From: Actinomycetes bacterium
GTDB taxonomy: Bacteria; Actinomycetota; Acidimicrobiia; Acidimicrobiales; Acidimicrobiaceae
Assembly: GCA_021822605.1 (NCBI GenBank)
Contig: JAKAQL010000011.1
Span: 1-57,149 of the forward strand
Reading direction: 5' to 3'
DNA: 57,149 nt
Shown here: positions 1 through 57,149 of the stretch, piece after piece
Layout: every line of letters begins with the position of its first letter
Position numbering within the stretch: the first letter of the stretch is position 1
Program-made: the position numbers and the translations under genes
The notes under the pieces: generated by a model
What the model was told of the DNA's origin: nothing
Database searches by the model: none
The model's input: the letters and a program-made list of their open reading frames with translations, nothing else

Positions 1-73
1 CCCCTCGGTGGTCTACAACCATACGAATAGCCCTATCCCTTACCTCTGGTGAGTAACGCTTCACCTGTGCCAT
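1..73 (-). CDS. IS3-type transposase OrfA, N-terminal fragment
   Basis: ATG lies at 73-71 on the minus strand and is preceded by a purine-rich GAGAGGATGGAG ribosome-binding region. The 24 visible residues begin MAQVKRYSPEVRDRAIRMVV, the usual opening of the helix-turn-helix of IS3-family OrfA transposases (Tnp_8/HTH group). The gene runs off the window, so the leucine-zipper part and the frameshift into OrfB cannot be seen. Its normal role would be to bind the IS ends and form the OrfAB transposase by programmed frameshifting. Confidence 0.65.
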   Translation of the reverse strand, partial: MAQVKRYSPEVRDRAIRMVVDHRG

Positions 74-126
74 AGTAACTCCATCCTCTCAAGAGTAGGA
101 GTCTCCAGTAAACCCGGGGTTATTCA
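1..126 (-). mobile_element. Partial IS3-family insertion sequence (terminal part)
   Basis: The left edge of the window cuts through an insertion sequence. Read on the minus strand, positions 126-98 begin TGAATAACCCCGGG and run on through a GGAGACT segment, which resembles the terminal inverted repeats of many actinobacterial IS3-group elements. Immediately inside is the start of an OrfA-like transposase gene. The other end, any OrfB and the target duplication lie outside the window, so completeness cannot be judged. The assignment rests on the transposase start plus the position of the repeat-like end. Confidence 0.6.
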
Positions 127-136
127 GTGTCCGAGC

Positions 137-2128
137 ATGAGCGCAGATCGACATCACACTGAGATGATCCAGAAAATCACACCATCAAGGAACGCGACTT
201 TCGTCTCGACTTTCTGTAATTCGGCTAACATGCCACCGATGGGAGCCGTACAGCAACAGAGACGCAACCGGACGCCAGCAGGAGCCACCCGCTCCTTGTA
301 CAACTGGAACTGGCTGATTACGATGGTGGTTCTCTCCCTCGTCCTCACAGCCTGCGGCACCACCGCCACAGCCCAGCTCACTCCCATACAGGCAAAGGGG
401 TCGATCACCAGGGCGTATCGCGACACGATAGCGACGGGTGGTTATGCAGTCCGCGCTTCCATCCACGAGACACTGGGGCGAGAGACGCTCGATGACACTG
501 CTCAGCTCACAGGTACGGTAACCACCGACCCACCTGCCGCACGACTTGAGGTACCAACGCCACGAGGCGGCATGCAAGAACAACTCACCATCGGAGATAC
601 TCAGTACGTTCCAACCTCATCCACTTCACATCCAGACCATGTCACCAAGTGGCTCGCCTTCGCAGTCACACCGCAAGCATCGCTCACCGACACCGGGACC
701 TCGAGCTCCAAGAACGCCCTCGCCCCCTTGCCGTTCCTCATCGATCCTGCGATGGGTCAGATCCACAAGATTGGTCAAGCAAAGGTCAGCGGTGTACCCA
801 CCATCGAGTTTCAAACGCATCTGCTCTCACGACTCGAGGAGCCACCTCCCTTACCGAGGAGTGGAGATTCAATCGGGCCGCCCGTCACCAAGGCGCTCAC
901 TCACGTCATCCTCTCTATCTGGATCACGCATGGCACAAAGCCGCTCATCAAGCAGCTAGAGATCGTGCAACAGGCCATGCCCGATCATGAAAAGTTACGA
1001 ACTGTCACAATAGTGACGCTCTCTCATTACGGACTCCGACCGCCGATCGCTCCACCACCAATCAGCGAAGTGACGGTCCTGCCTCCATCGACCTTCCTTT
1101 CATCAGGGGTCCAAACTCCCTCCGGCGAGGTACTCCAACCAGGTCCAGCGATCCCCACAAACCCGATCTTCACCCCGATCAGGAACTACGCCAATACTGT
1201 CCCAATAGCAGGTGTTACCACGGTCAACGATCATGCGCTCGTCCTCGACGAAGAGATCCACCAGGAAAGTGAGTTGGTCCGGTTTGATCCTACAAACGGC
1301 ACTATCGAGGCCCGCACGCAGCTCTCCACCATCGAGGCGACAACCTACGCGGATGGAGAGCTCTGGGTGCTGACCTCAGTACCGAACCAAACGAGCACCT
1401 CCACTATCGAGGTGCTCAATCCCGACACGCTCACAATGCTCTATCGACGCACCCTCCCCGTCACAGCTAACCTCGCGGCGGACGCCGCCTCGATCGCGGT
1501 CGTTGGCAAGCGAGTCTGGATCTCCACCAATACGGGTATCGTTGGGTTGGACGCTGATCTACGCCACTCAACCTCTATCACCATCGCCCGTCCTGCGACC
1601 CTGTCGATTGAGGTCGCAGCCGATGGCAGCGCTCTGCTCACGTCGCTCTGTGGCGACGGAGGTTCCTCAGTCACCATCCAGGTACGAAACCCGATCAGTG
1701 GTGATCTCATCTCGTCCCTCAATGCTGAGTTGGCAGGAATCGGTGGGGCCGCCATGGCCCCCACTACCAACCGGGTCTGGTTCCGGGTCGCCACCGGGAT
1801 GATGGGAACCCTTGGCTTTGTCGACCTCACAGCAGGTAACCCTCCGACCCTGTTGCCAGGCAGCCCCGTCAAGAACGGGACCGGAATCGATGATCGCGGG
1901 TTCCCCAACACGCTTCGGGTCACCGTCGCCGGTCCCGCAGTGTTCGCCTACGATTCCGAAGTCAACGTCCTTGAGTGTCGCAATGTCGAGACGGGATTGC
2001 TGCTCACCACAACGCAGAACCTCAACAATGTTCGCACCGTCACTGGCCTCCCAAACGATGAGATCGCGGTCACTCTTGGCAAAGGTGAAATCACCATCGC
2101 CAGAATCAGTTCACTCTGCCTGGGTTAG
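137..2128 (+). CDS. Secreted lipoprotein with C-terminal beta-propeller-like region
   Basis: This is a predicted lipoprotein of up to 663 aa. A hydrophobic stretch at about residues 59-71 ends in the lipobox LTAC, with the lipidated cysteine at residue 73 of the longest reading. Residues after about 340 carry repeats of the type GTIEARTQL, DGELWVLT and KRVWISTNTGIVGL, suggesting a beta-propeller. Residues 80-330 look like an independent extracytoplasmic domain that I do not recognise. The start is uncertain. The ATG at 137 lies only 11 nt from the IS end and has no clear ribosome site, and it would give a 58-residue n-region. The ATG at 230 would give a more normal signal peptide. The IS may therefore have replaced the native promoter or 5' end. 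The function is unknown. Confidence 0.6.
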   Translation: MSADRHHTEMIQKITPSRNATFVSTFCNSANMPPMGAVQQQRRNRTPAGATRSLYNWNWLITMVVLSLVLTACGTTATAQLTPIQAKGSITRAYRDTIATGGYAVRASIHETLGRETLDDTAQLTGTVTTDPPAARLEVPTPRGGMQEQLTIGDTQYVPTSSTSHPDHVTKWLAFAVTPQASLTDTGTSSSKNALAPLPFLIDPAMGQIHKIGQAKVSGVPTIEFQTHLLSRLEEPPPLPRSGDSIGPPVTKALTHVILSIWITHGTKPLIKQLEIVQQAMPDHEKLRTVTIVTLSHYGLRPPIAPPPISEVTVLPPSTFLSSGVQTPSGEVLQPGPAIPTNPIFTPIRNYANTVPIAGVTTVNDHALVLDEEIHQESELVRFDPTNGTIEARTQLSTIEATTYADGELWVLTSVPNQTSTSTIEVLNPDTLTMLYRRTLPVTANLAADAASIAVVGKRVWISTNTGIVGLDADLRHSTSITIARPATLSIEVAADGSALLTSLCGDGGSSVTIQVRNPISGDLISSLNAELAGIGGAAMAPTTNRVWFRVATGMMGTLGFVDLTAGNPPTLLPGSPVKNGTGIDDRGFPNTLRVTVAGPAVFAYDSEVNVLECRNVETGLLLTTTQNLNNVRTVTGLPNDEIAVTLGKGEITIARISSLCLG

Positions 2129-2144
2129 CTGGCATGACCCCTAG

Positions 2145-2166
2145 GGGCTCAGGTTGCCCAGAGCCC
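2145..2166 (+). terminator. Weak hairpin between lipoprotein gene and gpmA
   Basis: GGGCTC (2145-2150) pairs with GAGCCC (2161-2166) across a 10-nt loop, just after the lipoprotein stop. No T-run follows. It may act as an actinobacterial-type terminator, but the stem is short. Confidence 0.25.
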
Positions 2167-2191
2167 ACAATGTTCGTTAGGCTTAGGGACT

Positions 2192-2878
2192 ATGGCTACC
2201 CTGATCCTCCTCCGTCACGGACAGAGCACGTATAACCAAGAGAACCGTTTCACCGGTTGGGTCGACGTCGACCTCACTGAGACCGGATATCAAGAAGCCA
2301 AGAAGGCTGGCGAGCTCCTACACAATGCTGGACTTCTACCCGACATCGTGTTAACCTCGGTGCTGAAACGTGCGATCTACACCACGGATGAGGTCCTCAA
2401 GGTCCTTGATCGCTCATGGGTGCCAGTCGAGAAGAGCTGGCGACTCAACGAGCGCCACTATGGAGGACTCGCTGGACTCAATAAGGCCGAGACGGCCGAA
2501 CGCTTTGGAGCAGAACAGGTCAAGATCTGGCGAAGGAGCTACGATGTCCGTCCGCCCGAGACCTCTGAAGAGGAGCATCGACACTTCATAAGCGATCCGC
2601 GCTATCGAGGACTAAAGGCAACCGACGTTCCCTACACCGAAGCCCTCGCCGATGTGCTGGTACGTGTGATGCCCTACTGGGAGGAACGCATGGTGCCGCT
2701 ACTGCAAGAAGCGCAGACAGTCCTCGTCAGTGCCCATGGCAACTCGCTGCGTGCAATGGTCAAATTCCTCGAGTCGATCCCTGATGATGAGATCGTCGGA
2801 TACGAGATCGCCAACGGCGAACCTATTGTCTATGAACTCGACGGCGAGCTCCACGTATCCTCAAAGACCGTCCTCTGA
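2192..2878 (+). CDS. gpmA: 2,3-bisphosphoglycerate-dependent phosphoglycerate mutase
   Basis: This 228-aa cytosolic enzyme interconverts 3- and 2-phosphoglycerate in glycolysis and gluconeogenesis. The histidine phosphatase signature LLRHGQSTYN is at residues 6-15, with the phospho-accepting histidine at 9. The family motifs FTGWVDVDLTETG and ERHYGGLAGLNK follow, and the second catalytic histidine lies in SAHGNSLRAMVK. Length and motif order match bacterial dPGM. It stands alone between a lipoprotein gene and a convergent sortase gene, which is common for this housekeeping gene. Confidence in the assignment is high. Confidence 0.96.
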   Translation: MATLILLRHGQSTYNQENRFTGWVDVDLTETGYQEAKKAGELLHNAGLLPDIVLTSVLKRAIYTTDEVLKVLDRSWVPVEKSWRLNERHYGGLAGLNKAETAERFGAEQVKIWRRSYDVRPPETSEEEHRHFISDPRYRGLKATDVPYTEALADVLVRVMPYWEERMVPLLQEAQTVLVSAHGNSLRAMVKFLESIPDDEIVGYEIANGEPIVYELDGELHVSSKTVL

Positions 2879-3078
2879 CTCCCACGGACCTCTCACCTCG
2901 GAATTGCAGGGAACGAGTCACCTGGTCGGTAACCGAATCAATCCGATCAAGTCCGAACTCCCTCCAGAGCATAGAATCACCTTGTCGTTGAAGAGCGGAA
3001 CCTCATCGCTCCGCTCTCGCCGAGGGTTCATCAATCTCGTCCTCTCAACTGGGCCCTGTACCTTGTTTCTCTGCGCGA

Positions 3079-4409
3079 TCACCACCCGAGATGCGGGTCA
3101 ACGGTAAGGCAACGCTTGCCCTACGCCGTGACCGGTGATGCCTCGACGATGACGTTGTCGGCGTAGGAGCCACCCACACCGGGGACCTCGGTGAAGGGAC
3201 CGCCACAGGTGACAAGGGCAAGGGTTGGGGGACCCTGGTTGGTGAAGAGCTGAGGGTGAGCCACGGTGTTGGGAGAGAGGGTTGGTTTGGTGGTGATCTG
3301 CCAGGTGGTCTCATGACCTTGCCAGTTGAGGATCACCTGATCTCCGGGGACGAGTTGACCGATCTCACCGAGTGCTCCCTCACCTTGGCCGACCCAGTTC
3401 ACGTGACCCGCCAGAAGGGTGACGCCGGACTCTCCCGGGGTTGGGGTCTGTTCATCCCAACCGACGTTATGGACATCTGGAGGTATGGTGAGTTCTCCGT
3501 TGGTGGGACCCTCAGCGAGGATAGGGGCTGAGATGATGTCAAGGGCGGGGATGGAGATGATGGCGACCTCATTGGGAAGGGTCGGGTTCCAGGGGACCGA
3601 GGTGTAGGTGGGGTTGGTGGGTTTTGTCTTGGCGAGCTTGATCGCTCGTTGGTGATCCTTGATCGTCAGGCGATGGATCTCGGCCTTGGGGGAGTTGTGG
3701 ATCCCCTCATAGGTTAAGAATCCTCCGACGATGATGGCGAGGGAGGCACCAAGGGTGAGGACTTTGGTGAGAAGTCCTCGCCCTTGGTGAGTCGTTCGTT
3801 GGTGTCTATGCGACCTCATCGGTTTTACCGTAGTCGATTGTTCCCTTACGCTTGCGCTCGATACCTACATACGCAAGACCAGCAATGCCAAGACTCGCGA
3901 TACCGATGCCGATGGGGAGGGCATTGGTGGTGTTGGTTGGAGCGGTTGGAGGACCAGTGACCAGTTTGACTGGAGCTGGGGAGGTGGATGAGGACTTGGT
4001 GGTGGGGGTCACCGTCGTTGGCTTGGTGGTGACGACCTTCGGTGCCGAGGTGGGAACAGAGACCGGGATGGTGAGGCTCGAGGAGTTACTGGTCACCGTC
4101 GTACCCGCCGGGTCCGTTGCTGTGGCAGATGCAGTGTCGCTCACCTTACCATTGGTGATGTCGGTACTGGTGACCGTGTAGGTTCCGGTACAGGAGACAC
4201 TTGCACCAGCTGCTAACGACGTAACTGGGCAGGAGATCGGACCTGTCAAGGCCTCGCCAGGGACCGACTGGGTATCGGAGATGGAGAGGTTGTTCAACGT
4301 GGTGTTGCCGGTGTTGGTCACATCAAAGTCATAGGTAATGCTCTGTCCCGCTTTCGTGATGGGGTTGGGGGAACCGGAAGCCTCGATCTTTACGAGGGAG
4401 AGGGAGGGG
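3079..4409. repeat. Copy 1 of a 1,331-bp near-identical direct repeat
   Basis: This stretch matches 6545-7875 at a constant offset of 3,466 nt. It covers the whole sortase gene, the overlap with its substrate gene, and the DUF11-like repeat plus C-terminal anchor of the substrate. The central ~1.2 kb appears identical by eye. The few mismatches I see are near the two edges (around 3096 and 3102, and 4315-4370). Such identity, including silent sites, indicates recent duplication or ongoing gene conversion. Confidence 0.95.
3121..3819 (-). CDS. Class F-like sortase, copy 1
   Basis: This 232-aa membrane-anchored transpeptidase would link surface proteins to the envelope. An N-terminal membrane segment lies at residues 17-36. 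The sortase core contains the catalytic histidine in LLAGHVN (His139), a GDQV strand, and the catalytic cysteine in LALVTCGGPF (Cys205). This spacing is typical of actinobacterial class F (or E) sortases. At the place where class F enzymes usually carry the active-site arginine (YRDNV) this protein reads SYADNV, with Ala220, so catalysis may be altered. The start ATG lies inside the end of the upstream substrate gene (14-nt overlap), implying translational coupling. It is 100% identical at protein level to the sortase at 6587-7285. Confidence 0.85.
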   Translation of the reverse strand: MRSHRHQRTTHQGRGLLTKVLTLGASLAIIVGGFLTYEGIHNSPKAEIHRLTIKDHQRAIKLAKTKPTNPTYTSVPWNPTLPNEVAIISIPALDIISAPILAEGPTNGELTIPPDVHNVGWDEQTPTPGESGVTLLAGHVNWVGQGEGALGEIGQLVPGDQVILNWQGHETTWQITTKPTLSPNTVAHPQLFTNQGPPTLALVTCGGPFTEVPGVGGSYADNVIVEASPVTA

Positions 4410-6040
4410 TTAGACGGAGTGACCACGGCTGGGGTTGTGATGGGAGTGGGGGCCACGACAGCAACGGTCGAAGAAGCGTTGACCGGCAACGCGTCATTAG
4501 ACGAGACCGTCCCATTGACCGTCAAAGAAGATCCCGTCGCGGCCTGACCAGATACCGTGACCGGAACAGTGATCGATGGCAAGGATCCACTGCTTGTAAT
4601 CGGAACCGAGCCAGTATACGTGCACTCTAAAGTCTGGCCCTGCGAATTGCTACAACTCCAGCCTGTCGCGCTGATCTCGTTATAGTCTGGGGTCACGTCG
4701 GTCGGGAACGTACCTTGTAGGGTTGGAGCTGACGACTCCTCAGCACTAGATCCGAGAGCAACACTTGGCGAAAACACAAAGTTGGTACTGCCGCCTGCTT
4801 GTACATCACCGTTGGTAGCGCTGTTCGTAATGCCAAGACCCAGAACTGGCGCTGGGGTTACCGAGTCGACTACAACGTTGTTGATCTCGTGGTATTCGTT
4901 GCCACCACCGGTGGAAGCAGTCCATCCAAAGGTCAGCTGATAAGGGAGTCCGGTTGTTGTATTAACCCAACTCTTTGGTAGACAAACACTCGAATCAGTG
5001 GTCGAGCAATACTCAGACGATGACGTCGAGGCTGCGTACGTTGGCAGTGCCCCACCAAGTTGTACAGGACTGGTAGCACCATATGGCGTAAACTCCACGC
5101 CGTAAGAACCAGAGGGAACTGACCATCCATCCGATGCCGTGTACGCAGTGTCGGTTGGGTTGATCACGACCTCCACTGGGACGCCAGTGTTAGGTCTCGA
5201 TGTGATCGATGGCCGGTCAAGCGATTCGCCAGTGTTCAACTCTCCGCTCGTACTGATCGCACAATAACCGTTGGTTGTGTCACCTGGACCCTTCACCGTC
5301 ACGGTCTGCGGATACGTCTGCTGGGAGGAATAGTCCGGAAGCGGGGTACAACCGGACCCCGCATAATAGGGATTCAGATAGTTACCGTAGACATCGAGCC
5401 CAACTCCCAGATACCCATTTGGTATTCCGTTCACCTCGGAAGTGTTACCCGCAGTATAGGCTGGATAGATCCCATACCCCAAGGCCCCACCAGGGCTACC
5501 ACCAGTCGGTGGTGGTGTCGGATCAGATGGATTCGCTGCGGCAAGGACAAAGCCAATGCCATCTGCTGGACCATCACCTCCGTTGTTCTTATATTGATAG
5601 GTGTCGAACTTTGCGACTAACCCCTCGGAAGTAGGTACGGAACTCGAATAGAAGACAGTTCCGAGTTGCTGAGAACCGTTACTGGTAAGGCGCAACGCCC
5701 CAGAGCCGTTTTGCGTACTCGTGTCAGCGCACTGGGGGATAGCCGAGGTTGTCGAGGGATTGCCGCTGGCAGTCAAACACGCACCGTTTTGGCCAACTTC
5801 TGGGATTGAAGCGGATGGGTTGCTAGGGAGTGTCCATCCCGTACCTACGCTGTTGGAATCGAATAGTTGGTTGACAAAGACCGTCGAGGAAGCCGTGGTC
5901 AGCTGCGTCCCCGCTAATCCATTTACTACGCCAGAACCTACCGCCAGGGCCACTAAACCCAAAGCAACTCCCGAAGTCTTCAGTATCCCAAATCGACCCA
6001 GCACAACACTTCGTCGTGAATGACGGAAACCCATACCCAT
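3806..6040 (-). CDS. Sortase-associated surface protein with L-type lectin-like domain
   Basis: This is a secreted surface protein (744 aa from the ATG at 6040; a GTG at 6067 would add 9 aa). The chosen ATG has GAAAGG just upstream. A signal peptide is followed by a region with FDTYQYKNNGGDGPADGIGF, which resembles bacterial legume-lectin-like domains (about residues 60-400). A middle region follows, then a DUF11/CARDB-like repeat (SLSLVKIEASGSPNP to SSSLTIPV) and a Thr/Pro-rich wall-spanning stretch. The C-terminus has LPIGI, a hydrophobic helix and ERKRKG, the layout of a sorting signal but without the usual LPxTG threonine. The partner sortase overlaps its 3' end. The last ~260 residues are shared with the protein at 7272-9002. 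Adhesion or glycan binding is inferred only. Confidence 0.75.
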   Translation of the reverse strand: MGMGFRHSRRSVVLGRFGILKTSGVALGLVALAVGSGVVNGLAGTQLTTASSTVFVNQLFDSNSVGTGWTLPSNPSASIPEVGQNGACLTASGNPSTTSAIPQCADTSTQNGSGALRLTSNGSQQLGTVFYSSSVPTSEGLVAKFDTYQYKNNGGDGPADGIGFVLAAANPSDPTPPPTGGSPGGALGYGIYPAYTAGNTSEVNGIPNGYLGVGLDVYGNYLNPYYAGSGCTPLPDYSSQQTYPQTVTVKGPGDTTNGYCAISTSGELNTGESLDRPSITSRPNTGVPVEVVINPTDTAYTASDGWSVPSGSYGVEFTPYGATSPVQLGGALPTYAASTSSSEYCSTTDSSVCLPKSWVNTTTGLPYQLTFGWTASTGGGNEYHEINNVVVDSVTPAPVLGLGITNSATNGDVQAGGSTNFVFSPSVALGSSAEESSAPTLQGTFPTDVTPDYNEISATGWSCSNSQGQTLECTYTGSVPITSSGSLPSITVPVTVSGQAATGSSLTVNGTVSSNDALPVNASSTVAVVAPTPITTPAVVTPSNPSLSLVKIEASGSPNPITKAGQSITYDFDVTNTGNTTLNNLSISDTQSVPGEALTGPISCPVTSLAAGASVSCTGTYTVTSTDITNGKVSDTASATATDPAGTTVTSNSSSLTIPVSVPTSAPKVVTTKPTTVTPTTKSSSTSPAPVKLVTGPPTAPTNTTNALPIGIGIASLGIAGLAYVGIERKRKGTIDYGKTDEVA

Positions 6041-6067
6041 CCAACCTTTCAACCACTTCGGCACCAC

Positions 6068-6526
6068 AGCTGTCGTCTACGACGTTCGTGATCCGAAGAA
6101 AATCGACAGTCAAGAAGACGCAGCACTAAACAACACTATCAGGACAATCACGCGATGTGATCAAATTCCAAATCTTTTCTAAAGTTTTCCTAGAATATTC
6201 CGATAATCGCACTTCTGGAAACAAAGCGCAATGGTACTGACCTCCCAGTACAGGAGTAATGCATCCTGTGTCGTGACTCACTGCAATCATCTGACTAGGG
6301 AGGCAAAGGCCCGACATGAATTATGTGTTGTGAAAACATAGGACTCTCCGCCATCTGAAAGCAGTTCTATCGATTCGACGAAGAGGTAGGGACAGCTTCC
6401 CTGGCCGATCTGCTTCTCGTTGGCTGGTCACCACCTATTTGGGAAATGAGCACCAATTTGGAACAGACACCAACTCCAATTCCTGTTACTTCCGCTGGCT
6501 CCTGGAAACTGGAGGGTCTTCCCTTC
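6068..6526. other. Intergenic region between the two sortase cassettes
   Basis: About 460 nt lie upstream of the lectin-like gene and downstream of the second sortase. Short open frames occur, but none has a ribosome site or recognisable sequence. The AT-rich part at 6160-6215 probably holds the promoter of the minus-strand lectin/sortase cassette. Confidence 0.5.
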
Positions 6527-6546
6527 GAGACGCTCTCTTGCGTCTC
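6527..6546 (-). terminator. Hairpin downstream of second sortase
   Basis: GAGACGC (6527-6533) and GCGTCTC (6540-6546) form a perfect 7-bp stem with a 6-nt loop. It lies about 40 nt after the stop of the second sortase and exactly at the outer boundary of the 1,331-bp repeat, so it is a plausible terminator for that cassette. Confidence 0.45.
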
Positions 6547-7875
6547 ACCACCCGAGATGCGGCTCAACAGTAAGGCAACGCTTGCCCTACGCCGTGACCG
6601 GTGATGCCTCGACGATGACGTTGTCGGCGTAGGAGCCACCCACACCGGGGACCTCGGTGAAGGGACCGCCACAGGTGACAAGGGCAAGGGTTGGGGGACC
6701 CTGGTTGGTGAAGAGCTGAGGGTGAGCCACGGTGTTGGGAGAGAGGGTTGGTTTGGTGGTGATCTGCCAGGTGGTCTCATGACCTTGCCAGTTGAGGATC
6801 ACCTGATCTCCGGGGACGAGTTGACCGATCTCACCGAGTGCTCCCTCACCTTGGCCGACCCAGTTCACGTGACCCGCCAGAAGGGTGACGCCGGACTCTC
6901 CCGGGGTTGGGGTCTGTTCATCCCAACCGACGTTATGGACATCTGGAGGTATGGTGAGTTCTCCGTTGGTGGGACCCTCAGCGAGGATAGGGGCTGAGAT
7001 GATGTCAAGGGCGGGGATGGAGATGATGGCGACCTCATTGGGAAGGGTCGGGTTCCAGGGGACCGAGGTGTAGGTGGGGTTGGTGGGTTTTGTCTTGGCG
7101 AGCTTGATCGCTCGTTGGTGATCCTTGATCGTCAGGCGATGGATCTCGGCCTTGGGGGAGTTGTGGATCCCCTCATAGGTTAAGAATCCTCCGACGATGA
7201 TGGCGAGGGAGGCACCAAGGGTGAGGACTTTGGTGAGAAGTCCTCGCCCTTGGTGAGTCGTTCGTTGGTGTCTATGCGACCTCATCGGTTTTACCGTAGT
7301 CGATTGTTCCCTTACGCTTGCGCTCGATACCTACATACGCAAGACCAGCAATGCCAAGACTCGCGATACCGATGCCGATGGGGAGGGCATTGGTGGTGTT
7401 GGTTGGAGCGGTTGGAGGACCAGTGACCAGTTTGACTGGAGCTGGGGAGGTGGATGAGGACTTGGTGGTGGGGGTCACCGTCGTTGGCTTGGTGGTGACG
7501 ACCTTCGGTGCCGAGGTGGGAACAGAGACCGGGATGGTGAGGCTCGAGGAGTTACTGGTCACCGTCGTACCCGCCGGGTCCGTTGCTGTGGCAGATGCAG
7601 TGTCGCTCACCTTACCATTGGTGATGTCGGTACTGGTGACCGTGTAGGTTCCGGTACAGGAGACACTTGCACCAGCTGCTAACGACGTAACTGGGCAGGA
7701 GATCGGACCTGTCAAGGCCTCGCCAGGGACCGACTGGGTATCGGAGATGGAGAGGTTGTTCAACGTGGTGTTGCCGGTGTTGGTCACATCGAAGTCATAG
7801 GCAACGCTCTGTCCCGCCGTCGTGATGGGGTTGGGGGAACCCGAAGCCTCGATCTTTACGAGGGAGAGGGAGGGG
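6545..7875. repeat. Copy 2 of the 1,331-bp near-identical direct repeat
   Basis: This is the counterpart of 3079-4409. Similarity stops at 7876 inside the surface-protein gene, just before the DUF11-like repeat, so the two proteins share the C-terminal module but not the ectodomain. Confidence 0.95.
6587..7285 (-). CDS. Class F-like sortase, copy 2
   Basis: The protein is identical to the 232-aa sortase at 3121-3819. It has His139 in AGHVN, Cys205 in VTCGG and alanine instead of the expected arginine at residue 220 (SYADNV). The start codon again overlaps the end of the upstream substrate gene by 14 nt. Two copies that both keep the same unusual residue argue against a sequencing error. Both would be expected to act on the shared C-terminal LPIGI module of the two surface proteins. 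Redundancy is complete at protein level, so any specificity must come from expression rather than sequence. Confidence 0.85.
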   Translation of the reverse strand: MRSHRHQRTTHQGRGLLTKVLTLGASLAIIVGGFLTYEGIHNSPKAEIHRLTIKDHQRAIKLAKTKPTNPTYTSVPWNPTLPNEVAIISIPALDIISAPILAEGPTNGELTIPPDVHNVGWDEQTPTPGESGVTLLAGHVNWVGQGEGALGEIGQLVPGDQVILNWQGHETTWQITTKPTLSPNTVAHPQLFTNQGPPTLALVTCGGPFTEVPGVGGSYADNVIVEASPVTA

Positions 7876-9002
7876 GTGGACTCTACCACAGGCGCCGAGG
7901 GCACAACCGGTGCAGCCGGAATCTCGACTCCGAAAGCAAGACCCTGCTCCTGTCCACCTCCGGTAACATAATCGGTCGCCTTAACTCTTGTAGGATTTAG
8001 AGTAGAGAGCACGAGGTCACCCACCAATCCCCCACTACTGCCAACGCAACTGACGACATCGGTTCCGATCCCGAGGTTGGCTTCGACCACACTCGGAGTG
8101 AACGTGGGGTTATCTGAATAGCCACTGCTGCCTCCACAGGTATTGGCAAACGTCAGAGACGACTCACTCGGTCTAGTCAGCCGCGGCGAAGGAGGAAGGC
8201 TAGCCGCGCTTTGGGTCAGTGGTAGCACCATCGGACCGACTGGCTGCCAGTTCGCTGTGTTGGTGGAGTTTGTTGTAGACACATTTGTTGTCTTGAACGT
8301 TACCGATTCACCAGCGTTGGTGCTCTCACCATCGGCGGCTACCAGCGTAAAGGGGGAGATCGGAACTCCTGCGGATGATGCTGTAGATGGTGTGGTCAAG
8401 CTCATGTGAGATAGGACAAAACTCCAACTGGCTGGGCCATAGGTCGATGAACCCCCAGCAGTCTGCTGTTGAGAGTACAGGATGTAGGTGTTTCCAGCAT
8501 ATTCACCGGTGGTTGGGAGGTCTACGTACGCCTCACGACCAAACGCGGCGGCGCCCCAGTCAACCGGCGAAGTGACTGCTGTTACCAGAGGTGGGACACC
8601 TGAATCACTGTGCGGGAACTTGTAGGTCAAATCGAAGGAGAAGACATCGCCATTCGGCAGGACCTCTTTGTAACGAATCGGAACTCCAGGAAGTGCCTGG
8701 ACACTTGGGGAGGTCGTCGTGGGTCCGTCCACCAGTGTAGACTCGGACTCCTGTTGAGGCTGAGGAGCGGAATAGCTACCATAGCTAAACCAGCAGATGT
8801 TGCTCGCGTCAGGATCGTTCGCAGCAACGCCACAGTACTGTTGCGGTGCTGGACTCGTTTCAGATGGCGACGAATGCTTCGCTAGCTGGTTTGGAGACAT
8901 GCCAGCGCCTAAAACCAGGACGCCCGCTGCGAGGGTCACTGACGAGAAAACTCGACCCCAATGTGATCGGATTCCGCGCCTCCGATGTTGTGCCTTTCCC
9001 AC
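7272..9002 (-). CDS. Sortase-associated surface protein, second ectodomain type
   Basis: This secreted protein is 576 aa if translation starts at the GTG at 9002. That codon has a strong AAGGGAAGGGAG site four bases upstream and leads straight into a signal peptide (RRRGIRSHWGRVFSSVTLAAG). A longer reading from a TTG at 9113 has no ribosome site. The N-terminal ~360 residues (with YCGVAANDPDASNICWFSYG, an EYAGNTYILYSQQQ segment and several paired cysteines) are unlike the lectin-type neighbour, and I do not recognise the domain. From the SLSLVKIEASGSP segment onward the protein is almost identical to the protein at 3806-6040: one DUF11-like repeat, a Thr/Pro-rich stretch, LPIGI, a hydrophobic helix and a basic tail. 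It forms an overlapping pair with the sortase at 6587-7285. Confidence 0.75.
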   Translation of the reverse strand: MGKAQHRRRGIRSHWGRVFSSVTLAAGVLVLGAGMSPNQLAKHSSPSETSPAPQQYCGVAANDPDASNICWFSYGSYSAPQPQQESESTLVDGPTTTSPSVQALPGVPIRYKEVLPNGDVFSFDLTYKFPHSDSGVPPLVTAVTSPVDWGAAAFGREAYVDLPTTGEYAGNTYILYSQQQTAGGSSTYGPASWSFVLSHMSLTTPSTASSAGVPISPFTLVAADGESTNAGESVTFKTTNVSTTNSTNTANWQPVGPMVLPLTQSAASLPPSPRLTRPSESSLTFANTCGGSSGYSDNPTFTPSVVEANLGIGTDVVSCVGSSGGLVGDLVLSTLNPTRVKATDYVTGGGQEQGLAFGVEIPAAPVVPSAPVVESTPSLSLVKIEASGSPNPITTAGQSVAYDFDVTNTGNTTLNNLSISDTQSVPGEALTGPISCPVTSLAAGASVSCTGTYTVTSTDITNGKVSDTASATATDPAGTTVTSNSSSLTIPVSVPTSAPKVVTTKPTTVTPTTKSSSTSPAPVKLVTGPPTAPTNTTNALPIGIGIASLGIAGLAYVGIERKRKGTIDYGKTDEVA

Positions 9003-9113
9003 GATGCTCCCTTCCCTTGCGTTATCAGCAAGAACCCAAGTGTCCATGTTGACGATTTCACTACTGTACCGCATCGAGAGCGCTTGTGACCACTTTTCTT
9101 TGGATTTTTGCAA

Positions 9114-9696
9114 AAATCGCTAAAGTTCACTGTGCTTTGTGACCGATAACAACACATTTGGCGCACTCTCCTCCAGATTTCGGAGTCAAAGGACCATGCC
9201 TTGAAGCCGGCAGCTCGCTCAACTCGTTGCACCCGGTCGCTTGCAGATCACAATTTTCTCACCGCCGACCTCGAAGGGACCGTATCGAGCCGACCCATCG
9301 CCTCTCTTCTCCACGGACCGACGAAACTTGGGCATATCATCGACCTTGGCGGGCGCCGTTCACGCCCATTCCACGGATTGGTGGGCGGCACTGGCGTGGG
9401 TGCACGACGTTACGCTGGTACTTCTGTGACTGGAACCCAGCGCGAACGCGGACCTTCGTCGCCCAACTGCCATCGACAGCCATCGTATCGCTGCTGCTTT
9501 CACGGAGACTTGACCAGCGGTCTGATCTTGCGATGTGTCTCTGTCGACTTCATGAGGGCGCGACTCCGCCACAGTGGGACAACTCCATGCGTTAATGGTC
9601 GATCTGGATTCGACGCACGTTGTGGTGTCATCACCACGGAAATGACGCGTCTGACTACCGCTTACCGGCTAGTCTATCAATATTAAAATAACCTTC
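9114..9696. other. Intergenic region, no supported gene
   Basis: About 580 nt lie between the divergent surface-protein gene and the solute-binding protein gene. Overlapping open frames exist in several phases, but none has a start with a ribosome site or family-like sequence. The AT-rich stretch at 9676-9692 (TATCAATATTAAAATAA) probably contains the -10 region for the next gene. Confidence 0.5.
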
Positions 9697-9708
9697 AAGG
9701 AGTCATTG

Positions 9709-11544
9709 ATGAAACGTACAATTCGATTTGCTGGAGTCGCGGTCGCTGCAGGGGCTCTGCTTGCAGCTTGTGGTTCCACGAGCTCAAGTTCAACGTCGAG
9801 CTCGTCGTCAACCCAGCCGATCAAGGGCGGCACCGCCTACTTCGCGGAGCAGCCCGGCGCTTCTCCCAACTATATCTTCCCTCTCACGCCGAGCGGAGAG
9901 TTCTCTGTCAACAACCTCGCCCAGTTCCAGGTGCTGATGTACCGACCTCTCTATTACTTCGGGAACGGCAACAATGCCTCGATCAATTACAACCTCTCCA
10001 TCGGTGACCAGCCAGTCTTCTCCAATGGAGACAAGACGGTGACAGTCACACTCAAGCACTATGAATGGTCCAACGGCACACCAGTCACCTCGCGCGACGT
10101 CATCTTCTTCATGAACCTAGTCAAGGCCGAGAAGGCGAACTGGGGAGCCTACGTGCCTGGAGCCTTCCCTGATAACGTGGTCTCAACCACCGCGCCAAAC
10201 GCCACCACCGTTGTCTTCCAGCTCAACAAGGCCTATAACCCCACCTGGTTCACCTACAACGAACTCTCCCAGATCACCCCATTCCCTATCGCTTGGGATC
10301 GGACATCGCTGACTCAGCCCGCACCTAACCCCGATGCTGCCAATCTGCCTGACACCACAGCGACCGGGGTCAAAGCGGTCTATTCGTTCTTAAACTCCCA
10401 AGCCTCCGATCTGTCCACCTACGCCACCAGCCCGATCTGGTCGGTGGTCGATGGACCATGGGAGCTCTCAAGCTTTACCACCGCTGGTAGGGCGGTGTTT
10501 GTACCCAACACTAAGTACTCCGGCCCTGACAAGCCAAAGCTCTCCGAGTTCGTCGAACTACCTTTTACCAGTGCCTCAGCCGAGTTCAACGTGCTGCGAG
10601 CCGGCAACAACGCGATCACCTACGGATACGTCCCGACCGAAGACCTCACCCAGAAGTCAGCCGTCGAGTCGCTTGGTTATACCATCAACCCATGGGTTGA
10701 CCTTGGTTTCAACTTCTTCCCGATCAACCTCAACAATCCGACGTATGGACCGGTCTTCCAACAGCTCTACTTCCGACAGGCTCTTGAGCACCTGATCGAC
10801 CAGCCCGCCTGGATCACCCACTTCCTCGATGGCTACGGAGTGACGACCGCATCACCGGTGCCAACCGAACCGAGTAACACCTTTGCCGACGCTACCTCAA
10901 AGACCATTCAATACCCGTACTCGATCTCTGCCGCAAAGAATCTTCTGACCTCTCATGGTTGGAAGGTCGTCAACGGCGTGATGACCTGCGAGAGTCCTGG
11001 AACATCAGCGACCGAGTGTGGAGCCAACATCCCACGGGGCCTGAAGATGACCTTCAACATGATCTACGCATCAGGAGTTACCTCGCTCGCCCAAGAGATG
11101 ACTGCACTCTCCTCGGCAGCCAAGCAGATCGGCATCACCCTCGATATCTCGGCACAGCCCTTCAACTCGGTCATATCCGACCAGCCACACTGCACTGCCG
11201 CTCAGTCAGACTGCACCTGGGAGATGGTGAACTGGGGTGGAGGCTGGGAGTACAGCCCGGATAACTACCCAACCGGTGGTGAACTCTTTGGATCAGGACC
11301 AGGCCACACCGGCTTCAGTAACTACGCAAACAACCAGGCCAACCAACTGATCGATGCGACCCACACCGCCACCAACGCCCAGGGAGCCCTTGACGCCTAT
11401 CAAAACTTCATGGACAAGACCCTGCCGGTGATCTATCAGCCCTATCCGGACTACGCGATCTCGGCGATCTCGAAGAAGCTTGGTGGCGTTACGCAGAACC
11501 CTTACCTCGATCTCGCACCTGAGACTTGGTACTTCACGAAGTAG
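9709..11544 (+). CDS. ABC transporter substrate-binding lipoprotein, family 5
   Basis: This 611-aa periplasmic-type binding protein belongs to the peptide/nickel/opine family (SBP_bac_5). The start ATG at 9709 has AAGGAG six bases upstream. The signal peptide ends in LLAACGS (lipobox, Cys at about residue 21), followed by a Ser/Thr linker. Family features include KGGTAYFAEQPG near the N-terminus, YRPLYYFG, the WSNGTPVTSRDVIFFMNLV block and the FRQALEHLIDQPAWI block. No permease or ATPase genes lie beside it, so it either serves a transporter encoded elsewhere or acts as an orphan receptor. The ligand cannot be assigned. Peptides are the usual default, and nickel is possible given the hydrogenase locus 7 kb away, but nothing in the sequence demands this. 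Confidence 0.88.
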   Translation: MKRTIRFAGVAVAAGALLAACGSTSSSSTSSSSSTQPIKGGTAYFAEQPGASPNYIFPLTPSGEFSVNNLAQFQVLMYRPLYYFGNGNNASINYNLSIGDQPVFSNGDKTVTVTLKHYEWSNGTPVTSRDVIFFMNLVKAEKANWGAYVPGAFPDNVVSTTAPNATTVVFQLNKAYNPTWFTYNELSQITPFPIAWDRTSLTQPAPNPDAANLPDTTATGVKAVYSFLNSQASDLSTYATSPIWSVVDGPWELSSFTTAGRAVFVPNTKYSGPDKPKLSEFVELPFTSASAEFNVLRAGNNAITYGYVPTEDLTQKSAVESLGYTINPWVDLGFNFFPINLNNPTYGPVFQQLYFRQALEHLIDQPAWITHFLDGYGVTTASPVPTEPSNTFADATSKTIQYPYSISAAKNLLTSHGWKVVNGVMTCESPGTSATECGANIPRGLKMTFNMIYASGVTSLAQEMTALSSAAKQIGITLDISAQPFNSVISDQPHCTAAQSDCTWEMVNWGGGWEYSPDNYPTGGELFGSGPGHTGFSNYANNQANQLIDATHTATNAQGALDAYQNFMDKTLPVIYQPYPDYAISAISKKLGGVTQNPYLDLAPETWYFTK

Positions 11545-11579
11545 ACCTCAACAGAGTCTCTTGATTCAGTTCAGGCTAT

Positions 11580-11606
11580 GAAGGGCGCCGATGACCGGCG
11601 CCCTTC
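11580..11606 (+). terminator. Strong hairpin terminator after substrate-binding protein
   Basis: GAAGGGCGCCG (11580-11590) and CGGCGCCCTTC (11596-11606) form a perfect 11-bp stem around a 5-nt loop, 35 nt after the stop codon. There is no long T-run, as is common in high-GC actinobacteria. Confidence 0.8.
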
Positions 11607-12273
11607 GGCTGTTGTCGTCACTCAACGAAGAGGACAGCCGAGCGACTACCGCAACTTTCTCTCCTGATGAGCACCCTCCACCAACTGATCAGTCTGTCGC
11701 CGGCTCTTCACCACCCGCCATCGACGGCCGGCGAAGATGAGCGAAGCGGAGTTCCCAGCCAATCGCGCGCTGAACCCTGAGTACTCGCGCAACGAACCGG
11801 TCAGGTCAGTTCGAAATCGACACGGAGTGTCTGTGCTCGACCGCAGTCGTGCCCATTGGAGCTCTGATAGAGGCCGCACGTGAAAGTCAGAGCTCGCTGC
11901 CACCAAGCAAGGGTCTCGCGACCCCTGATCAACAGTTGGATCAGTTGACAGATCAATGGGTTACAGAGGACTCGAAGGTAGTTCAGCCTTCGCCTTCCCT
12001 CTCTTCGGTTCGAGACGGAATAGGTGTAGCAATTCTTGTACCCTAGACAACGGGAACTGAGTTCCCCCAGACGCAGAGATGATCAGGCTGGCACAAACGT
12101 CAATCGATCACTCCACTGGCTAGCGTTGTCACTCAAGAGTAGCGAAAATGACGCCGACTTGTACAAGAAAGCAGTAGGCCTGGTCGAATGGATACGCTTG
12201 CTCTCGGCAGGCTGGAAAAGACGGTCAGGGCAGAGACCAGGGCATCCCCTACCAACAAGAAAGAGAACGTCAC
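11607..12273. other. Intergenic region before the G1-type peptidase gene
   Basis: About 670 nt have no convincing gene. The last ~180 nt before the start could form a long 5' leader (several GGCAGGCTGG/CAGGGC pairings are possible), but I could not match it to a known riboswitch class. Confidence 0.4.
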
Positions 12274-15177
12274 ATGCGATTCAATGGGCCGTTAGCGCTG
12301 ATTGCTGGTGGGGCGCTTGCGACGGCGGCGTTGATTATCATGCCATCCACGGCTTTTGCCAGTACCAGTTCGGGACCTGGACTCATCGCGGTCTCCCAAT
12401 CAGGGAGCGTGACTGGAGAAGACGGGGCGCAAGCCTATGGCTCCGTTGTCGGTTCTCATGACGTGGTCGGTGCAGCACCAACACCGGATGGTGGCGGCTA
12501 CTGGATCGTCACGCGCTCGGGGCATGTGTATGCCTTCGGTGACGCGAAGTACTACGGGGATACCTATACCGATGGCCTCACCGGTCTCTCAGGTTCCAAA
12601 CCGCTTAATGCGCCAATCGTCGGTATCGCAGCTGATCCCAGTGGCACCGGCTATTGGCTCGTGGCATCTGACGGTGGGATCTTCAATTTCGGCTCGGCTC
12701 CATTCTTGGGATCCACCTATACCTACGGCTTGACCGGCTTGTCGGGGTCAAAGCCACTGAACGCCCCCGTGACCGCCATTGTCGCTGCACCCTCGGGAGA
12801 GGGTTATTGGCTTATCGCCGAAGATGGAGGTGTCTTCGACTTTGGAGATGCTCCATTCTTGGGATCCACCTATACCTACGGCTTGACCGGCTTGTCGGGG
12901 TCAAAGCCACTGAACGCCCCAATCGTGGGCGCGATTGCCACCCCTTCGGGCAATGGTTATTACATGGTCGCTGCCGACGGCGGTGTCTTCGACTTTGGAG
13001 ATGCCAAGTTCTCCGGTTCCACCTACGATCTTGGCTATACCGGTCTATCCGGGAAGAACCCGCTCCCGGCCAAGGTGACCAGCCTGGTTGTGAATCCCAA
13101 CGGCTCCGGCTACTATGCCGTACTCGGCGATGGACAGGTACTCGCCATCGGTGGCGCACCACCGGTTCCGAACGTCCCGGTCGCGCCAAATGGTCGCGTC
13201 ATTGTGATTCCAAGCAAACTCCCTCAACAAACCCTGCCACCGGCTCCAAAGGCACAGCAGCCAGTCATTCCCCAGCAACCGCAAGGTGGCGGTGGTAGCG
13301 GATTGGGAGGAGGCTCTGGCGGCGGTGGCGCACCGAACAGCGAACCCTCAATCGGCGTACCTACGACAACCTTCTCGATACAACCCGGTCAGACGGCTCA
13401 GTTAACAGCTACCGGAGGGGACGGAACGTACACATGGTCTGAGTCTGGATTGCCGGATTGGGCCTCATTGTCCTCCTCTGGCGAACTATCTCTTGACATC
13501 GCCAACCTTGACAACCAGACTCCAACAGCTCCCTTCGAGGCGACGGTCACGAGCGGCTCTCAATCGCTGACGGTTTCGGTACACGTCGCGATTGCGGTGC
13601 CGCCACTTACGACAACGAGCTTCACAGCTACGGGATCGGGTGCGCCATTCGGTGTGAGCGGCCAATTGTCGGTGCCATCACAGGACGGATCGGGTTACAC
13701 CTTTGGCGAGTCTGGCACCTGGCCGACCGGTCTTACGCTTAGCCAAGATGGGACGCTCGGTGGAACCATTGCTGCCTCAGCTGCAAACCTTGAGGTTTCG
13801 GTGTTGTATGACAGTTACCCCGTCGGTGATGATTCGATCGATATCACAGTGCCCCAGACAGCCCTGTCGATCACCACACCGGCAACGCTATCTATCTATC
13901 CGGGACAAAGCCTGCAGCTGGTGGCGACGGGTGGCGACCCAAGTGAGACCTGGAGTGGAACTGGAACTGGTCCACTCTCCGTGAGTTCGAGTGGAGTTCT
14001 GACGGTAAACAGCTCCCTCACTGCAAGCGATATTGGGTCCAGCACCAGTGAGACTGTATCTGTCACGTCGGGTAGTTCCACAGCCACTGAAGACCTCTCA
14101 GTTACACCTATTGCACCGACATTGGCCTCCTCCTCCTATTCCACTGGCGCGTCTCCTGACATCCAGTTGGACGTCACCAGCGGACAGGGTGCAGGGTACA
14201 CCTTTACCGAATCCGGCACCTGGCCGACCGGTCTTACGCTCACTTCAACCGGCCTCATCGGTGGTTCGCTGTCGACTTCCGCGAGTGGCCTCCAAGTTGG
14301 GATACAGTATGACGGCATAGCGGTGGCAACCGATTCCATCGACCTGACCTATGTGCCAACCACATCACAAACATCACAAAACTGGGCAGGCATCGCAGCG
14401 GTTACATCTGGAACCAGTGACGCTATCTCCTCTGTGAGCGGTACCTTTGTCGTTCCGACGATCGCCTCGACGCAAAACCCCCTCTGTTCTGATGCTACAG
14501 GCTATGACGGTTGCATGGCATCCGAGTGGGTCGGGATCGACGGGATAGGTGGGCAGCAGCTGATTCAGGCCGGCGTGGACGTAGCGCCAGGCCAAAGCTC
14601 TGCTCAACCGTGGATCGAGGTGATCACTCCTACTGACGCAGCACCCGAAACCGAGGTGTCCTTGCAGAAGGATGGCACCAGCTATCCAGTCACCGCCGGC
14701 GATCAGTTGACCGTCACGATCACCAAAACAGCATCGCAGACCTGGCAGATCACTCTTAACGACCGTACTACTGGTGCATCGTACTCAGTGAGCGAGCCAT
14801 TCGAGGCGTCTATCGATACGGCGGGCGAGAGTGCCGAGACCGCCGAATGGATCATGGAATCGCCGATGTTTGGGGACATCACAGCTAGCAGCCCAGGGGC
14901 CAACCTCTGCACTATCAACCCGACCTCTGACGTGACGAGTGCCCCCTGCAACGCCTACTCGATCATGCCGAACTTCTCGACGGGTGGACAGTTTACAGCG
15001 GTGTCCGTCACGTCGACAGGACTATCGACGATGGAAGCGATCACACAAAGCACCTACTCCCCCAATGGGTACGCCCTCGGAGCGAACGGCGACGCGGTAA
15101 CGTATCCTACGACTACACCAGATGGGGCGGCTGTTCCGTTTGCGTTCCAGCTTGTACAGTATCAACGACCGACCTAG
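12274..15177 (+). CDS. Secreted multidomain protein with C-terminal G1 (eqolisin-like) glutamic peptidase domain
   Basis: This exported protein has 967 aa. A signal peptide (residues 1-29, ending STAFAS) is followed by four to five ~50-residue repeats with GYWLVASDGGIFNFG-type cores (about 65-290), typical of propeller-like repeats in acidimicrobial and related actinobacterial proteins. A Pro/Gln/Gly-rich linker (300-355) and Ig-like modules with duplicated GYTF-ESGTWPTGLTL segments (365-700) come next. The C-terminal domain (about 705-967) begins SQNWAGIAAV and contains SEWVGIDGIGG, LIQAGVDV and TAEWIMES. These match the G1 peptidase family, whose catalytic Gln and Glu would be Gln765 and Glu858. 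That family works at acid pH, which fits an acidophile. Cleavage of external protein is inferred, not shown. Confidence 0.8.
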   Translation: MRFNGPLALIAGGALATAALIIMPSTAFASTSSGPGLIAVSQSGSVTGEDGAQAYGSVVGSHDVVGAAPTPDGGGYWIVTRSGHVYAFGDAKYYGDTYTDGLTGLSGSKPLNAPIVGIAADPSGTGYWLVASDGGIFNFGSAPFLGSTYTYGLTGLSGSKPLNAPVTAIVAAPSGEGYWLIAEDGGVFDFGDAPFLGSTYTYGLTGLSGSKPLNAPIVGAIATPSGNGYYMVAADGGVFDFGDAKFSGSTYDLGYTGLSGKNPLPAKVTSLVVNPNGSGYYAVLGDGQVLAIGGAPPVPNVPVAPNGRVIVIPSKLPQQTLPPAPKAQQPVIPQQPQGGGGSGLGGGSGGGGAPNSEPSIGVPTTTFSIQPGQTAQLTATGGDGTYTWSESGLPDWASLSSSGELSLDIANLDNQTPTAPFEATVTSGSQSLTVSVHVAIAVPPLTTTSFTATGSGAPFGVSGQLSVPSQDGSGYTFGESGTWPTGLTLSQDGTLGGTIAASAANLEVSVLYDSYPVGDDSIDITVPQTALSITTPATLSIYPGQSLQLVATGGDPSETWSGTGTGPLSVSSSGVLTVNSSLTASDIGSSTSETVSVTSGSSTATEDLSVTPIAPTLASSSYSTGASPDIQLDVTSGQGAGYTFTESGTWPTGLTLTSTGLIGGSLSTSASGLQVGIQYDGIAVATDSIDLTYVPTTSQTSQNWAGIAAVTSGTSDAISSVSGTFVVPTIASTQNPLCSDATGYDGCMASEWVGIDGIGGQQLIQAGVDVAPGQSSAQPWIEVITPTDAAPETEVSLQKDGTSYPVTAGDQLTVTITKTASQTWQITLNDRTTGASYSVSEPFEASIDTAGESAETAEWIMESPMFGDITASSPGANLCTINPTSDVTSAPCNAYSIMPNFSTGGQFTAVSVTSTGLSTMEAITQSTYSPNGYALGANGDAVTYPTTTPDGAAVPFAFQLVQYQRPT
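12697..12920 (+). repeat. 71-bp exact internal repeat in the propeller region
   Basis: Positions 12697-12767 and 12850-12920 are identical over 71 nt, at a 153-nt (51-codon) period. They encode the same repeat blade (PFLGSTYTYGLTGLSG). This indicates recent blade duplication or conversion. Confidence 0.9.
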
Positions 15178-15188
15178 AAAGGTCGGTC
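15167..15188 (+). terminator. Hairpin overlapping the stop of the G1-type peptidase gene
   Basis: GACCGACCT (15167-15175) and AGGTCGGTC (15180-15188) form a perfect 9-bp stem with an AGAA loop. The TAG stop codon is inside the hairpin. Confidence 0.65.
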
Positions 15189-16216
15189 ACGGCACGCCTC
15201 GACCTCGCCGACGACACCCAACCAAGGTCACCCGATCAGAGGAGGTCATAGGTCCAGGTGCCCGACGACGGCACATTGACGGCCATCGGTGAGCACTGAA
15301 CACTGAGACGCCCTCGCAGGAGCTCCTACCCACGCAGGTGCCCAGCTCTCCGATGCGGCACCCGGCCGGTTAAACCATCGGCCTCGCGTTTTGTTGCACC
15401 CATGGTTTTGGAGACCATCCAACCTGGATGCTCCGCCTCATCGGCTGAACGTTGAGGAGAAAAGGACTCAGCTTGCTCTCCACGGCTATGCGCGCTCACC
15501 TGTAGGAAAGCATCTTCATTGGGGCCGCGGTGGCCCCGAGGAGTGGATTGGCTCATGGACGAGCGTGATCTGTTCCCTTGGCAAAAACAGCTAATCCGCG
15601 AGGAGTAGCCAAGCCGGATTCCGCGCCGTCGGTCTGCCGATTCTGCGAAGCCGAACCTGTGATCATCGAGTTCTTTGTCTGCCTCGAGTCCAAACCACAA
15701 CCTGTTGCATCTCGACACCGGTAGCTGGTAGGGTCACCGATCCCGCCGATCGATCACTGCCGGGCCAATCCAGTTCAGGCCCGTATTCCTCTGTTTTTGT
15801 TCCCCAAACCAACAAAGCCATCTGCCATCTGGGACTCACACGCCGGTCTCGCCATCTCAAACCGGCCAGGCTGCCCCCGAGAAGACAACCAGTCCCGTGT
15901 CATCCATCCCACCGCCGATGACTACTCGGCTATTCCCCTAGGCGGATGTGGTAGCGCACAACACCTGCACTGATACGGGCCAATCCCGTAACCGCCCCCA
16001 CCGGACTCGATCAAGCGCCACAGCCCAGCACAAGCCTGACCATCCCTGCCAACGATCTAGCAAAGGGCCCACTTAATCCGTCGCGCGAACTCACTCTTCA
16101 CCGACTGTTCACCTGACATCCCCGACGACGTTCGGTCGTGGCAACGTAGCGCACCTACGTTATAGGTGTCGCGACAGATAGGTGCGGCCAGAGCCCAACA
16201 AGGGAGGTCAGAAGGT
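15189..16216. other. About 1 kb without a supported gene
   Basis: Open frames of 65-130 codons occur on both strands, but none has a ribosome site, family-like sequence or consistent codon bias. It may be decayed coding DNA. The last ~80 nt hold the leader and ribosome site (GGGAGG, 16202-16207) of the MFS transporter. Confidence 0.4.
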
Positions 16217-17635
16217 ATGAGTGAGGTGATCGACGGAGACTGGGACCCGTTCGCGGTCCAAGATCATTCCAAGTTCCAATGGTTTCACTGGAAGTCAATA
16301 TTTACAACCTCGATGGGCGTCTTTGCCGACGGATACGATCTCTCGTCTATTGGAATCGTATTGCCGCTCGTCCTCGCGTCCTTCGGCATCAAGTCCCTCG
16401 TCGGCATCGAGGCCTCGCTCCTCACAGCCTCAGCGCTCGGTGGTGCGGTGATCGGAGCGCTCGTCTTTGGACTGCTCGCCAACAAGGGACGTAAACGCTT
16501 CTACGGTCTCGATGTTGGACTGATGACGCTTGGGGCAATCCTGCAGATCTTCGTCACCAACGTCCCGGAGCTGATCGCCGTCAGGTTGTTGCTAGGGATC
16601 GGAGTCGGTGCCGACTATGTCCTGTCCCCCATGATCATGGGGGAGCACTCGAACGCCAAGGACCGCGGCAAGACTATGTCCTTTGGCTTCGGATTGATGT
16701 GGGGTTTTGGCGCCGTGCTCTCCGCATTCCTCTACTTCGTCCTCCATGGGCTCGGCGTGGCGCCTGAGTTGATCTGGAGAATCGTCCTCGGTTTCGGCGC
16801 GGTACCGACGCTCGCGGTCATCTATCTGCGACGCAAGATGCCTGAGACGGCACGGTTCCTCGGGAGGATCAAAGGAGATGCGCGAGCAACCGCGTCCGTG
16901 GTCTCCCAGGCGTCGAGTGTCTCGACAAACCCTGATTCCTTCGAGGACTTAAAGGACCCGCACGGCTTTGGCTTCTACTTTCGCCGCGAGTGGAGGACCT
17001 TCCTCGGGGCGTGCCTGTTGTGGTTCCTGTTCGACATGGTCGCCTACTCGAGCATCCTCTTTGGCCCTTCGGTGATCGCCAAGCACCTTGGTCTTGGTCC
17101 GGATACCTTCCAGTTCCTGATGGAGGGCGCGTTCACCATTCCAGGGGGCATCGTCGCTCTTCTGTTGATCGACAGGGCAGGGAGAAAGCCGCTGCAGCTA
17201 CTGGGATTCATCGGCATGGCTGGAGCCCTCATCTCGTATGGCCTGGTCACCGGTGGTGGAGCCTTGGCCGCCGTGCCAGTGCTGGCCTTCATCCTCTATG
17301 GTTCCCAGAACTTCTTCTCGCAAGCTGGCCCTGGGTCGGTGAGTGCATCTGGGGTCCTCGGGGTCGAGCTCGCGCCGACTAAGGTGCGCGGAACGGTTCA
17401 AGCCCTCACCGTCGCCTCTGGTCGTCTCGGTGCAACCCTGACCGCCTTCGTCTTTCCCTTCCTCATCCGTGTCTACGGCGAGTCCTTTGCGGTGTACTTT
17501 CTCGCTGGCTTAGCGGTCTTAGCTGCAATCGTCACCATGTTGGTCATACCCGAGACCAAGCGAAGGAGCCTCGAACAATCATCGGGCGAAGCCAAGCTCA
17601 TGGAAGAGGAGAAGAGCATGGTCGCACAACCCTAG
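16217..17635 (+). CDS. MFS transporter, sugar/metabolite:H+ symporter type
   Basis: This integral membrane transporter has 472 aa from the ATG at 16217, which has GGGAGG nine bases upstream; a longer GTG reading at 16166 lacks such a site. About twelve hydrophobic helices are visible. The loop 2-3 signature appears as LLANKGRKRFYG, an acidic/basic motif follows (ADYVLSPMIMGEHS, MPETARFLGRIKG), and there is a second GRKPLQLLG loop between the two halves. The layout resembles the sugar porter and phosphate or aromatic-acid symporter groups. The substrate is not determinable from sequence. It is a single gene with its own terminator. Confidence 0.85.
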   Translation: MSEVIDGDWDPFAVQDHSKFQWFHWKSIFTTSMGVFADGYDLSSIGIVLPLVLASFGIKSLVGIEASLLTASALGGAVIGALVFGLLANKGRKRFYGLDVGLMTLGAILQIFVTNVPELIAVRLLLGIGVGADYVLSPMIMGEHSNAKDRGKTMSFGFGLMWGFGAVLSAFLYFVLHGLGVAPELIWRIVLGFGAVPTLAVIYLRRKMPETARFLGRIKGDARATASVVSQASSVSTNPDSFEDLKDPHGFGFYFRREWRTFLGACLLWFLFDMVAYSSILFGPSVIAKHLGLGPDTFQFLMEGAFTIPGGIVALLLIDRAGRKPLQLLGFIGMAGALISYGLVTGGGALAAVPVLAFILYGSQNFFSQAGPGSVSASGVLGVELAPTKVRGTVQALTVASGRLGATLTAFVFPFLIRVYGESFAVYFLAGLAVLAAIVTMLVIPETKRRSLEQSSGEAKLMEEEKSMVAQP

Positions 17636-17703
17636 CTGGCCAATCTCAAATGGTGGCCCAGAGCTAAACGGCCGGGTCCAGGATCCAAATCATCAACCGC
17701 CGA

Positions 17704-17733
17704 TCGTTCCTCGCACCCCCCGGCGAGGAGCGA
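17704..17733 (+). terminator. Hairpin terminator after MFS gene
   Basis: TCGTTCCTCGC (17704-17714) and GCGAGGAGCGA (17723-17733) pair over 10 of 11 bases with a C-rich 8-nt loop, about 70 nt after the stop codon. Confidence 0.65.
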
Positions 17734-18412
17734 TTCGGTTGTGTGGGGCCAATGTTCTCGTAGGGCCAACCCCTCATACAGGTCCCTCACGTCGCCAGTC
17801 GCTGGCTAATGGTTGGCGACACTCTGGTCCCAGGGTTCCCACGCAAGGCCGCAACGCTCCTGGCATCAAACGCCGGCGATCAAAGGATGCGCGATCCAAA
17901 CCACCAGGCTCGGGTCCAATCAGAGAGCTATCAGGCGGGAGCGATCGAGGCCACTATGAGCACCAGTGCCTGCCTTCTCAGGTCCAAGGAGAAGACCGAT
18001 TTGACCGCCCGAAGACGACAGCGGGCCTGAGTGGGTCCTCGAATCACTCCGGCACTCCTTGGGTGCAGTCTCCTCGGTGCCTACCAAAGAGAAACTCGCG
18101 AGCGAGTCCCATTGAAGCTCCTGCTGCTAGGCGTTCTGTACCAACCACAAGCGGTGGAACTGTGGTGTTGAGGACTCCTTTGGTGAGGCCTCTACCCGCT
18201 TCGTTCTCGATGCACCCTCCAAGCGAGCAAGGTCATTCCGATAGTCACCTCCTATCCAAAGATCGCCAAGGAACGACACCAACCCCTGGTGCCCCACCTG
18301 TGTAGTACAATGATCACAGCGCCAGCGCACCGATCCGCTATCGCCGCAGCACGCGAAGTGTCATCGTCTCCAATGTTGGTTCTTATGGTGAACGGCGCTG
18401 TCGACTGGCGAC
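17734..18412. other. Intergenic region before hypF
   Basis: About 680 nt have no supported gene. A 188-codon open frame here is rich in Arg/Ser/Pro/Gly with no domain, which is typical of out-of-frame GC-rich DNA. The promoter of hypF should lie in the last 150 nt. Confidence 0.4.
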
Positions 18413-18436
18413 CTAAACGTAGGGCTAAACGTAGGG
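18413..18436 (+). repeat. 12-bp tandem duplication at the hypF ribosome-binding site
   Basis: CTAAACGTAGGG occurs twice without a gap (18413-18424 and 18425-18436). The second copy supplies the AGGGAG ribosome site used by hypF at 18445. Confidence 0.9.
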
Positions 18437-18444
18437 AGAGAGCC

Positions 18445-20721
18445 ATGGCAACGCTGATCAGAGTCACTGGAGTGGTCCAAGGCGTTGGTTTTCGACCCTT
18501 CATCTACCAACGGGCAGTTCGGCTGGGTCTTTGCGGCTGGGTCCGCAACGACGGCCTCGGTGTCACCATCTATATCGCGGAGGATCTCGCCCAAGACATA
18601 GTCCTCTCTGCTCTACTGGTGGAGCCTCCATCCGCTGCTCGCATCGATTCGGTTGAGGTTACATCGGCGCCCCTCACCCCCACCGAGGGGTTTCAGGTCT
18701 TGCGTTCAGAGACGACGGGAACAAAGCGCGCTGAGATTCCAATTGACCTAGCCATCTGTTCAGACTGTAAGTCAGAGCTATTCGACCCCAACAATCGGCG
18801 TTACCTCTATCCCTACATCAACTGCACCAACTGCGGACCTCGCTACTCGGTCGTCCAGGACCTTCCGTATGACCGAGCCAACACCACGATGGCCCCCTGG
18901 CAACTCTGCGAAGCGTGCCAACATGAGTACACCGATCCCTCCGACCGTCGCTTCCACGCAGAGCCGATTGCCTGCCCTGAGTGCGGGCCTACCTTCCACC
19001 TCATCGGCAACGACCCTAGCGAGACGGTGCTCGCGGGGCAGGAGGCGATCAAACAGGCAGCCGAAGCGCTCCGCGACGGATCTATCATCGCCGTCAAAGG
19101 AATCGGTGGATATCTTTTGGCATGTGATGCGACAAACACTGCAGCTGTGGAACAGCTACGCGTCCGTAAGTTCCGCAAGGACAAGCCATTCGCGCTCATG
19201 GCCAAGGACCTAGAGTCGATTCGAAGGGTGGCGCGCCCTACCGCGCAGGAGGAGCGGCTCCTCACGAGCTCGCGTTCACCGATCGTACTGCTCGAATCCG
19301 TTACCAATATCGCACTGATCGCACCCCAGGCTCCCCGTATCGGATTTATGCTTGGTTACGCACCAGTCCATCTGCTACTCTTTCACTACGGAGCACCAGA
19401 TATCTTGGTCATGACCAGCGGTAACCGTTCATCAGAGCCCATGATCATCGACGATAGAGCGGCGACTGAACTCCTCAATGGTATCGCTGATATGACTCTC
19501 GTTGGCGAGCGGCCTATTGCTCGACGTGCTGATGACTCTGTTGCGCAGCTCGATCATCGTCAGCATCTGGTACTGCTTCGACGTGCCCGTGGTTTCGCTC
19601 CTGCGAAGGTGACTGAACTTGGAGGACATCCCGGAGTCGTGCTTGGATGTGGCGCGGATCTCAAGTCAACGGTGACGGTCAGTATCGATGGTGTTGCAAA
19701 CACGAGTCCCTACCTTGGTGACCTCTCCTACCAGGATGTACAGCGTGAACATCGCAACACCGTGAAAGACATGGTGGAGCTCTTTGACCTCGACCCCAGC
19801 GACTTCATCCTTGCAACCGACGCTCATCCCGACTACCACGCAAATCGCCTCGCCCATTCCTACGCAGAACACTTTGGCTCCAAGCCTCCCCTTGAGATCC
19901 AACATCACCGAGCGCACATCGCATCAGTCGTCGCTGAGCACCAACTCCTTGACCGCTTGGTACTTGGCATAGCCTTCGATGGCGCCGGTTATGGTGATGA
20001 TGGGACAACCTGGGGTGGTGAGTTCCTCTACGGGGGACTCCTTCAAGGCCTGCAACGTATCGCTCACATCGAAGCCTCAACGCTCCCGGGCGGCGATAGT
20101 GCGGCGCGCTTCCCTCTACAGTGCCTCTTCGGGTTTGTCGATCTCGAATCCTGGGAACGGTGGATTTCATGGCAACTCCCCACAGAGGTTCAGCACAACC
20201 TTGAGATGGCAGCGAACGTAGCGCCTCACACAACAACCTCGGTGGGACGACTCTTCGACGCAATGGCCGCGATCCTTGGTTTTCATCAGCGCATCACCTA
20301 CGAAGGACAGGCGGCCATCTGGTTGGAGGCACTCGCCAGTCGGGCAATCGCGCGCGGCTACGTCCCTCGCCTCGATCCCCTGCTCACCTTTCGCGCCAAC
20401 GAACTACGCTACCGGGAATTTCTTGCGGCCTCACTCGAGCGGGCTGCCGGCAAGCAGGGCAGGGAGGAACTCGCTGCCGACTTCCATTACTCGCTGGCAA
20501 ACGCGACGGCCGAGACAATCGATCAACTCGAGGGCCAGTACCCTAGCGAGGCGATCTGCCTATCCGGAGGCGTCTTCCAGAACGTTCTGTTGCGAGACGC
20601 GCTCGATCGCCTCTGTGGTCGAGGGGTATATTACAACGAGAACCTCAGCTGCAATGATGAGAACATCTCGCTTGGACAGGTTGCCCTGGTCGTCAGCAAA
20701 CTCCGCGCGTCAAATTCCTAG
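18445..20721 (+). CDS. hypF: Hydrogenase maturation carbamoyltransferase HypF
   Basis: HypF (758 aa) converts carbamoyl phosphate and ATP to a carbamoyl adenylate and transfers the carbamoyl group to HypE, giving the CN ligands of the NiFe(CN)2CO centre. The start ATG at 18445 has AGGGAG six bases upstream and directly opens the acylphosphatase domain (VTGVVQGVGFRPFIYQ). Four zinc-binding Cys pairs follow at residues 105/108, 127/130, 155/158 and 177/180. A YrdC-like domain (about 200-380) and a Kae1/TobZ-like C-terminal domain with HHRAHIASVVAEH and FDGAGYGDDGTTWGGEF complete the usual order and length. The gene is convergent with hypC, the end of the hydrogenase run. Confidence 0.96.
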   Translation: MATLIRVTGVVQGVGFRPFIYQRAVRLGLCGWVRNDGLGVTIYIAEDLAQDIVLSALLVEPPSAARIDSVEVTSAPLTPTEGFQVLRSETTGTKRAEIPIDLAICSDCKSELFDPNNRRYLYPYINCTNCGPRYSVVQDLPYDRANTTMAPWQLCEACQHEYTDPSDRRFHAEPIACPECGPTFHLIGNDPSETVLAGQEAIKQAAEALRDGSIIAVKGIGGYLLACDATNTAAVEQLRVRKFRKDKPFALMAKDLESIRRVARPTAQEERLLTSSRSPIVLLESVTNIALIAPQAPRIGFMLGYAPVHLLLFHYGAPDILVMTSGNRSSEPMIIDDRAATELLNGIADMTLVGERPIARRADDSVAQLDHRQHLVLLRRARGFAPAKVTELGGHPGVVLGCGADLKSTVTVSIDGVANTSPYLGDLSYQDVQREHRNTVKDMVELFDLDPSDFILATDAHPDYHANRLAHSYAEHFGSKPPLEIQHHRAHIASVVAEHQLLDRLVLGIAFDGAGYGDDGTTWGGEFLYGGLLQGLQRIAHIEASTLPGGDSAARFPLQCLFGFVDLESWERWISWQLPTEVQHNLEMAANVAPHTTTSVGRLFDAMAAILGFHQRITYEGQAAIWLEALASRAIARGYVPRLDPLLTFRANELRYREFLAASLERAAGKQGREELAADFHYSLANATAETIDQLEGQYPSEAICLSGGVFQNVLLRDALDRLCGRGVYYNENLSCNDENISLGQVALVVSKLRASNS

Positions 20722-20740
20722 CCGGTAGTCAGCAGCTGTT

Positions 20741-21019
20741 CTATTGCGCGGTCAACTCCTGACCGGTAATGGAGGAGATTCCGAGTTCATCTTCCAATAC
20801 ACCCATCGAGCGAAAGAGACTCAGCGTCTCCAAGGCGGTCTGCTTCTCGAGCTTGGTCAGAGCGAAGCCAACGTGCACAAGTACGTAGTCACCTACCTCT
20901 GCGTCGGGCAGCGAGGCGAAACACACCTCGCGCGTGATGCCAACGAAGTCAACCGTGCCCATTTTGACGGGACCAGAGACATCGAGCTCCTCTATCCTTC
21001 CAGGAACACCAAGACACAT
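20741..21019 (-). CDS. hypC: Hydrogenase maturation chaperone HypC
   Basis: HypC (92 aa) shuttles the Fe(CN)2CO unit with HypD and binds the immature large subunit. The start ATG at 21019 gives MCLGVPGRIEEL with the essential Cys2; a longer upstream reading would bury this cysteine. GGAGG lies about 10 nt upstream, within the end of the NHL-repeat gene, whose stop is 5 nt before this start, so the two are probably coupled. The core VDFVGITREVC and VGDYVLVHVGFALTKL match the family. The tail is slightly longer than in E. coli HypC. Confidence 0.95.
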   Translation of the reverse strand: MCLGVPGRIEELDVSGPVKMGTVDFVGITREVCFASLPDAEVGDYVLVHVGFALTKLEKQTALETLSLFRSMGVLEDELGISSITGQELTAQ

Positions 21020-21024
21020 AGCAA

Positions 21025-22119
21025 TCAATCCTCCAGTTTCCAAACGACAACACGGTTGTTTCCAGTATCAGCGATAACGAGCACATCGTCAACGAGGTCG
21101 ACGGCATAAGGCCAGCACAGGGTCGCATCCGACATGACACGCCACTGATTTTCCCCGTACGACTCAAAATCTGGCTGCCCAATGACGTGATCCGCCTTCG
21201 CACCGACACCACCGGGCAACGAGTCAAAGAGCAACACTCGATTGTTGGCGCTGTCGGCGACAGCCAATCTCCCCCCATCGACGCTGACGCCATAGGGGAA
21301 ACGAAGGCGATCAGGACCCTGGGGCGCGTAGGGCCACTCCGTGTTATCGACAAATGAGCTCTGCCCAATGACGGTGTCCGCGGCGCGGTCTACGTGTGGC
21401 AGATCGAAGCCAAGAACTCGGTGATTGCCTGCATCAGCGATATAGGTCACGTCACCCGCTCCATCGACACTGTGGGGCCATCGGAAGCTGTCGCCTCCAA
21501 CGCGACCGCGGTTCTCCTCGCGGCAATCATCTGCATCCTGGCCGATCACCTCCTCGGCCGGCTTATCAATTGCACTCTGCCAGTCGCGCCAGCGAAGAAC
21601 CCGTCTGTTGCCAGTGTCGGCCACCCAGAACCCATCGTCAAGAAAGCCAAAACCGAAGGGCCAGTACAGAGAGGCGCCGTCGCACTCGGACTCTCCACGG
21701 TTCGCCTCAACCTCCTCCAGGCTCCGCTGGCCAATGACGGCCATTGGAAGAGAGTGCGGTTTGCCTTGGTGATCTAGTTCATAGATGACGATTCGGTGAT
21801 GCCACGAATCGGCAATGAAGAGCCTCTTGTCCACGATCTTGGCATCGGTCGGCATGAAGAGTCCCCTCACGGGATCCGGCCAGGCAGGGCGTTCGGAGTC
21901 AAAGTCTGGCTGTCCAATCACCAGATCCGCCTCGATCGAGGGGTTTGTGCGAAAATCCCGGTATAACAGGACACGATGATTTCCGGTGTCGCAGATGATC
22001 AGCGAGTCTCCTGAAATCGTCACACCCCTCGGTCCGTAGAGGTTTCTGCGCGACGCCTGCGCCTCCGGTAGCCTGAGGCCACCCCCGGAGCTACCGCCAT
22101 AGACCCTCAGCGGTCTCAT
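21025..22119 (-). CDS. NHL-repeat beta-propeller protein of the Huc-type hydrogenase cluster
   Basis: The protein has 364 aa from the ATG at 22119, which overlaps the stop of the Rieske gene in an ATGA arrangement. Five to six repeats carry the NHL core, for example GDSLIICDTGNHRVLLY, DDGFWVADTGNRRVLRW, GDVTYIADAGNHRVLGF and GRLAVADSANNRVLLFD. Each is followed by a VIGQ-F turn, suggesting a six-bladed propeller. No signal peptide is seen, so a cytoplasmic or membrane-peripheral location is likely. NHL proteins are recurrent members of group 2a hydrogenase operons. A scaffold or electron-transfer assembly role is inferred from context only. Confidence 0.88.
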   Translation of the reverse strand: MRPLRVYGGSSGGGLRLPEAQASRRNLYGPRGVTISGDSLIICDTGNHRVLLYRDFRTNPSIEADLVIGQPDFDSERPAWPDPVRGLFMPTDAKIVDKRLFIADSWHHRIVIYELDHQGKPHSLPMAVIGQRSLEEVEANRGESECDGASLYWPFGFGFLDDGFWVADTGNRRVLRWRDWQSAIDKPAEEVIGQDADDCREENRGRVGGDSFRWPHSVDGAGDVTYIADAGNHRVLGFDLPHVDRAADTVIGQSSFVDNTEWPYAPQGPDRLRFPYGVSVDGGRLAVADSANNRVLLFDSLPGGVGAKADHVIGQPDFESYGENQWRVMSDATLCWPYAVDLVDDVLVIADTGNNRVVVWKLED

Positions 22120-22955
22120 GACTCGGCCATCACTTGCACTGCGCCATCTCGGATCCGTACCGCCACCGGCTCCAGATCCACACCGGGGATCGTAATGCCC
22201 TCTCCGGTGAGGGCATCGAACTGAAACCCGTGCCATCTGCAGGTCAAGGTGCACTCGTCGATAGATGCCCCATGGATCGGAAGACCTTGGTGCGCGCATT
22301 CGTTCCTGAAACACGCGATCTTTTCGCCGACCTTGACGACGACGACACGCTGTTTGCCCGCCATTGCTGCAAACGGATGCGAATCGGGTATCTCCGACAA
22401 GTCAGCGACCGTTACGAACCGCCTGAACCGTAGTTCATGGGAGTTCGGTATGGGCGTCGCTGCATCCTCCACGAAGACAACCTCTGTGCACTCATGGAGC
22501 TGAGAGCGAATGAGCTCACCCAACTCTCGTTGCAGGTCCATCGCTCCGCACCCTGAGGCCGAGCCAGCGGTATGCAGCACCACCCGCGAGCCCTCGATTC
22601 TCTCGAGTGTGACCTCGGCGCCCTGGAGTTTTAACTGCGGATGGAGCGACTCTAGCAAAGCTACGACCCGTTGGGCAAGCGTCGGAGGTGTGAGTCGAGC
22701 TACGGACATAGCGGTGACGATCACTGGATCATCAAGCAGTAGCTCTCGCAGCTCATCAGCGGCACTCGACCCCCGAAGGTCAAGGACGACCTGACGTAGC
22801 GCAGCGGCATAGAACTCCTCAATGACCTCCTTCAGCTGCAGTGCCTTCGCGCGCGCCTCAGGCTCAAGGGCATCGAGGGCCGCGATAGCGGAGTCGATCC
22901 TGCCCATTAGGTCCTCTACCTCATCCCAACCCAACACCTCGACCTCAGATTTCAT
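22116..22955 (-). CDS. NifU-like/Rieske [2Fe-2S] fusion protein (HucE-like)
   Basis: This 279-aa protein has three parts. An N-terminal helical region (1-80) is followed by a NifU C-terminal-like domain (about 88-165; VALLESLHPQLKLQGAEVTL), in which the usual CxxC is reduced to a single cysteine (SGCGAM). Last is a Rieske ferredoxin domain with ligands Cys220/His222 (CAHQG) and Cys239/His242 (CRWHG). Rieske proteins of this kind (HucE) occur in mycobacterial Huc operons and are proposed to carry electrons from the hydrogenase toward quinone. Loss of the NifU CxxC suggests a structural rather than cluster-donor role. It overlaps the preceding and following genes by 4 nt each. Confidence 0.9.
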   Translation of the reverse strand: MKSEVEVLGWDEVEDLMGRIDSAIAALDALEPEARAKALQLKEVIEEFYAAALRQVVLDLRGSSAADELRELLLDDPVIVTAMSVARLTPPTLAQRVVALLESLHPQLKLQGAEVTLERIEGSRVVLHTAGSASGCGAMDLQRELGELIRSQLHECTEVVFVEDAATPIPNSHELRFRRFVTVADLSEIPDSHPFAAMAGKQRVVVVKVGEKIACFRNECAHQGLPIHGASIDECTLTCRWHGFQFDALTGEGITIPGVDLEPVAVRIRDGAVQVMAES

Positions 22956-23320
22956 CTGATCGCCCCCATCGTCCGAAGCCGAGTTGCGAGTCTCAGCACA
23001 TCGTCATAGAACACCTGATCGAAGGCGCGTCGTGCCAGCACCTGCACAAGGGAGCCAACGGCGCCTGTCTGCTCGTCGGTCTGAACGACAACGCCAGCTA
23101 GGTAGCTCCACAAGGCAAGAGATCCCACGATACCTGCGAGATCCAGCTCCTCTAAGAACATCTGTACACAGCGCTCACGAAGCTCGTGCTCCTCCTCATT
23201 CCCCTCAGTCAATAGGGCCACCGCTGAATGAGGAGAAAGGCGATCCACCATCGTCTCGAGATAGCGCGCTGACGCACCATGGGACGCTTCGTCGATCAAG
23301 ATGTGTTCAAAGCGCTCCAT
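22952..23320 (-). CDS. Conserved-type 122-aa protein of the hydrogenase cluster
   Basis: This is an unrecognised, mainly helical acidic protein. It has a hydrophobic central helix (IVGSLALWSYLAGVVV) that could be a single membrane-associated or buried helix. Its stop overlaps the Rieske gene start by 4 nt, and its start overlaps the end of the TPR-like gene by 14 nt. It is therefore translated within the operon, and coding status is well supported by context. No catalytic motif is visible. A role in assembling or anchoring the hydrogenase complex is possible but not shown. Confidence 0.7.
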   Translation of the reverse strand: MERFEHILIDEASHGASARYLETMVDRLSPHSAVALLTEGNEEEHELRERCVQMFLEELDLAGIVGSLALWSYLAGVVVQTDEQTGAVGSLVQVLARRAFDQVFYDDVLRLATRLRTMGAIR

Positions 23321-24566
23321 CGACTACTCCCCTCGCATGGTGGCGTTCGACGCTATCGAGAATGCCACGTACCTCCCTGACCTCGTCGTAGCACTCGAAC
23401 TCCTCAAAGATCCGACGAGCCTCGTGGAGTCGTGATCTCGCCTCCACAAAGTCCCCGAGATGAGCCAAAGCATTCCCCCAGTTGAACATCAGCCGAGCGT
23501 AACCAAGGGGGTCTTGGCCCGAGTCCACCTCGCCCACGAGGGAGGAGTAGATCGTTATTGCCTCAACCAGATTCGCCTCCACATGTGCTGAGGGGGCGTA
23601 GACGAGCGCATTGGCGAGATTGAGACGACCAGCGTACCATTCCCTGGGGTATGACTCCTTGGTCAGAATCTCCATCGCCTCTCGCAGACCAGATATTGCC
23701 ACAGCAAACCGCACCGCATCCGAGGACTCCAACATCGGCATCGCAAGATAACAGACTGCGATGTCGATCTGTATCGAGGCGAACATCGCTGGCGCCGACG
23801 TCCGAGAGAAGATCTTGGTGCTCTCCTGATAGCACTGCACCGCCTCTCGCAAGTAACCAGGATTCTCACGACCCATCTCATGGAGGACTCCAGCCAACTC
23901 CAGCCAGGCGCCTCCGAGATCCTCGAGCAGGTCAGTACCCCTGAGCGTGCTGACCACCTCGCGATAACCGGTCGCCACCTCCGCAGGGGTCAGGTTCAGT
24001 TGGTTACGGAACGGGAGTATTGCCCGCTTGATCATCGCCGCTGGCAAGGGGTCAACGACCTCGAGCAGTCCCGATAGCAGCGAAAGGCCTACACCAACGA
24101 CCTCTGGCTTGCCTTGTTCGCTTGCCAATGCGAGCATCACCATACCCGCGTAGACCCGGACCGCAGTTGGTACCTCTCCGTCGAGTTTCTCCAACACTGG
24201 ATCGAGGTTATCAGAGCGCCCAAGGATAAAGAGCGCGAGGTGCTCAAGGATACTCAACACGGGGTCTTTGTCTTGGTCTTGGTCGAACTCTCCCGAAAGG
24301 ACGCCAAGGTTATAGCGTGCCCACGCCTGATCTGGATAGAGGCAAAGTTCCTCCTTGGCACGATCGATCTCTCCGTCGAGCACGTAACCCAGGAATCTTG
24401 GCTCCCCCTCCGAATCTGGAGTGCGCCCCGCGGCGAGCGCAGCCGCCGCGAGTGGACCCAATCGTCGTGGGAACACCATCATCGAGGCTGGGAAGGGCCC
24501 GAGACCAAGGTGATCGAGCGCCAGATCGCCAGGCATATCATCCACCTCTTGCACCACCATATCCAC
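23307..24566 (-). CDS. TPR-like helical-repeat protein of the hydrogenase cluster
   Basis: The protein has about 419 aa. I chose the GTG at 24566 because GAGAGAGG sits five bases upstream and it follows the stop of the 60-aa gene; an open frame continues upstream to 24749 but overlaps that gene. The sequence is almost entirely helical. It has segments like AWARYNLGVLSGEF, AWLELAGVLHEMGRENPGYLR and YARLMFNWGNALAHLGDF that follow the tetratricopeptide pattern, mostly in the C-terminal half. Such repeats mediate protein-protein contacts, so an assembly or chaperone function for the hydrogenase is plausible. No enzymatic motif is seen. Confidence 0.75.
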   Translation of the reverse strand: MDMVVQEVDDMPGDLALDHLGLGPFPASMMVFPRRLGPLAAAALAAGRTPDSEGEPRFLGYVLDGEIDRAKEELCLYPDQAWARYNLGVLSGEFDQDQDKDPVLSILEHLALFILGRSDNLDPVLEKLDGEVPTAVRVYAGMVMLALASEQGKPEVVGVGLSLLSGLLEVVDPLPAAMIKRAILPFRNQLNLTPAEVATGYREVVSTLRGTDLLEDLGGAWLELAGVLHEMGRENPGYLREAVQCYQESTKIFSRTSAPAMFASIQIDIAVCYLAMPMLESSDAVRFAVAISGLREAMEILTKESYPREWYAGRLNLANALVYAPSAHVEANLVEAITIYSSLVGEVDSGQDPLGYARLMFNWGNALAHLGDFVEARSRLHEARRIFEEFECYDEVREVRGILDSVERHHARGVVDGAL

Positions 24567-24591
24567 TACGACCTCTCTCACTCCGGCCCTG

Positions 24592-24774
24592 CTACCAACG
24601 GTGAGCAGCCTGCTGGAGCCACGCCGCGGCCCGTTCAGCCTCACGTTGGCGCCGGAAGACTCCACAACGCTTCCCAACAATCTCCGACTCGTAGATCGCA
24701 TAGGCCATGACGACCCACTGGCCTCGCTCCTCGCGGACAACGGTCTCAAGAGAGATGGCTCGACGCTGGGGCAT
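24592..24774 (-). CDS. Small 60-aa protein of the hydrogenase cluster
   Basis: This small gene starts at the ATG at 24774 (GGAG eight bases upstream), inside the 3' end of the protease gene, and stops 25 nt before the TPR-like gene. The product begins MPQRRAISLETVVREE and ends in an Arg/Ala-rich helix (RQREAERAAAWLQQA). It looks coding: it is placed between operon genes with coupled spacing and a balanced composition. The central strand (GQWVVMAYAIYESEIVGKRCGVF) suggests a small alpha/beta fold. The function is unknown. Confidence 0.55.
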   Translation of the reverse strand: MPQRRAISLETVVREERGQWVVMAYAIYESEIVGKRCGVFRRQREAERAAAWLQQAAHRW

Positions 24775-25639
24775 CAATCCGCTCCACGAAGAAGTGCATC
24801 GACCCCTGCCTCGGGTCAAAGACTCCTGTCACTGGCTCATCTCGCTCACGAACCCCGAGTAGATCGCTCACCTCAACCCCTCTGGTTCCCGCATGGTCGA
24901 CTACCTTCAAGGGCCGGCCCGCACCAGCATTGGTAAGCGCGTAGACATCGAGGATCCGATCAGCAAATCGAACCCCAACCGAGGTCACCTCGGACCCATT
25001 CGACATCAAGGCAAATGGGGCACGGAGCTGGCCACCGCGGCTGATGACACCCTCAACCTCACGAACAAGTCCAGCCTCCTTCTTTACTAGGAGCTTCAAG
25101 CGCACCAGAACGGATCGTGCATCTGCGCTCAACTCGTCGCCGAATCCAAGTGATCGCACCGGTGTCAGGAAAACCATCACCGAGGCCGGATACTCATCCT
25201 CCGGTAGCAGCCATCGAGCAAAAGCCAGAGCATGATCCCAGCGGAATGCGTGGCTCTGAAAGCTCTGTAGGTCCGGCAGATGTTCAAGGTCCTCGCCAGG
25301 GACTCGGTAGATGGTCCCAAGCGGGGCATCAGTTTGGGAGGCGTCGATCATGATGACCTTGGATGCTCCACGCATCTTGAAGGCGATATCCATGCCCGCG
25401 GTACCGCCATCCACCAAGGTCACCTGCTCGCCATATCCCTCATCGAAGAGTTCGCGGATCAACACCGGTCCAATTGCATCGTCGCCTCGCAGGAGGTTCC
25501 CGCATCCGACGATAACGACATCCTCCCGACACTGACCAGCTAAGTGTTGACCAGTTACGAGCGCTCCATCGGGAGCCTCCCTGGTTTGGTGCGAGGAAGC
25601 CTCATCAGGCTGACTAGACGATGCCTGCGAAGTCTCCAT
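24746..25639 (-). CDS. [NiFe]-hydrogenase maturation endopeptidase with C-terminal extension
   Basis: HybD/HycI-type proteases remove the C-terminal tail of the large subunit after nickel insertion. This 297-aa protein starts at the ATG at 25639 (AGAGGGGG upstream). After a ~35-residue polar N-terminus comes the protease domain (about 38-195). It has VGCGNLLRGDDAIGPVL, VDGGTAGMDIAF and the SHAFRW histidine, which supply the acidic and His residues expected to sense nickel. The last ~100 residues (with MSNGSEVTSVGVRFADRILDVYAL) form an extra domain absent from E. coli HybD. It lies directly downstream of hucL, its likely substrate gene. Confidence 0.9.
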   Translation of the reverse strand: METSQASSSQPDEASSHQTREAPDGALVTGQHLAGQCREDVVIVGCGNLLRGDDAIGPVLIRELFDEGYGEQVTLVDGGTAGMDIAFKMRGASKVIMIDASQTDAPLGTIYRVPGEDLEHLPDLQSFQSHAFRWDHALAFARWLLPEDEYPASVMVFLTPVRSLGFGDELSADARSVLVRLKLLVKKEAGLVREVEGVISRGGQLRAPFALMSNGSEVTSVGVRFADRILDVYALTNAGAGRPLKVVDHAGTRGVEVSDLLGVRERDEPVTGVFDPRQGSMHFFVERIDAPASSHLS

Positions 25640-25732
25640 CACGATCCCCCTCTCCTGCTTGGCCACAAACAGCTCCCGCGTCGGTCAACGTCCCCATATC
25701 TAGCTACACTGCCGTGCACGCCTCCGTGCTCA

Positions 25733-27340
25733 TCACACCAGCCCGTTCACCGTGAAGCTTGAGAGCTCCTTGCCAGACTTCTCGTCATAGGCATGTACCG
25801 TGCAGACGAGGCAGGAGTCAAAGCTCCTCGCGACGTGTCCGAGCTCGACCGGATCCTCGGTGTCCTTGATGGGCGAACCAACGAGTGCCTGTTCAATCGG
25901 GCCAAGGACCCCCTCGGCATCACGTGGCCCAATATTCCAAGCGGTAGGGGTCACCACCTGGTAGTTGGCGATCTTCCCGTCCTTCAGTACAATCCAGTCA
26001 CAGAGCCCACCTCGAGCTGCCTCGGTGCCACCAAAGCCCATGCCATCCTCTGGTTCCACTGGTTTCTGATAGAAGCTCTCACGAAGGTTCAGTCTCGATA
26101 GCCAGTCCATGGTCCACTGGAAGTACTTCGGAGCCTCGTGCATTCTGGCGAGTTGGCGCACCATCACGGAAGGGCCGATCTTCTCAAGGATGTCGAGGAA
26201 CAGGGGATCGCTGTCCTGATGGGGCCCCGGGTCGGGAGCCGCCGCGGCGATTCTTCGTGCCAACGGTCCAGCCTCCAACGGGATGTGCCCCGCACCGGGG
26301 ATGTCGTAACGCGGCGACTTGGCCCATGAGTACTTATCCATCTTCCGGCCCTGTTCAGGGTCTATCGGGATCGTCTCGCCCTCAAAGGGATGCAGCGGCC
26401 GTTGTCCCTCGTAGAACGAGTGGGCTACGTCCTCAGTAACCCTTGCCTGATCGAACTCGGAGTATCGCCCATTCGCGTACACTCCAGATCTCCCGATGAG
26501 CGCAGCGTTCCTGCTGTCAATGGTCGGCCTGCCATAGAGCTCCGGGTCAAAGTAGGTTCCGACCGCAAGATAGTTGCCCACGCCCTGTCCGTACTTGTCC
26601 AGACCAACATCCATACAGAACCGAATGAAGAAGCCGCAGTCGCTGTTGTACTGGCTCTCATTTTCATTAACCCATGCGAGCACGTCATCCCAGCTCTTGT
26701 TCTCCAGCCAGCGTTCTACCGAACAGCCGAGCCAGACGCCTTCGAGCCACTCACGCCGGAAGTACTCAAGAATCGCCGTCGAACGAGTGACGTCAGCCAG
26801 CGTTGGCCCACACATGACACCGCCGGGTACCATGAAGCTGGAGTGCGGCCACTGCCCACCAAAGATTGCGTAGACCTCCACAGGCTTGTTTGAGACCAGC
26901 ACGCCTTTCTGATAGCTGGTACCGACGTAGGGAGCAAACCTCCTGACCGCCTCCTCATACAGTGGTGATGACGCATAGTTCTTGTTCGTCATATCAATAG
27001 CGAATAACGCATAGAAGTACCTCGGAATGCTTTGCAGCGTCTCGCAGGCCTGTGCGATATTGCGCACCAAGGTCGCGTTCGGAGGGATCTCCGTCTGCCA
27101 TGCAGTGTCAAGGGCGTACGCTGCCTTGTATAGGTGGCTACCACCACAGATGCCACAGATTCGCGGCGTGACGATGAGTCCCGCCTGAGGATCCTTTCCC
27201 CGCAAAATAATCTCAAAGCCGCGAAACATCGCAGCCTCAGTCCACGCGGAGCTGACCACCCCATCCTTGATCGTAACTCTTACATCGAGGTCACCCTCGA
27301 CGCGCCCAAGCGGGCTGACCTTCAGATCTATCGTGCCCAT
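25733..27340 (-). CDS. hucL: [NiFe]-hydrogenase large subunit, group 2a (Huc-like)
   Basis: This 535-aa catalytic subunit holds the NiFe(CN)2CO site. The N-terminal motif RICGICGGSH supplies Cys62 and Cys65, and the C-terminal motif DSCLVCTVH supplies Cys510 and Cys513. His516 is the expected cleavage point, leaving a 19-residue tail for the maturation protease. The L1 sequence GGSHLYKAAYALDTAW and the FGGQWPHSSFMVPGGV block match the actinobacterial Huc/group 2a type rather than group 1h as I remember them. The start ATG has AGAGAGG upstream and lies 19 nt after hucS. Huc enzymes oxidise H2 down to atmospheric concentrations and pass electrons to the quinone pool; the same role is inferred here. 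Confidence 0.95.
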   Translation of the reverse strand: MGTIDLKVSPLGRVEGDLDVRVTIKDGVVSSAWTEAAMFRGFEIILRGKDPQAGLIVTPRICGICGGSHLYKAAYALDTAWQTEIPPNATLVRNIAQACETLQSIPRYFYALFAIDMTNKNYASSPLYEEAVRRFAPYVGTSYQKGVLVSNKPVEVYAIFGGQWPHSSFMVPGGVMCGPTLADVTRSTAILEYFRREWLEGVWLGCSVERWLENKSWDDVLAWVNENESQYNSDCGFFIRFCMDVGLDKYGQGVGNYLAVGTYFDPELYGRPTIDSRNAALIGRSGVYANGRYSEFDQARVTEDVAHSFYEGQRPLHPFEGETIPIDPEQGRKMDKYSWAKSPRYDIPGAGHIPLEAGPLARRIAAAAPDPGPHQDSDPLFLDILEKIGPSVMVRQLARMHEAPKYFQWTMDWLSRLNLRESFYQKPVEPEDGMGFGGTEAARGGLCDWIVLKDGKIANYQVVTPTAWNIGPRDAEGVLGPIEQALVGSPIKDTEDPVELGHVARSFDSCLVCTVHAYDEKSGKELSSFTVNGLV

Positions 27341-27359
27341 CGCTTCTATCCTCTCTTAG

Positions 27360-28331
27360 TCACACTACAAACATGTCTTCTTTGGACCACTCCGGAGCCG
27401 CGACCCTCGCGGCCATAGCGTGGGCCATATACGTCAAGTGGTCATTTCCCTCTGGCACCTCTCGAGGGACGATGCCAGAGACTTTTTGCGTCTTAAAGAC
27501 CGTTCCCGGCGCCAGTTCAAAGAAGGGGAACTCAGGCTCTGTGCAGCCTGTGCATGGCATGCCCGCACGCGTCTTTGACGACTGACGGTTCCAGAGGATA
27601 CGGTTACATGGCGAATGCGTCATCGGGCCACGGCAACCGAACTCATAGAAGAGACAGCCAGTCCTCGTGCCCTCACCAAAGCTCAGCGTCGATTGCTTGT
27701 ACTCAAAGAACTGAACCCGAGTGCATCCGGTTTGGGTGAAACTCTTGAAGAACGTCTGGGGTCGATGCAGCTCATCGAGCGCGATATCGCCTGCACGGCC
27801 CGAGGCGAGGGCGACGATGATCTGGGTGATCCAATCAGGGTGCGCAGGGCATCCAGGAATGTTGATCACCGGGAGTCCCATCTTGGAACGGAAGTTACCT
27901 CCGAGAAAACCTCCCTTGTTACGCTTTTGGAACTGCAGCCCCGTCGATCCAGTTGGATTCGGTTCGGTGGCTGGAATGCCACCCCAGCAGGCACAGTCGC
28001 CGATGGCGACAACGACCCCTGCCTGGGCCGCAAGATCATTCACCCAATCCTTCATCGGCCGATCCGCAAACATATCGAAGCGCCCGGTGCCATTTGGGCC
28101 TTCCATAACCGTACCCTCAAAGACGAAGATATCGAGCGGCCGCTCACCCCGTGCGCAGTCCCAAAAGATCTTCTGTGCATTGGCACCAAGCTCAAGCCCA
28201 AGCGATGGGTGCCACAACAGATCCATCCCAAAATCAACGATGAGGTCTACGACGCTTGGCTCCTCCGCGTTGAGAAACGACATCGTATTTCCCGAACATG
28301 CACCACCCTGTAACCACAACACCGACGCCAC
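27360..28331 (-). CDS. hucS: [NiFe]-hydrogenase small subunit, group 2a (Huc-like)
   Basis: This 323-aa electron-transfer subunit starts at a GTG (28331) with AAGGGAG seven bases upstream. No Tat signal peptide or C-terminal anchor is present, so the complex is cytoplasmic, as in other group 2a enzymes. The first cluster motif reads GGACSGNTMSF: Cys12 is kept, but the second cysteine of the usual CxxC is Asn15. This is compatible with the 3Fe clusters described for mycobacterial Huc. Other ligand cysteines are visible in IGDCACWGG, IPGCPAHPDW, TRTGCLFYEFGCRG and RAGMPCTGCTEPEFP. It precedes hucL by 19 nt. Confidence 0.95.
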   Translation of the reverse strand: MASVLWLQGGACSGNTMSFLNAEEPSVVDLIVDFGMDLLWHPSLGLELGANAQKIFWDCARGERPLDIFVFEGTVMEGPNGTGRFDMFADRPMKDWVNDLAAQAGVVVAIGDCACWGGIPATEPNPTGSTGLQFQKRNKGGFLGGNFRSKMGLPVINIPGCPAHPDWITQIIVALASGRAGDIALDELHRPQTFFKSFTQTGCTRVQFFEYKQSTLSFGEGTRTGCLFYEFGCRGPMTHSPCNRILWNRQSSKTRAGMPCTGCTEPEFPFFELAPGTVFKTQKVSGIVPREVPEGNDHLTYMAHAMAARVAAPEWSKEDMFVV

Positions 28332-28410
28332 TATCTACTCCCTTCAATCACACGATCTCCAAACATCACCACTCCCGCCGAACCGTCTCCTACCCTCTTT
28401 GTATCGGGTC

Positions 28411-29187
28411 TCATCCGCCAACCGAGGCGGCACGCACCCCACCGGCCAAGGGAAGATTTGAGGCCATCGAGGACCTCTGGCCAGTTAGAGACGATCCCTG
28501 GCCAGTTAGAGATGATCCCTGGGCAGCCAGAGACCGAATTGCACCAATCACCGCGTCGAGACCGACACCGGTCTTAGCAGATGAACTGATCACCGGCACC
28601 CCTGGATTCACCCGCTGGAGGTAGCCCAACACCGTCTCCAGCGAGAAATCCACTGCGGATGCGAGATCGATCTTGGATACAACCACGAGGTCGACTGCGC
28701 CAAAGAGACCCGGGTACTTGACTGGCTTATCCTCCCCCTCGGTGACGCTGAGCAGCGCGATGCGCACCGCCTCGCCGAGGTCGAAATCCACAGGGCACAC
28801 CATGTTGCCTACATTTTCGACAAACAAGTAGCGAGGTGCCAACTGACCGATCTCGGCCAGGAAGGGGAAGAGCATGCGTGCCTCGAGGTGGCAGACTCCG
28901 TCGGTCACAATTTGGTGCACCCAATCGACATGGGACCGCAAACGATCGGCGTCATGCTCCGTTGCGCAATCCCCAACCAAAACCGCGACCGACTGCCCCT
29001 GCGCTCGTAGCTCATCCCCGATCACACCCAACAACTCGGTTTTTCCACTTCCCGGCGCTGACATCAAGTTAACGACAGTCGTATGCCCACCGGCCAGAGC
29101 GTCACGCACCACCTGGGCGTCACGTAACGCCTGATCGAGAATGCGCCTCTCGACCTCCAAATGCTGGGCTTCAGTAGGCTGTGTCAT
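28411..29187 (-). CDS. hypB: Hydrogenase nickel-incorporation GTPase HypB
   Basis: This 258-aa GTPase drives nickel insertion with HypA. The P-loop APGSGKT ends at residue 50, the SIMIBI-class metal-site segment TDGVCHLEARML is present, and the base-recognition motif VSKIDL is intact. There is no N-terminal His-rich nickel store. The C-terminus carries an unusual seven-residue repeat (QGSSLTG twice, then a degenerate copy) encoded by a 21-nt tandem repeat. The start overlaps the end of hypA by 17 nt, and the stop lies 79 nt before hucS. Confidence 0.95.
   Translation of the reverse strand: MTQPTEAQHLEVERRILDQALRDAQVVRDALAGGHTTVVNLMSAPGSGKTELLGVIGDELRAQGQSVAVLVGDCATEHDADRLRSHVDWVHQIVTDGVCHLEARMLFPFLAEIGQLAPRYLFVENVGNMVCPVDFDLGEAVRIALLSVTEGEDKPVKYPGLFGAVDLVVVSKIDLASAVDFSLETVLGYLQRVNPGVPVISSSAKTGVGLDAVIGAIRSLAAQGSSLTGQGSSLTGQRSSMASNLPLAGGVRAASVGG
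28477..28535 (-). repeat. 21-nt in-frame tandem repeat in hypB 3' end
   Basis: Two nearly identical 21-nt units (28477-28497, 28498-28518) are followed by a degenerate third (28519-28535). Each encodes a Gly/Ser/Leu/Thr-rich heptapeptide. The array lies beyond the conserved GTPase fold, so copy-number change should be tolerated. Confidence 0.9.
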
Positions 29188-29566
29188 AACAGACGCTCTC
29201 CTTCTCTACCTCACACTGGTCGATGAGATCAAGCCCGGTGATCTCAAACTCTCTGCCAGCTAAGACCGTACAACCTCCACCACAGCTTTGGCATTCGAAG
29301 TAAAATTCGCGCGAGAACCCTGACTCTGTACCACAGATCGTGCATCGAAGCCGCGCGGGGACTCTCGCCATCGCCAACCGACTCCGTTCCAACTGCGTTC
29401 CTTCGATTGCGAAGCCGAAGGCGAAATCCAGGGAAGGAGCGTCAACCTGCGAGAGCTCCCCGATCGCGAGGTGCACGGCGCTGAGTCGAGCGCCATCGAT
29501 ATCTCTAGCCTTGAGCTCCTCCATAACGGAGGCGACGACAGCCCTAGCGAGTGAGGCTTCGTGCAT
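29171..29566 (-). CDS. hypA: Hydrogenase nickel-insertion chaperone HypA
   Basis: HypA (131 aa) delivers Ni(II) to the hydrogenase large subunit together with HypB. The ATG at 29566 gives the required N-terminus Met-His-Glu, with His2 as nickel ligand; the preceding TTG codon is not used. The zinc site is made of Cys75/Cys78 (CTICG) and Cys92/Cys95 (CQSCG). A ~20-residue tail after the core contains two extra cysteines. The start shares one base with the stop of the DUF1641 gene (TGATG), indicating coupled translation. Confidence 0.95.
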   Translation of the reverse strand: MHEASLARAVVASVMEELKARDIDGARLSAVHLAIGELSQVDAPSLDFAFGFAIEGTQLERSRLAMARVPARLRCTICGTESGFSREFYFECQSCGGGCTVLAGREFEITGLDLIDQCEVEKESVCYDTAY

Positions 29567-30096
29567 CAAGACCCCGTGTTATTACGACCGAGAGCACGCA
29601 ACAGCTCTACAGCGAAGTCAAGACCCCGCTGAACCTCAACATCCTTGAGGCTCTTCACCAACGACCCGAGCCCCTTGATCTTGCTCGTTCGTGAACCTTT
29701 GGTACTCCTGCGCGCATCCCCTAACGACTGCGTCAGCACCGTTACTCCACCGAGGAAGTCCTCGTCGAGCAGTTGATTCCGAAGTATCGAACCAAGCACT
29801 TCGCTGCGGTCTCCGAGGCTCTTGAAGAGGGCCACGAACTCTTTGAGACTCTCAAAGTTACGGGTGGCGGCCTCCTTGGTACTACTTTGGCGGATCTCGG
29901 CCACACTTGAGCTGAGTGAATCGACGATGACCTCCCCTCGTCGCAGAAACTCGTTGAGGGAGAGGGTGAGGAGATATAGCGCCTCCAGATTCTCGATGAT
30001 GCCAAGGGCGTACGCCGCGGTCTCCGGATCCGTCAAACGATCCAACAGTACATCGAGCTCATCCGCATTGATTCGCTCACCGAGATTGGTAGCCAT
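29566..30096 (-). CDS. DUF1641 protein, possible HucM-like scaffold of the hydrogenase
   Basis: The protein has 176 aa from the ATG at 30096, which has GGGGGAGGG just upstream. It is all helical, with the DUF1641-like features LLDRLTDPETAAYALGIIENL, LSLNEFLRRGEVIVDSL and a C-terminal LGSLVKSLKDVEVQRGLDFAV helix. DUF1641 proteins accompany several redox enzymes. In mycobacteria the scaffold subunit HucM is encoded next to hucS and is of similar size, so this first gene of the operon is a candidate counterpart. I cannot confirm homology without alignment. It is coupled to hypA by a TGATG overlap. Confidence 0.75.
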   Translation of the reverse strand: MATNLGERINADELDVLLDRLTDPETAAYALGIIENLEALYLLTLSLNEFLRRGEVIVDSLSSSVAEIRQSSTKEAATRNFESLKEFVALFKSLGDRSEVLGSILRNQLLDEDFLGGVTVLTQSLGDARRSTKGSRTSKIKGLGSLVKSLKDVEVQRGLDFAVELLRALGRNNTGS

Positions 30097-30250
30097 ACAA
30101 CCCTCCCCCTTCAACCAGGATCCGGGAATCACCGCCCGAGACCGCTGTGCTCACAGCAAGACTGTAGCGCCCAATCATCGGCCTGTCTTGGCTGGCAACG
30201 GCCAGAATGCGACCCTGGGACTCCAAATCCGCAAAGCAACTATGTCCACT

Positions 30251-30280
30251 GATCCGTGTTACGCACCTGGAATACGGATC
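30251..30280. promoter_or_regulatory. Palindromic element upstream of the hydrogenase operon
   Basis: GATCCGT (30251-30257) and ACGGATC (30274-30280) form a perfect inverted repeat with a 16-nt spacer. It sits between the AraC-type regulator stop and the DUF1641 gene, about 155-185 nt upstream of the operon's first start. It is a candidate operator. Confidence 0.4.
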
Positions 30281-30295
30281 ACGAGATCAGTACCA

Positions 30296-31354
30296 CTAGC
30301 CATTCCTGCCGAGCGTCGCCGAAGGGCTCTCCCCAAACCGCTCACGGTACGAGCGTGCGAAGCGTCCGTAATGGTGCATGCCCCACCGAGCGGCGATAGC
30401 TCCTAACGTCTCAAACCCATCACTCTCGTCGAGAATCTCGGCCCGAATTTTGTCTAGACGTTGATCCCGCAGATAGGTTATCGGAGACGTGTGCAGTTCG
30501 TCCTGGAAGGCTTTTTGAACCGTGCGTGGACTCACTCCGATCGCCGAAGCGATGTCCTCTAGCGAAAGGTCCGCTTGGAGGTTGTCGTCCACAAATCGAA
30601 CGGCAAGACGCAATGTTCGGCTACCACGCTCCCTACAGAATGGCTCGCGCACCTGGTCACGGTAGTTCGAGTACTGCAGCAACAACAGGGTGGCGGCAAG
30701 GTACTCCTCGAGCGTACTGACCCGAAGATGGTTCGCGGTGAGATCATCCCGAGCGTATAGTTCCTCATGGAGGAGTTGTACACCGGTATGCCACCGCCAG
30801 GCGTTCTGCACCGATAGATCAAATGAACCCTCGAAACGCACGGGCTGGCGCAAGGAACGAGCGAGGCTGCGAGCGAGGAGTCGTTCCAACAACGCGGAAG
30901 AAAACCGCACAAAGAGGTGCGGTGAATCGGCATCAAAGACCAGGTCGAGCTGACTGCCAGGGTTGGCGATAAATGCGCGTACGGTAGAGCTCTCGTAGCG
31001 CTGTCCTGCAAACTGAAACTCGCCACGACCGCCAGTAGCCATGAAGACGATATAGTCGCTCACCACGACATCTCGCAGCTCTACACGCACCCGGTAGTCC
31101 ACATATCCAAAGCTGATCTCATTCAAACCCGCGACGTGATAGGTCAGTGCGAACTGCGCAGCATCCTGCCCGGTCACCAGGATTTTGTGTACCCCAAAGA
31201 GCTCCTCCATCGAGCGCTCAGCCAAGCGTATAACCGGCGTTGTTGCGCACTCGAACGCCTCCAGGGCCGGCGGGATTCCTCGACTCCTCCCGCGGTGTGG
31301 CACCGGACGGTCGGTCAGGGAGGTGTCGATCATCCGAACCTTTGGAATCGCCAT
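30296..31354 (-). CDS. AraC-family transcriptional regulator at the hydrogenase locus
   Basis: This 352-aa protein has a cupin-like AraC_binding_2-type sensor domain (about 40-220; DYIVFMATGGRGEFQFAG) and a C-terminal double helix-turn-helix (about 250-345; LSLEDIASAIGVSPRTVQKAF and RWGMHHYGRFARSYRERFGES, the classical AraC signature). It lies between the hyc/huc-type operon, read in the same direction, and divergent hypD. It is therefore the obvious candidate regulator of both. A TACAAT hexamer ends six bases before the ATG, so a leaderless transcript is possible. The effector is unknown. Confidence 0.9.
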   Translation of the reverse strand: MAIPKVRMIDTSLTDRPVPHRGRSRGIPPALEAFECATTPVIRLAERSMEELFGVHKILVTGQDAAQFALTYHVAGLNEISFGYVDYRVRVELRDVVVSDYIVFMATGGRGEFQFAGQRYESSTVRAFIANPGSQLDLVFDADSPHLFVRFSSALLERLLARSLARSLRQPVRFEGSFDLSVQNAWRWHTGVQLLHEELYARDDLTANHLRVSTLEEYLAATLLLLQYSNYRDQVREPFCRERGSRTLRLAVRFVDDNLQADLSLEDIASAIGVSPRTVQKAFQDELHTSPITYLRDQRLDKIRAEILDESDGFETLGAIAARWGMHHYGRFARSYRERFGESPSATLGRNG

Positions 31355-31404
31355 TCCCAGATTGTATCAAAGTTTCGCAGAGTGGATTGGCAGCGTTCGC
31401 TCTG

Positions 31405-31432
31405 TTGCGCAAATCGCTGTGTCGCTGCGCAA
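31405..31432. promoter_or_regulatory. Inverted repeat between the AraC regulator and hypD
   Basis: TTGCGCA (31405-31411) and TGCGCAA (31426-31432) are perfect inverted copies 14 nt apart; related TTGCGCGG sequences recur at 31538 and 31553. The placement in a divergent regulator/target intergenic region suggests a regulator binding site. Confidence 0.4.
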
Positions 31433-31531
31433 TATGGATCTTCGTCTCTCCCAATGCACACCCCCTCTTGCTAAGTTAGTTCTGTTGTGCCAACCGTGAT
31501 TGTCTGACTCGACCTACGCCAGGCTTCTGTC

Positions 31532-31561
31532 ATATGGTTGCGCGGAATATGGTTGCGCGGA
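31532..31561 (+). repeat. 15-bp tandem duplication at the hypD translation start region
   Basis: ATATGGTTGCGCGGA is present twice in tandem (31532-31546, 31547-31561). The end of the second copy leads into the AGGAGGGG ribosome site of hypD. Confidence 0.9.
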
Positions 31562-31570
31562 GGAGGGGCC

Positions 31571-32689
31571 TTGCAGTTTGTCGATGAATACCGTGATCCT
31601 GTACTCATCAAACGGCTGAGTGCGGCCATTCATGAACGCGTCAAGGACCGCCAGTACCGGATCATGGAGATCTGTGGTGGCCATACTCACAGCATCTACC
31701 GCTTCGGTCTCCAGGAGCTGTTACCTAGCAACATCGAACTCATCCATGGTCCAGGCTGCCCCGTCTGCGTTCTTCCGATGGGCAAGGTTGACGAGGCGCT
31801 CGTGCTGGCCCGAACTCACGATATCACGCTCACCGCTTTCGGCGATGTCATGCGGGTTCCCGGTTCAAAGGAGAGCCCGTTCCAGGCCAAAGCACAGGGG
31901 GCGGATATCCGTATGGTGTACTCTCCGATGGATGCCCTCAAGATCGCTATGAACGACCCCAGCCGAGAGGTGGTGTTCTTCGCCATAGGTTTTGAGACCA
32001 CTGCTCCATCGACAGCCCTCACGATCATCAATGCGGCACGACTAGGGATAGAGAACTTTTCGGTCTTCTGCAATCACGTGACCGTCGGGCCACCGCTGCG
32101 TGCGATCATGGATAATGAGTTTTTCGACCTGGACGGCTTCATTGGACCGGGCCATGTCTCGACCGTCATCGGACTTACGCCCTATGACTTCGTTGCAGAC
32201 GAGTATCATCGCCCAATCGTCGTCACCGGTTTTGAGCCCGCTGATCTCATGGAGTCCATTCTTTGGCTGGTCAAACTCATCGATGCCGGCGAGGCTACTG
32301 TCGAAAATCAGTATGTTCGAGCAGTACAGCGCGAAGGCAATGGCGCGGCTCTCGCAGCGATGGCAGAGGTGTTCGAGGAGCGTCCGAAATTCGAATGGCG
32401 TGGACTCGGTTCTATCGACTCTTCCGCCCTCCGTCTCCGTGAACCCTATCAGCGCTTCGATGCAGAGTTGCGTTATTCAGTGACCCCGATCAAGTCACCT
32501 GAACCAGAGGGTGCGCTTTGTGGGGAGGTGCTGATCGGACAGAGACGACCCGAGGAGTGTCCACTTCTCGGCAGCAGCTGTCGACCAGAGAGCCCGATCG
32601 GAGCTCTCATGGTCTCCTCTGAAGGCGCATGCAGCGCCTACTACACCTATGTCCACCGACGACTAGTAACCAACGGAGAGCGCCCATGA
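31571..32689 (+). CDS. hypD: Hydrogenase maturation iron-sulfur protein HypD
   Basis: HypD (372 aa) is the [4Fe-4S] scaffold on which Fe(CN)2CO is built with HypC and HypE. I chose the TTG at 31571: it has AGGAGG four bases upstream and gives the canonical opening QFVDEYRDP, whereas the ATG at 31538 would add 11 non-homologous residues encoded by the tandem repeat. Conserved motifs are visible: EICGGHTHSIYRFG, HGPGCPVCVLP, the FAIGFETTAPSTA block and CNHVTVGPP. The C-terminal cluster cysteines lie in CGEVLIGQRRPEECPLLGSSC and EGACSAYY. The stop overlaps hypE by 4 nt. Confidence 0.95.
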   Translation: MQFVDEYRDPVLIKRLSAAIHERVKDRQYRIMEICGGHTHSIYRFGLQELLPSNIELIHGPGCPVCVLPMGKVDEALVLARTHDITLTAFGDVMRVPGSKESPFQAKAQGADIRMVYSPMDALKIAMNDPSREVVFFAIGFETTAPSTALTIINAARLGIENFSVFCNHVTVGPPLRAIMDNEFFDLDGFIGPGHVSTVIGLTPYDFVADEYHRPIVVTGFEPADLMESILWLVKLIDAGEATVENQYVRAVQREGNGAALAAMAEVFEERPKFEWRGLGSIDSSALRLREPYQRFDAELRYSVTPIKSPEPEGALCGEVLIGQRRPEECPLLGSSCRPESPIGALMVSSEGACSAYYTYVHRRLVTNGERP

Positions 32690-33711
32690 AGACCTGGTTC
32701 GCAGATGAAGAGATCCTCATGGCTCATGGAGCTGGTGGCAGGGCGAGCCGTAAGCTGATCGAGGGATTGATCGCACCCGTACTGACCGAACACGGCTCCC
32801 CTGCGGGCATGGGAGACTCATTTCATATCGCGGGTACTGATCTTTGGATCACCACCGACTCCTTCGTTGTGAGCCCAAACGTCTTCCCTGGTGGGTGTCT
32901 TGGTGAACTCGCAGTGAACGGAACTCTGAATGACCTCGCAGTTGCAGGCGCTCAACCTCTCGCTCTCACTTCAGCCATCATCGTCGAAGCTGGCACCTCC
33001 AGTCAAGAACTCAAGGTTCAACTCGAGGCGATGGCGATAGCATCACAGGCAGCCGCAGTGCCGATCGTAGCCGGCGATACCAAGGTGGTTGAACACGGCA
33101 AGGGCGATCGCGTCTATGTGACAACGACGGGGGTTGGTAGATCTCACCCGAAAGCAAACCTCGATCCGGGAAGAGTGCAACCCGGCGACATGGTCGTCTG
33201 CTCGGGCACTCTTGGAGATCATGGCATCACCATCCTCATGGCGAGGGGAGAGCTCGACTTCACATCGGCTTCCCTGACATCCGATACCGCTAATCTCTGG
33301 CCACTGGTCAAGATGCTCTTGGATGAGTTCGGCGGTGCAATCAAGTGGATGCGTGATCCCACTCGCGGAGGCCTGGCGAGCACATTGAACGAACTCGCCG
33401 AGGATGCTAAGGTCGAGATTCTGATTGAAGAGGGCCGGGTACCAATAGCGAACCCGGTGCGCGGCGCGTGTGAGATCCTTGGCCTCGACCCCTTCCATAT
33501 CGCAAATGAAGGGAAGTTGGTGGCCATCATCTCAGCAGACTATGTCAACCAGGCACTTACCGCGATGAAGGCGCATCCGCTTGGGCGCAACGCGGCACAC
33601 ATTGGGACTGTGCGCGAATCCACTACTCCGATGGTGGTCTGTGCAACTGAATTCGGTGCACATCGCACGCTCGACATGCTTACTGGGGATCCACTGCCAC
33701 GAATTTGCTAG
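32686..33711 (+). CDS. hypE: Hydrogenase maturation protein HypE
   Basis: HypE (341 aa) accepts the carbamoyl group from HypF on its C-terminal cysteine and dehydrates it with ATP to thiocyanate, the CN donor. The start ATG at 32686 overlaps the hypD stop (ATGA) and opens a typical N-terminus (ILMAHGAGGRASRKLI). The PurM-like ATP-binding motifs FPGGCLGELAVNGTLNDLAVAGA, GDTKVVEHGKGD and RDPTRGGLASTLNE are present. The protein ends PRIC, with the required terminal cysteine. Confidence 0.96.
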   Translation: MKTWFADEEILMAHGAGGRASRKLIEGLIAPVLTEHGSPAGMGDSFHIAGTDLWITTDSFVVSPNVFPGGCLGELAVNGTLNDLAVAGAQPLALTSAIIVEAGTSSQELKVQLEAMAIASQAAAVPIVAGDTKVVEHGKGDRVYVTTTGVGRSHPKANLDPGRVQPGDMVVCSGTLGDHGITILMARGELDFTSASLTSDTANLWPLVKMLLDEFGGAIKWMRDPTRGGLASTLNELAEDAKVEILIEEGRVPIANPVRGACEILGLDPFHIANEGKLVAIISADYVNQALTAMKAHPLGRNAAHIGTVRESTTPMVVCATEFGAHRTLDMLTGDPLPRIC

Positions 33712-34151
33712 CGTGACCCTTGCGATGCAAATCATGACAAAGGCGGCCCTACGATACGACGGATCATCATCTCGTCACAGACCGCCTGGAGCGCAACAGG
33801 CGTATCATCAGTGTGCGACACGCCTCGCTGATAGCGTGGCGTAGAAGAGTCCTGTGCAAAACCGCCAACCCAACCAGTGGCCCTAGGTCTCAGTATCAGG
33901 CTCTCTTTATGCGCGAGAGGGCAAACTGTTCGTCCGCGCCCAACCACCGGCAGATCGCCTCAGGATGATCGATCATCTTTGGATAGCTCGATCATCTTTG
34001 GATAGCTCGATCATCTTTGGATAGCTCGATCATCTTTGGATGGCACAGGTGCTGATGAACCAGTTTGCGCCGTCCATCGCTCACCGGCGCAAACCCATCA
34101 ATGGCCGTCTTTCTACCATCTCCACTGCCTTCGGAGCACGTCGTATCCAGG
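33712..34151. other. Intergenic region between hypE and the amino acid permease
   Basis: About 440 nt between convergent genes hold no supported gene. They contain the 19-bp tandem array at 33971-34041 and a loose AGGCGG/CCGCCT pairing (about 33740/33783) that could help terminate hypE transcription. Confidence 0.5.
33971..34041. repeat. 19-bp tandem repeat, 3.7 copies
   Basis: GATCATCTTTGGATAGCTC is repeated at 33971, 33990 and 34009, with a partial fourth copy from 34028 to 34041; the full units are identical. It lies between two convergent genes. There is no spacer variation, so it is not a CRISPR. Confidence 0.95.
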
Positions 34152-35660
34152 TCAATCGGTCGTAATCGGTCGTGGCGCTTCAGCATCCTCCTGATCCAGA
34201 GTTTCAGCGCCTGCGGTCAGACTCAACCCCTCTGTCTGAGTCAACTTTTGGCCCACCTTGGCAGCGAGTTTGGGTGCTGAGAGGATGATCGCCACGCCGA
34301 CAATGATCCAGCCTCCGGAGACGACCGGGAACCAGGCCGATGCTCCTGTCGGATACGGAATGACGTTGCGATAGAGCGTATAGACGATGAGGATGCCAGC
34401 CAAAATGGGCAAAACGATCTCCCAAGTCGGGACAGAACCACGCTCCTTCACAAAGAGGAGCGTGAGGGCGCCAATCGTCGCCAAGAGATAGGCGAACAGG
34501 ATGATAAGCGTACCGATAGTGCCAAACCATAGAAACTCATCAAAGGCGGTGGCACCAAAAGCAAGTGCCGAGATCCAGGAGATCACCAGGATAACCCCGA
34601 CGATGAGCGTCGCTGCGCGAAGGGGCGTCCCCGTCTTGGCGTTCACCACCCCGATACCCTTCTCTCCGAAGGAGTCGCGAGAGAGCGAGTAGGCCAGGCG
34701 AGAGGCACCAACCGTCGAGGCAAGCGAACAGCCAAAAGCAGACACCACCGTCCCGAGAGTCACCACGTTACCGAGCCAGGAGGCGACGTACGTCGAGCCA
34801 AGCGTCCCAAGCAGGGAACCGGTGTTGGCAAAGGTATTCAGTTGATGCGCGCTGGTCCCAAACCCCATGACCTCTACGGCGGTCACGAAGATGAAGTAGA
34901 CACCACCGAAGATCGCGGTACCCACAATGGCCCGCGGGATGTCACGCCGGGGGTGTTTTGATTCCTCACCTAACGTGGCTGAGGCCTCGAAGCCTGCAAA
35001 GGAGAGGAAACCAAAGACGACCCCCAGGAATAGAGCTGAGAAACCGACGGTCCTGGAGGGTTCAAAGACGGTCATGGTGAAGTGTTGGCCCTCGGGGCCA
35101 TGGCCAACGATGAGCTTTATCAGCACGATCGCCGAAAGGATGACGATAAGGGCGACGGTGGTGAGCTCAGTCCCCAATAAGACTCGGGTTCCGTTCTTGG
35201 CTGGTCGAATGGCGAGATACCATACGCCAACTAGCTCGATCGCGGCCACCAAGAACGGTGCCCAGGTTGGAGGAGAGGACCAGATCGACAGGCTCTGCAG
35301 GAGCGCCGTCAAGAAGATCGCCGACGCCATCGCGGTCAAGAGTCCATAGAAGATATAGGTGCCCATCAGCGACCAGCCCGCGATCACGCCAGCGCGCGGA
35401 CCGAGGGTGGCACCGACAAATCCATACACCGAGCCAGAGTGATGAAAACGTTGCGTGAGTCGCGCAAAGACGTAGGCGATAAACAGCACCCCAACGAGCG
35501 CTATCACAAAGGTCAACGGCACTGCTCGCCCTACCGTCCCCACCGAACCCTGTGGGTTGATGTTGGCGGCCATAGAAGGCGCCATCAGTGCCACTGAGAC
35601 ACCGACCACCTGCCAGAGCGAGAGGCTCTTGGCGAGCTTTGGTCCTGATTGATCCGTCAT
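34152..35660 (-). CDS. APC-superfamily amino acid/polyamine permease
   Basis: This 502-aa integral membrane protein has about twelve to fourteen helices. The N-terminus shows the APC signature region (LWQVVGVSVALMAPSMAANINPQG), and TM6 has the conserved FLSFAGFEASATLGEESKHPRRDIPRAI stretch typical of the family. It is divergent from a glutamine-synthetase-like gene. Together with the RpiR regulator and amidohydrolase downstream of that gene, it probably imports the amine or amino acid that the module processes. The substrate is not determinable from sequence. Confidence 0.9.
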   Translation of the reverse strand: MTDQSGPKLAKSLSLWQVVGVSVALMAPSMAANINPQGSVGTVGRAVPLTFVIALVGVLFIAYVFARLTQRFHHSGSVYGFVGATLGPRAGVIAGWSLMGTYIFYGLLTAMASAIFLTALLQSLSIWSSPPTWAPFLVAAIELVGVWYLAIRPAKNGTRVLLGTELTTVALIVILSAIVLIKLIVGHGPEGQHFTMTVFEPSRTVGFSALFLGVVFGFLSFAGFEASATLGEESKHPRRDIPRAIVGTAIFGGVYFIFVTAVEVMGFGTSAHQLNTFANTGSLLGTLGSTYVASWLGNVVTLGTVVSAFGCSLASTVGASRLAYSLSRDSFGEKGIGVVNAKTGTPLRAATLIVGVILVISWISALAFGATAFDEFLWFGTIGTLIILFAYLLATIGALTLLFVKERGSVPTWEIVLPILAGILIVYTLYRNVIPYPTGASAWFPVVSGGWIIVGVAIILSAPKLAAKVGQKLTQTEGLSLTAGAETLDQEDAEAPRPITTD

Positions 35661-35738
35661 ATCCCCCTCCTTTTCTCCTGGACCTCGACCCCCGCGTTGC
35701 CCAGCCTATGAATAGGATGGACCCATGAGGATCAGGCC

Positions 35739-35767
35739 GTTGCGTAACAATCGTGTTGCGTAACAAT
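35739..35767. promoter_or_regulatory. Direct repeat in the permease/ligase divergent promoter region
   Basis: GTTGCGTAACAAT occurs at 35739-35751 and 35755-35767, a 16-nt period (about 1.5 helical turns). It lies about 80 nt upstream of the permease start and 75-105 nt upstream of the ligase start. It may bind the RpiR-type regulator encoded in the same module. Confidence 0.45.
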
Positions 35768-35843
35768 GTTTTAGCACGTTCAGTTGATACAGGTGACGTA
35801 TTTTTGTTAACATTTAATTGCCGACGTTAGAAGGGGAATAACG

Positions 35844-37202
35844 ATGACCGAAGGACAGGCACCCACACTCGATGAGGGCAAGCTGCATGCCGCGGAGACT
35901 CGGCTGCGCAAGCACGAGATCGACGCGATCGCACTGACCTATGTGGACAACGCCGGCATCGTGCGCGTCAAGGCTATCCCCGTTGAGCGGTTGGATGCCG
36001 CGCTGCGCAACGGCGTTGGTATGTCACCGGTCTTTGACGCCTTTCTCTTCAACGATGCGATCACGCAATCCCGGTACTCAGGCGGGCCAATGGGGGATCT
36101 TCGCCTCTTCCTCGATCTCGACTCACTCTCACCGATTCCAGCCATGCCTGGCTGGGCGTTTGGCGCCGTCGATCGCTTCAATCAGCACCTCGAACCCCAT
36201 CCGAACTGTTCTCGTGGATTCCTCCGTCGTCAACTCTCTCATCTTGGCGAGCGAGAGGTTCTGGTAAAGATGGGCTTTGAGATCGAATGGGCGATCTCTA
36301 AGAGTGGCGATCAACACTTCGTACCGGCCACCGATGGATCGGCGTACGGACTCACCCGTATCGTCGACGTCGCCGAGTACTCTCGAACACTCCTGCTCAA
36401 CCTGCGCAACGCTGACCTCCTCATTGAACAGTTCCATCCCGAGTATGCCCCAGGCCAGTTCGAGGTCTCACTGCCAGCGATGCCGCCGCTCGCCGCTGTC
36501 GACAGGCTTATCCTCGCCAAGACCATCATCAGAGCGACAGGTCGTGCCTTTGGACTCAGCACCTCCTTCGCTCCGGTCGTCGAGGTCAATGGTGTCGGCA
36601 ACGGCGGCCACGTCCACCTGAGCGCGACCAAAGCTAACTCTCCGATCTTTGGGGGCGGTGCGGGCCCAGGCAACCTTACTCCAGCCGGTGCCGCTGCTCT
36701 GGCCACCCTGCTCGAATGGCTCCCGGGTCTCCTCGCGATCGGCGCGCCTTCGCCAGCGAGCTACCTCCGACTCGTGCCGAGTCACTGGGCAGGTGCCTTT
36801 CAGTGCTGGGGCATCGAGAATCGAGAGGCCGCCTTGCGACTGGTGGCTGAGTCAAAACTGGTGAGTGCCGCCAACGCCAATCTCGAGGTCAAGTGTTTCG
36901 ATCAGAGCGCCAACCCCTATCTCGTTGCTGGCGCCTTGCTGGCGGGCCTGGCAACCAGCTTGGATAGCGGACCTCCGTTACCTGATCCGGTGGGGTCAGA
37001 CCCCGTCGGAGTGCCCGATGCAATCCGGCTTCCCCAGTCGCTCGATGAATCACTCGCCAGGCTCTGGACGCTGAAGCCTCTGCTTGACGCGATGGGACCG
37101 GAGCTCACTGAGGCCTTTACCGCCGTTCGAAAGGCCGAACTCGCCCACTTCGGGTCGGCCGCCCCTGAACAGATCGTTGCCGAGACACGGTGGGTCTACT
37201 GA
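35844..37202 (+). CDS. Glutamine-synthetase-like ligase (GlnA-like, amine substrate)
   Basis: This 452-aa protein of the glutamine synthetase superfamily starts at an ATG with AGAAGGGG upstream. The beta-grasp region (AIALTYVDNAGIVRVKAIP) precedes the catalytic domain with MGFEIEWA, EYAPGQFEVSLPA, NGGHVHLSA and the WGIENREAALRL region. The length and divergence from housekeeping GlnA suggest a gamma-glutamyl-amine ligase (as in actinobacterial GlnA3/GlnA4-type enzymes) or the C-terminal half of FluG. It is the first gene of an operon with an RpiR regulator (TGATG overlap) and an amidohydrolase, opposite a permease. A role in amine or amino acid use is inferred. Confidence 0.85.
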   Translation: MTEGQAPTLDEGKLHAAETRLRKHEIDAIALTYVDNAGIVRVKAIPVERLDAALRNGVGMSPVFDAFLFNDAITQSRYSGGPMGDLRLFLDLDSLSPIPAMPGWAFGAVDRFNQHLEPHPNCSRGFLRRQLSHLGEREVLVKMGFEIEWAISKSGDQHFVPATDGSAYGLTRIVDVAEYSRTLLLNLRNADLLIEQFHPEYAPGQFEVSLPAMPPLAAVDRLILAKTIIRATGRAFGLSTSFAPVVEVNGVGNGGHVHLSATKANSPIFGGGAGPGNLTPAGAAALATLLEWLPGLLAIGAPSPASYLRLVPSHWAGAFQCWGIENREAALRLVAESKLVSAANANLEVKCFDQSANPYLVAGALLAGLATSLDSGPPLPDPVGSDPVGVPDAIRLPQSLDESLARLWTLKPLLDAMGPELTEAFTAVRKAELAHFGSAAPEQIVAETRWVY

Positions 37203-38089
37203 TGACCCAGAGCACCGTCGCCGAAGTCATTCGAGCACAAGTCGATTCACTCACCAAGTCAGAACGCAAGGTCGCAAAGCTCCTCCTCGAGGACTATCCC
37301 GTCTCTGGACTCGCTGGCATCCCAGCAATCGCTGAGGCGGCTGGAGTCAGCGCACCAACCATCGTCCGTTTTGTCACCAAACTCGGTTTCAGAAACATCG
37401 CTGAGATGCGGGAACAACTCCAGAATGAGATCAGCATTCGCCTCGCCTCGCCACTCGAGCGACTCGGGCCAGGCGATGACCATGCTCCGATCACCCTGCT
37501 CGGCAGCTCTGAGGCGGAGCTCCTTGATGCGGTCACTCGGAGTTTTGTCTCGGTCAACCCCAACGAACTCGAACAGTTTCTTCAGCACCTCTGCGATCTC
37601 GACCGCGAAATTATCCCTATTGGGGGGCGAATCTCTCACGTGCTCGCCCAGCATCTCTCCTGGTCATTGCAGGTACTCCGACCAAGGGTGCGAGTCGCTC
37701 GTTCGTCGCCTGGAGAGCGGATCAACCTCTTACTCGATGTCGATCATCGTTCGGTGGTAGTGGCCTTTGACTATCGGCGTTATTCGCCTGACACCATCCG
37801 CTTCGTCGAGGTCGCCAAGGCCGAAGGAGCCACCGTCCTTCTCGTGACCGACCCCTATCTCTCCCCTGCCGCCAAGAACGCCGACGTGGTGCTCACCTCG
37901 GCGATCAGCTCGTCGGGGGTCTTCGACGCCTTGACCCCCTCCTTCGCACTCGTCGAGGCACTCTTGAGCTTGATCGCGAAACGTCTCGGGGGTCCGGCCA
38001 CTGACCGGGTGGCGAAGTATGAAAAACTCACCGTGAGGATTCTTGAGAACGACCGAAACATCATCGGCTCCTACCGTGGACAGGGTTGA
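37202..38089 (+). CDS. RpiR-family transcriptional regulator
   Basis: This 295-aa protein has an N-terminal winged HTH_6 domain (about 1-75; SERKVAKLLLEDYPVSGLAGI, SAPTIVRFVTKLGF) and a C-terminal SIS sugar-isomerase-like sensor domain (about 110-245; REIIPIGGRISHVLAQHL, VAFDYRRYSPDTIRFVEVAK). The start ATG shares a base with the stop of the ligase gene (TGATG). Regulators of this type usually control the operon they sit in; the direct repeat at 35739-35767 is a candidate target. The ligand is unknown. Confidence 0.9.
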   Translation: MTQSTVAEVIRAQVDSLTKSERKVAKLLLEDYPVSGLAGIPAIAEAAGVSAPTIVRFVTKLGFRNIAEMREQLQNEISIRLASPLERLGPGDDHAPITLLGSSEAELLDAVTRSFVSVNPNELEQFLQHLCDLDREIIPIGGRISHVLAQHLSWSLQVLRPRVRVARSSPGERINLLLDVDHRSVVVAFDYRRYSPDTIRFVEVAKAEGATVLLVTDPYLSPAAKNADVVLTSAISSSGVFDALTPSFALVEALLSLIAKRLGGPATDRVAKYEKLTVRILENDRNIIGSYRGQG

Positions 38090-38094
38090 CGAGC

Positions 38095-39243
38095 ATGCCA
38101 AGTCTAAGAGCTAAGGGGCAAGAGCTCGCCGAGGACATCGCAGCGCTACCCCTCGTCGATCACCACTGCCATAGCTTCTACTCCGCACCGCTCACAGACG
38201 ACCAAGTCGAGGACAACCTCACCGAGTCACCCGACGCACGGGCCGCGCGCACCTCAACCTTTGACTCCAATCTCGGCCTCACCGTGCTCCGCTGGGCTGG
38301 ACCCTTATTGGGTCTTGAACCCCCAGTCGGACGTCGGGCCTACCTCGATGCGCGACGATCGCTTACTCCAGGCGAGCTCATCAACCGCTCACTCACAGGT
38401 GCTGGGGTGAGTGATCTCCTCATCGACACCGGGTTCCACGCTGAGGATCTCATCCAGTTGGAGGAGCTCGCCACCCTCAGCTCTGCAAACGTCCACGAAA
38501 TCCTCCGTATTGAGGCCCACGCTGAGCGGCTGCTCGCAGAGGCCGGATCTGCGGAGGCCTTTATCGATGCCTGGCCAACCTTCCTCGCGAACCTCGACCC
38601 GAGGGTGGTGGGCCTCAAATCGGTGGCCGCGTATCGATGTGGACTCGACCTCATGGGGGAGTGCCCCTCTCGTTCCGAGATCCTCTTCGCGCTGGGTCAC
38701 GAACTCACACACGCTCCTCTTCGTCTCACCGATCCCATAGTTATCAGTTACCTCGTCATCACCGCCATCGAGATCACCCACCTGCCTGTTCAATTTCATG
38801 TCGGTATCGGTGATCCAGAGGTACGACTTGCGACCGGACGCCCTGGCCATCTTCAGGACCTGATCGAGTTTGCCAACCGGCTTGAGACGCCGATCTGTCT
38901 CCTGCACTGTTACCCCTATCACCGCGAGGCTGCCCTCCTCGCACACGACTATCCCAACGTCTACCTTGATCTCGGGCTCGCACTCAACTTTGTGGGTCCA
39001 CGGGCGACCGAGATCCTGGCAGAGACGCTAGAGCTCGCTCCCTACGCCAAAGTCCTGTACTCCTCTGATGCCTTCGGTCTCCCGGAGCTGAACTACCTCG
39101 GGGCCGTGCAATTTCGAACCGCACTCTCCAAGGTCCTTGGAGACTTAGTCGACCAACAGTATCTGGTGGATCGTAGCGCCCTGCGCCTAGCGGAGCTGAT
39201 GACCTCTGCTACCGCCAAGGAGTTATACCGACTCCCAATCTAG
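38095..39243 (+). CDS. Amidohydrolase, FluG N-terminal-domain-like
   Basis: This 382-aa metal-dependent hydrolase of the amidohydrolase_2 type starts at the ATG at 38095, five bases after the RpiR stop. Metal ligands are suggested by VDHHCHS (residues 21-27), the strand HVGIGD, LLHCYPYHREA and the final SSDAFGLPEL aspartate. In eukaryotic FluG and nodulin/GS fusions a domain of this kind is joined to a glutamine-synthetase-like domain; here the two are separate genes in one operon. It may hydrolyse the product or a precursor of the ligase reaction. The exact substrate is unknown. Confidence 0.85.
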   Translation: MPSLRAKGQELAEDIAALPLVDHHCHSFYSAPLTDDQVEDNLTESPDARAARTSTFDSNLGLTVLRWAGPLLGLEPPVGRRAYLDARRSLTPGELINRSLTGAGVSDLLIDTGFHAEDLIQLEELATLSSANVHEILRIEAHAERLLAEAGSAEAFIDAWPTFLANLDPRVVGLKSVAAYRCGLDLMGECPSRSEILFALGHELTHAPLRLTDPIVISYLVITAIEITHLPVQFHVGIGDPEVRLATGRPGHLQDLIEFANRLETPICLLHCYPYHREAALLAHDYPNVYLDLGLALNFVGPRATEILAETLELAPYAKVLYSSDAFGLPELNYLGAVQFRTALSKVLGDLVDQQYLVDRSALRLAELMTSATAKELYRLPI

Positions 39244-39554
39244 GCAACGGGCTCAAACCGACCAGCCACCATCTGCCGTTGATGGACAGAGTCATTATCG
39301 TGTACCATCTCAAGGCCGACGCAAGGATACCTGCTAAGGCTAAGTGGTGGGTCTCCCTCATCGTTGCCGAAACGATGGGAGTGGCGTTGCGTGCGGCCCA
39401 CGATTGAGTTCTCAACACACCAGGGCTTTCTTGCCTTTTCTTGTCGGCAAGGTGAAGCGTTCGTTAGCATGTATGGCTGTGTGATAACACTGTGTCATAA
39501 CAGAGTCCAGCTGCGTGGTGCGGAATTTTCCTACAACGGTGTCGCGCCGACGAA
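39244..39554. other. Intergenic region after the amidohydrolase gene
   Basis: About 310 nt without a supported gene. A 64-codon open frame at 39364-39558 has no ribosome site and no recognisable sequence. Confidence 0.4.
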
Positions 39555-39790
39555 TTGAGACGGTTTTTAGCACAACGCAAGGTGATCACCATAGACGAGT
39601 TGAATGCGGCCTTCGAGTCAGCTGTCGATGTCACGGTGTTGCACAGACTGGCTGAACTCGAGTATGACACAAGCTAGTCGCATCGGGAACGCTACTTGAC
39701 CCTAGGAGAGGTCGCTCGCTTCGACGCGCTTGAACTGTGGATAATTTTGGCCGTTTCACGGTCGTCGCTCCACTCGAAGAGTTGGTGGGC
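39555..39790 (+). pseudogene. Decayed winged-helix-like small protein gene
   Basis: Reading from the TTG at 39555 gives RRFLAQRKVITIDELNAAFE, then VDVTVLHRLAELEYDTS. A TAG stop follows at 39675-39677, after which the same frame continues SHRERYLTLGEVARFDALELW. This matches, from memory, a widespread small bacterial protein in which the joined segment reads YLTSYSHRG-YYTL-EIARFD-GLW. After 39740 the frame seems to shift. The internal stop plus later frame loss support a pseudogene. Its neighbours are the catabolic module and a VapBC pair, so this may be the edge of an acquired region. Confidence 0.65.
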
Positions 39791-40137
39791 CACAGGGGTC
39801 GGCCATCACGTCGCAGAAGCGGATGCCATACCGCAGGTAGGTACCCAAGGGCGCCCTCATGTCGTGAGTACCCGAGGAACGCCTCACGAGGGAGGTAGAC
39901 CTATGCTGGGTCGCACCACTCTTTTGTGAACGACTCCACATGGAGAACAGTCAAGGCGTGAACTTGGGGTCGTAGACCAAGAGGCACGCGACTAGTGGAT
40001 GCGCGACAAGGATCACTCCTGTCGAACCAGAGCGACCGGATTCACCTGCAGGCACCGTGTTTGCCGGCCTGCTTCCCTGGATATGACCGAGGGCCAAAGT
40101 TGGTGCTGGGTCTGATGAGAGCAGAGACAGAATATGT

Positions 40138-40143
40138 GTATAC
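40138..40143 (+). promoter_or_regulatory. -10 element of vapBC, probably leaderless
   Basis: TATACT ends 7 nt before the vapB ATG at 40151, with no ribosome site between. This spacing puts the transcription start at or next to the start codon, so the mRNA is probably leaderless, a frequent arrangement for actinobacterial TA operons. Confidence 0.5.
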
Positions 40144-40150
40144 TATGTGT

Positions 40151-40354
40151 ATGTCACGTACCAACATCGACATCGATGATAAGGCCTGTGATGCGGTGAT
40201 GCGCCGCTACCACCTCGCCACCAAGCGGGAGGCGGTAAATTTCGCTCTACGAACCATCGCCTCGGAAGCTCTTGACCTCGATGAGGCCCGTCGGTTACGC
40301 GGATCGGGGTGGGAGGGCGACCTTGAAGAGCAGCGTTCGAGTCGAATCGGATGA
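40151..40354 (+). CDS. vapB: VapB-type antitoxin
   Basis: This 67-aa antitoxin begins SRTNIDIDDKACDAVMRRYH and continues TKREAVNFALRTIASEALDL, the ribbon-helix-helix pattern of VapB (DUF2191) proteins. It is followed by an acidic, Trp-containing tail (GSGWEGDLEEQ) that would block the toxin active site. The start is at 40151; an upstream extension of the frame is not needed. It overlaps vapC by 4 nt. It is expected to repress its own promoter together with VapC. Confidence 0.88.
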   Translation: MSRTNIDIDDKACDAVMRRYHLATKREAVNFALRTIASEALDLDEARRLRGSGWEGDLEEQRSSRIG

Positions 40355-40740
40355 TCCTGGTTGACACATCGGCCTGGATCGAGTTTTTGCGAGACACTGG
40401 TAGTCCGAGCTGCGAGAGAGTTACCGAGCTCCTTGGTCTAGAGATCGCTACTTGTGATCCGGTCCGTATGGAGGTCCTCGCGGGTGCACGCAGCGAAGCT
40501 CATCTCCGGGCCCTTCGCGGCCTTCTCGCACGTGCCACCACTCTTCACACATCGCCCACCGACTACGAGGATGCCGCCGTGCTGTACCGAGGATGCCGCA
40601 GCGGCGGTGAAACCGTTCGTAAGTTGATCGACTGTCTCATCGCCGCCCATGCCGTTCGCGCCCGAATACCACTCCTCCATGTCGACGCTGATTTTGATGT
40701 GCTCGCGCGTCACACGCCGCTGATGCTCGATCGCGTCTGA
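40351..40740 (+). CDS. vapC: VapC-type PIN-domain toxin ribonuclease
   Basis: This 129-aa PIN-domain endoribonuclease has the expected acidic residues: Asp5 in ILVDTSAW, Glu in RMEVLAGA, Asp in LIDCLIAAHA and Asp in LLHVDADFD. The ATGA overlap with vapB is typical. The active site looks intact, so the pair is probably functional. Targets in this family are tRNAs or rRNA; the specific target is unknown. Confidence 0.92.
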   Translation: MILVDTSAWIEFLRDTGSPSCERVTELLGLEIATCDPVRMEVLAGARSEAHLRALRGLLARATTLHTSPTDYEDAAVLYRGCRSGGETVRKLIDCLIAAHAVRARIPLLHVDADFDVLARHTPLMLDRV

Positions 40741-40940
40741 AGGTATGGTGCCTTCGGACAAAGTCTTACGTCAACCAAAGGGCAAGGTCGAGGTGGGCTC
40801 TTGAGTCAGGGCTCGCACGAACCGCCTCGGACTCAATGAATGTGTGCCAATTCTCATCGGCCCAAGACAGCTAGTGCGAGCACCACAAACACCTCGACGG
40901 AGCAGTGACCTCCAAAGCATCTTGCACTAGTCTGTAGCTC

Positions 40941-41537
40941 GTGGGGCAGAGGATCGAGCCACTGACGCAGACGAATTGGGAGGACTTCGCCTCCTTGTGC
41001 AGGGCCATGGGATCCAATCGTTCGTGCTGGTGTCTGTGGTGGCGCGAGGACGGGAGTAGAGGCGAGGGTGCCGCTCGATCGAGGGCACTAAACCTCGTCC
41101 GCACCTGTGCGCATCCGATTGGCGCACTTGCCTACGAAGGAACCCAACCAGTCGGGTGGGTAGCGGTTTCACCGCGTTCGGAGTACATTCGTCTCAACCG
41201 AGCGAGGGACACTGCACCAGTTGGCCCTCTCGAAGGAGTCTGGGCAGTGCCTTGTTTCTTCGTGTTACCTCCTTTTCGTGGCAAAGGAGTCAGCCGTCAA
41301 CTCCTCACAGCCGCGCTTGCCATCGCACAGGCTTACGGCGCTGACGCAGTGGAAGGAGTCCCAGGAGATCCAGCTACTAAGCAACGGACGTCAGCGGCCT
41401 CCTACACCGGGACGGTAGCCCTTTTCGCCAGAGCGGGCTTTAGCGAGGTCGCACGTAGAACCAAGAGCGGGCGCGTAATCATGCGTCGCCAACTCGGCCA
41501 ACCTCGGGGTGAGGATCCAGATCGAGATGAGGGATGA
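40941..41537 (+). CDS. GNAT-family N-acetyltransferase
   Basis: This 198-aa protein starts at a GTG. The acetyl-CoA binding motif is in VPCFFVLPPFRGKGVSRQLLTAAL (motif A, with R-GKGV), followed by a C-terminal ALFARAGFSEVARRT strand-helix. An N-terminal SCWCLWWRE segment resembles a subgroup of actinobacterial GNATs. The substrate is unknown. It stands alone between VapBC and the oxygenase-like gene. Confidence 0.85.
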   Translation: MGQRIEPLTQTNWEDFASLCRAMGSNRSCWCLWWREDGSRGEGAARSRALNLVRTCAHPIGALAYEGTQPVGWVAVSPRSEYIRLNRARDTAPVGPLEGVWAVPCFFVLPPFRGKGVSRQLLTAALAIAQAYGADAVEGVPGDPATKQRTSAASYTGTVALFARAGFSEVARRTKSGRVIMRRQLGQPRGEDPDRDEG

Positions 41538-41795
41538 TTGCTACAAGGGAGGTAACACCTTCGAACAACGGCGCTGTCGCGTCTTGCTCGTGATCGGAGA
41601 GTCGGACCCTTGAGGCACGCACTCGCCCACAGGTGCCCAGACATGACCATGGGTCCGCGATCGACTACACACAGGCGTATGAGACTCAGTCTCTACCAAA
41701 CGGACCCAACTGAGCACGGATGGACATCTTGAGATCCGCGGAGTATCTATCGATCAGCTGTTCATCACACTCGTGTCAGTCGGTACACCCAATGG

Positions 41796-44156
41796 ATGAG
41801 ACCGAAGCGCCGATTTCCAACACCCCATCCCGATCAACGCCTGGAGGTGCCATTGAACAACACTGCTCGTGATCGGCTGGCTACGCTGCTCGCCAACGGC
41901 GTGGAGAAAGGCAGCTTTAGCGCAGGCCGGACGGCGCCCACCAACGACCTGCATCTTGAGGTGCAAGGGGTCGGCACGATACAACTACCCGTCCCCCAGG
42001 TGCAGGCCAGACAGTTGTGTGCGATCAGTCGGCCAGCCCGTTACGGACAAGGCGAGCACACTCTCTTCGACAAGAGGGTACGTGACACCTGGGAGGTCCC
42101 AAAAAGCCGAGTCAAGATCGATAAACGGCGCTGGAACCAGACGCTTGGCCCCGTCCTCGACCAGCTCACGTCAGCGCTTGGCTTTCCCGAAGGCAGCCAG
42201 CTTCGAGCCGAGTTCCACTCTATGCTGGTCTACGCTCCTGGCCAATTCTTCCTCCCCCACCAGGACTCCGAGAAGGACGATGCGATGGTGGGTTCGCTGG
42301 TGGTCGGTCTACCCTCGGCATTCACCGGCGGGGCGCTCGAGATCCACCAAGGAGCCGAGACGGCTACCTACCGGGGGTCCAAGAAGTCTCTCTCCTTTGT
42401 AGGCTTCTTCAGCGATTGCCGGCATCAGGTTAGACCCGTCACCTCAGGGTACCGGGTGGTACTCACCTACGACTTGCTCATTGTCAGCAAGACCCGCCAG
42501 CCACCGGGCGAGGTGAACTCAGAGCTGATCGACAAGCTGGCTGGCTGTCTAGGCGAGCACTTCGGTACAGCAGACGCCCCGGAACACCTGGTGTACCTCC
42601 TCGACCATCAGTACACTCCACGTGCCTTGAGCTGGTCACGCCTGAAGGGCCTCGATGATCGGTCGGCGACACTGCTCGAGGCTGCAGCTGAGCGTGCTGA
42701 CTGCGAAGTGGTGCTGGCCTTGGTCGATGTGCACGAGACGTGGAGCACCGACTGGTCCGAACCACCCTCTCGCTGGTATCGACACTCAGACTATGGTGAC
42801 GATGACGAGGATGAAGACGACGATGACGAGTACGATGTCCAAGAGCTCATCGAATCCGAGATCACCCTTAACGCATGGATAGATCTAAGCGGCTCTAGCG
42901 AAAGTGACCTCTCGCTATCGGTTGGAGACGACGAGGTTTGCACCAGCACCCCATCAGATGACTTGGAGCCGTACTCGTCTGAGCACGAGGGCTACTTGGG
43001 TAATTGGGGCAACACCCTCGACCGTTGGTACCACCGAGGAGCGATCGTACTTTGGCCCCGTCACCGCGCGTTCATCGTGCGAGCCCAAGCGTCACCAGGC
43101 TGGGCGCTCGACACTCTCATTACACAGATCCACACGGGTGACCTCGAGGGTGCCCGGAACATGGCAGCAGCACTTGCACCGTTCTGGGACCGGGAGGTGA
43201 CCCGGGCACAATCACCCGACTTGATCACCAACGCCTTATCCGTTGGCCTGCTGATTACGGAGCCGGAGTTGGCCGCCATGCTGCTTAGACCGTTTCACCT
43301 TGAGATGCTCAGCCACACCGACGCAAAGACCTTGAGTGCACTCGCGGAGAGCTACGGCGAAGCTTGGATGAGCGCTCTTGTAACACAATGGTCGCTGGAG
43401 CGACGGTCCTACTACCCATCAACGGGGAAGAACACCGCGACGTGGATCGCTGAGCTGCCCCAACTCTGCGACGCTCTCGCCCATACGGGAGGCTCCGGCG
43501 TTGGAGTAGCCCGGCTGCTCCTCATAGCCGCCAAGAGTTGGACACGCGAAAGTATCGAGTCGACGCTCAAGGAATCCTCCCCCAGCCGGCGGAGACAGCA
43601 CTTGTCCGATCTAGGAGTCCCGGTCGCAGGTGTGCTACAGGGTGCCGCCCTCGTCAGTGCCGATGCCGTCAGCGACGAGCTGATCGGCCTCGTGTGCTCA
43701 GGAGGCGATAGGATGCTGGACTGCGCGATAGCCGTCCTACGGGCTGCTCCACCAGCCGAGTGGGAGACGACTGGACTCGAACTCGTCAAGGCGCACGTAC
43801 GCTACACCCTGACCGACCTCCTCGCTCTGAGCCAACGGCGCGACGACGACTGGTCGATCCCACTACCGCCTGGGTGCACCTGCGAGCTCTGCTCCAAGCT
43901 TTCGACCTTCCTTGTCGATCCCACCCAGACCCAGCTTGAGTGGCCACTCCGCCAGGACGGCAGAGCCCACGTGCATCATCGTATCGACGCCTCCGAACTG
44001 CCGGTGACCCACCAGACCCGACGGACTGGTCGCCCCTACACCCTGATATTGACCAAGACCGACGCCCTATTCGAGCGCGAGCACGAAGAACGGCAGCGCT
44101 TTGAGACCGAGCTGGCGTGGCTCGATGGGAGTTCTTGGGTCAATGACGCGGAGTGA
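41796..44156 (+). CDS. Large 2OG-Fe(II) oxygenase-domain protein
   Basis: This 786-aa protein has a prolyl-4-hydroxylase-like 2-oxoglutarate/Fe(II) oxygenase domain at about residues 60-230. The HxD motif is His155/Asp157 (LPHQDSEKDD), the distal histidine is His210 (DCRHQV), and the 2OG-binding arginine is Arg220 (GYRVVLTY), with GGALEIHQG between. A striking acidic patch of Asp/Glu follows at about 331-346, then ~450 helical residues that I cannot assign, and a CTCELC cysteine motif near residue 695. The start ATG at 41796 has no clear ribosome site. The substrate is unknown; protein or nucleic acid hydroxylation is possible. It lies among TA and defence genes. Confidence 0.75.
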   Translation: MRPKRRFPTPHPDQRLEVPLNNTARDRLATLLANGVEKGSFSAGRTAPTNDLHLEVQGVGTIQLPVPQVQARQLCAISRPARYGQGEHTLFDKRVRDTWEVPKSRVKIDKRRWNQTLGPVLDQLTSALGFPEGSQLRAEFHSMLVYAPGQFFLPHQDSEKDDAMVGSLVVGLPSAFTGGALEIHQGAETATYRGSKKSLSFVGFFSDCRHQVRPVTSGYRVVLTYDLLIVSKTRQPPGEVNSELIDKLAGCLGEHFGTADAPEHLVYLLDHQYTPRALSWSRLKGLDDRSATLLEAAAERADCEVVLALVDVHETWSTDWSEPPSRWYRHSDYGDDDEDEDDDDEYDVQELIESEITLNAWIDLSGSSESDLSLSVGDDEVCTSTPSDDLEPYSSEHEGYLGNWGNTLDRWYHRGAIVLWPRHRAFIVRAQASPGWALDTLITQIHTGDLEGARNMAAALAPFWDREVTRAQSPDLITNALSVGLLITEPELAAMLLRPFHLEMLSHTDAKTLSALAESYGEAWMSALVTQWSLERRSYYPSTGKNTATWIAELPQLCDALAHTGGSGVGVARLLLIAAKSWTRESIESTLKESSPSRRRQHLSDLGVPVAGVLQGAALVSADAVSDELIGLVCSGGDRMLDCAIAVLRAAPPAEWETTGLELVKAHVRYTLTDLLALSQRRDDDWSIPLPPGCTCELCSKLSTFLVDPTQTQLEWPLRQDGRAHVHHRIDASELPVTHQTRRTGRPYTLILTKTDALFEREHEERQRFETELAWLDGSSWVNDAE

Positions 44157-44450
44157 TCGGCACCGGGTCACGTAAAGGTTCAGAAGCCGCCAGGTGAACC
44201 AAGACCACCAGCTCCAAGAGGACCGCGTCTGCCCAGCCGGCGATGATCGCCTTCGACCCTCTTCGTTGTCCTGGGCCTTCTACGAAGAAGGTCACTGGTT
44301 GTCGGGGATTTGATCGTCTCGCATCTGAACGTTGGCACCAAGTAGCGGAGCATCCATAGCATCCATGCCCGGCGACCTCCCACATGACGATCGGTAACCG
44401 GACGGTGCACCAGGTCGCCATTGCTTGCCTATCACTCCTTACCTACAACC
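44157..44450. other. Intergenic region before the AbrB/PIN pair
   Basis: About 290 nt without a supported gene. Short minus-strand frames look like shadow frames. Confidence 0.4.
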
Positions 44451-44478
44451 TGTACCCTTACAAGATGGTACAGTAAGG
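44451..44478. promoter_or_regulatory. Nested inverted repeats at the AbrB/PIN promoter
   Basis: TGTACC (44451-44456) pairs with GGTACA (44467-44472), and CCTTAC (44456-44461) pairs with GTAAGG (44473-44478). The element ends two bases before the antitoxin ATG and includes its ribosome site, so bound antitoxin could block both transcription and translation. Confidence 0.5.
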
Positions 44479-44480
44479 AT

Positions 44481-44723
44481 ATGGAAGTAGCAGCAAAGGT
44501 CACGGCCAAAGGTCAGGTAACTATCCCCGTTGCCGTTCGGCGTGCACTTGACCTCAATGTGGGCGACGAGGCGATATTCGAAGTGGATACTGAGGCGGGT
44601 GAGTCTCATGCCCAAATTCGCAAAGCAGCTGACTTCATGGCCTTGGCCGGTTCAGTGCCTGTCCCAGATAAATGGTTCGGCGCTGATTGGCCGACCCTCC
44701 GGGCAGCAGCGTGGGCCCAGTAG
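44481..44723 (+). CDS. AbrB/MazE-family antitoxin
   Basis: This 80-aa protein starts at the ATG at 44481 (AAGGA upstream). The SpoVT-AbrB fold is evident from KVTAKGQVTIPVAVRRALDLNVGDEAIFEV, and the acidic/aromatic tail (WFGADWPTLRAAAW) would contact the toxin. It precedes a PIN-domain gene by 26 nt, the standard layout of a type II TA operon. Autoregulation at the inverted repeats 44451-44478 is likely. Confidence 0.88.
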   Translation: MEVAAKVTAKGQVTIPVAVRRALDLNVGDEAIFEVDTEAGESHAQIRKAADFMALAGSVPVPDKWFGADWPTLRAAAWAQ

Positions 44724-44749
44724 GCCGAACACCAGCACAACCCCAACTC

Positions 44750-45178
44750 ATGAGCGAGGCTCTTGATGCGAACGTCGTGCTTCGCCACTTCACCGGCCAG
44801 CCCGCCGAGGTTGCTAAGAGGGCCACGAATGCCCTAGTCAACACCCCACCACGCAGCCTTGTGCTTGCCGATCTCACTGTGGCTGAGATTGTCTACGTCC
44901 TACAGGGTCCTTATGCACGACCGAGGAACGAGATAGCCCGCCTCGTTGAAGCAACCCTATCCCTGGGATCGGTGGTCGTCGACAATGAAGCACTCCTACG
45001 GCGCACCTTGGAGCACTACGGACAACGAAGGATGGACTGGCCTGACGGGTACCTCGTCGCGCTGGTAGAGCTCCGCCACCTCGACGGTCTCGTCAGCTTT
45101 GATCGTTTCGACGCCAAGAACGCCGACCTTCTCGTGGCAAGACGGGAACCACAAGCATGTGTGGAGCCCCGGTACTAG
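44750..45178 (+). CDS. PIN-domain toxin (VapC-like)
   Basis: The protein has 142 aa from the ATG at 44750; an upstream GTG would add 21 residues that read through the antitoxin end. The PIN acidic residues are visible as ALDANVVLR, LTVAEIVYV, DWPDGYLVAL and SFDRFDAKNADLL, so the nuclease site looks complete. It is paired with the AbrB-type antitoxin just upstream. Confidence 0.88.
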   Translation: MSEALDANVVLRHFTGQPAEVAKRATNALVNTPPRSLVLADLTVAEIVYVLQGPYARPRNEIARLVEATLSLGSVVVDNEALLRRTLEHYGQRRMDWPDGYLVALVELRHLDGLVSFDRFDAKNADLLVARREPQACVEPRY

Positions 45179-45500
45179 TATCCTTCCATCCAGGCAGACG
45201 CTCTATGGAACCAGTTCCAGTGAGTAATGGTCTCCGTCTCACCCAGACAATGAGGAAGCTCTCAAAGCGGCGGACCGGAGTACATCTCCTGCAGGTACTC
45301 TATGGATGAGGGTAGAGGTCAGAGTAGGTCGAAGGTTGTGACGTTGGCCGTATGGAGTGTGTGGTAAACGATGGAAGTGCAATTCTTTACCTCCAGGACA
45401 CTCCGCGTCGGCAGTCACCAGGTACACTCCTAGACGGAGCTTCTTTGGTCACTTACTCGCCTCCTCTCTCAATCGTTAGCGAACAAGGACTCGATCTCTC
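45179..45500. other. Promoter region of the Wadjet operon
   Basis: About 320 nt without a supported gene, upstream of the four-gene defence operon. No clear -10/-35 pair or hairpin stands out. Confidence 0.4.
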
Positions 45501-47276
45501 ATGATGGACCTCGTAGAGAACCACGACGGGCCTCACTCCCAATCAGCAGCCCCCAGACAACAGAGTCCCGCGCAGGACCCCCAGTCGAATCGTAGCAACG
45601 AGTCTCGGGATGCGCGCGACTACGGGAGCAGTCGTGAGTCACCCTCTTCTCCTCGTGACACCGACCAGCTCTGGCCAGACACGACCTCCATTATCGGACC
45701 CGCGGACATCGGCTTGTCCGGTGACCAGATAGGCCGCCTCGACGCATACCGCTACCTCGCAGTGCCTGACAGAACCCTCTATCTGTGCATCATGCGTCAA
45801 TTCACTTCGGTGTTACTCGCTGAATGGTCCGCTCAAGACGTCACAGAACGTCTCGCCCGAGACGGGATTCGAGTCGAATCTGAAACCGTCGAAGCAAGGC
45901 TTCATCAGCTGGCCGCTTGGGGCAATCTCCTTCCATCACCCAGGGAGGTTCGAGTAACGAGCATCGCCGAATACCACCGGCAAGCGGCACGCTACCAGGT
46001 ATCAAAACTGGGAACCGCGATTCAGCGCGACGTCGACACGATTCTGGCCGCCGCCGAAGGAGCCCGAGAGGTATCTCGAGAGCTCCTCAACCTGATCGCT
46101 CGAGGTATCGACGAACTGGCCTCTTTCTTCACCTACGGCGCCAACAACGTCCAGGGAGTCGAGGTTGCCGAGAAGGTCTCGACTCTGTTCCTCCAGTTTG
46201 GTGACTTTGCGGCATCCATTAATGACTTCTATGCCTATGTATTTTCAGTGGTCTCTCGCTTTGACCTCAACGATGATGAGTTCAACGGATTCAAGGGACT
46301 CCTCCTCGACTATTTGGAGACTGTCGTTGGAGAAGTGACTCTTTATGCCCCCGCCATCGAGGAGGCACTCAAGCGACTGTGGCCCAATGTTGACTCGCTC
46401 CTCGGGGTGCTCGATGAGCACAGCGCTGACTTCCGTGCCCTCGAGAACGCCAAACAGGGTAAGGTCGGGAAGGCCCGCGGTCGTAGCAAAGGCGACTGGG
46501 AGGAGCTACAAGCCTGGTTTTCTGAGGGTGGCTCCGCATCGGGTGCCTACCAACTTCGCTCCGCCGCAAACCGGGCACTGTCTGCATTACTCGTGAACCT
46601 CAAGCGTATCAACGCTACCTCGAGCAGTGCCACTTCCCATCGGCGCGACCTGTTGAAGTTAGCAACTTGGTTTCGTAATTCTACAACCACCGAAGCTCAC
46701 ATTTTGTACAACGCAGCCTTTGCGATGCACGGGGCCCGACATCTCGGTATCCCAATTGGCGAGGACGGTTCAGTCGACCCCGATCAGGTGCCTGCAACGA
46801 CGTCCTGGTGGCAAGCGCCGACCGCACCGGTCCCGGTGAGTCTCCGCGACCGTGGAGACCGGACCTCGCGTGGTCGCGCAGCCTCGCCTGCCATCCACAG
46901 AGCACAGAAACAAGCCCTTCTTGCTGACCACGTAAGATCGCTTCGGGCCCGTGAGGCTGCCTGCCATGAACTCGCTGCGGCGGCGACACGACTCGAAGAT
47001 GTGTGTCTTAGCGGTGGCGCCATGGCCGTGCTCGTAGAGTTATTCGGATCTGCACTGGCTTCAGGAGACTTGAAGCTCGATTCGGAGCGCCCGTCGTTCT
47101 CACATGGGAAGAGCACCGCAGCCGATACGGGCCTTGAGCTCATCGTCCGGCCCCATATCAACCACACGACTACCGTACATGCGATGACTGGAGATCTAAC
47201 ATTTATCGACCTCGACTTAGATCTCGCCGCGGTTCAGGGATCTGCTGGACCAGAGCAAGAGATCTCAAACCCATGA
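45501..47276 (+). CDS. jetA: Wadjet system protein JetA (DUF2397/TIGR02677)
   Basis: JetA (591 aa) is the kleisin-like, MukF-related subunit of the SMC-type anti-plasmid complex. A Ser/Gln/Pro-rich disordered N-terminus (about 1-70) precedes a winged-helix region (GRLDAYRYLAVPDRTLYLCIMRQF, VEARLHQLAAWGNLLPS) and long helices (EVSRELLNLIARGIDELASF) typical of DUF2397. The stop overlaps jetB by 4 nt. It is the first of four coupled genes with the TIGR02677-02680 family set. Confidence 0.9.
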   Translation: MMDLVENHDGPHSQSAAPRQQSPAQDPQSNRSNESRDARDYGSSRESPSSPRDTDQLWPDTTSIIGPADIGLSGDQIGRLDAYRYLAVPDRTLYLCIMRQFTSVLLAEWSAQDVTERLARDGIRVESETVEARLHQLAAWGNLLPSPREVRVTSIAEYHRQAARYQVSKLGTAIQRDVDTILAAAEGAREVSRELLNLIARGIDELASFFTYGANNVQGVEVAEKVSTLFLQFGDFAASINDFYAYVFSVVSRFDLNDDEFNGFKGLLLDYLETVVGEVTLYAPAIEEALKRLWPNVDSLLGVLDEHSADFRALENAKQGKVGKARGRSKGDWEELQAWFSEGGSASGAYQLRSAANRALSALLVNLKRINATSSSATSHRRDLLKLATWFRNSTTTEAHILYNAAFAMHGARHLGIPIGEDGSVDPDQVPATTSWWQAPTAPVPVSLRDRGDRTSRGRAASPAIHRAQKQALLADHVRSLRAREAACHELAAAATRLEDVCLSGGAMAVLVELFGSALASGDLKLDSERPSFSHGKSTAADTGLELIVRPHINHTTTVHAMTGDLTFIDLDLDLAAVQGSAGPEQEISNP

Positions 47277-48490
47277 TGTTCGTCGATTCGAGCGCCACCA
47301 CCGAGCGCCAAGTGGGTGCACGCACACTCCTCGCCCATCCACTTGTACTCGCGCAGGGGCCACTCGCCGAGGAGTACCGGCTCATCCGCAAGCATTCGGA
47401 CTGGCTCATCGAGCAGTACCATCAGTTACTCGGTTACCGTCTCATCGTGGAGACTAGCTTCGCGCGGCTCTACAAGACAGCCCTTGGTGATGCGAGTCGG
47501 CCCGGGATCCGCTCTGGCTCTCCAAACCCGCTGACACCGAGAGCATACGGCTATGTCGCCCTCATCATCGCCAACCTCCTGACATCGCGAGAACAACTGC
47601 TTCTCTCAGGTCTGATCACGGATCTGCGGACGGCGGCCGCAGAGACGGAGATAGTGCTCGATGACAGCATGAGTGAGCGACGGGCTCTCGTCTCAGCGCT
47701 ACGCCTCCTCGTCGATTGGGGTGTCCTCATTGAGGACGAGAACTCGGTGACCGGATACTCGGACGAGGGCCCTGACGTGCTCCTGACTGTGCGTCGGGAC
47801 CTCGTACGCCACCTCGTCGCAGGTCCCTTACGTCAGGCAGAGAGTCCAGCAGATCTCATCGAGCGCGCAGGGTCGGCTCTTGTCGGCGGTGCCCGCCATC
47901 GGGTACGGCGCAAGCTTGTGGAAACGCCGGTCGTCTACCGAACCGACTTAGATGATGAGGAACGAGCCTGGATGAGTCAATACCAGCGGCGAGAGGAGAC
48001 CGTTCTCGGCGACTTTCTCGGCGCCACGCTCGAGATCCGCGCCGAAGGAGTAGCCCTCTTTCACCCCGAGATCACCGACCGCGAATTTCCCGGCAACGGG
48101 ACAGTAGCACAAGCGGCTCTCCTGACGGTCGCTGAACTCGCCTTACGTCTGTGCCCATCACCGGTACCCAATCCACGTAACGCTCTTGTGGTGAGCGTTC
48201 CAATCCCCGATGGGCTCCTTGAGGAGGTGCTCGAAGGCTATGTCGAGCGTCATCACCGCAGGTGGGGTCAAGCCTGGGTCACAGATACCGTCGCTCTCGC
48301 ATCAGAGGTGCGTCGCCTACTCAAGGATATGCACCTCATAGCGCCGCTCGATTCGGGTAGTATCTCGGTAGGCGGCAATGGGACAGTGGGAAACTGGGTA
48401 CTTCTCGCAGCGGCTGCTCGCTACGTCGCCAAGGAATCCGTCGTCGCTCCCGGCAAGATCAGCGACGACCTTTTCGGAGCAACACAATGA
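47273..48490 (+). CDS. jetB: Wadjet system protein JetB (DUF2398/TIGR02678)
   Basis: JetB (405 aa) is the MukE-like winged-helix accessory subunit that bridges the kleisin and DNA in the Jet complex. The sequence fits DUF2398: LIRKHSDWLIEQYHQLLGYRL, a central winged-helix region (ERRALVSALRLLVDWGVLIEDE) and a C-terminal helix set with VTDTVALASEVRRLLKDMHLI. Both ends overlap neighbouring genes by 4 nt (ATGA), so stoichiometry is probably set by coupled translation. Confidence 0.9.
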   Translation: MMFVDSSATTERQVGARTLLAHPLVLAQGPLAEEYRLIRKHSDWLIEQYHQLLGYRLIVETSFARLYKTALGDASRPGIRSGSPNPLTPRAYGYVALIIANLLTSREQLLLSGLITDLRTAAAETEIVLDDSMSERRALVSALRLLVDWGVLIEDENSVTGYSDEGPDVLLTVRRDLVRHLVAGPLRQAESPADLIERAGSALVGGARHRVRRKLVETPVVYRTDLDDEERAWMSQYQRREETVLGDFLGATLEIRAEGVALFHPEITDREFPGNGTVAQAALLTVAELALRLCPSPVPNPRNALVVSVPIPDGLLEEVLEGYVERHHRRWGQAWVTDTVALASEVRRLLKDMHLIAPLDSGSISVGGNGTVGNWVLLAAAARYVAKESVVAPGKISDDLFGATQ

Positions 48491-51400
48491 GCCTCTTTGT
48501 AGACGACTCAGAACCGTTGGAGTTGGTGTCGATGCCCGTCGAACGAATCGGACGGTTCGTCCTTCATCGTGCCGGAATTCGCAATGTATGGCAATACGAC
48601 GATGTCTCCCTTCTCTTCTCAGGTGGGCGCATGCTGTTGCGGGGCAAGAATGGAGCAGGAAAGTCCAAGGCGATGGAGATGCTTCTCCCCTTCCTCTTAG
48701 ACGGCGACACCCGTGCTCTGGACTGTGTGAGGAAGGACCGTACCTCGCTGTTTTGGCTCATGACCGACGGTCGAGAACCTGGCAACCATATCGGCTACAT
48801 GTGGCTCGAGCTCCGGGCCGTCGACACTGCGGGCAATGAGGAGTTTCGAACACTGGGCTGCGGAGTGAAAGCCTCTTCGGCAGCTCGCAAGCACACCGCG
48901 TGGTTCTTCATCTCCAACAAACGGGTTAACGACGGCATTGCTCTTGATGATGAATCCGGCATGTTGGAGCAAGAGGCCTTTCGAAACCAGCTCGAACCAG
49001 AGGAGTTCTTCACCACGGCAACATCGTATGCCCGCCGCGTCGCCACGGAGCTCTTCGGCATCGAGGATGAAGCTCGTTATCGTAACCTGTGCCACCTGCT
49101 CTACGAGCTCAGAAGACCGAGCGTAGGCGAGAACATCGAGGCAGGGCAACACACCATGGTTCTCACGGAGGCACTTCCCCCGCTCGATGACGAGCTGATC
49201 GCAGGCGTGGCACAGAACTTCGACGACCTCACCAAGATTCGAGAAGATCTCGCTCGTGCCGAAAGAACCGAACGTGCCCTTACTACGTTTCTCGACTCCT
49301 ACCGCGACTATGCCCGCGGTGTTCTACGCCACCGTGCACGGCTCGTCATCGTTGCGGCGAACGAGGCAAAGGCCACGCAACGCAACCTCAAGAACGCTGA
49401 AGGAGACGCGGAACGAGCCCGCCAGTCCGCCGAGACCTCGCAGGATCGGGTCGATCGGCTTGACGCCCAGGCCCACGATTCCCAAAACGAACTGCAAGTT
49501 CTACTGACGTCCCCCGCCTACCAGCACTTGCAATCCATCAATGACCGCAAGCAACGGGTTGATGCCTACCTTAGCGCCGCCAACGCCGCTGCTAAGGCCG
49601 CCGACCTCGCTCGCGACCACGTCGTGCAGGAGGCCGCTAAGGTCACCTTGACCGCGACCAACGTCGACCACGAAGCAACCCAAACGCGCACCGCCCGCCG
49701 TGCACTCGAACCATTAGCGGTATCCGCTGGCATCGACGTTAACCTTCTCGCTGAACCAGTTACGATCACCGATGTCCATCGCCCTCCCGAACCGAACGTC
49801 TCTCTACCCCAGCCAGCCGAGTCACTAGAGTCGGCACCTCGCACGATAGAGATCGAAGTGGTCGAGTCGGCGATTGAAAGGTACCTAACCGATCTCAAGG
49901 CCCTCGTCAGTCATTGCAACCACCGCACCACGATCGTTGGCACGCTCATCAAAGATGCCGAACAGGCGGAGCACCTTGACAAGGTCGCGACAACAGCCGA
50001 AGCTGCCGCCTCAAGCGCCCAAAGGCAACTCGAAAGAGCTAGCCTCGCCGAGAATCGGGCAGCTGCCACCGCCTCTGAAGAGCATCACCGCTGGCGTCAC
50101 CAGCTAAGTCTCTGGCTCAACCAGGCAAAGGTTGTGTGCGATGATACCGATTGGAGCACCGTCAGCGCCTACAGCGAAGTCGATTCACCGGTTCTTCTAA
50201 CAGCAGATGAGGCCGACTCGCTTGCCGACAAGGTCGGACAACTCCTTGTTCCGAGTCACCAACGCGTCGAGGCGGCCCTTATGGAGGCTACCATCGCCAA
50301 ACGAGATGCGGACGCTGCCCTTGCTGCTCTTCAAAAGCAGCTAGCCGAAGTAGAGGCTCGCACCGAAAAGCTCCCGGAACCGTCGCCGTATCGGGCGCTA
50401 CCTCGAGACTCCAGCACTGGCATCGCGTTCTATGCGGCCGTTGAGTTTGCCACCGACGTTGATCAGGCAACCTCGGCTGGTATCGAGGCGGCCCTCCAGG
50501 CGAGTGGGTTACTCGATGGCTGGGTGACTACCGAAGGGGTGCTTCGCCGCGGGACCACCGAGGACCTCCTTCTCACTCCGTCACCCCTGCCGGCGGGGAC
50601 AACACCGCTTAGCTCAGTTCTCACCCCGGCGCTGCCGCCCGACTGCGCCATCGAGTCCACGACAATTAGCGCGCTTCTCACTAGCATCGCAGTCGGTTCA
50701 CACCCTGAGGCTTCGTCCTGGGTTGATGGCGAAGGACAATGGCGTCTTGGAGTTGCAACTGGAGCTTGGCATAAAAGCCAGGTTGAATTCATAGGTGTGA
50801 CCGCTCGTCGCCAAGCCCGTGAACGTGAACTCACAGACATCAACACCCAAATCTTGGGGGCACAGTCGCTGGCCGCCAAGGCTCGCGACGCACAAGAAGC
50901 TGTCACGAACCGACGAGATGCGCTCACCCGGCTCCGCCAAGATCTCCCTAGCGTACGCGAGCTCGTCGCGGCCATCAACAAGCTCGCCACGCTTGGTATG
51001 ATCACCTCTCAGCACCAAAACGAGTCCGAGAAGCTGCGCGACGCTGCCGAACAGGCGCGTGACGTCGAGACACGCGCTCGTCGTTACGTTAGCGAACAAG
51101 CATCCCGTTTTGGCATGCCAAGGGAACTTGCCGCGCTTGGGGAGCTGCGAAGTGCGGTGTCTCTCTTCACTCAACGCGTGCATACGGCCCTCAGCGATGC
51201 CGAGCGCATCACTCGTGAGTTAGCGTCCCACCACAAGGCGATTGAGTCATGGCAACGGGCATCCGACGAACACCAACGACTTGCAGCCACTGCAGCCCAG
51301 GAGCGCAATCGCTATCATGACGAGGCCACGCAACTCGCCACCCTGGAGGATGCAGTCGGCAAGGGGGCCCAGGAGGTCCAAGCCAAAATCAACCAAGCCC

Positions 51401-52671
51401 AAGCGCGTCTTGACAACGCCGAGCGCGGCCTCCCTGGGGCGCGCAAGGAGCTCGCAAGTTTACAACAAGATCGAGCCCTCGCCGACGATAAAGTCAACAG
51501 ACTCCATATCGCGGTCGGCGAGGCAGAGAGCGCCACCCAACATGCGGCTGAGAGCCTCGACCGGATCCTTGCCACCCCTGGACTCTCACTGGCCGCATTT
51601 GGAATCGAAGGAGTCGAGCTCACAGCTTCGCCTGAGGGCGGCATGCGCCCAGGTCAGCAATTGGAGGCTTACGCCAAGAAGATCAATGACGCGGCCACTG
51701 GGGGTTCAGAGGTAAGCGAGGGGAGCATACTGAGGCGCTACGAAACGCTAACCGGCGACAGCGGGATAGCTGCCGGTTATGAGGCGACCCAGGACGAGAC
51801 CGATGATGGTGTCAAGGTCTTCGAAATCCAGGATGACACCGGCCGCCAACCCATCGCCGTGGTAGCCCAGCGCCTCACCAAGGAGGTCGCCGAGGCTAAA
51901 TCCCGACTGACGGTGCGCCAGCAAGAGGTGTTCCAGCGCTTCTTGTTGAGTGAACTAGGCGACCATCTACGTCGACAACTCCTCGATGCTGACACGCTCT
52001 GTGCAGCGATGAACGAATCACTATCCAAAGTACGCACATCGCACGGCCTTGGCGTCAGACTCGACTGGCACCTCAGAGAGGATGCACCAACAGAGGCACT
52101 CGATGCGATCCCTATGTTGCGCGAAGCCCCTGCTATCCGTGGAGAGGAAAAGAACCAGGAGCTGGCGCGGCTTCTCGGCTCTCTCATCGATGCTGCACGA
52201 GAAGCCGATCCAAGCGCGAGCTACGAAGTTCACCTCCATGCAGCACTCGACTATCGCAACTGGCACACCTTTTCGATCAAAGTGGTCGATGCGGCTTATC
52301 CGCGTCGAGAACGCAACCTCTCGAACCGTCTTGCGGTAAGCCAGGGCGAGCAGCGAGTGCTGGCCTACCTGACTCTGTTCTCAGCGGCTTCTGCCTACTT
52401 CGACTCACTGAAGAAACGCGCTCCCAAGGCACCTCGGCTCATCCTCCTCGACGATGCCTTCGCCAAGGTCGACGAACCGACCCACGGACTCCTCCTCGGG
52501 TTGCTCGTCGAGCTCGAGCTAGACTTCATCATCACCAGCGAGCGTGTTACCGGCTGTGTTCCTGGCCTCAGTCTGGAGATCTATGAGTGCCTTCGCGACG
52601 CTCGCGCTCCGGGGGTAGCTCTTGTGCATACCCATTGGGACGGCAAGCGAGCCACGCTCGAGGTCAACTGA
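48487..52671 (+). CDS. jetC: Wadjet system SMC-like ATPase JetC (TIGR02680)
   Basis: JetC (1394 aa) is the MukB-like ATPase motor. Walker A GKNGAGKS lies at residues 53-60, with a long coiled-coil body (about 260-1200) interrupted by a hinge-like globular segment near 640-790. The C-terminal head has the signature-like SQGEQR at about 1284-1289 and Walker B LILLDDAFAKVDEP at about 1318-1331. All ATPase motifs look intact. In this family ATP hydrolysis drives extrusion of small circular DNA before cleavage by JetD. The gene is coupled to jetB and followed two bases later by jetD. Confidence 0.93.
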   Translation: MSLFVDDSEPLELVSMPVERIGRFVLHRAGIRNVWQYDDVSLLFSGGRMLLRGKNGAGKSKAMEMLLPFLLDGDTRALDCVRKDRTSLFWLMTDGREPGNHIGYMWLELRAVDTAGNEEFRTLGCGVKASSAARKHTAWFFISNKRVNDGIALDDESGMLEQEAFRNQLEPEEFFTTATSYARRVATELFGIEDEARYRNLCHLLYELRRPSVGENIEAGQHTMVLTEALPPLDDELIAGVAQNFDDLTKIREDLARAERTERALTTFLDSYRDYARGVLRHRARLVIVAANEAKATQRNLKNAEGDAERARQSAETSQDRVDRLDAQAHDSQNELQVLLTSPAYQHLQSINDRKQRVDAYLSAANAAAKAADLARDHVVQEAAKVTLTATNVDHEATQTRTARRALEPLAVSAGIDVNLLAEPVTITDVHRPPEPNVSLPQPAESLESAPRTIEIEVVESAIERYLTDLKALVSHCNHRTTIVGTLIKDAEQAEHLDKVATTAEAAASSAQRQLERASLAENRAAATASEEHHRWRHQLSLWLNQAKVVCDDTDWSTVSAYSEVDSPVLLTADEADSLADKVGQLLVPSHQRVEAALMEATIAKRDADAALAALQKQLAEVEARTEKLPEPSPYRALPRDSSTGIAFYAAVEFATDVDQATSAGIEAALQASGLLDGWVTTEGVLRRGTTEDLLLTPSPLPAGTTPLSSVLTPALPPDCAIESTTISALLTSIAVGSHPEASSWVDGEGQWRLGVATGAWHKSQVEFIGVTARRQARERELTDINTQILGAQSLAAKARDAQEAVTNRRDALTRLRQDLPSVRELVAAINKLATLGMITSQHQNESEKLRDAAEQARDVETRARRYVSEQASRFGMPRELAALGELRSAVSLFTQRVHTALSDAERITRELASHHKAIESWQRASDEHQRLAATAAQERNRYHDEATQLATLEDAVGKGAQEVQAKINQAQARLDNAERGLPGARKELASLQQDRALADDKVNRLHIAVGEAESATQHAAESLDRILATPGLSLAAFGIEGVELTASPEGGMRPGQQLEAYAKKINDAATGGSEVSEGSILRRYETLTGDSGIAAGYEATQDETDDGVKVFEIQDDTGRQPIAVVAQRLTKEVAEAKSRLTVRQQEVFQRFLLSELGDHLRRQLLDADTLCAAMNESLSKVRTSHGLGVRLDWHLREDAPTEALDAIPMLREAPAIRGEEKNQELARLLGSLIDAAREADPSASYEVHLHAALDYRNWHTFSIKVVDAAYPRRERNLSNRLAVSQGEQRVLAYLTLFSAASAYFDSLKKRAPKAPRLILLDDAFAKVDEPTHGLLLGLLVELELDFIITSERVTGCVPGLSLEIYECLRDARAPGVALVHTHWDGKRATLEVN

Positions 52672-52673
52672 CC

Positions 52674-53945
52674 ATGGCACAGCAACGCGACCCTGCCTTG
52701 GCTTCCGCCACCGAAGGGCTCCTCCGTTCGGAAGGCCTTCAAAGATTGTGGAGGCCAGCTCGGATGCGACTTGAGCGGAACGGCCTCATTCCACAGGGAT
52801 TTCTCGTCATAGACGACCTTAACGATCGCGAACGCGGCGATCTGTCCGGGCTGCTCGGTCGACGGATCACCGGCACGAGGGTTCGCATCGATCTGGCGGG
52901 TCTTGACGAAACATTACGGGCGAGCGCGGCCCAGCGCGGCCTTGCCGACATCCTCGAACTCCTGAACGGACCCCTGGTTGACCGAAGAGCTCATCGCCTT
53001 AACGCACAGGCGGCCAGAGACCAGCGCTCTAGTAGCGCACGCGATGCCGCGATCACTGAGGGGTTGAGTGTTCATGCTTGGTGTGACGCGTGGCTTGAGT
53101 CGATCAAACCAGTCCTCACCCGTCTTGATACCCATAGCGCTGAAGCTACTGCACGAGAAGCAGCTCGCGCGCTCAGCATGCTTGCCCTCCTCTCCGCAGA
53201 TGGCTACTCCGAAATTGCCCGGAACGACTTAGCGGTCATGATCACGGGCTCAGCACATGGCCTAGATGACAACACCACTCTCTCCGCCATAGTGTTACGG
53301 GGTGTCGCCGCAGCCAAGGGGGTCGGGGTGCCGACTACAGCAATGGAGCGCAGGGCACTGTGGCGTGACGCAGGAGTGATCACCGACAGCGTATCGAGCA
53401 CTGTCCTCACCCTTGGACTTCGCCCCCTCGGCCCAGGCAAACGCGAGAGAGAGATGCGCAACCGCGCTGACGATTCGATTGAGACTCACCTCACCGCCCG
53501 TGATCTGTCGAGAATACAGTGGAGATTGGAACCCATTACGACCGTCTATGTGTGCGAAAACCCAAGAATCGTCGAGGCGGCCTCGGACGCAAGATCTCGG
53601 GCGGCATTGATCTGCACCTTTGGCAACCCCAACTCGGTCGTCTTGGATCTCCTATCACACCTTCATGATGCCGGTACAGAATTTCGATACCATGGCGACT
53701 TCGATTGGCCAGGTATCGCCATTGCCAATCGAGTCATCGCCCACGTAGGTGGCACCTCGTGGCAAATGGACGCCGCCGACTATCTGGCTGCGGTCGCGTC
53801 GGCCACCGGAGAGCTTCCGCCATTGGTCGGCAAACCGATATCGGCTAACTGGGATTTGGAACTTGAACAAAGAATGCTGGACACGGGCCGAGTCGTTCAT
53901 GAGGAACTCGTACTTGACAGGCTCCTCACGGACCTTGTCTCCTGA
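52674..53945 (+). CDS. jetD: Wadjet system nuclease JetD (DUF2399/TIGR02679)
   Basis: JetD (423 aa) is the topoisomerase-VI-like, Toprim-containing nuclease that cuts the extruded plasmid. The ATG at 52674 lies two bases after the jetC stop; a longer overlapping reading is unlikely. The C-terminal DUF2399 domain shows the Toprim acidic residues: Glu in VYVCENPRIVEAA (about 290) and the DxD in YHGDFDWPGIAIANRV (about 341-344). The N-terminal half (DDLNDRERGDLSGLLGRRITG) fits the family's DNA-binding arm. The catalytic residues look intact. Confidence 0.92.
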   Translation: MAQQRDPALASATEGLLRSEGLQRLWRPARMRLERNGLIPQGFLVIDDLNDRERGDLSGLLGRRITGTRVRIDLAGLDETLRASAAQRGLADILELLNGPLVDRRAHRLNAQAARDQRSSSARDAAITEGLSVHAWCDAWLESIKPVLTRLDTHSAEATAREAARALSMLALLSADGYSEIARNDLAVMITGSAHGLDDNTTLSAIVLRGVAAAKGVGVPTTAMERRALWRDAGVITDSVSSTVLTLGLRPLGPGKREREMRNRADDSIETHLTARDLSRIQWRLEPITTVYVCENPRIVEAASDARSRAALICTFGNPNSVVLDLLSHLHDAGTEFRYHGDFDWPGIAIANRVIAHVGGTSWQMDAADYLAAVASATGELPPLVGKPISANWDLELEQRMLDTGRVVHEELVLDRLLTDLVS

Positions 53946-54438
53946 GGTCTCAGACTCAAGTACACCCACGCCGAACGCAACAGAGCAACGTTCCCCTCGG
54001 AGTGTGCACCGTTCTCGTCGCCCGGCTGTCAACCCCCTCTGTGCCAAGCAATCTGTTGTGGATCGGCATTTGGTGCAACCGGTGCTCCGATGGACAACAG
54101 GGCCTTACAGCGCGAGCCAGTCGGTGGCTCCTGTCTCCTACGCAGCAGTAGGGTAGCAAGGAAGTCTCCTCCCACCACCCTACTCTCTCGAGAATCTGCC
54201 CTGAAAATGCTGTACCAGCTCAAGTCCTGTGGCGGAGAGCACCTGGCGCTGTATCACCGGTCATGAACACATCACAGAGATCGTCTTTGGTGTTGTCGTC
54301 GTCGACAGGGAACCTGCCCGACACTGCCGAAGCGGCGCCTAGCCGCTAGTCGACCCAAAGGCCGATACCCGAATACCATGGGCGTCGGCTCGAACGGTTC
54401 ACCTTTGACATATCGCGGGATCAGTATCACTAGCCCAA
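53946..54438. other. Intergenic region after the Wadjet operon
   Basis: About 490 nt between convergent operons. I see no supported gene. Confidence 0.4.
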
Positions 54439-54627
54439 TTGATTGGGGTCGTCTCAAAAACGAAGTGGACCGGGATGAGGGACCTTTCACGGGTGGGAGT
54501 TATAGCTGTCCGGCTAGGCGGCTCGCAACCGACTCTAACGACGGCTTTTCAGCTGCTTCGTACACAACTTCTAGTTGTACCTCTGATCCAGGAAGGGGAG
54601 GTCTGGTACGGCAGTCTGCAGAGCTGA
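54439..54627 (+). CDS. Possible small protein or gene remnant
   Basis: A 62-codon frame whose last 45 residues (RVGVIAVRLGGSQPTLTTAF, then QLLVVPLIQEGEVWYGSLQ) have a protein-like balance of hydrophobic and polar residues, unlike the Arg/Ser/Pro-rich shadow frames around it. There is no ribosome site, and the N-terminal part looks non-coding. It may be the tail of a decayed gene. Confidence is low. Confidence 0.25.
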   Translation: MIGVVSKTKWTGMRDLSRVGVIAVRLGGSQPTLTTAFQLLRTQLLVVPLIQEGEVWYGSLQS

Positions 54628-54660
54628 ACCGGGGAAAGAACTTAACACATCTCCGTCTCC

Positions 54661-54677
54661 CCTCCCCAGCGGGGAGG
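54661..54677. terminator. Hairpin between convergent transcription units
   Basis: CCTCCCC (54661-54667) and GGGGAGG (54671-54677) form a perfect 7-bp GC stem with a 3-nt loop. It lies 68 nt past the stop of the minus-strand three-gene operon and may terminate it. Confidence 0.45.
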
Positions 54678-54744
54678 CCTTAGGCGGTTGCAATACTTTG
54701 CGAGCCGATCTGCCCCGAGAATGTTGGCGAGTGCAAAGGTCTTC

Positions 54745-55467
54745 TCAGGCTTGCAAGTCTCGCCTTCTGACTTCCAGACGTATCGTCCGACGCACCTCCG
54801 TCCGACGCATAGGATCCTTTAATCCCCGGCGTAGATAATCGTTATCCACACTCAGGAAATCCTGAAATTCCCTCTCTGCCACTTGAATCGCCTTGATTTC
54901 ATCAAAACTCGGCTCTGACACTCGTGCCGCGAGGGCTGCATCCACCCATTCTTCTTGGAGTTCTAGTTCATCAAAGATAGGTGACATCTGCATTGATAAG
55001 GTTTCCAAATCGACCACCACACGAGTCCCACTATGGACGTAGCGCTGCTGCAGGTAGAGGATTCCTCGAGCACTGAGAATAGCAATGCGGCTACGGAGGT
55101 CCAAGTCTGTGGTCTTTACTGAGCCTACATCACGAAAGCATGACGCGACAGCTGGATCATCGACATTGTCACCCATGAGATCAGGTAAGGGCATAAAGTC
55201 ATAGTCGCCATCTGGCCACTGTGTCAGTTGCAGCGCATGATGTTTGATTAGCCGCACGACGGTTAGTCTCTTGCGGAGAGTAGATCCTGTCCGCATCGAA
55301 CACGGGTGCATAATAACCATCGCAAGGCCGGTATCGGTCGCAAGGCCAGGTATGTCCACATTTTTGAGAACATCTCCCTGCATTAAAGGTCGCGACAAGG
55401 GAATATCTGCTCCACGCGCGTCGTACAGTTCTGCTGGATTCGATGGAATGGCAAGGCTATCGGACAT
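54745..55467 (-). CDS. Unrecognised 240-aa protein, third gene of the TIGR04255-Xre operon
   Basis: I do not recognise this family. The N-terminal half has a GDVLKNVDIPGL strand followed by LAMVIMHPCSMRTG and a TVVRLIKH strand, a layout seen in small beta-rich binding or enzyme domains with a conserved Cys/His pair. The FMPLPDL motif follows. The C-terminal third is helical and basic, ending RRTEVRRTIRLEVRRR, which could bind nucleic acid. The start lies 6 nt after the stop of the Xre-like gene, so the two are almost certainly co-translated. It occupies the place a toxin or effector would take in a TA-like operon; this is inference. Confidence 0.75.
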   Translation of the reverse strand: MSDSLAIPSNPAELYDARGADIPLSRPLMQGDVLKNVDIPGLATDTGLAMVIMHPCSMRTGSTLRKRLTVVRLIKHHALQLTQWPDGDYDFMPLPDLMGDNVDDPAVASCFRDVGSVKTTDLDLRSRIAILSARGILYLQQRYVHSGTRVVVDLETLSMQMSPIFDELELQEEWVDAALAARVSEPSFDEIKAIQVAEREFQDFLSVDNDYLRRGLKDPMRRTEVRRTIRLEVRRRDLQA

Positions 55468-55473
55468 CAGTGC

Positions 55474-56124
55474 CTAGTTTGGTTTATGCTTCCTGATGGA
55501 TAGATCGCCGTCTCCAGCCTCAAAGACTTCGAAATCACTACGATATCGAGCTCTCCACTCCTGATCGAATCTGTCCAAGGCTGATATCTCATCTATTCGG
55601 AGCCCAGCGATGTCTAGCAAAAGGTCGGGGCGACCCGCTTCGTACAGGTCAACGTGTCGAACCGTGTACCCATCTGCCATCGGCACCTCAAGCCATCCTG
55701 CCGGATCTTCAACTAAGAAACCGTCAAGCAGATCCAGGAACGCAGCCAAGCGCGCGAGAACCAACCGATTCTCAGAGCTAGCGGCGCCATCATTACGCCA
55801 CTTTCGTATGGCCGATACGGAAACGCCTACGAGACGAGCGATATCGCGCCAAGCCATTCCTCGATCTGTTGATAGTTCATGAAGAAGAGTCGGAACAGAC
55901 CTCTTCGCCTTGCTACGAGCATGCTGGTCCAGATCATACTTCTGGACTTCACGATGAGCCTCGTTAACGTCCTCATTGAGTATTTCGACAAGGTCACGTA
56001 ATCGTCCATAGTTGTCAGCCAATACGGCCGAATCTCTCGCCGTCAGCTCATCTAGCTGTCGATCTGGAACCTGATCCGCCCTAGTCACTTGGTACGCACC
56101 AGTACCTGCGGTGTTAAGAGTCAC
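55474..56124 (-). CDS. Xre/MbcA-like helix-turn-helix protein
   Basis: This 216-aa protein has a helical N-terminal arm (ADNYGRLRDLVEILNEDVNEAHREVQ) and an HTH at about residues 85-112 (GMAWRDIARLVGVSVSAIRKW). Next comes a segment LARLAAFLDLLDGFLVEDPAGWLEVPMADGYTVRHVDLY that resembles the MbcA/ParS/Xre toxin-binding domain (WL-P---G-TP-DLL). A C-terminal acidic region follows. In known systems such a protein neutralises a RES-type toxin and represses the operon; no RES gene is present here. Its start overlaps the TIGR04255-like gene by 11 nt, and its stop is 6 nt from the next start. The palindrome at 56950-56962 is a candidate operator. Confidence 0.8.
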   Translation of the reverse strand: MTLNTAGTGAYQVTRADQVPDRQLDELTARDSAVLADNYGRLRDLVEILNEDVNEAHREVQKYDLDQHARSKAKRSVPTLLHELSTDRGMAWRDIARLVGVSVSAIRKWRNDGAASSENRLVLARLAAFLDLLDGFLVEDPAGWLEVPMADGYTVRHVDLYEAGRPDLLLDIAGLRIDEISALDRFDQEWRARYRSDFEVFEAGDGDLSIRKHKPN

Positions 56125-56935
56125 CAGAATGTTCCTTTCTTGCCACTTCCACTTTGAACTGTTCAGTTATCATCCTTAGAAACAGAACGCCTACAGGCTC
56201 GTGGAGAGCATCGAAGGTCTCCAAAACCTGCTCTGGATTGAACTCAGGAACCGCTTCGTCTGCTCCGGACCAGTAGCTATCGATGTCGAGTGCGAAAAAT
56301 GGTCCGGTTACCGATTGGCTACGCCGTTTAAGAGGACCTCGTCCGACCACTCCGGGACCCTGTAGCGATGCATATCTCACGGTTAGTCCACGTTGAGGAC
56401 CCACGGATAGTTGAATAACACCTTCGAGAGCCTTAGAATCGAACCCTTCGACTGTTCGCAAAGGATGCAACAACGCATCGTTGACGTAACCACCCCAATC
56501 AGCGGGACCGTCCACGTGATGTGGGATCCGAAGTTCGTCGATGTATCTAAGGCCAATCCGTTCAATGCCTACCACTGCTTTGAGCGCGGCTACAGCCTGC
56601 AATCCTTGGCTCAACGACGCTCGAAATTGTTCGTATTCTCCGTAGTCCGTGGTCTCAACGGTAAGGCTGGTAGAGGTAACTGAAATAGACGCGGTCCGCT
56701 TTCGATTGAGAAACCTCCATAGGACGTGCGCGTCGACCGGCTTCATGCCTTCAGGTGAAATCGCTAGACCGCTTGACCGATTCTCTCGTTCAAGAATTGG
56801 AAAGCCATGGCGCAAGGCGGCACCTAGAGATTCGAAAGCTTCATCTTTGCCCAGTTGAGGAGCAAAGGGAAACTTGATCTCTCCAGCCACAAACTCCAGG
56901 GGGGCATTGGGAAACAACTCCCGGTTTTCGTACAT
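56114..56935 (-). CDS. TIGR04255-like protein, first gene of a three-gene operon
   Basis: This 273-aa protein starts at the ATG at 56935 (GGTGGAGG five bases upstream); a GTG at 56947 would add four residues. The opening FPNAPLEFVAGEIKFPFAP and later VGIERIGLRYIDELRIP match the sporadically distributed TIGR04255 family, whose function is not known to me. The protein is mixed alpha/beta without a recognisable catalytic motif. Family members occur next to regulatory or unknown genes in accessory islands. It overlaps the following Xre-like gene by 11 nt. Confidence 0.8.
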   Translation of the reverse strand: MYENRELFPNAPLEFVAGEIKFPFAPQLGKDEAFESLGAALRHGFPILERENRSSGLAISPEGMKPVDAHVLWRFLNRKRTASISVTSTSLTVETTDYGEYEQFRASLSQGLQAVAALKAVVGIERIGLRYIDELRIPHHVDGPADWGGYVNDALLHPLRTVEGFDSKALEGVIQLSVGPQRGLTVRYASLQGPGVVGRGPLKRRSQSVTGPFFALDIDSYWSGADEAVPEFNPEQVLETFDALHEPVGVLFLRMITEQFKVEVARKEHSGDS

Positions 56936-56949
56936 GGCAGCCTCCACCC

Positions 56950-56962
56950 GGTACAGTGTACC
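56950..56962. promoter_or_regulatory. Palindromic operator-like site upstream of the TIGR04255 operon
   Basis: GGTACA (56950-56955), G, TGTACC (56957-56962) is a perfect palindrome 14 nt upstream of the start codon. On the coding strand it contains TACACT, a plausible -10, so binding would occlude the promoter. The half-site is the same as in the AbrB/PIN operator at 44451-44472. Confidence 0.5.
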
Positions 56963-57149
56963 AGAACTGATACTCTAACCCGAAGTTCCCCCCACGACCC
57001 CGACCAATACTACCCTCTACCAGGGTGTTTGTGATTTTAGTCCTGCCTACACATAGCCAAGGTTGCTAGATACCCCAAGAAGTTCAAAGGCACAGCTCTG
57101 AATGGGGGTAGGTGTCGTAATCATGACAAAGGAGTCAAGATCGGTGTCT
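56963..57149. other. Right-edge intergenic sequence
   Basis: 187 nt with no supported gene. An ATG at 57122 opens a frame that leaves the window after nine codons; too little is visible to judge it. Confidence 0.3.

Follow-up and report, generated by a model that had tools for sequence, protein, structure and literature searches.

A near-identical sortase and anchor repeat beneath unrelated ectodomains in an Acidimicrobiaceae genome

How do two neighboring surface-protein genes come to have almost the same C-terminal anchor and an identical sortase beneath exposed regions that have no recognizable sequence in common? The question is raised by a 57,149-nucleotide stretch of an Acidimicrobiaceae draft genome (contig JAKAQL010000011.1; hereafter the window), which we compared with six other draft genomes of the genus.

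Two substrate-sortase units on one repeat

Ungapped comparison at an offset of 3466 identifies a 1,331-bp direct repeat (3079-4409 and 6545-7875) with only 8 mismatches (positions 3097, 3103, 4325, 4336, 4339, 4352, 4353 and 4376), all close to its edges, and the base-by-base alignment thereby bears out the near-identical sortase-plus-anchor repeat reported in the first-pass annotation. The 8 differences fall within 110 edge bases against 0 in the 1,221 bases of the core (Fisher test p 1.7e-9, illustrative only, as the borders were picked from the data), and beyond the repeat limits identity, followed in 20-base steps, drops to the level of unrelated DNA. To judge by its sequence, a 1.3-kb repeat of such identity cannot be a chance product. 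Each copy holds, on the minus strand, a complete 232-aa sortase gene together with the last ~200 residues of a substrate gene, and extends 42 bp past the sortase stop codon. The features of the locus, whose chromosomal position we call site A, are as follows.

2192..2878, plus strand: left flank of site A, a gene we take to be phosphoglycerate-mutase-like; orthologues 84-96% in G001-G004
3079..4409, minus strand: repeat copy 1, with the end of substrate 1 (DUF7507, stalk, sorting signal, transmembrane helix, basic tail), sortase 1 and a 42-bp tail
3104..4324 (= 6570..7790), minus strand: 1,221-bp core with zero differences in the ungapped comparison
3079..3120, minus strand: 42-bp tail after the sortase 1 stop, forming with the last stop-codon bases a 9-bp-stem hairpin common to copy 2
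3121..3819, minus strand: sortase 1, 232 aa, class-F-like, overlapping the substrate ORF by 14 nt
3806..6040, minus strand: substrate 1, lectin-like ectodomain (ATG chosen by eye; ORF 3806-6067)
3947..3964, minus strand: putative sorting motif LVTGPP, copy 1, read by eye
4088..4411, minus strand: DUF7507 copy 1 (PF24346, 89.9 bits, cut-off 27)
5333..5719, minus strand: L-type-lectin-like stretch of substrate 1 (PF18483, 36.3 bits, E 7.2e-9, under the cut-off of 78.3)
6041..6544, minus strand: upstream region of the lectin-type gene, matching only itself in the 7 genus genomes
6545..7875, minus strand: repeat copy 2, with the matching parts of substrate 2 and sortase 2
6545..6586, minus strand: 42-bp tail after the sortase 2 stop, with the hairpin common to copy 1
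6587..7285, minus strand: sortase 2, protein identical to sortase 1
7272..9002, minus strand: substrate 2, CshA_NR2 ectodomain (GTG chosen by eye from the G003 match; ORF 7272-9113)
7413..7430, minus strand: putative sorting motif LVTGPP, copy 2, read by eye
7554..7877, minus strand: DUF7507 copy 2 (PF24346, 85 bits, cut-off 27)
7926..8801, minus strand: CshA_NR2 adhesin domain of substrate 2 (PF18651, 39 bits, cut-off 24)
9706..11544, plus strand: right flank of site A, SBP1, presumably solute-binding-protein-like; best matches 82-96% in G001-G004

The sortase scores above the Pfam cut-off (PF04203, 66.8 bits against 26.6), and its best NCBIfam class is class F (NF033748), albeit at 71.2 bits and thus below the cut-off of 166. 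All 10 aligned sortases have the catalytic His139 and Cys205. Where the catalytic Arg would be expected, in the strand that follows the Cys, all ten appear to carry Asn222, the position having been placed through a weak match with 2ln7 (E 0.17); the same DN was also read in three more distant sortases (L024, L031 and L032). On the substrate side, no LPXTG pentapeptide or listed variant was found by eye, the window reading (K)LVTGPP followed by what appear, again by eye, to be a membrane helix and a basic tail, and TGP is present in all 13 substrate C-termini examined. The 14-nt overlap between substrate ORF and sortase gene is kept in 8/8 pairs measured, both window pairs included. As for the hairpin downstream, 85 nt around copy 1 fold no better than shuffled sequence (z 0.32) and 81 nt around copy 2 give a z of -3.35; promoter and terminator scans stayed at about the level of shuffled sequence (1 vs 2.8 and 6 vs 5.5).

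Above this anchor, or mount, the two proteins part company: the substrate ORFs can be aligned only from residue 542 of substrate 1 and residue 402 of substrate 2 to their ends (94.8% over 212 aa), in agreement with the earlier statement that the ectodomains, or heads, have nothing obvious in common. The head of substrate 2, first described as an unrelated cysteine-containing domain, is indeed unrelated and can be refined to a CshA_NR2 adhesin domain, since PF18651 is matched by 5 of 5 aligned members, the window's included, although it was not reported in scans of whole substrates. For the lectin-like head, another PF18483 score (33.2 bits) also lies under 78.3, and a weak PDB match is to a legume lectin (E 0.0048). 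The word adhesive in the first-pass annotation thus fits both the CshA_NR2 domain, above its Pfam cut-off, and the lectin-like domain, below its own; single-sequence structure predictions were poor for both heads (pLDDT 33.5 for CshA_NR2, 31.7 for the lectin-like one). With up to five candidates scored per genome, the lectin head finds matches in 12 other genomes among 397, all of other families, at 41-49% identity with one exception at 29%. When the whole of substrate 1 is used in tblastn, similarity stops at residues 497-542 in 12 of the 14 matching loci, and the mount begins at 542. Comparison shows unrelated heads on one mount: a single sortase family accompanies seven ectodomain types, and each of the six types used in tblastn matched only its own kind among the fetched loci.

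Heads, empty sites and sortases across the genus

At site A the ectodomain of G004 differs from that of G000, G002 and G003; relative to G003, its SBP1 flank is 90% identical and nothing aligns from the SBP1 start to the anchor. The G002 head at this site belongs to the window's type at the protein level and still lacks a DNA match, so that a missing DNA match alone is no proof of unrelated heads. Site B carries one head type in G003 and G004 and a CshA_NR2 type in G001, the latter beside the same right-flank genes, and is empty in G000, G005 and G006, the aligned blocks of G000 leaving 7 bp where G003 holds 2.7 kb. Inspection by eye of this empty/occupied pair revealed no recombinase, transposase, terminal repeat or target-site duplication. 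At sites B and C the unit is present in some species and missing from others, the sequence past the sortase stop is different at each site, and, because draft assemblies break inside repeats, a single flank underlies some of the site assignments. These site-specific head differences, with unrelated ectodomains over the same anchor and sortase family at two syntenic sites, uphold between species the proposal that the exposed part is exchanged and the mount kept, and they are not the pattern of fixed orthologues with normal divergence only.

In at least one genome the sortases do not follow their sites. In G004 those of the two distant sites B and C are 96% alike, compared with 91% to each orthologue; they group together in the sortase tree with a support of 87/88, which is not strong, and AU tests reject a grouping of sortases by site (p 0.0014 and 0.0007). 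Among the three G003 sites, DUF7507 is 60-69% identical, the stalk 46-60% and the C-terminal part of the sortase 88-92%, and the G003 site-B sortase is nearer to that of the window (92%) than to that of G003 site C (88%), which argues for episodic homogenization. The notion that conversion keeps the anchor module uniform consequently holds in part: the window pair looks homogenized and the G004 sortases agree, whereas the G003 anchors are not uniform between sites. Likewise, the breakpoints given as 4409 and 7875 are specific to the window pair, and the mosaics at other loci break near W3975 or W3750. We did not treat the exact 127-bp match between G001 contigs C41 and C51 as homogenization, because it may be an assembler overlap of presumed k-mer length. 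Contigs C51 and C55 of the same genome match at 98% and may represent two copies or strain variants.

Proposed working of the unit and related systems

From these comparisons we consider it probable that the locus encodes a modular surface-display unit whose mount and sortase are reused under different heads, the lectin head of the window having been joined to them. In each unit a separate upstream region precedes a signal peptide and an adhesin-like head; the mount comes next (DUF7507 spacer, Pro/Thr-rich stalk, putative TGP-type sorting signal, membrane helix, basic tail), and a dedicated sortase gene follows without a gap. The substrate would presumably be exported, and the sortase would cut the L-V-T-G-P-P signal and link the head to the wall. 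Copies of mount and sortase at several places on the chromosome could supply the homology for RecA-type recombination. Such recombination would homogenize the sortase along with stretches of the mount that vary in length, and would allow a new head to become attached to a functional mount or an entire unit to be gained or lost. For the window, this would mean that a lectin-type head, matched in other families only, became fused to the genus mount, that the resulting unit came to lie in tandem beside the CshA_NR2 unit already resident there, and that the repeats were homogenized afterwards; anchoring, adhesion, the part of RecA and the direction and timing of these events are what we infer from the comparison. 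The anchor-and-enzyme part thus seems to be a reusable mount, and the pattern suggests that sortases are duplicated and homogenized jointly with their substrates and not kept as one housekeeping enzyme. The ectodomain side offers no homology that would account for a clean head exchange.

In the sap surface-layer genes of Campylobacter fetus, a conserved end is common to several genes, recombination changes the exposed part, and expression is switched by promoter inversion; no such inversion switch was seen at the window cassettes. Adhesin diversity is usually inferred from the domain architectures of distant species. Here, within one genus, the head changes between species at a given chromosomal position and the mount is retained with its dedicated anchoring enzyme; with empty sites and mappable breakpoints, the acquisition of a new head by a surface protein becomes a testable question in an acidophile that is presumably harmless.

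The closest parallel in head type is found in the CshA/CshB NR2 fibrillar adhesins, which also combine a CshA_NR2 head, a spacer and a C-terminal wall signal and for which domain shuffling has been argued to make new adhesins; the evidence in the excerpted account is domain architecture across species (PMC10952558), whereas here the mount comes with a sortase gene, heads vary at one site and the sortases of different sites are homogenized in at least one genome. In Actinoplanes missouriensis a class F sortase likewise adjoins a gene whose product has a signal peptide, a membrane helix and a basic tail and lacks any recognized pentapeptide motif; a quadruple srtF mutant had an unchanged phenotype, and the excerpts of that report do not describe repeats, ectodomain exchange or homogenization (PMC13251363). 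The abpA-srtB locus of oral streptococci similarly unites an adhesin bearing a distinct sorting signal with its sortase, and anchoring was demonstrated experimentally, but it is a conserved single pair with one head and a sortase B (PMC4974636). Periscope proteins are surface proteins thought to be changed by homologous recombination between near-identical repeats; those repeats lie within one protein and alter its length (PMC9704523), while the window repeat spans two genes and it is the head that differs. Among the matches listed, the titles and abstract openings of literature on sortases of the genus and class, class F/E sortases and surface-protein recombination do not describe the present arrangement.

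Competing accounts of the window pair

The window units may sit in tandem, a layout that is possibly an assembly inference: the genome is a 120-contig draft, and the exact 1,221-bp repeat is longer than short reads, if such were used. If the cellular copies differed from each other, or if the lectin unit lay elsewhere or on a circle, a short-read assembler could have merged the middle and laid the units in tandem, and mismatches confined to the edges are the expected residue of such merging. Contigs of the family in G001 and G004 do break within the repeat, their ends overlapping exactly by 127, 138 and 141 bp, and the G001 contig carrying the site-B right flank has its exact 127-bp overlap with the end of the contig bearing the left flank of site C, not of site B. 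We nonetheless regard such an artefact as unlikely. The copy ends carry different bases, each tied to different flanks, and therefore at least two copies exist; the inter-repeat unit starts and ends in repeat sequence, which points to a tandem or a circle and not an unrelated site; and the evidence for exchange and homogenization from the other genomes is independent of the window. Plain tandem duplication of one substrate-sortase pair, with one head then diverging beyond recognition under selection and no exchange at all, would explain why the copies are adjacent and have 42 bp downstream in common, the first bases of which resemble by eye the site-A tails of G003 and G004. It is very unlikely, however: the clear relatives of the lectin head in other families extend over nearly its whole length to the fusion point, so that it is not a diverged CshA_NR2 head, the region upstream of its gene has no match in the genus, and a fresh copy would not pair diverged edges with an identical core.

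Insertion of the whole unit at intergenic sites as a mobile gene cassette, by its own or a borrowed recombinase, would suit the clean 7-bp versus 2.7-kb pair at site B and the variable presence at sites B and C, but we think it highly improbable given that inspection of site B by eye showed neither a transposase nor an integrase, nor any terminal repeat or site duplication, and that post-stop sequences are unlike at each site. Viral contigs give one weak relative (40%), and plasmids only distant ones (19 records, all <60% identity; the 8 that were listed span 26-34%); accordingly, neither a phage nor a plasmid was taken as the source. Long direct repeats in the same orientation allow recombination to delete or amplify the intervening unit, here of 3,466 bp, and single cells could in principle switch heads in this way. 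Yet active phase or antigenic variation appears extremely unlikely: with up to five candidates per genome scored, so that weak additional copies may have escaped, the window genome has no extra head copy except a CshA_NR2 relative on C23, and no recombinase was noticed by eye among the window ORFs. The antigenic variation suggested in the first-pass annotation is therefore unsupported, exchange being seen between species and neither silent cassette nor recombinase having been noticed; the word antigenic itself lacks a basis because we take the genus to be one of free-living acidophiles.

The window can be phased in two ways, as tandem units or as one cassette at site A, the G003 arrangement, together with a covalently closed 3,466-bp circle carrying head, mount and sortase; both yield the same assembly graph and are one crossover apart. 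It is conceivable, if quite unlikely, that heads travel as small circles that are excised from tandem units and re-enter any other mount copy by homologous recombination, the mount-sortase segment acting as a recombinase-free landing pad; adhesin heads would then be moved between chromosomal sites without a recombinase.

Repeated module, sortase and heads

The duplicated segment described in the first-pass annotation is borne out by alignment as a 1,331-bp direct repeat whose copies differ at 8 positions. Both copies encode, on the minus strand, a sortase of 232 aa together with the C-terminal ~200 residues of the substrate whose gene lies upstream:

3079-4409, minus-strand genes: repeat copy 1
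6545-7875, minus-strand genes: repeat copy 2

The mismatches sit by the edges, two at one and six at the other, and 1,221 bp (3104-4324 in copy 1) are free of any difference between the copies; the two substrates are alike only in their final 212 residues. Tandem order and identity of the copies are putative, as they stand in the draft assembly of G000, the window's genome (2.82 Mb in 120 contigs, the window being C83). All seven genomes of the genus, taken as Ferrimicrobium (G000-G006), are drafts of 60 to 370 contigs, and contigs end inside these repeats, their ends overlapping exactly by 127, 138 and 141 bp.

The window sortase scores above the Pfam sortase cut-off, and its best NCBI class is F, yet it stays under the cut-off of the class F model. 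The catalytic His and Cys are unchanged in 10 of 10 aligned family members, and Asn occupies the expected Arg position, as judged via a weak PDB alignment; DN also stands there in three more distant sortases of the same order. Substrate and sortase ORFs overlap by 14 nt in all eight pairs measured, both window pairs included and the pairs in loci L041, L042/L050, L045, L048 and L052 left out. A search of 41 genomes gave sortase matches in 27, including G000, the strong ones mostly within the genus and otherwise in G012 and G023.

The shared C-terminal mount of the substrates runs from a DUF7507 domain through a Pro/Thr-rich stalk, a TGP-containing signal (KLVTGPP in the window) and a hydrophobic stretch to a basic tail, the last four recognised by eye. 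The exposed heads preceding it fall into seven types paired with this sortase family; when six of them were run by tblastn on the fetched loci, each matched its own type only.

Head types paired with the sortase family
1: lectin-like (first window substrate; score under the Pfam cut-off)
2: CshA_NR2 adhesin domain (second window substrate; 5 of 5 aligned members match when the head is scanned alone, with no report in scans of whole substrates)
3: short type, G003 and G004
4: 1,024-aa protein, G003
5: at least 709 aa, anchor lost at contig end, G004
6: ice-binding, G002 (PF11999, 191 bits, cut-off 28.7), with relatives in G023 and G006 at 78-88%
7: glycine-rich, locus L041

Ice-binding-type substrates with the same sortase family occur in loci L051, L053 and L050, from G002, G006 and G023 (PF11999 tested in L051 only). 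The substrate in L043, a Ferrimicrobium MAG, is identical to that of G006:C306.

The best-supported reading is a display unit that combines varying heads with a recurrent mount and its own sortase; the repeated module would provide a substrate for homologous recombination. The sortase would anchor the substrates, and the heads may serve in adhesion.

Occupancy of three chromosomal sites

Comparison of the genus genomes at three chromosomal addresses shows that one and the same site can carry different heads in different species. Site A is the interval from a phosphoglycerate-mutase-like (pgm-like) gene to a solute-binding-protein-like (SBP) gene, SBP1, and holds two units in G000. In G004 it is spread over contigs C81 and C66, and the head sharing a contig with SBP1 is unrelated to the other site-A heads, despite an SBP1 flank 90% identical to that of G003 over 1,940 bp. 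G003 has a single CshA_NR2 substrate, its head 58-64% identical to the window's, and in G002 a CshA_NR2 unit is accompanied by another SBP copy as well as a sortase remnant. On C31 of G001, the contig with the pgm-like gene, the search gave no sortase, and C50 starts 308 bp ahead of SBP1; no pgm-like orthologue was found in G005 and G006.

The G003 substrate (L058 7203-9095, G003:C5) is fused in frame to a C-terminal sortase fragment; relative to the window ~0.54 kb is missing, with the substrate's basic tail and the sortase N-terminal part including the catalytic His, through either a real deletion or an assembly slip. In G002 (L046 4691-9313, G002:C6), two SBP copies, one in two ORFs, lie beside the cassette with the sortase remnant between, perhaps a larger duplication of SBP plus unit in decay.

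Among nine head-plus-upstream regions compared as DNA, G004 site A had no match, and the site-B regions of G003 and G004 matched over 1,224 bp at 83%. The comparison alone is not decisive, because the G002 head, of the window's protein type, also gave no DNA match.

The flank genes of site B are present on both sides in all seven genomes. G003 and G004 share one head type there (substrates 79% identical), and G001 has a CshA_NR2 head on the right-flank contig, the left flank being on a separate one; its exact 127-bp overlap pairs that right-flank contig with the site-C contig, not with the site-B left. In G000, G005 and G006 the flanks are just ~0.3-0.4 kb apart (the right flank of G006 is cut by a contig end), and in G000 the aligned G003 blocks abut with 7 bp left over. 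G002 holds an unrelated 764-aa ORF.

Site C, marked by a presumed argC-like gene, carries the 1,024-aa substrate in G003; the G004 and G001 contigs stop within the sortase. The site spans ~0.5 kb without a cassette in G005, continues with other ORFs in G002 and has a different sortase gene, read as class E by eye, in G000; the argC search in G006 yielded no more than a weak match.

Probable homogenisation and breakpoints

Homogenisation across the genus is patchier than in the first-pass proposal, where conversion keeps the anchoring module uniform. In G004, the sortases of sites B and C share 96% identity over 549 nt, against 91% for each with its G003 orthologue; the site-C copy is 92% identical to the G003 site-B sortase. 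The two cluster, with modest support (87/88), when 12 sortase sequences are placed in a tree, and trees grouped by site are rejected by AU tests (p 0.0014 for B and 0.0007 for C); flank identity between G003 and G004 is 92.4% at site B and 78.8% at site C. This comparison shows non-orthologous sortase evolution. Two G001 contigs are 98% identical across 311 nt of sortase, as two copies or strain variants. Against homogenisation, the mounts at the three sites of G003 are far from uniform (60-69% for DUF7507), and the G003 site-B sortase is closer to the window's than to that of G003 site C.

Similarity profiles place the upstream breakpoint at positions along the module that vary by pair. Downstream, between-site similarity stops at or near the sortase stop codon, and the window pair is alike for 42 bp further.

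Upstream breakpoints (window coordinates)
window pair: 4409
window vs G003 site B: ~3975
window or G003 site B vs G003 site C: ~3750

The recombination route would run through the module; the heads show no homology on the far side that accounts for their exchange. A circle could enter by one crossover within the mount, needing no far-side homology, and would yield the window layout, a tandem with repeats flanking both sides. The literature reports domain shuffling of CshA/B_NR2 (PMC10952558), Actinoplanes class F sortases adjoining substrate-like genes that lack the standard motif (PMC13251363) and a streptococcal adhesin-sortase pair (PMC4974636); among the papers listed, judged by title and abstract beginning, none describes the present arrangement.

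Origin of the lectin head and further observations

Heads were searched in 397 genomes of the order, scoring up to five candidates in each. Within that scope the lectin head matched in 13 genomes, the window's own and 12 from other families (41-49% identity, one weak at 29%), and was absent from G001-G005 and 12 other listed family members; the CshA_NR2 head, by contrast, matched in 4, all of this genus. With the whole first substrate as tblastn query, 14 loci match; in 12 of them the similarity stops within residues 497-542, two extending as far as 541 and 542, and the mount starts at 542. The 504 bp upstream of the lectin gene match only themselves across the seven genus genomes.

A third unit lies in the window's genome (L005; G000:C23, 6,079 bp). 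It shares 96% identity with G002:C6 across 3.3 kb, a level far beyond that of the two genomes' site-A orthologues, with a much more diverged head and identity shifts at about 4425 and 3750. The contig may be a contaminant or a recent transfer and was kept out of the exchange evidence; its CshA_NR2 head is counted among the five aligned members. Elsewhere in the window, a 967-aa protein (12274-15177, plus strand) combines repeats at 153-bp spacing with a Peptidase_A4 domain at its C terminus (78.7 bits, cut-off 22.3).
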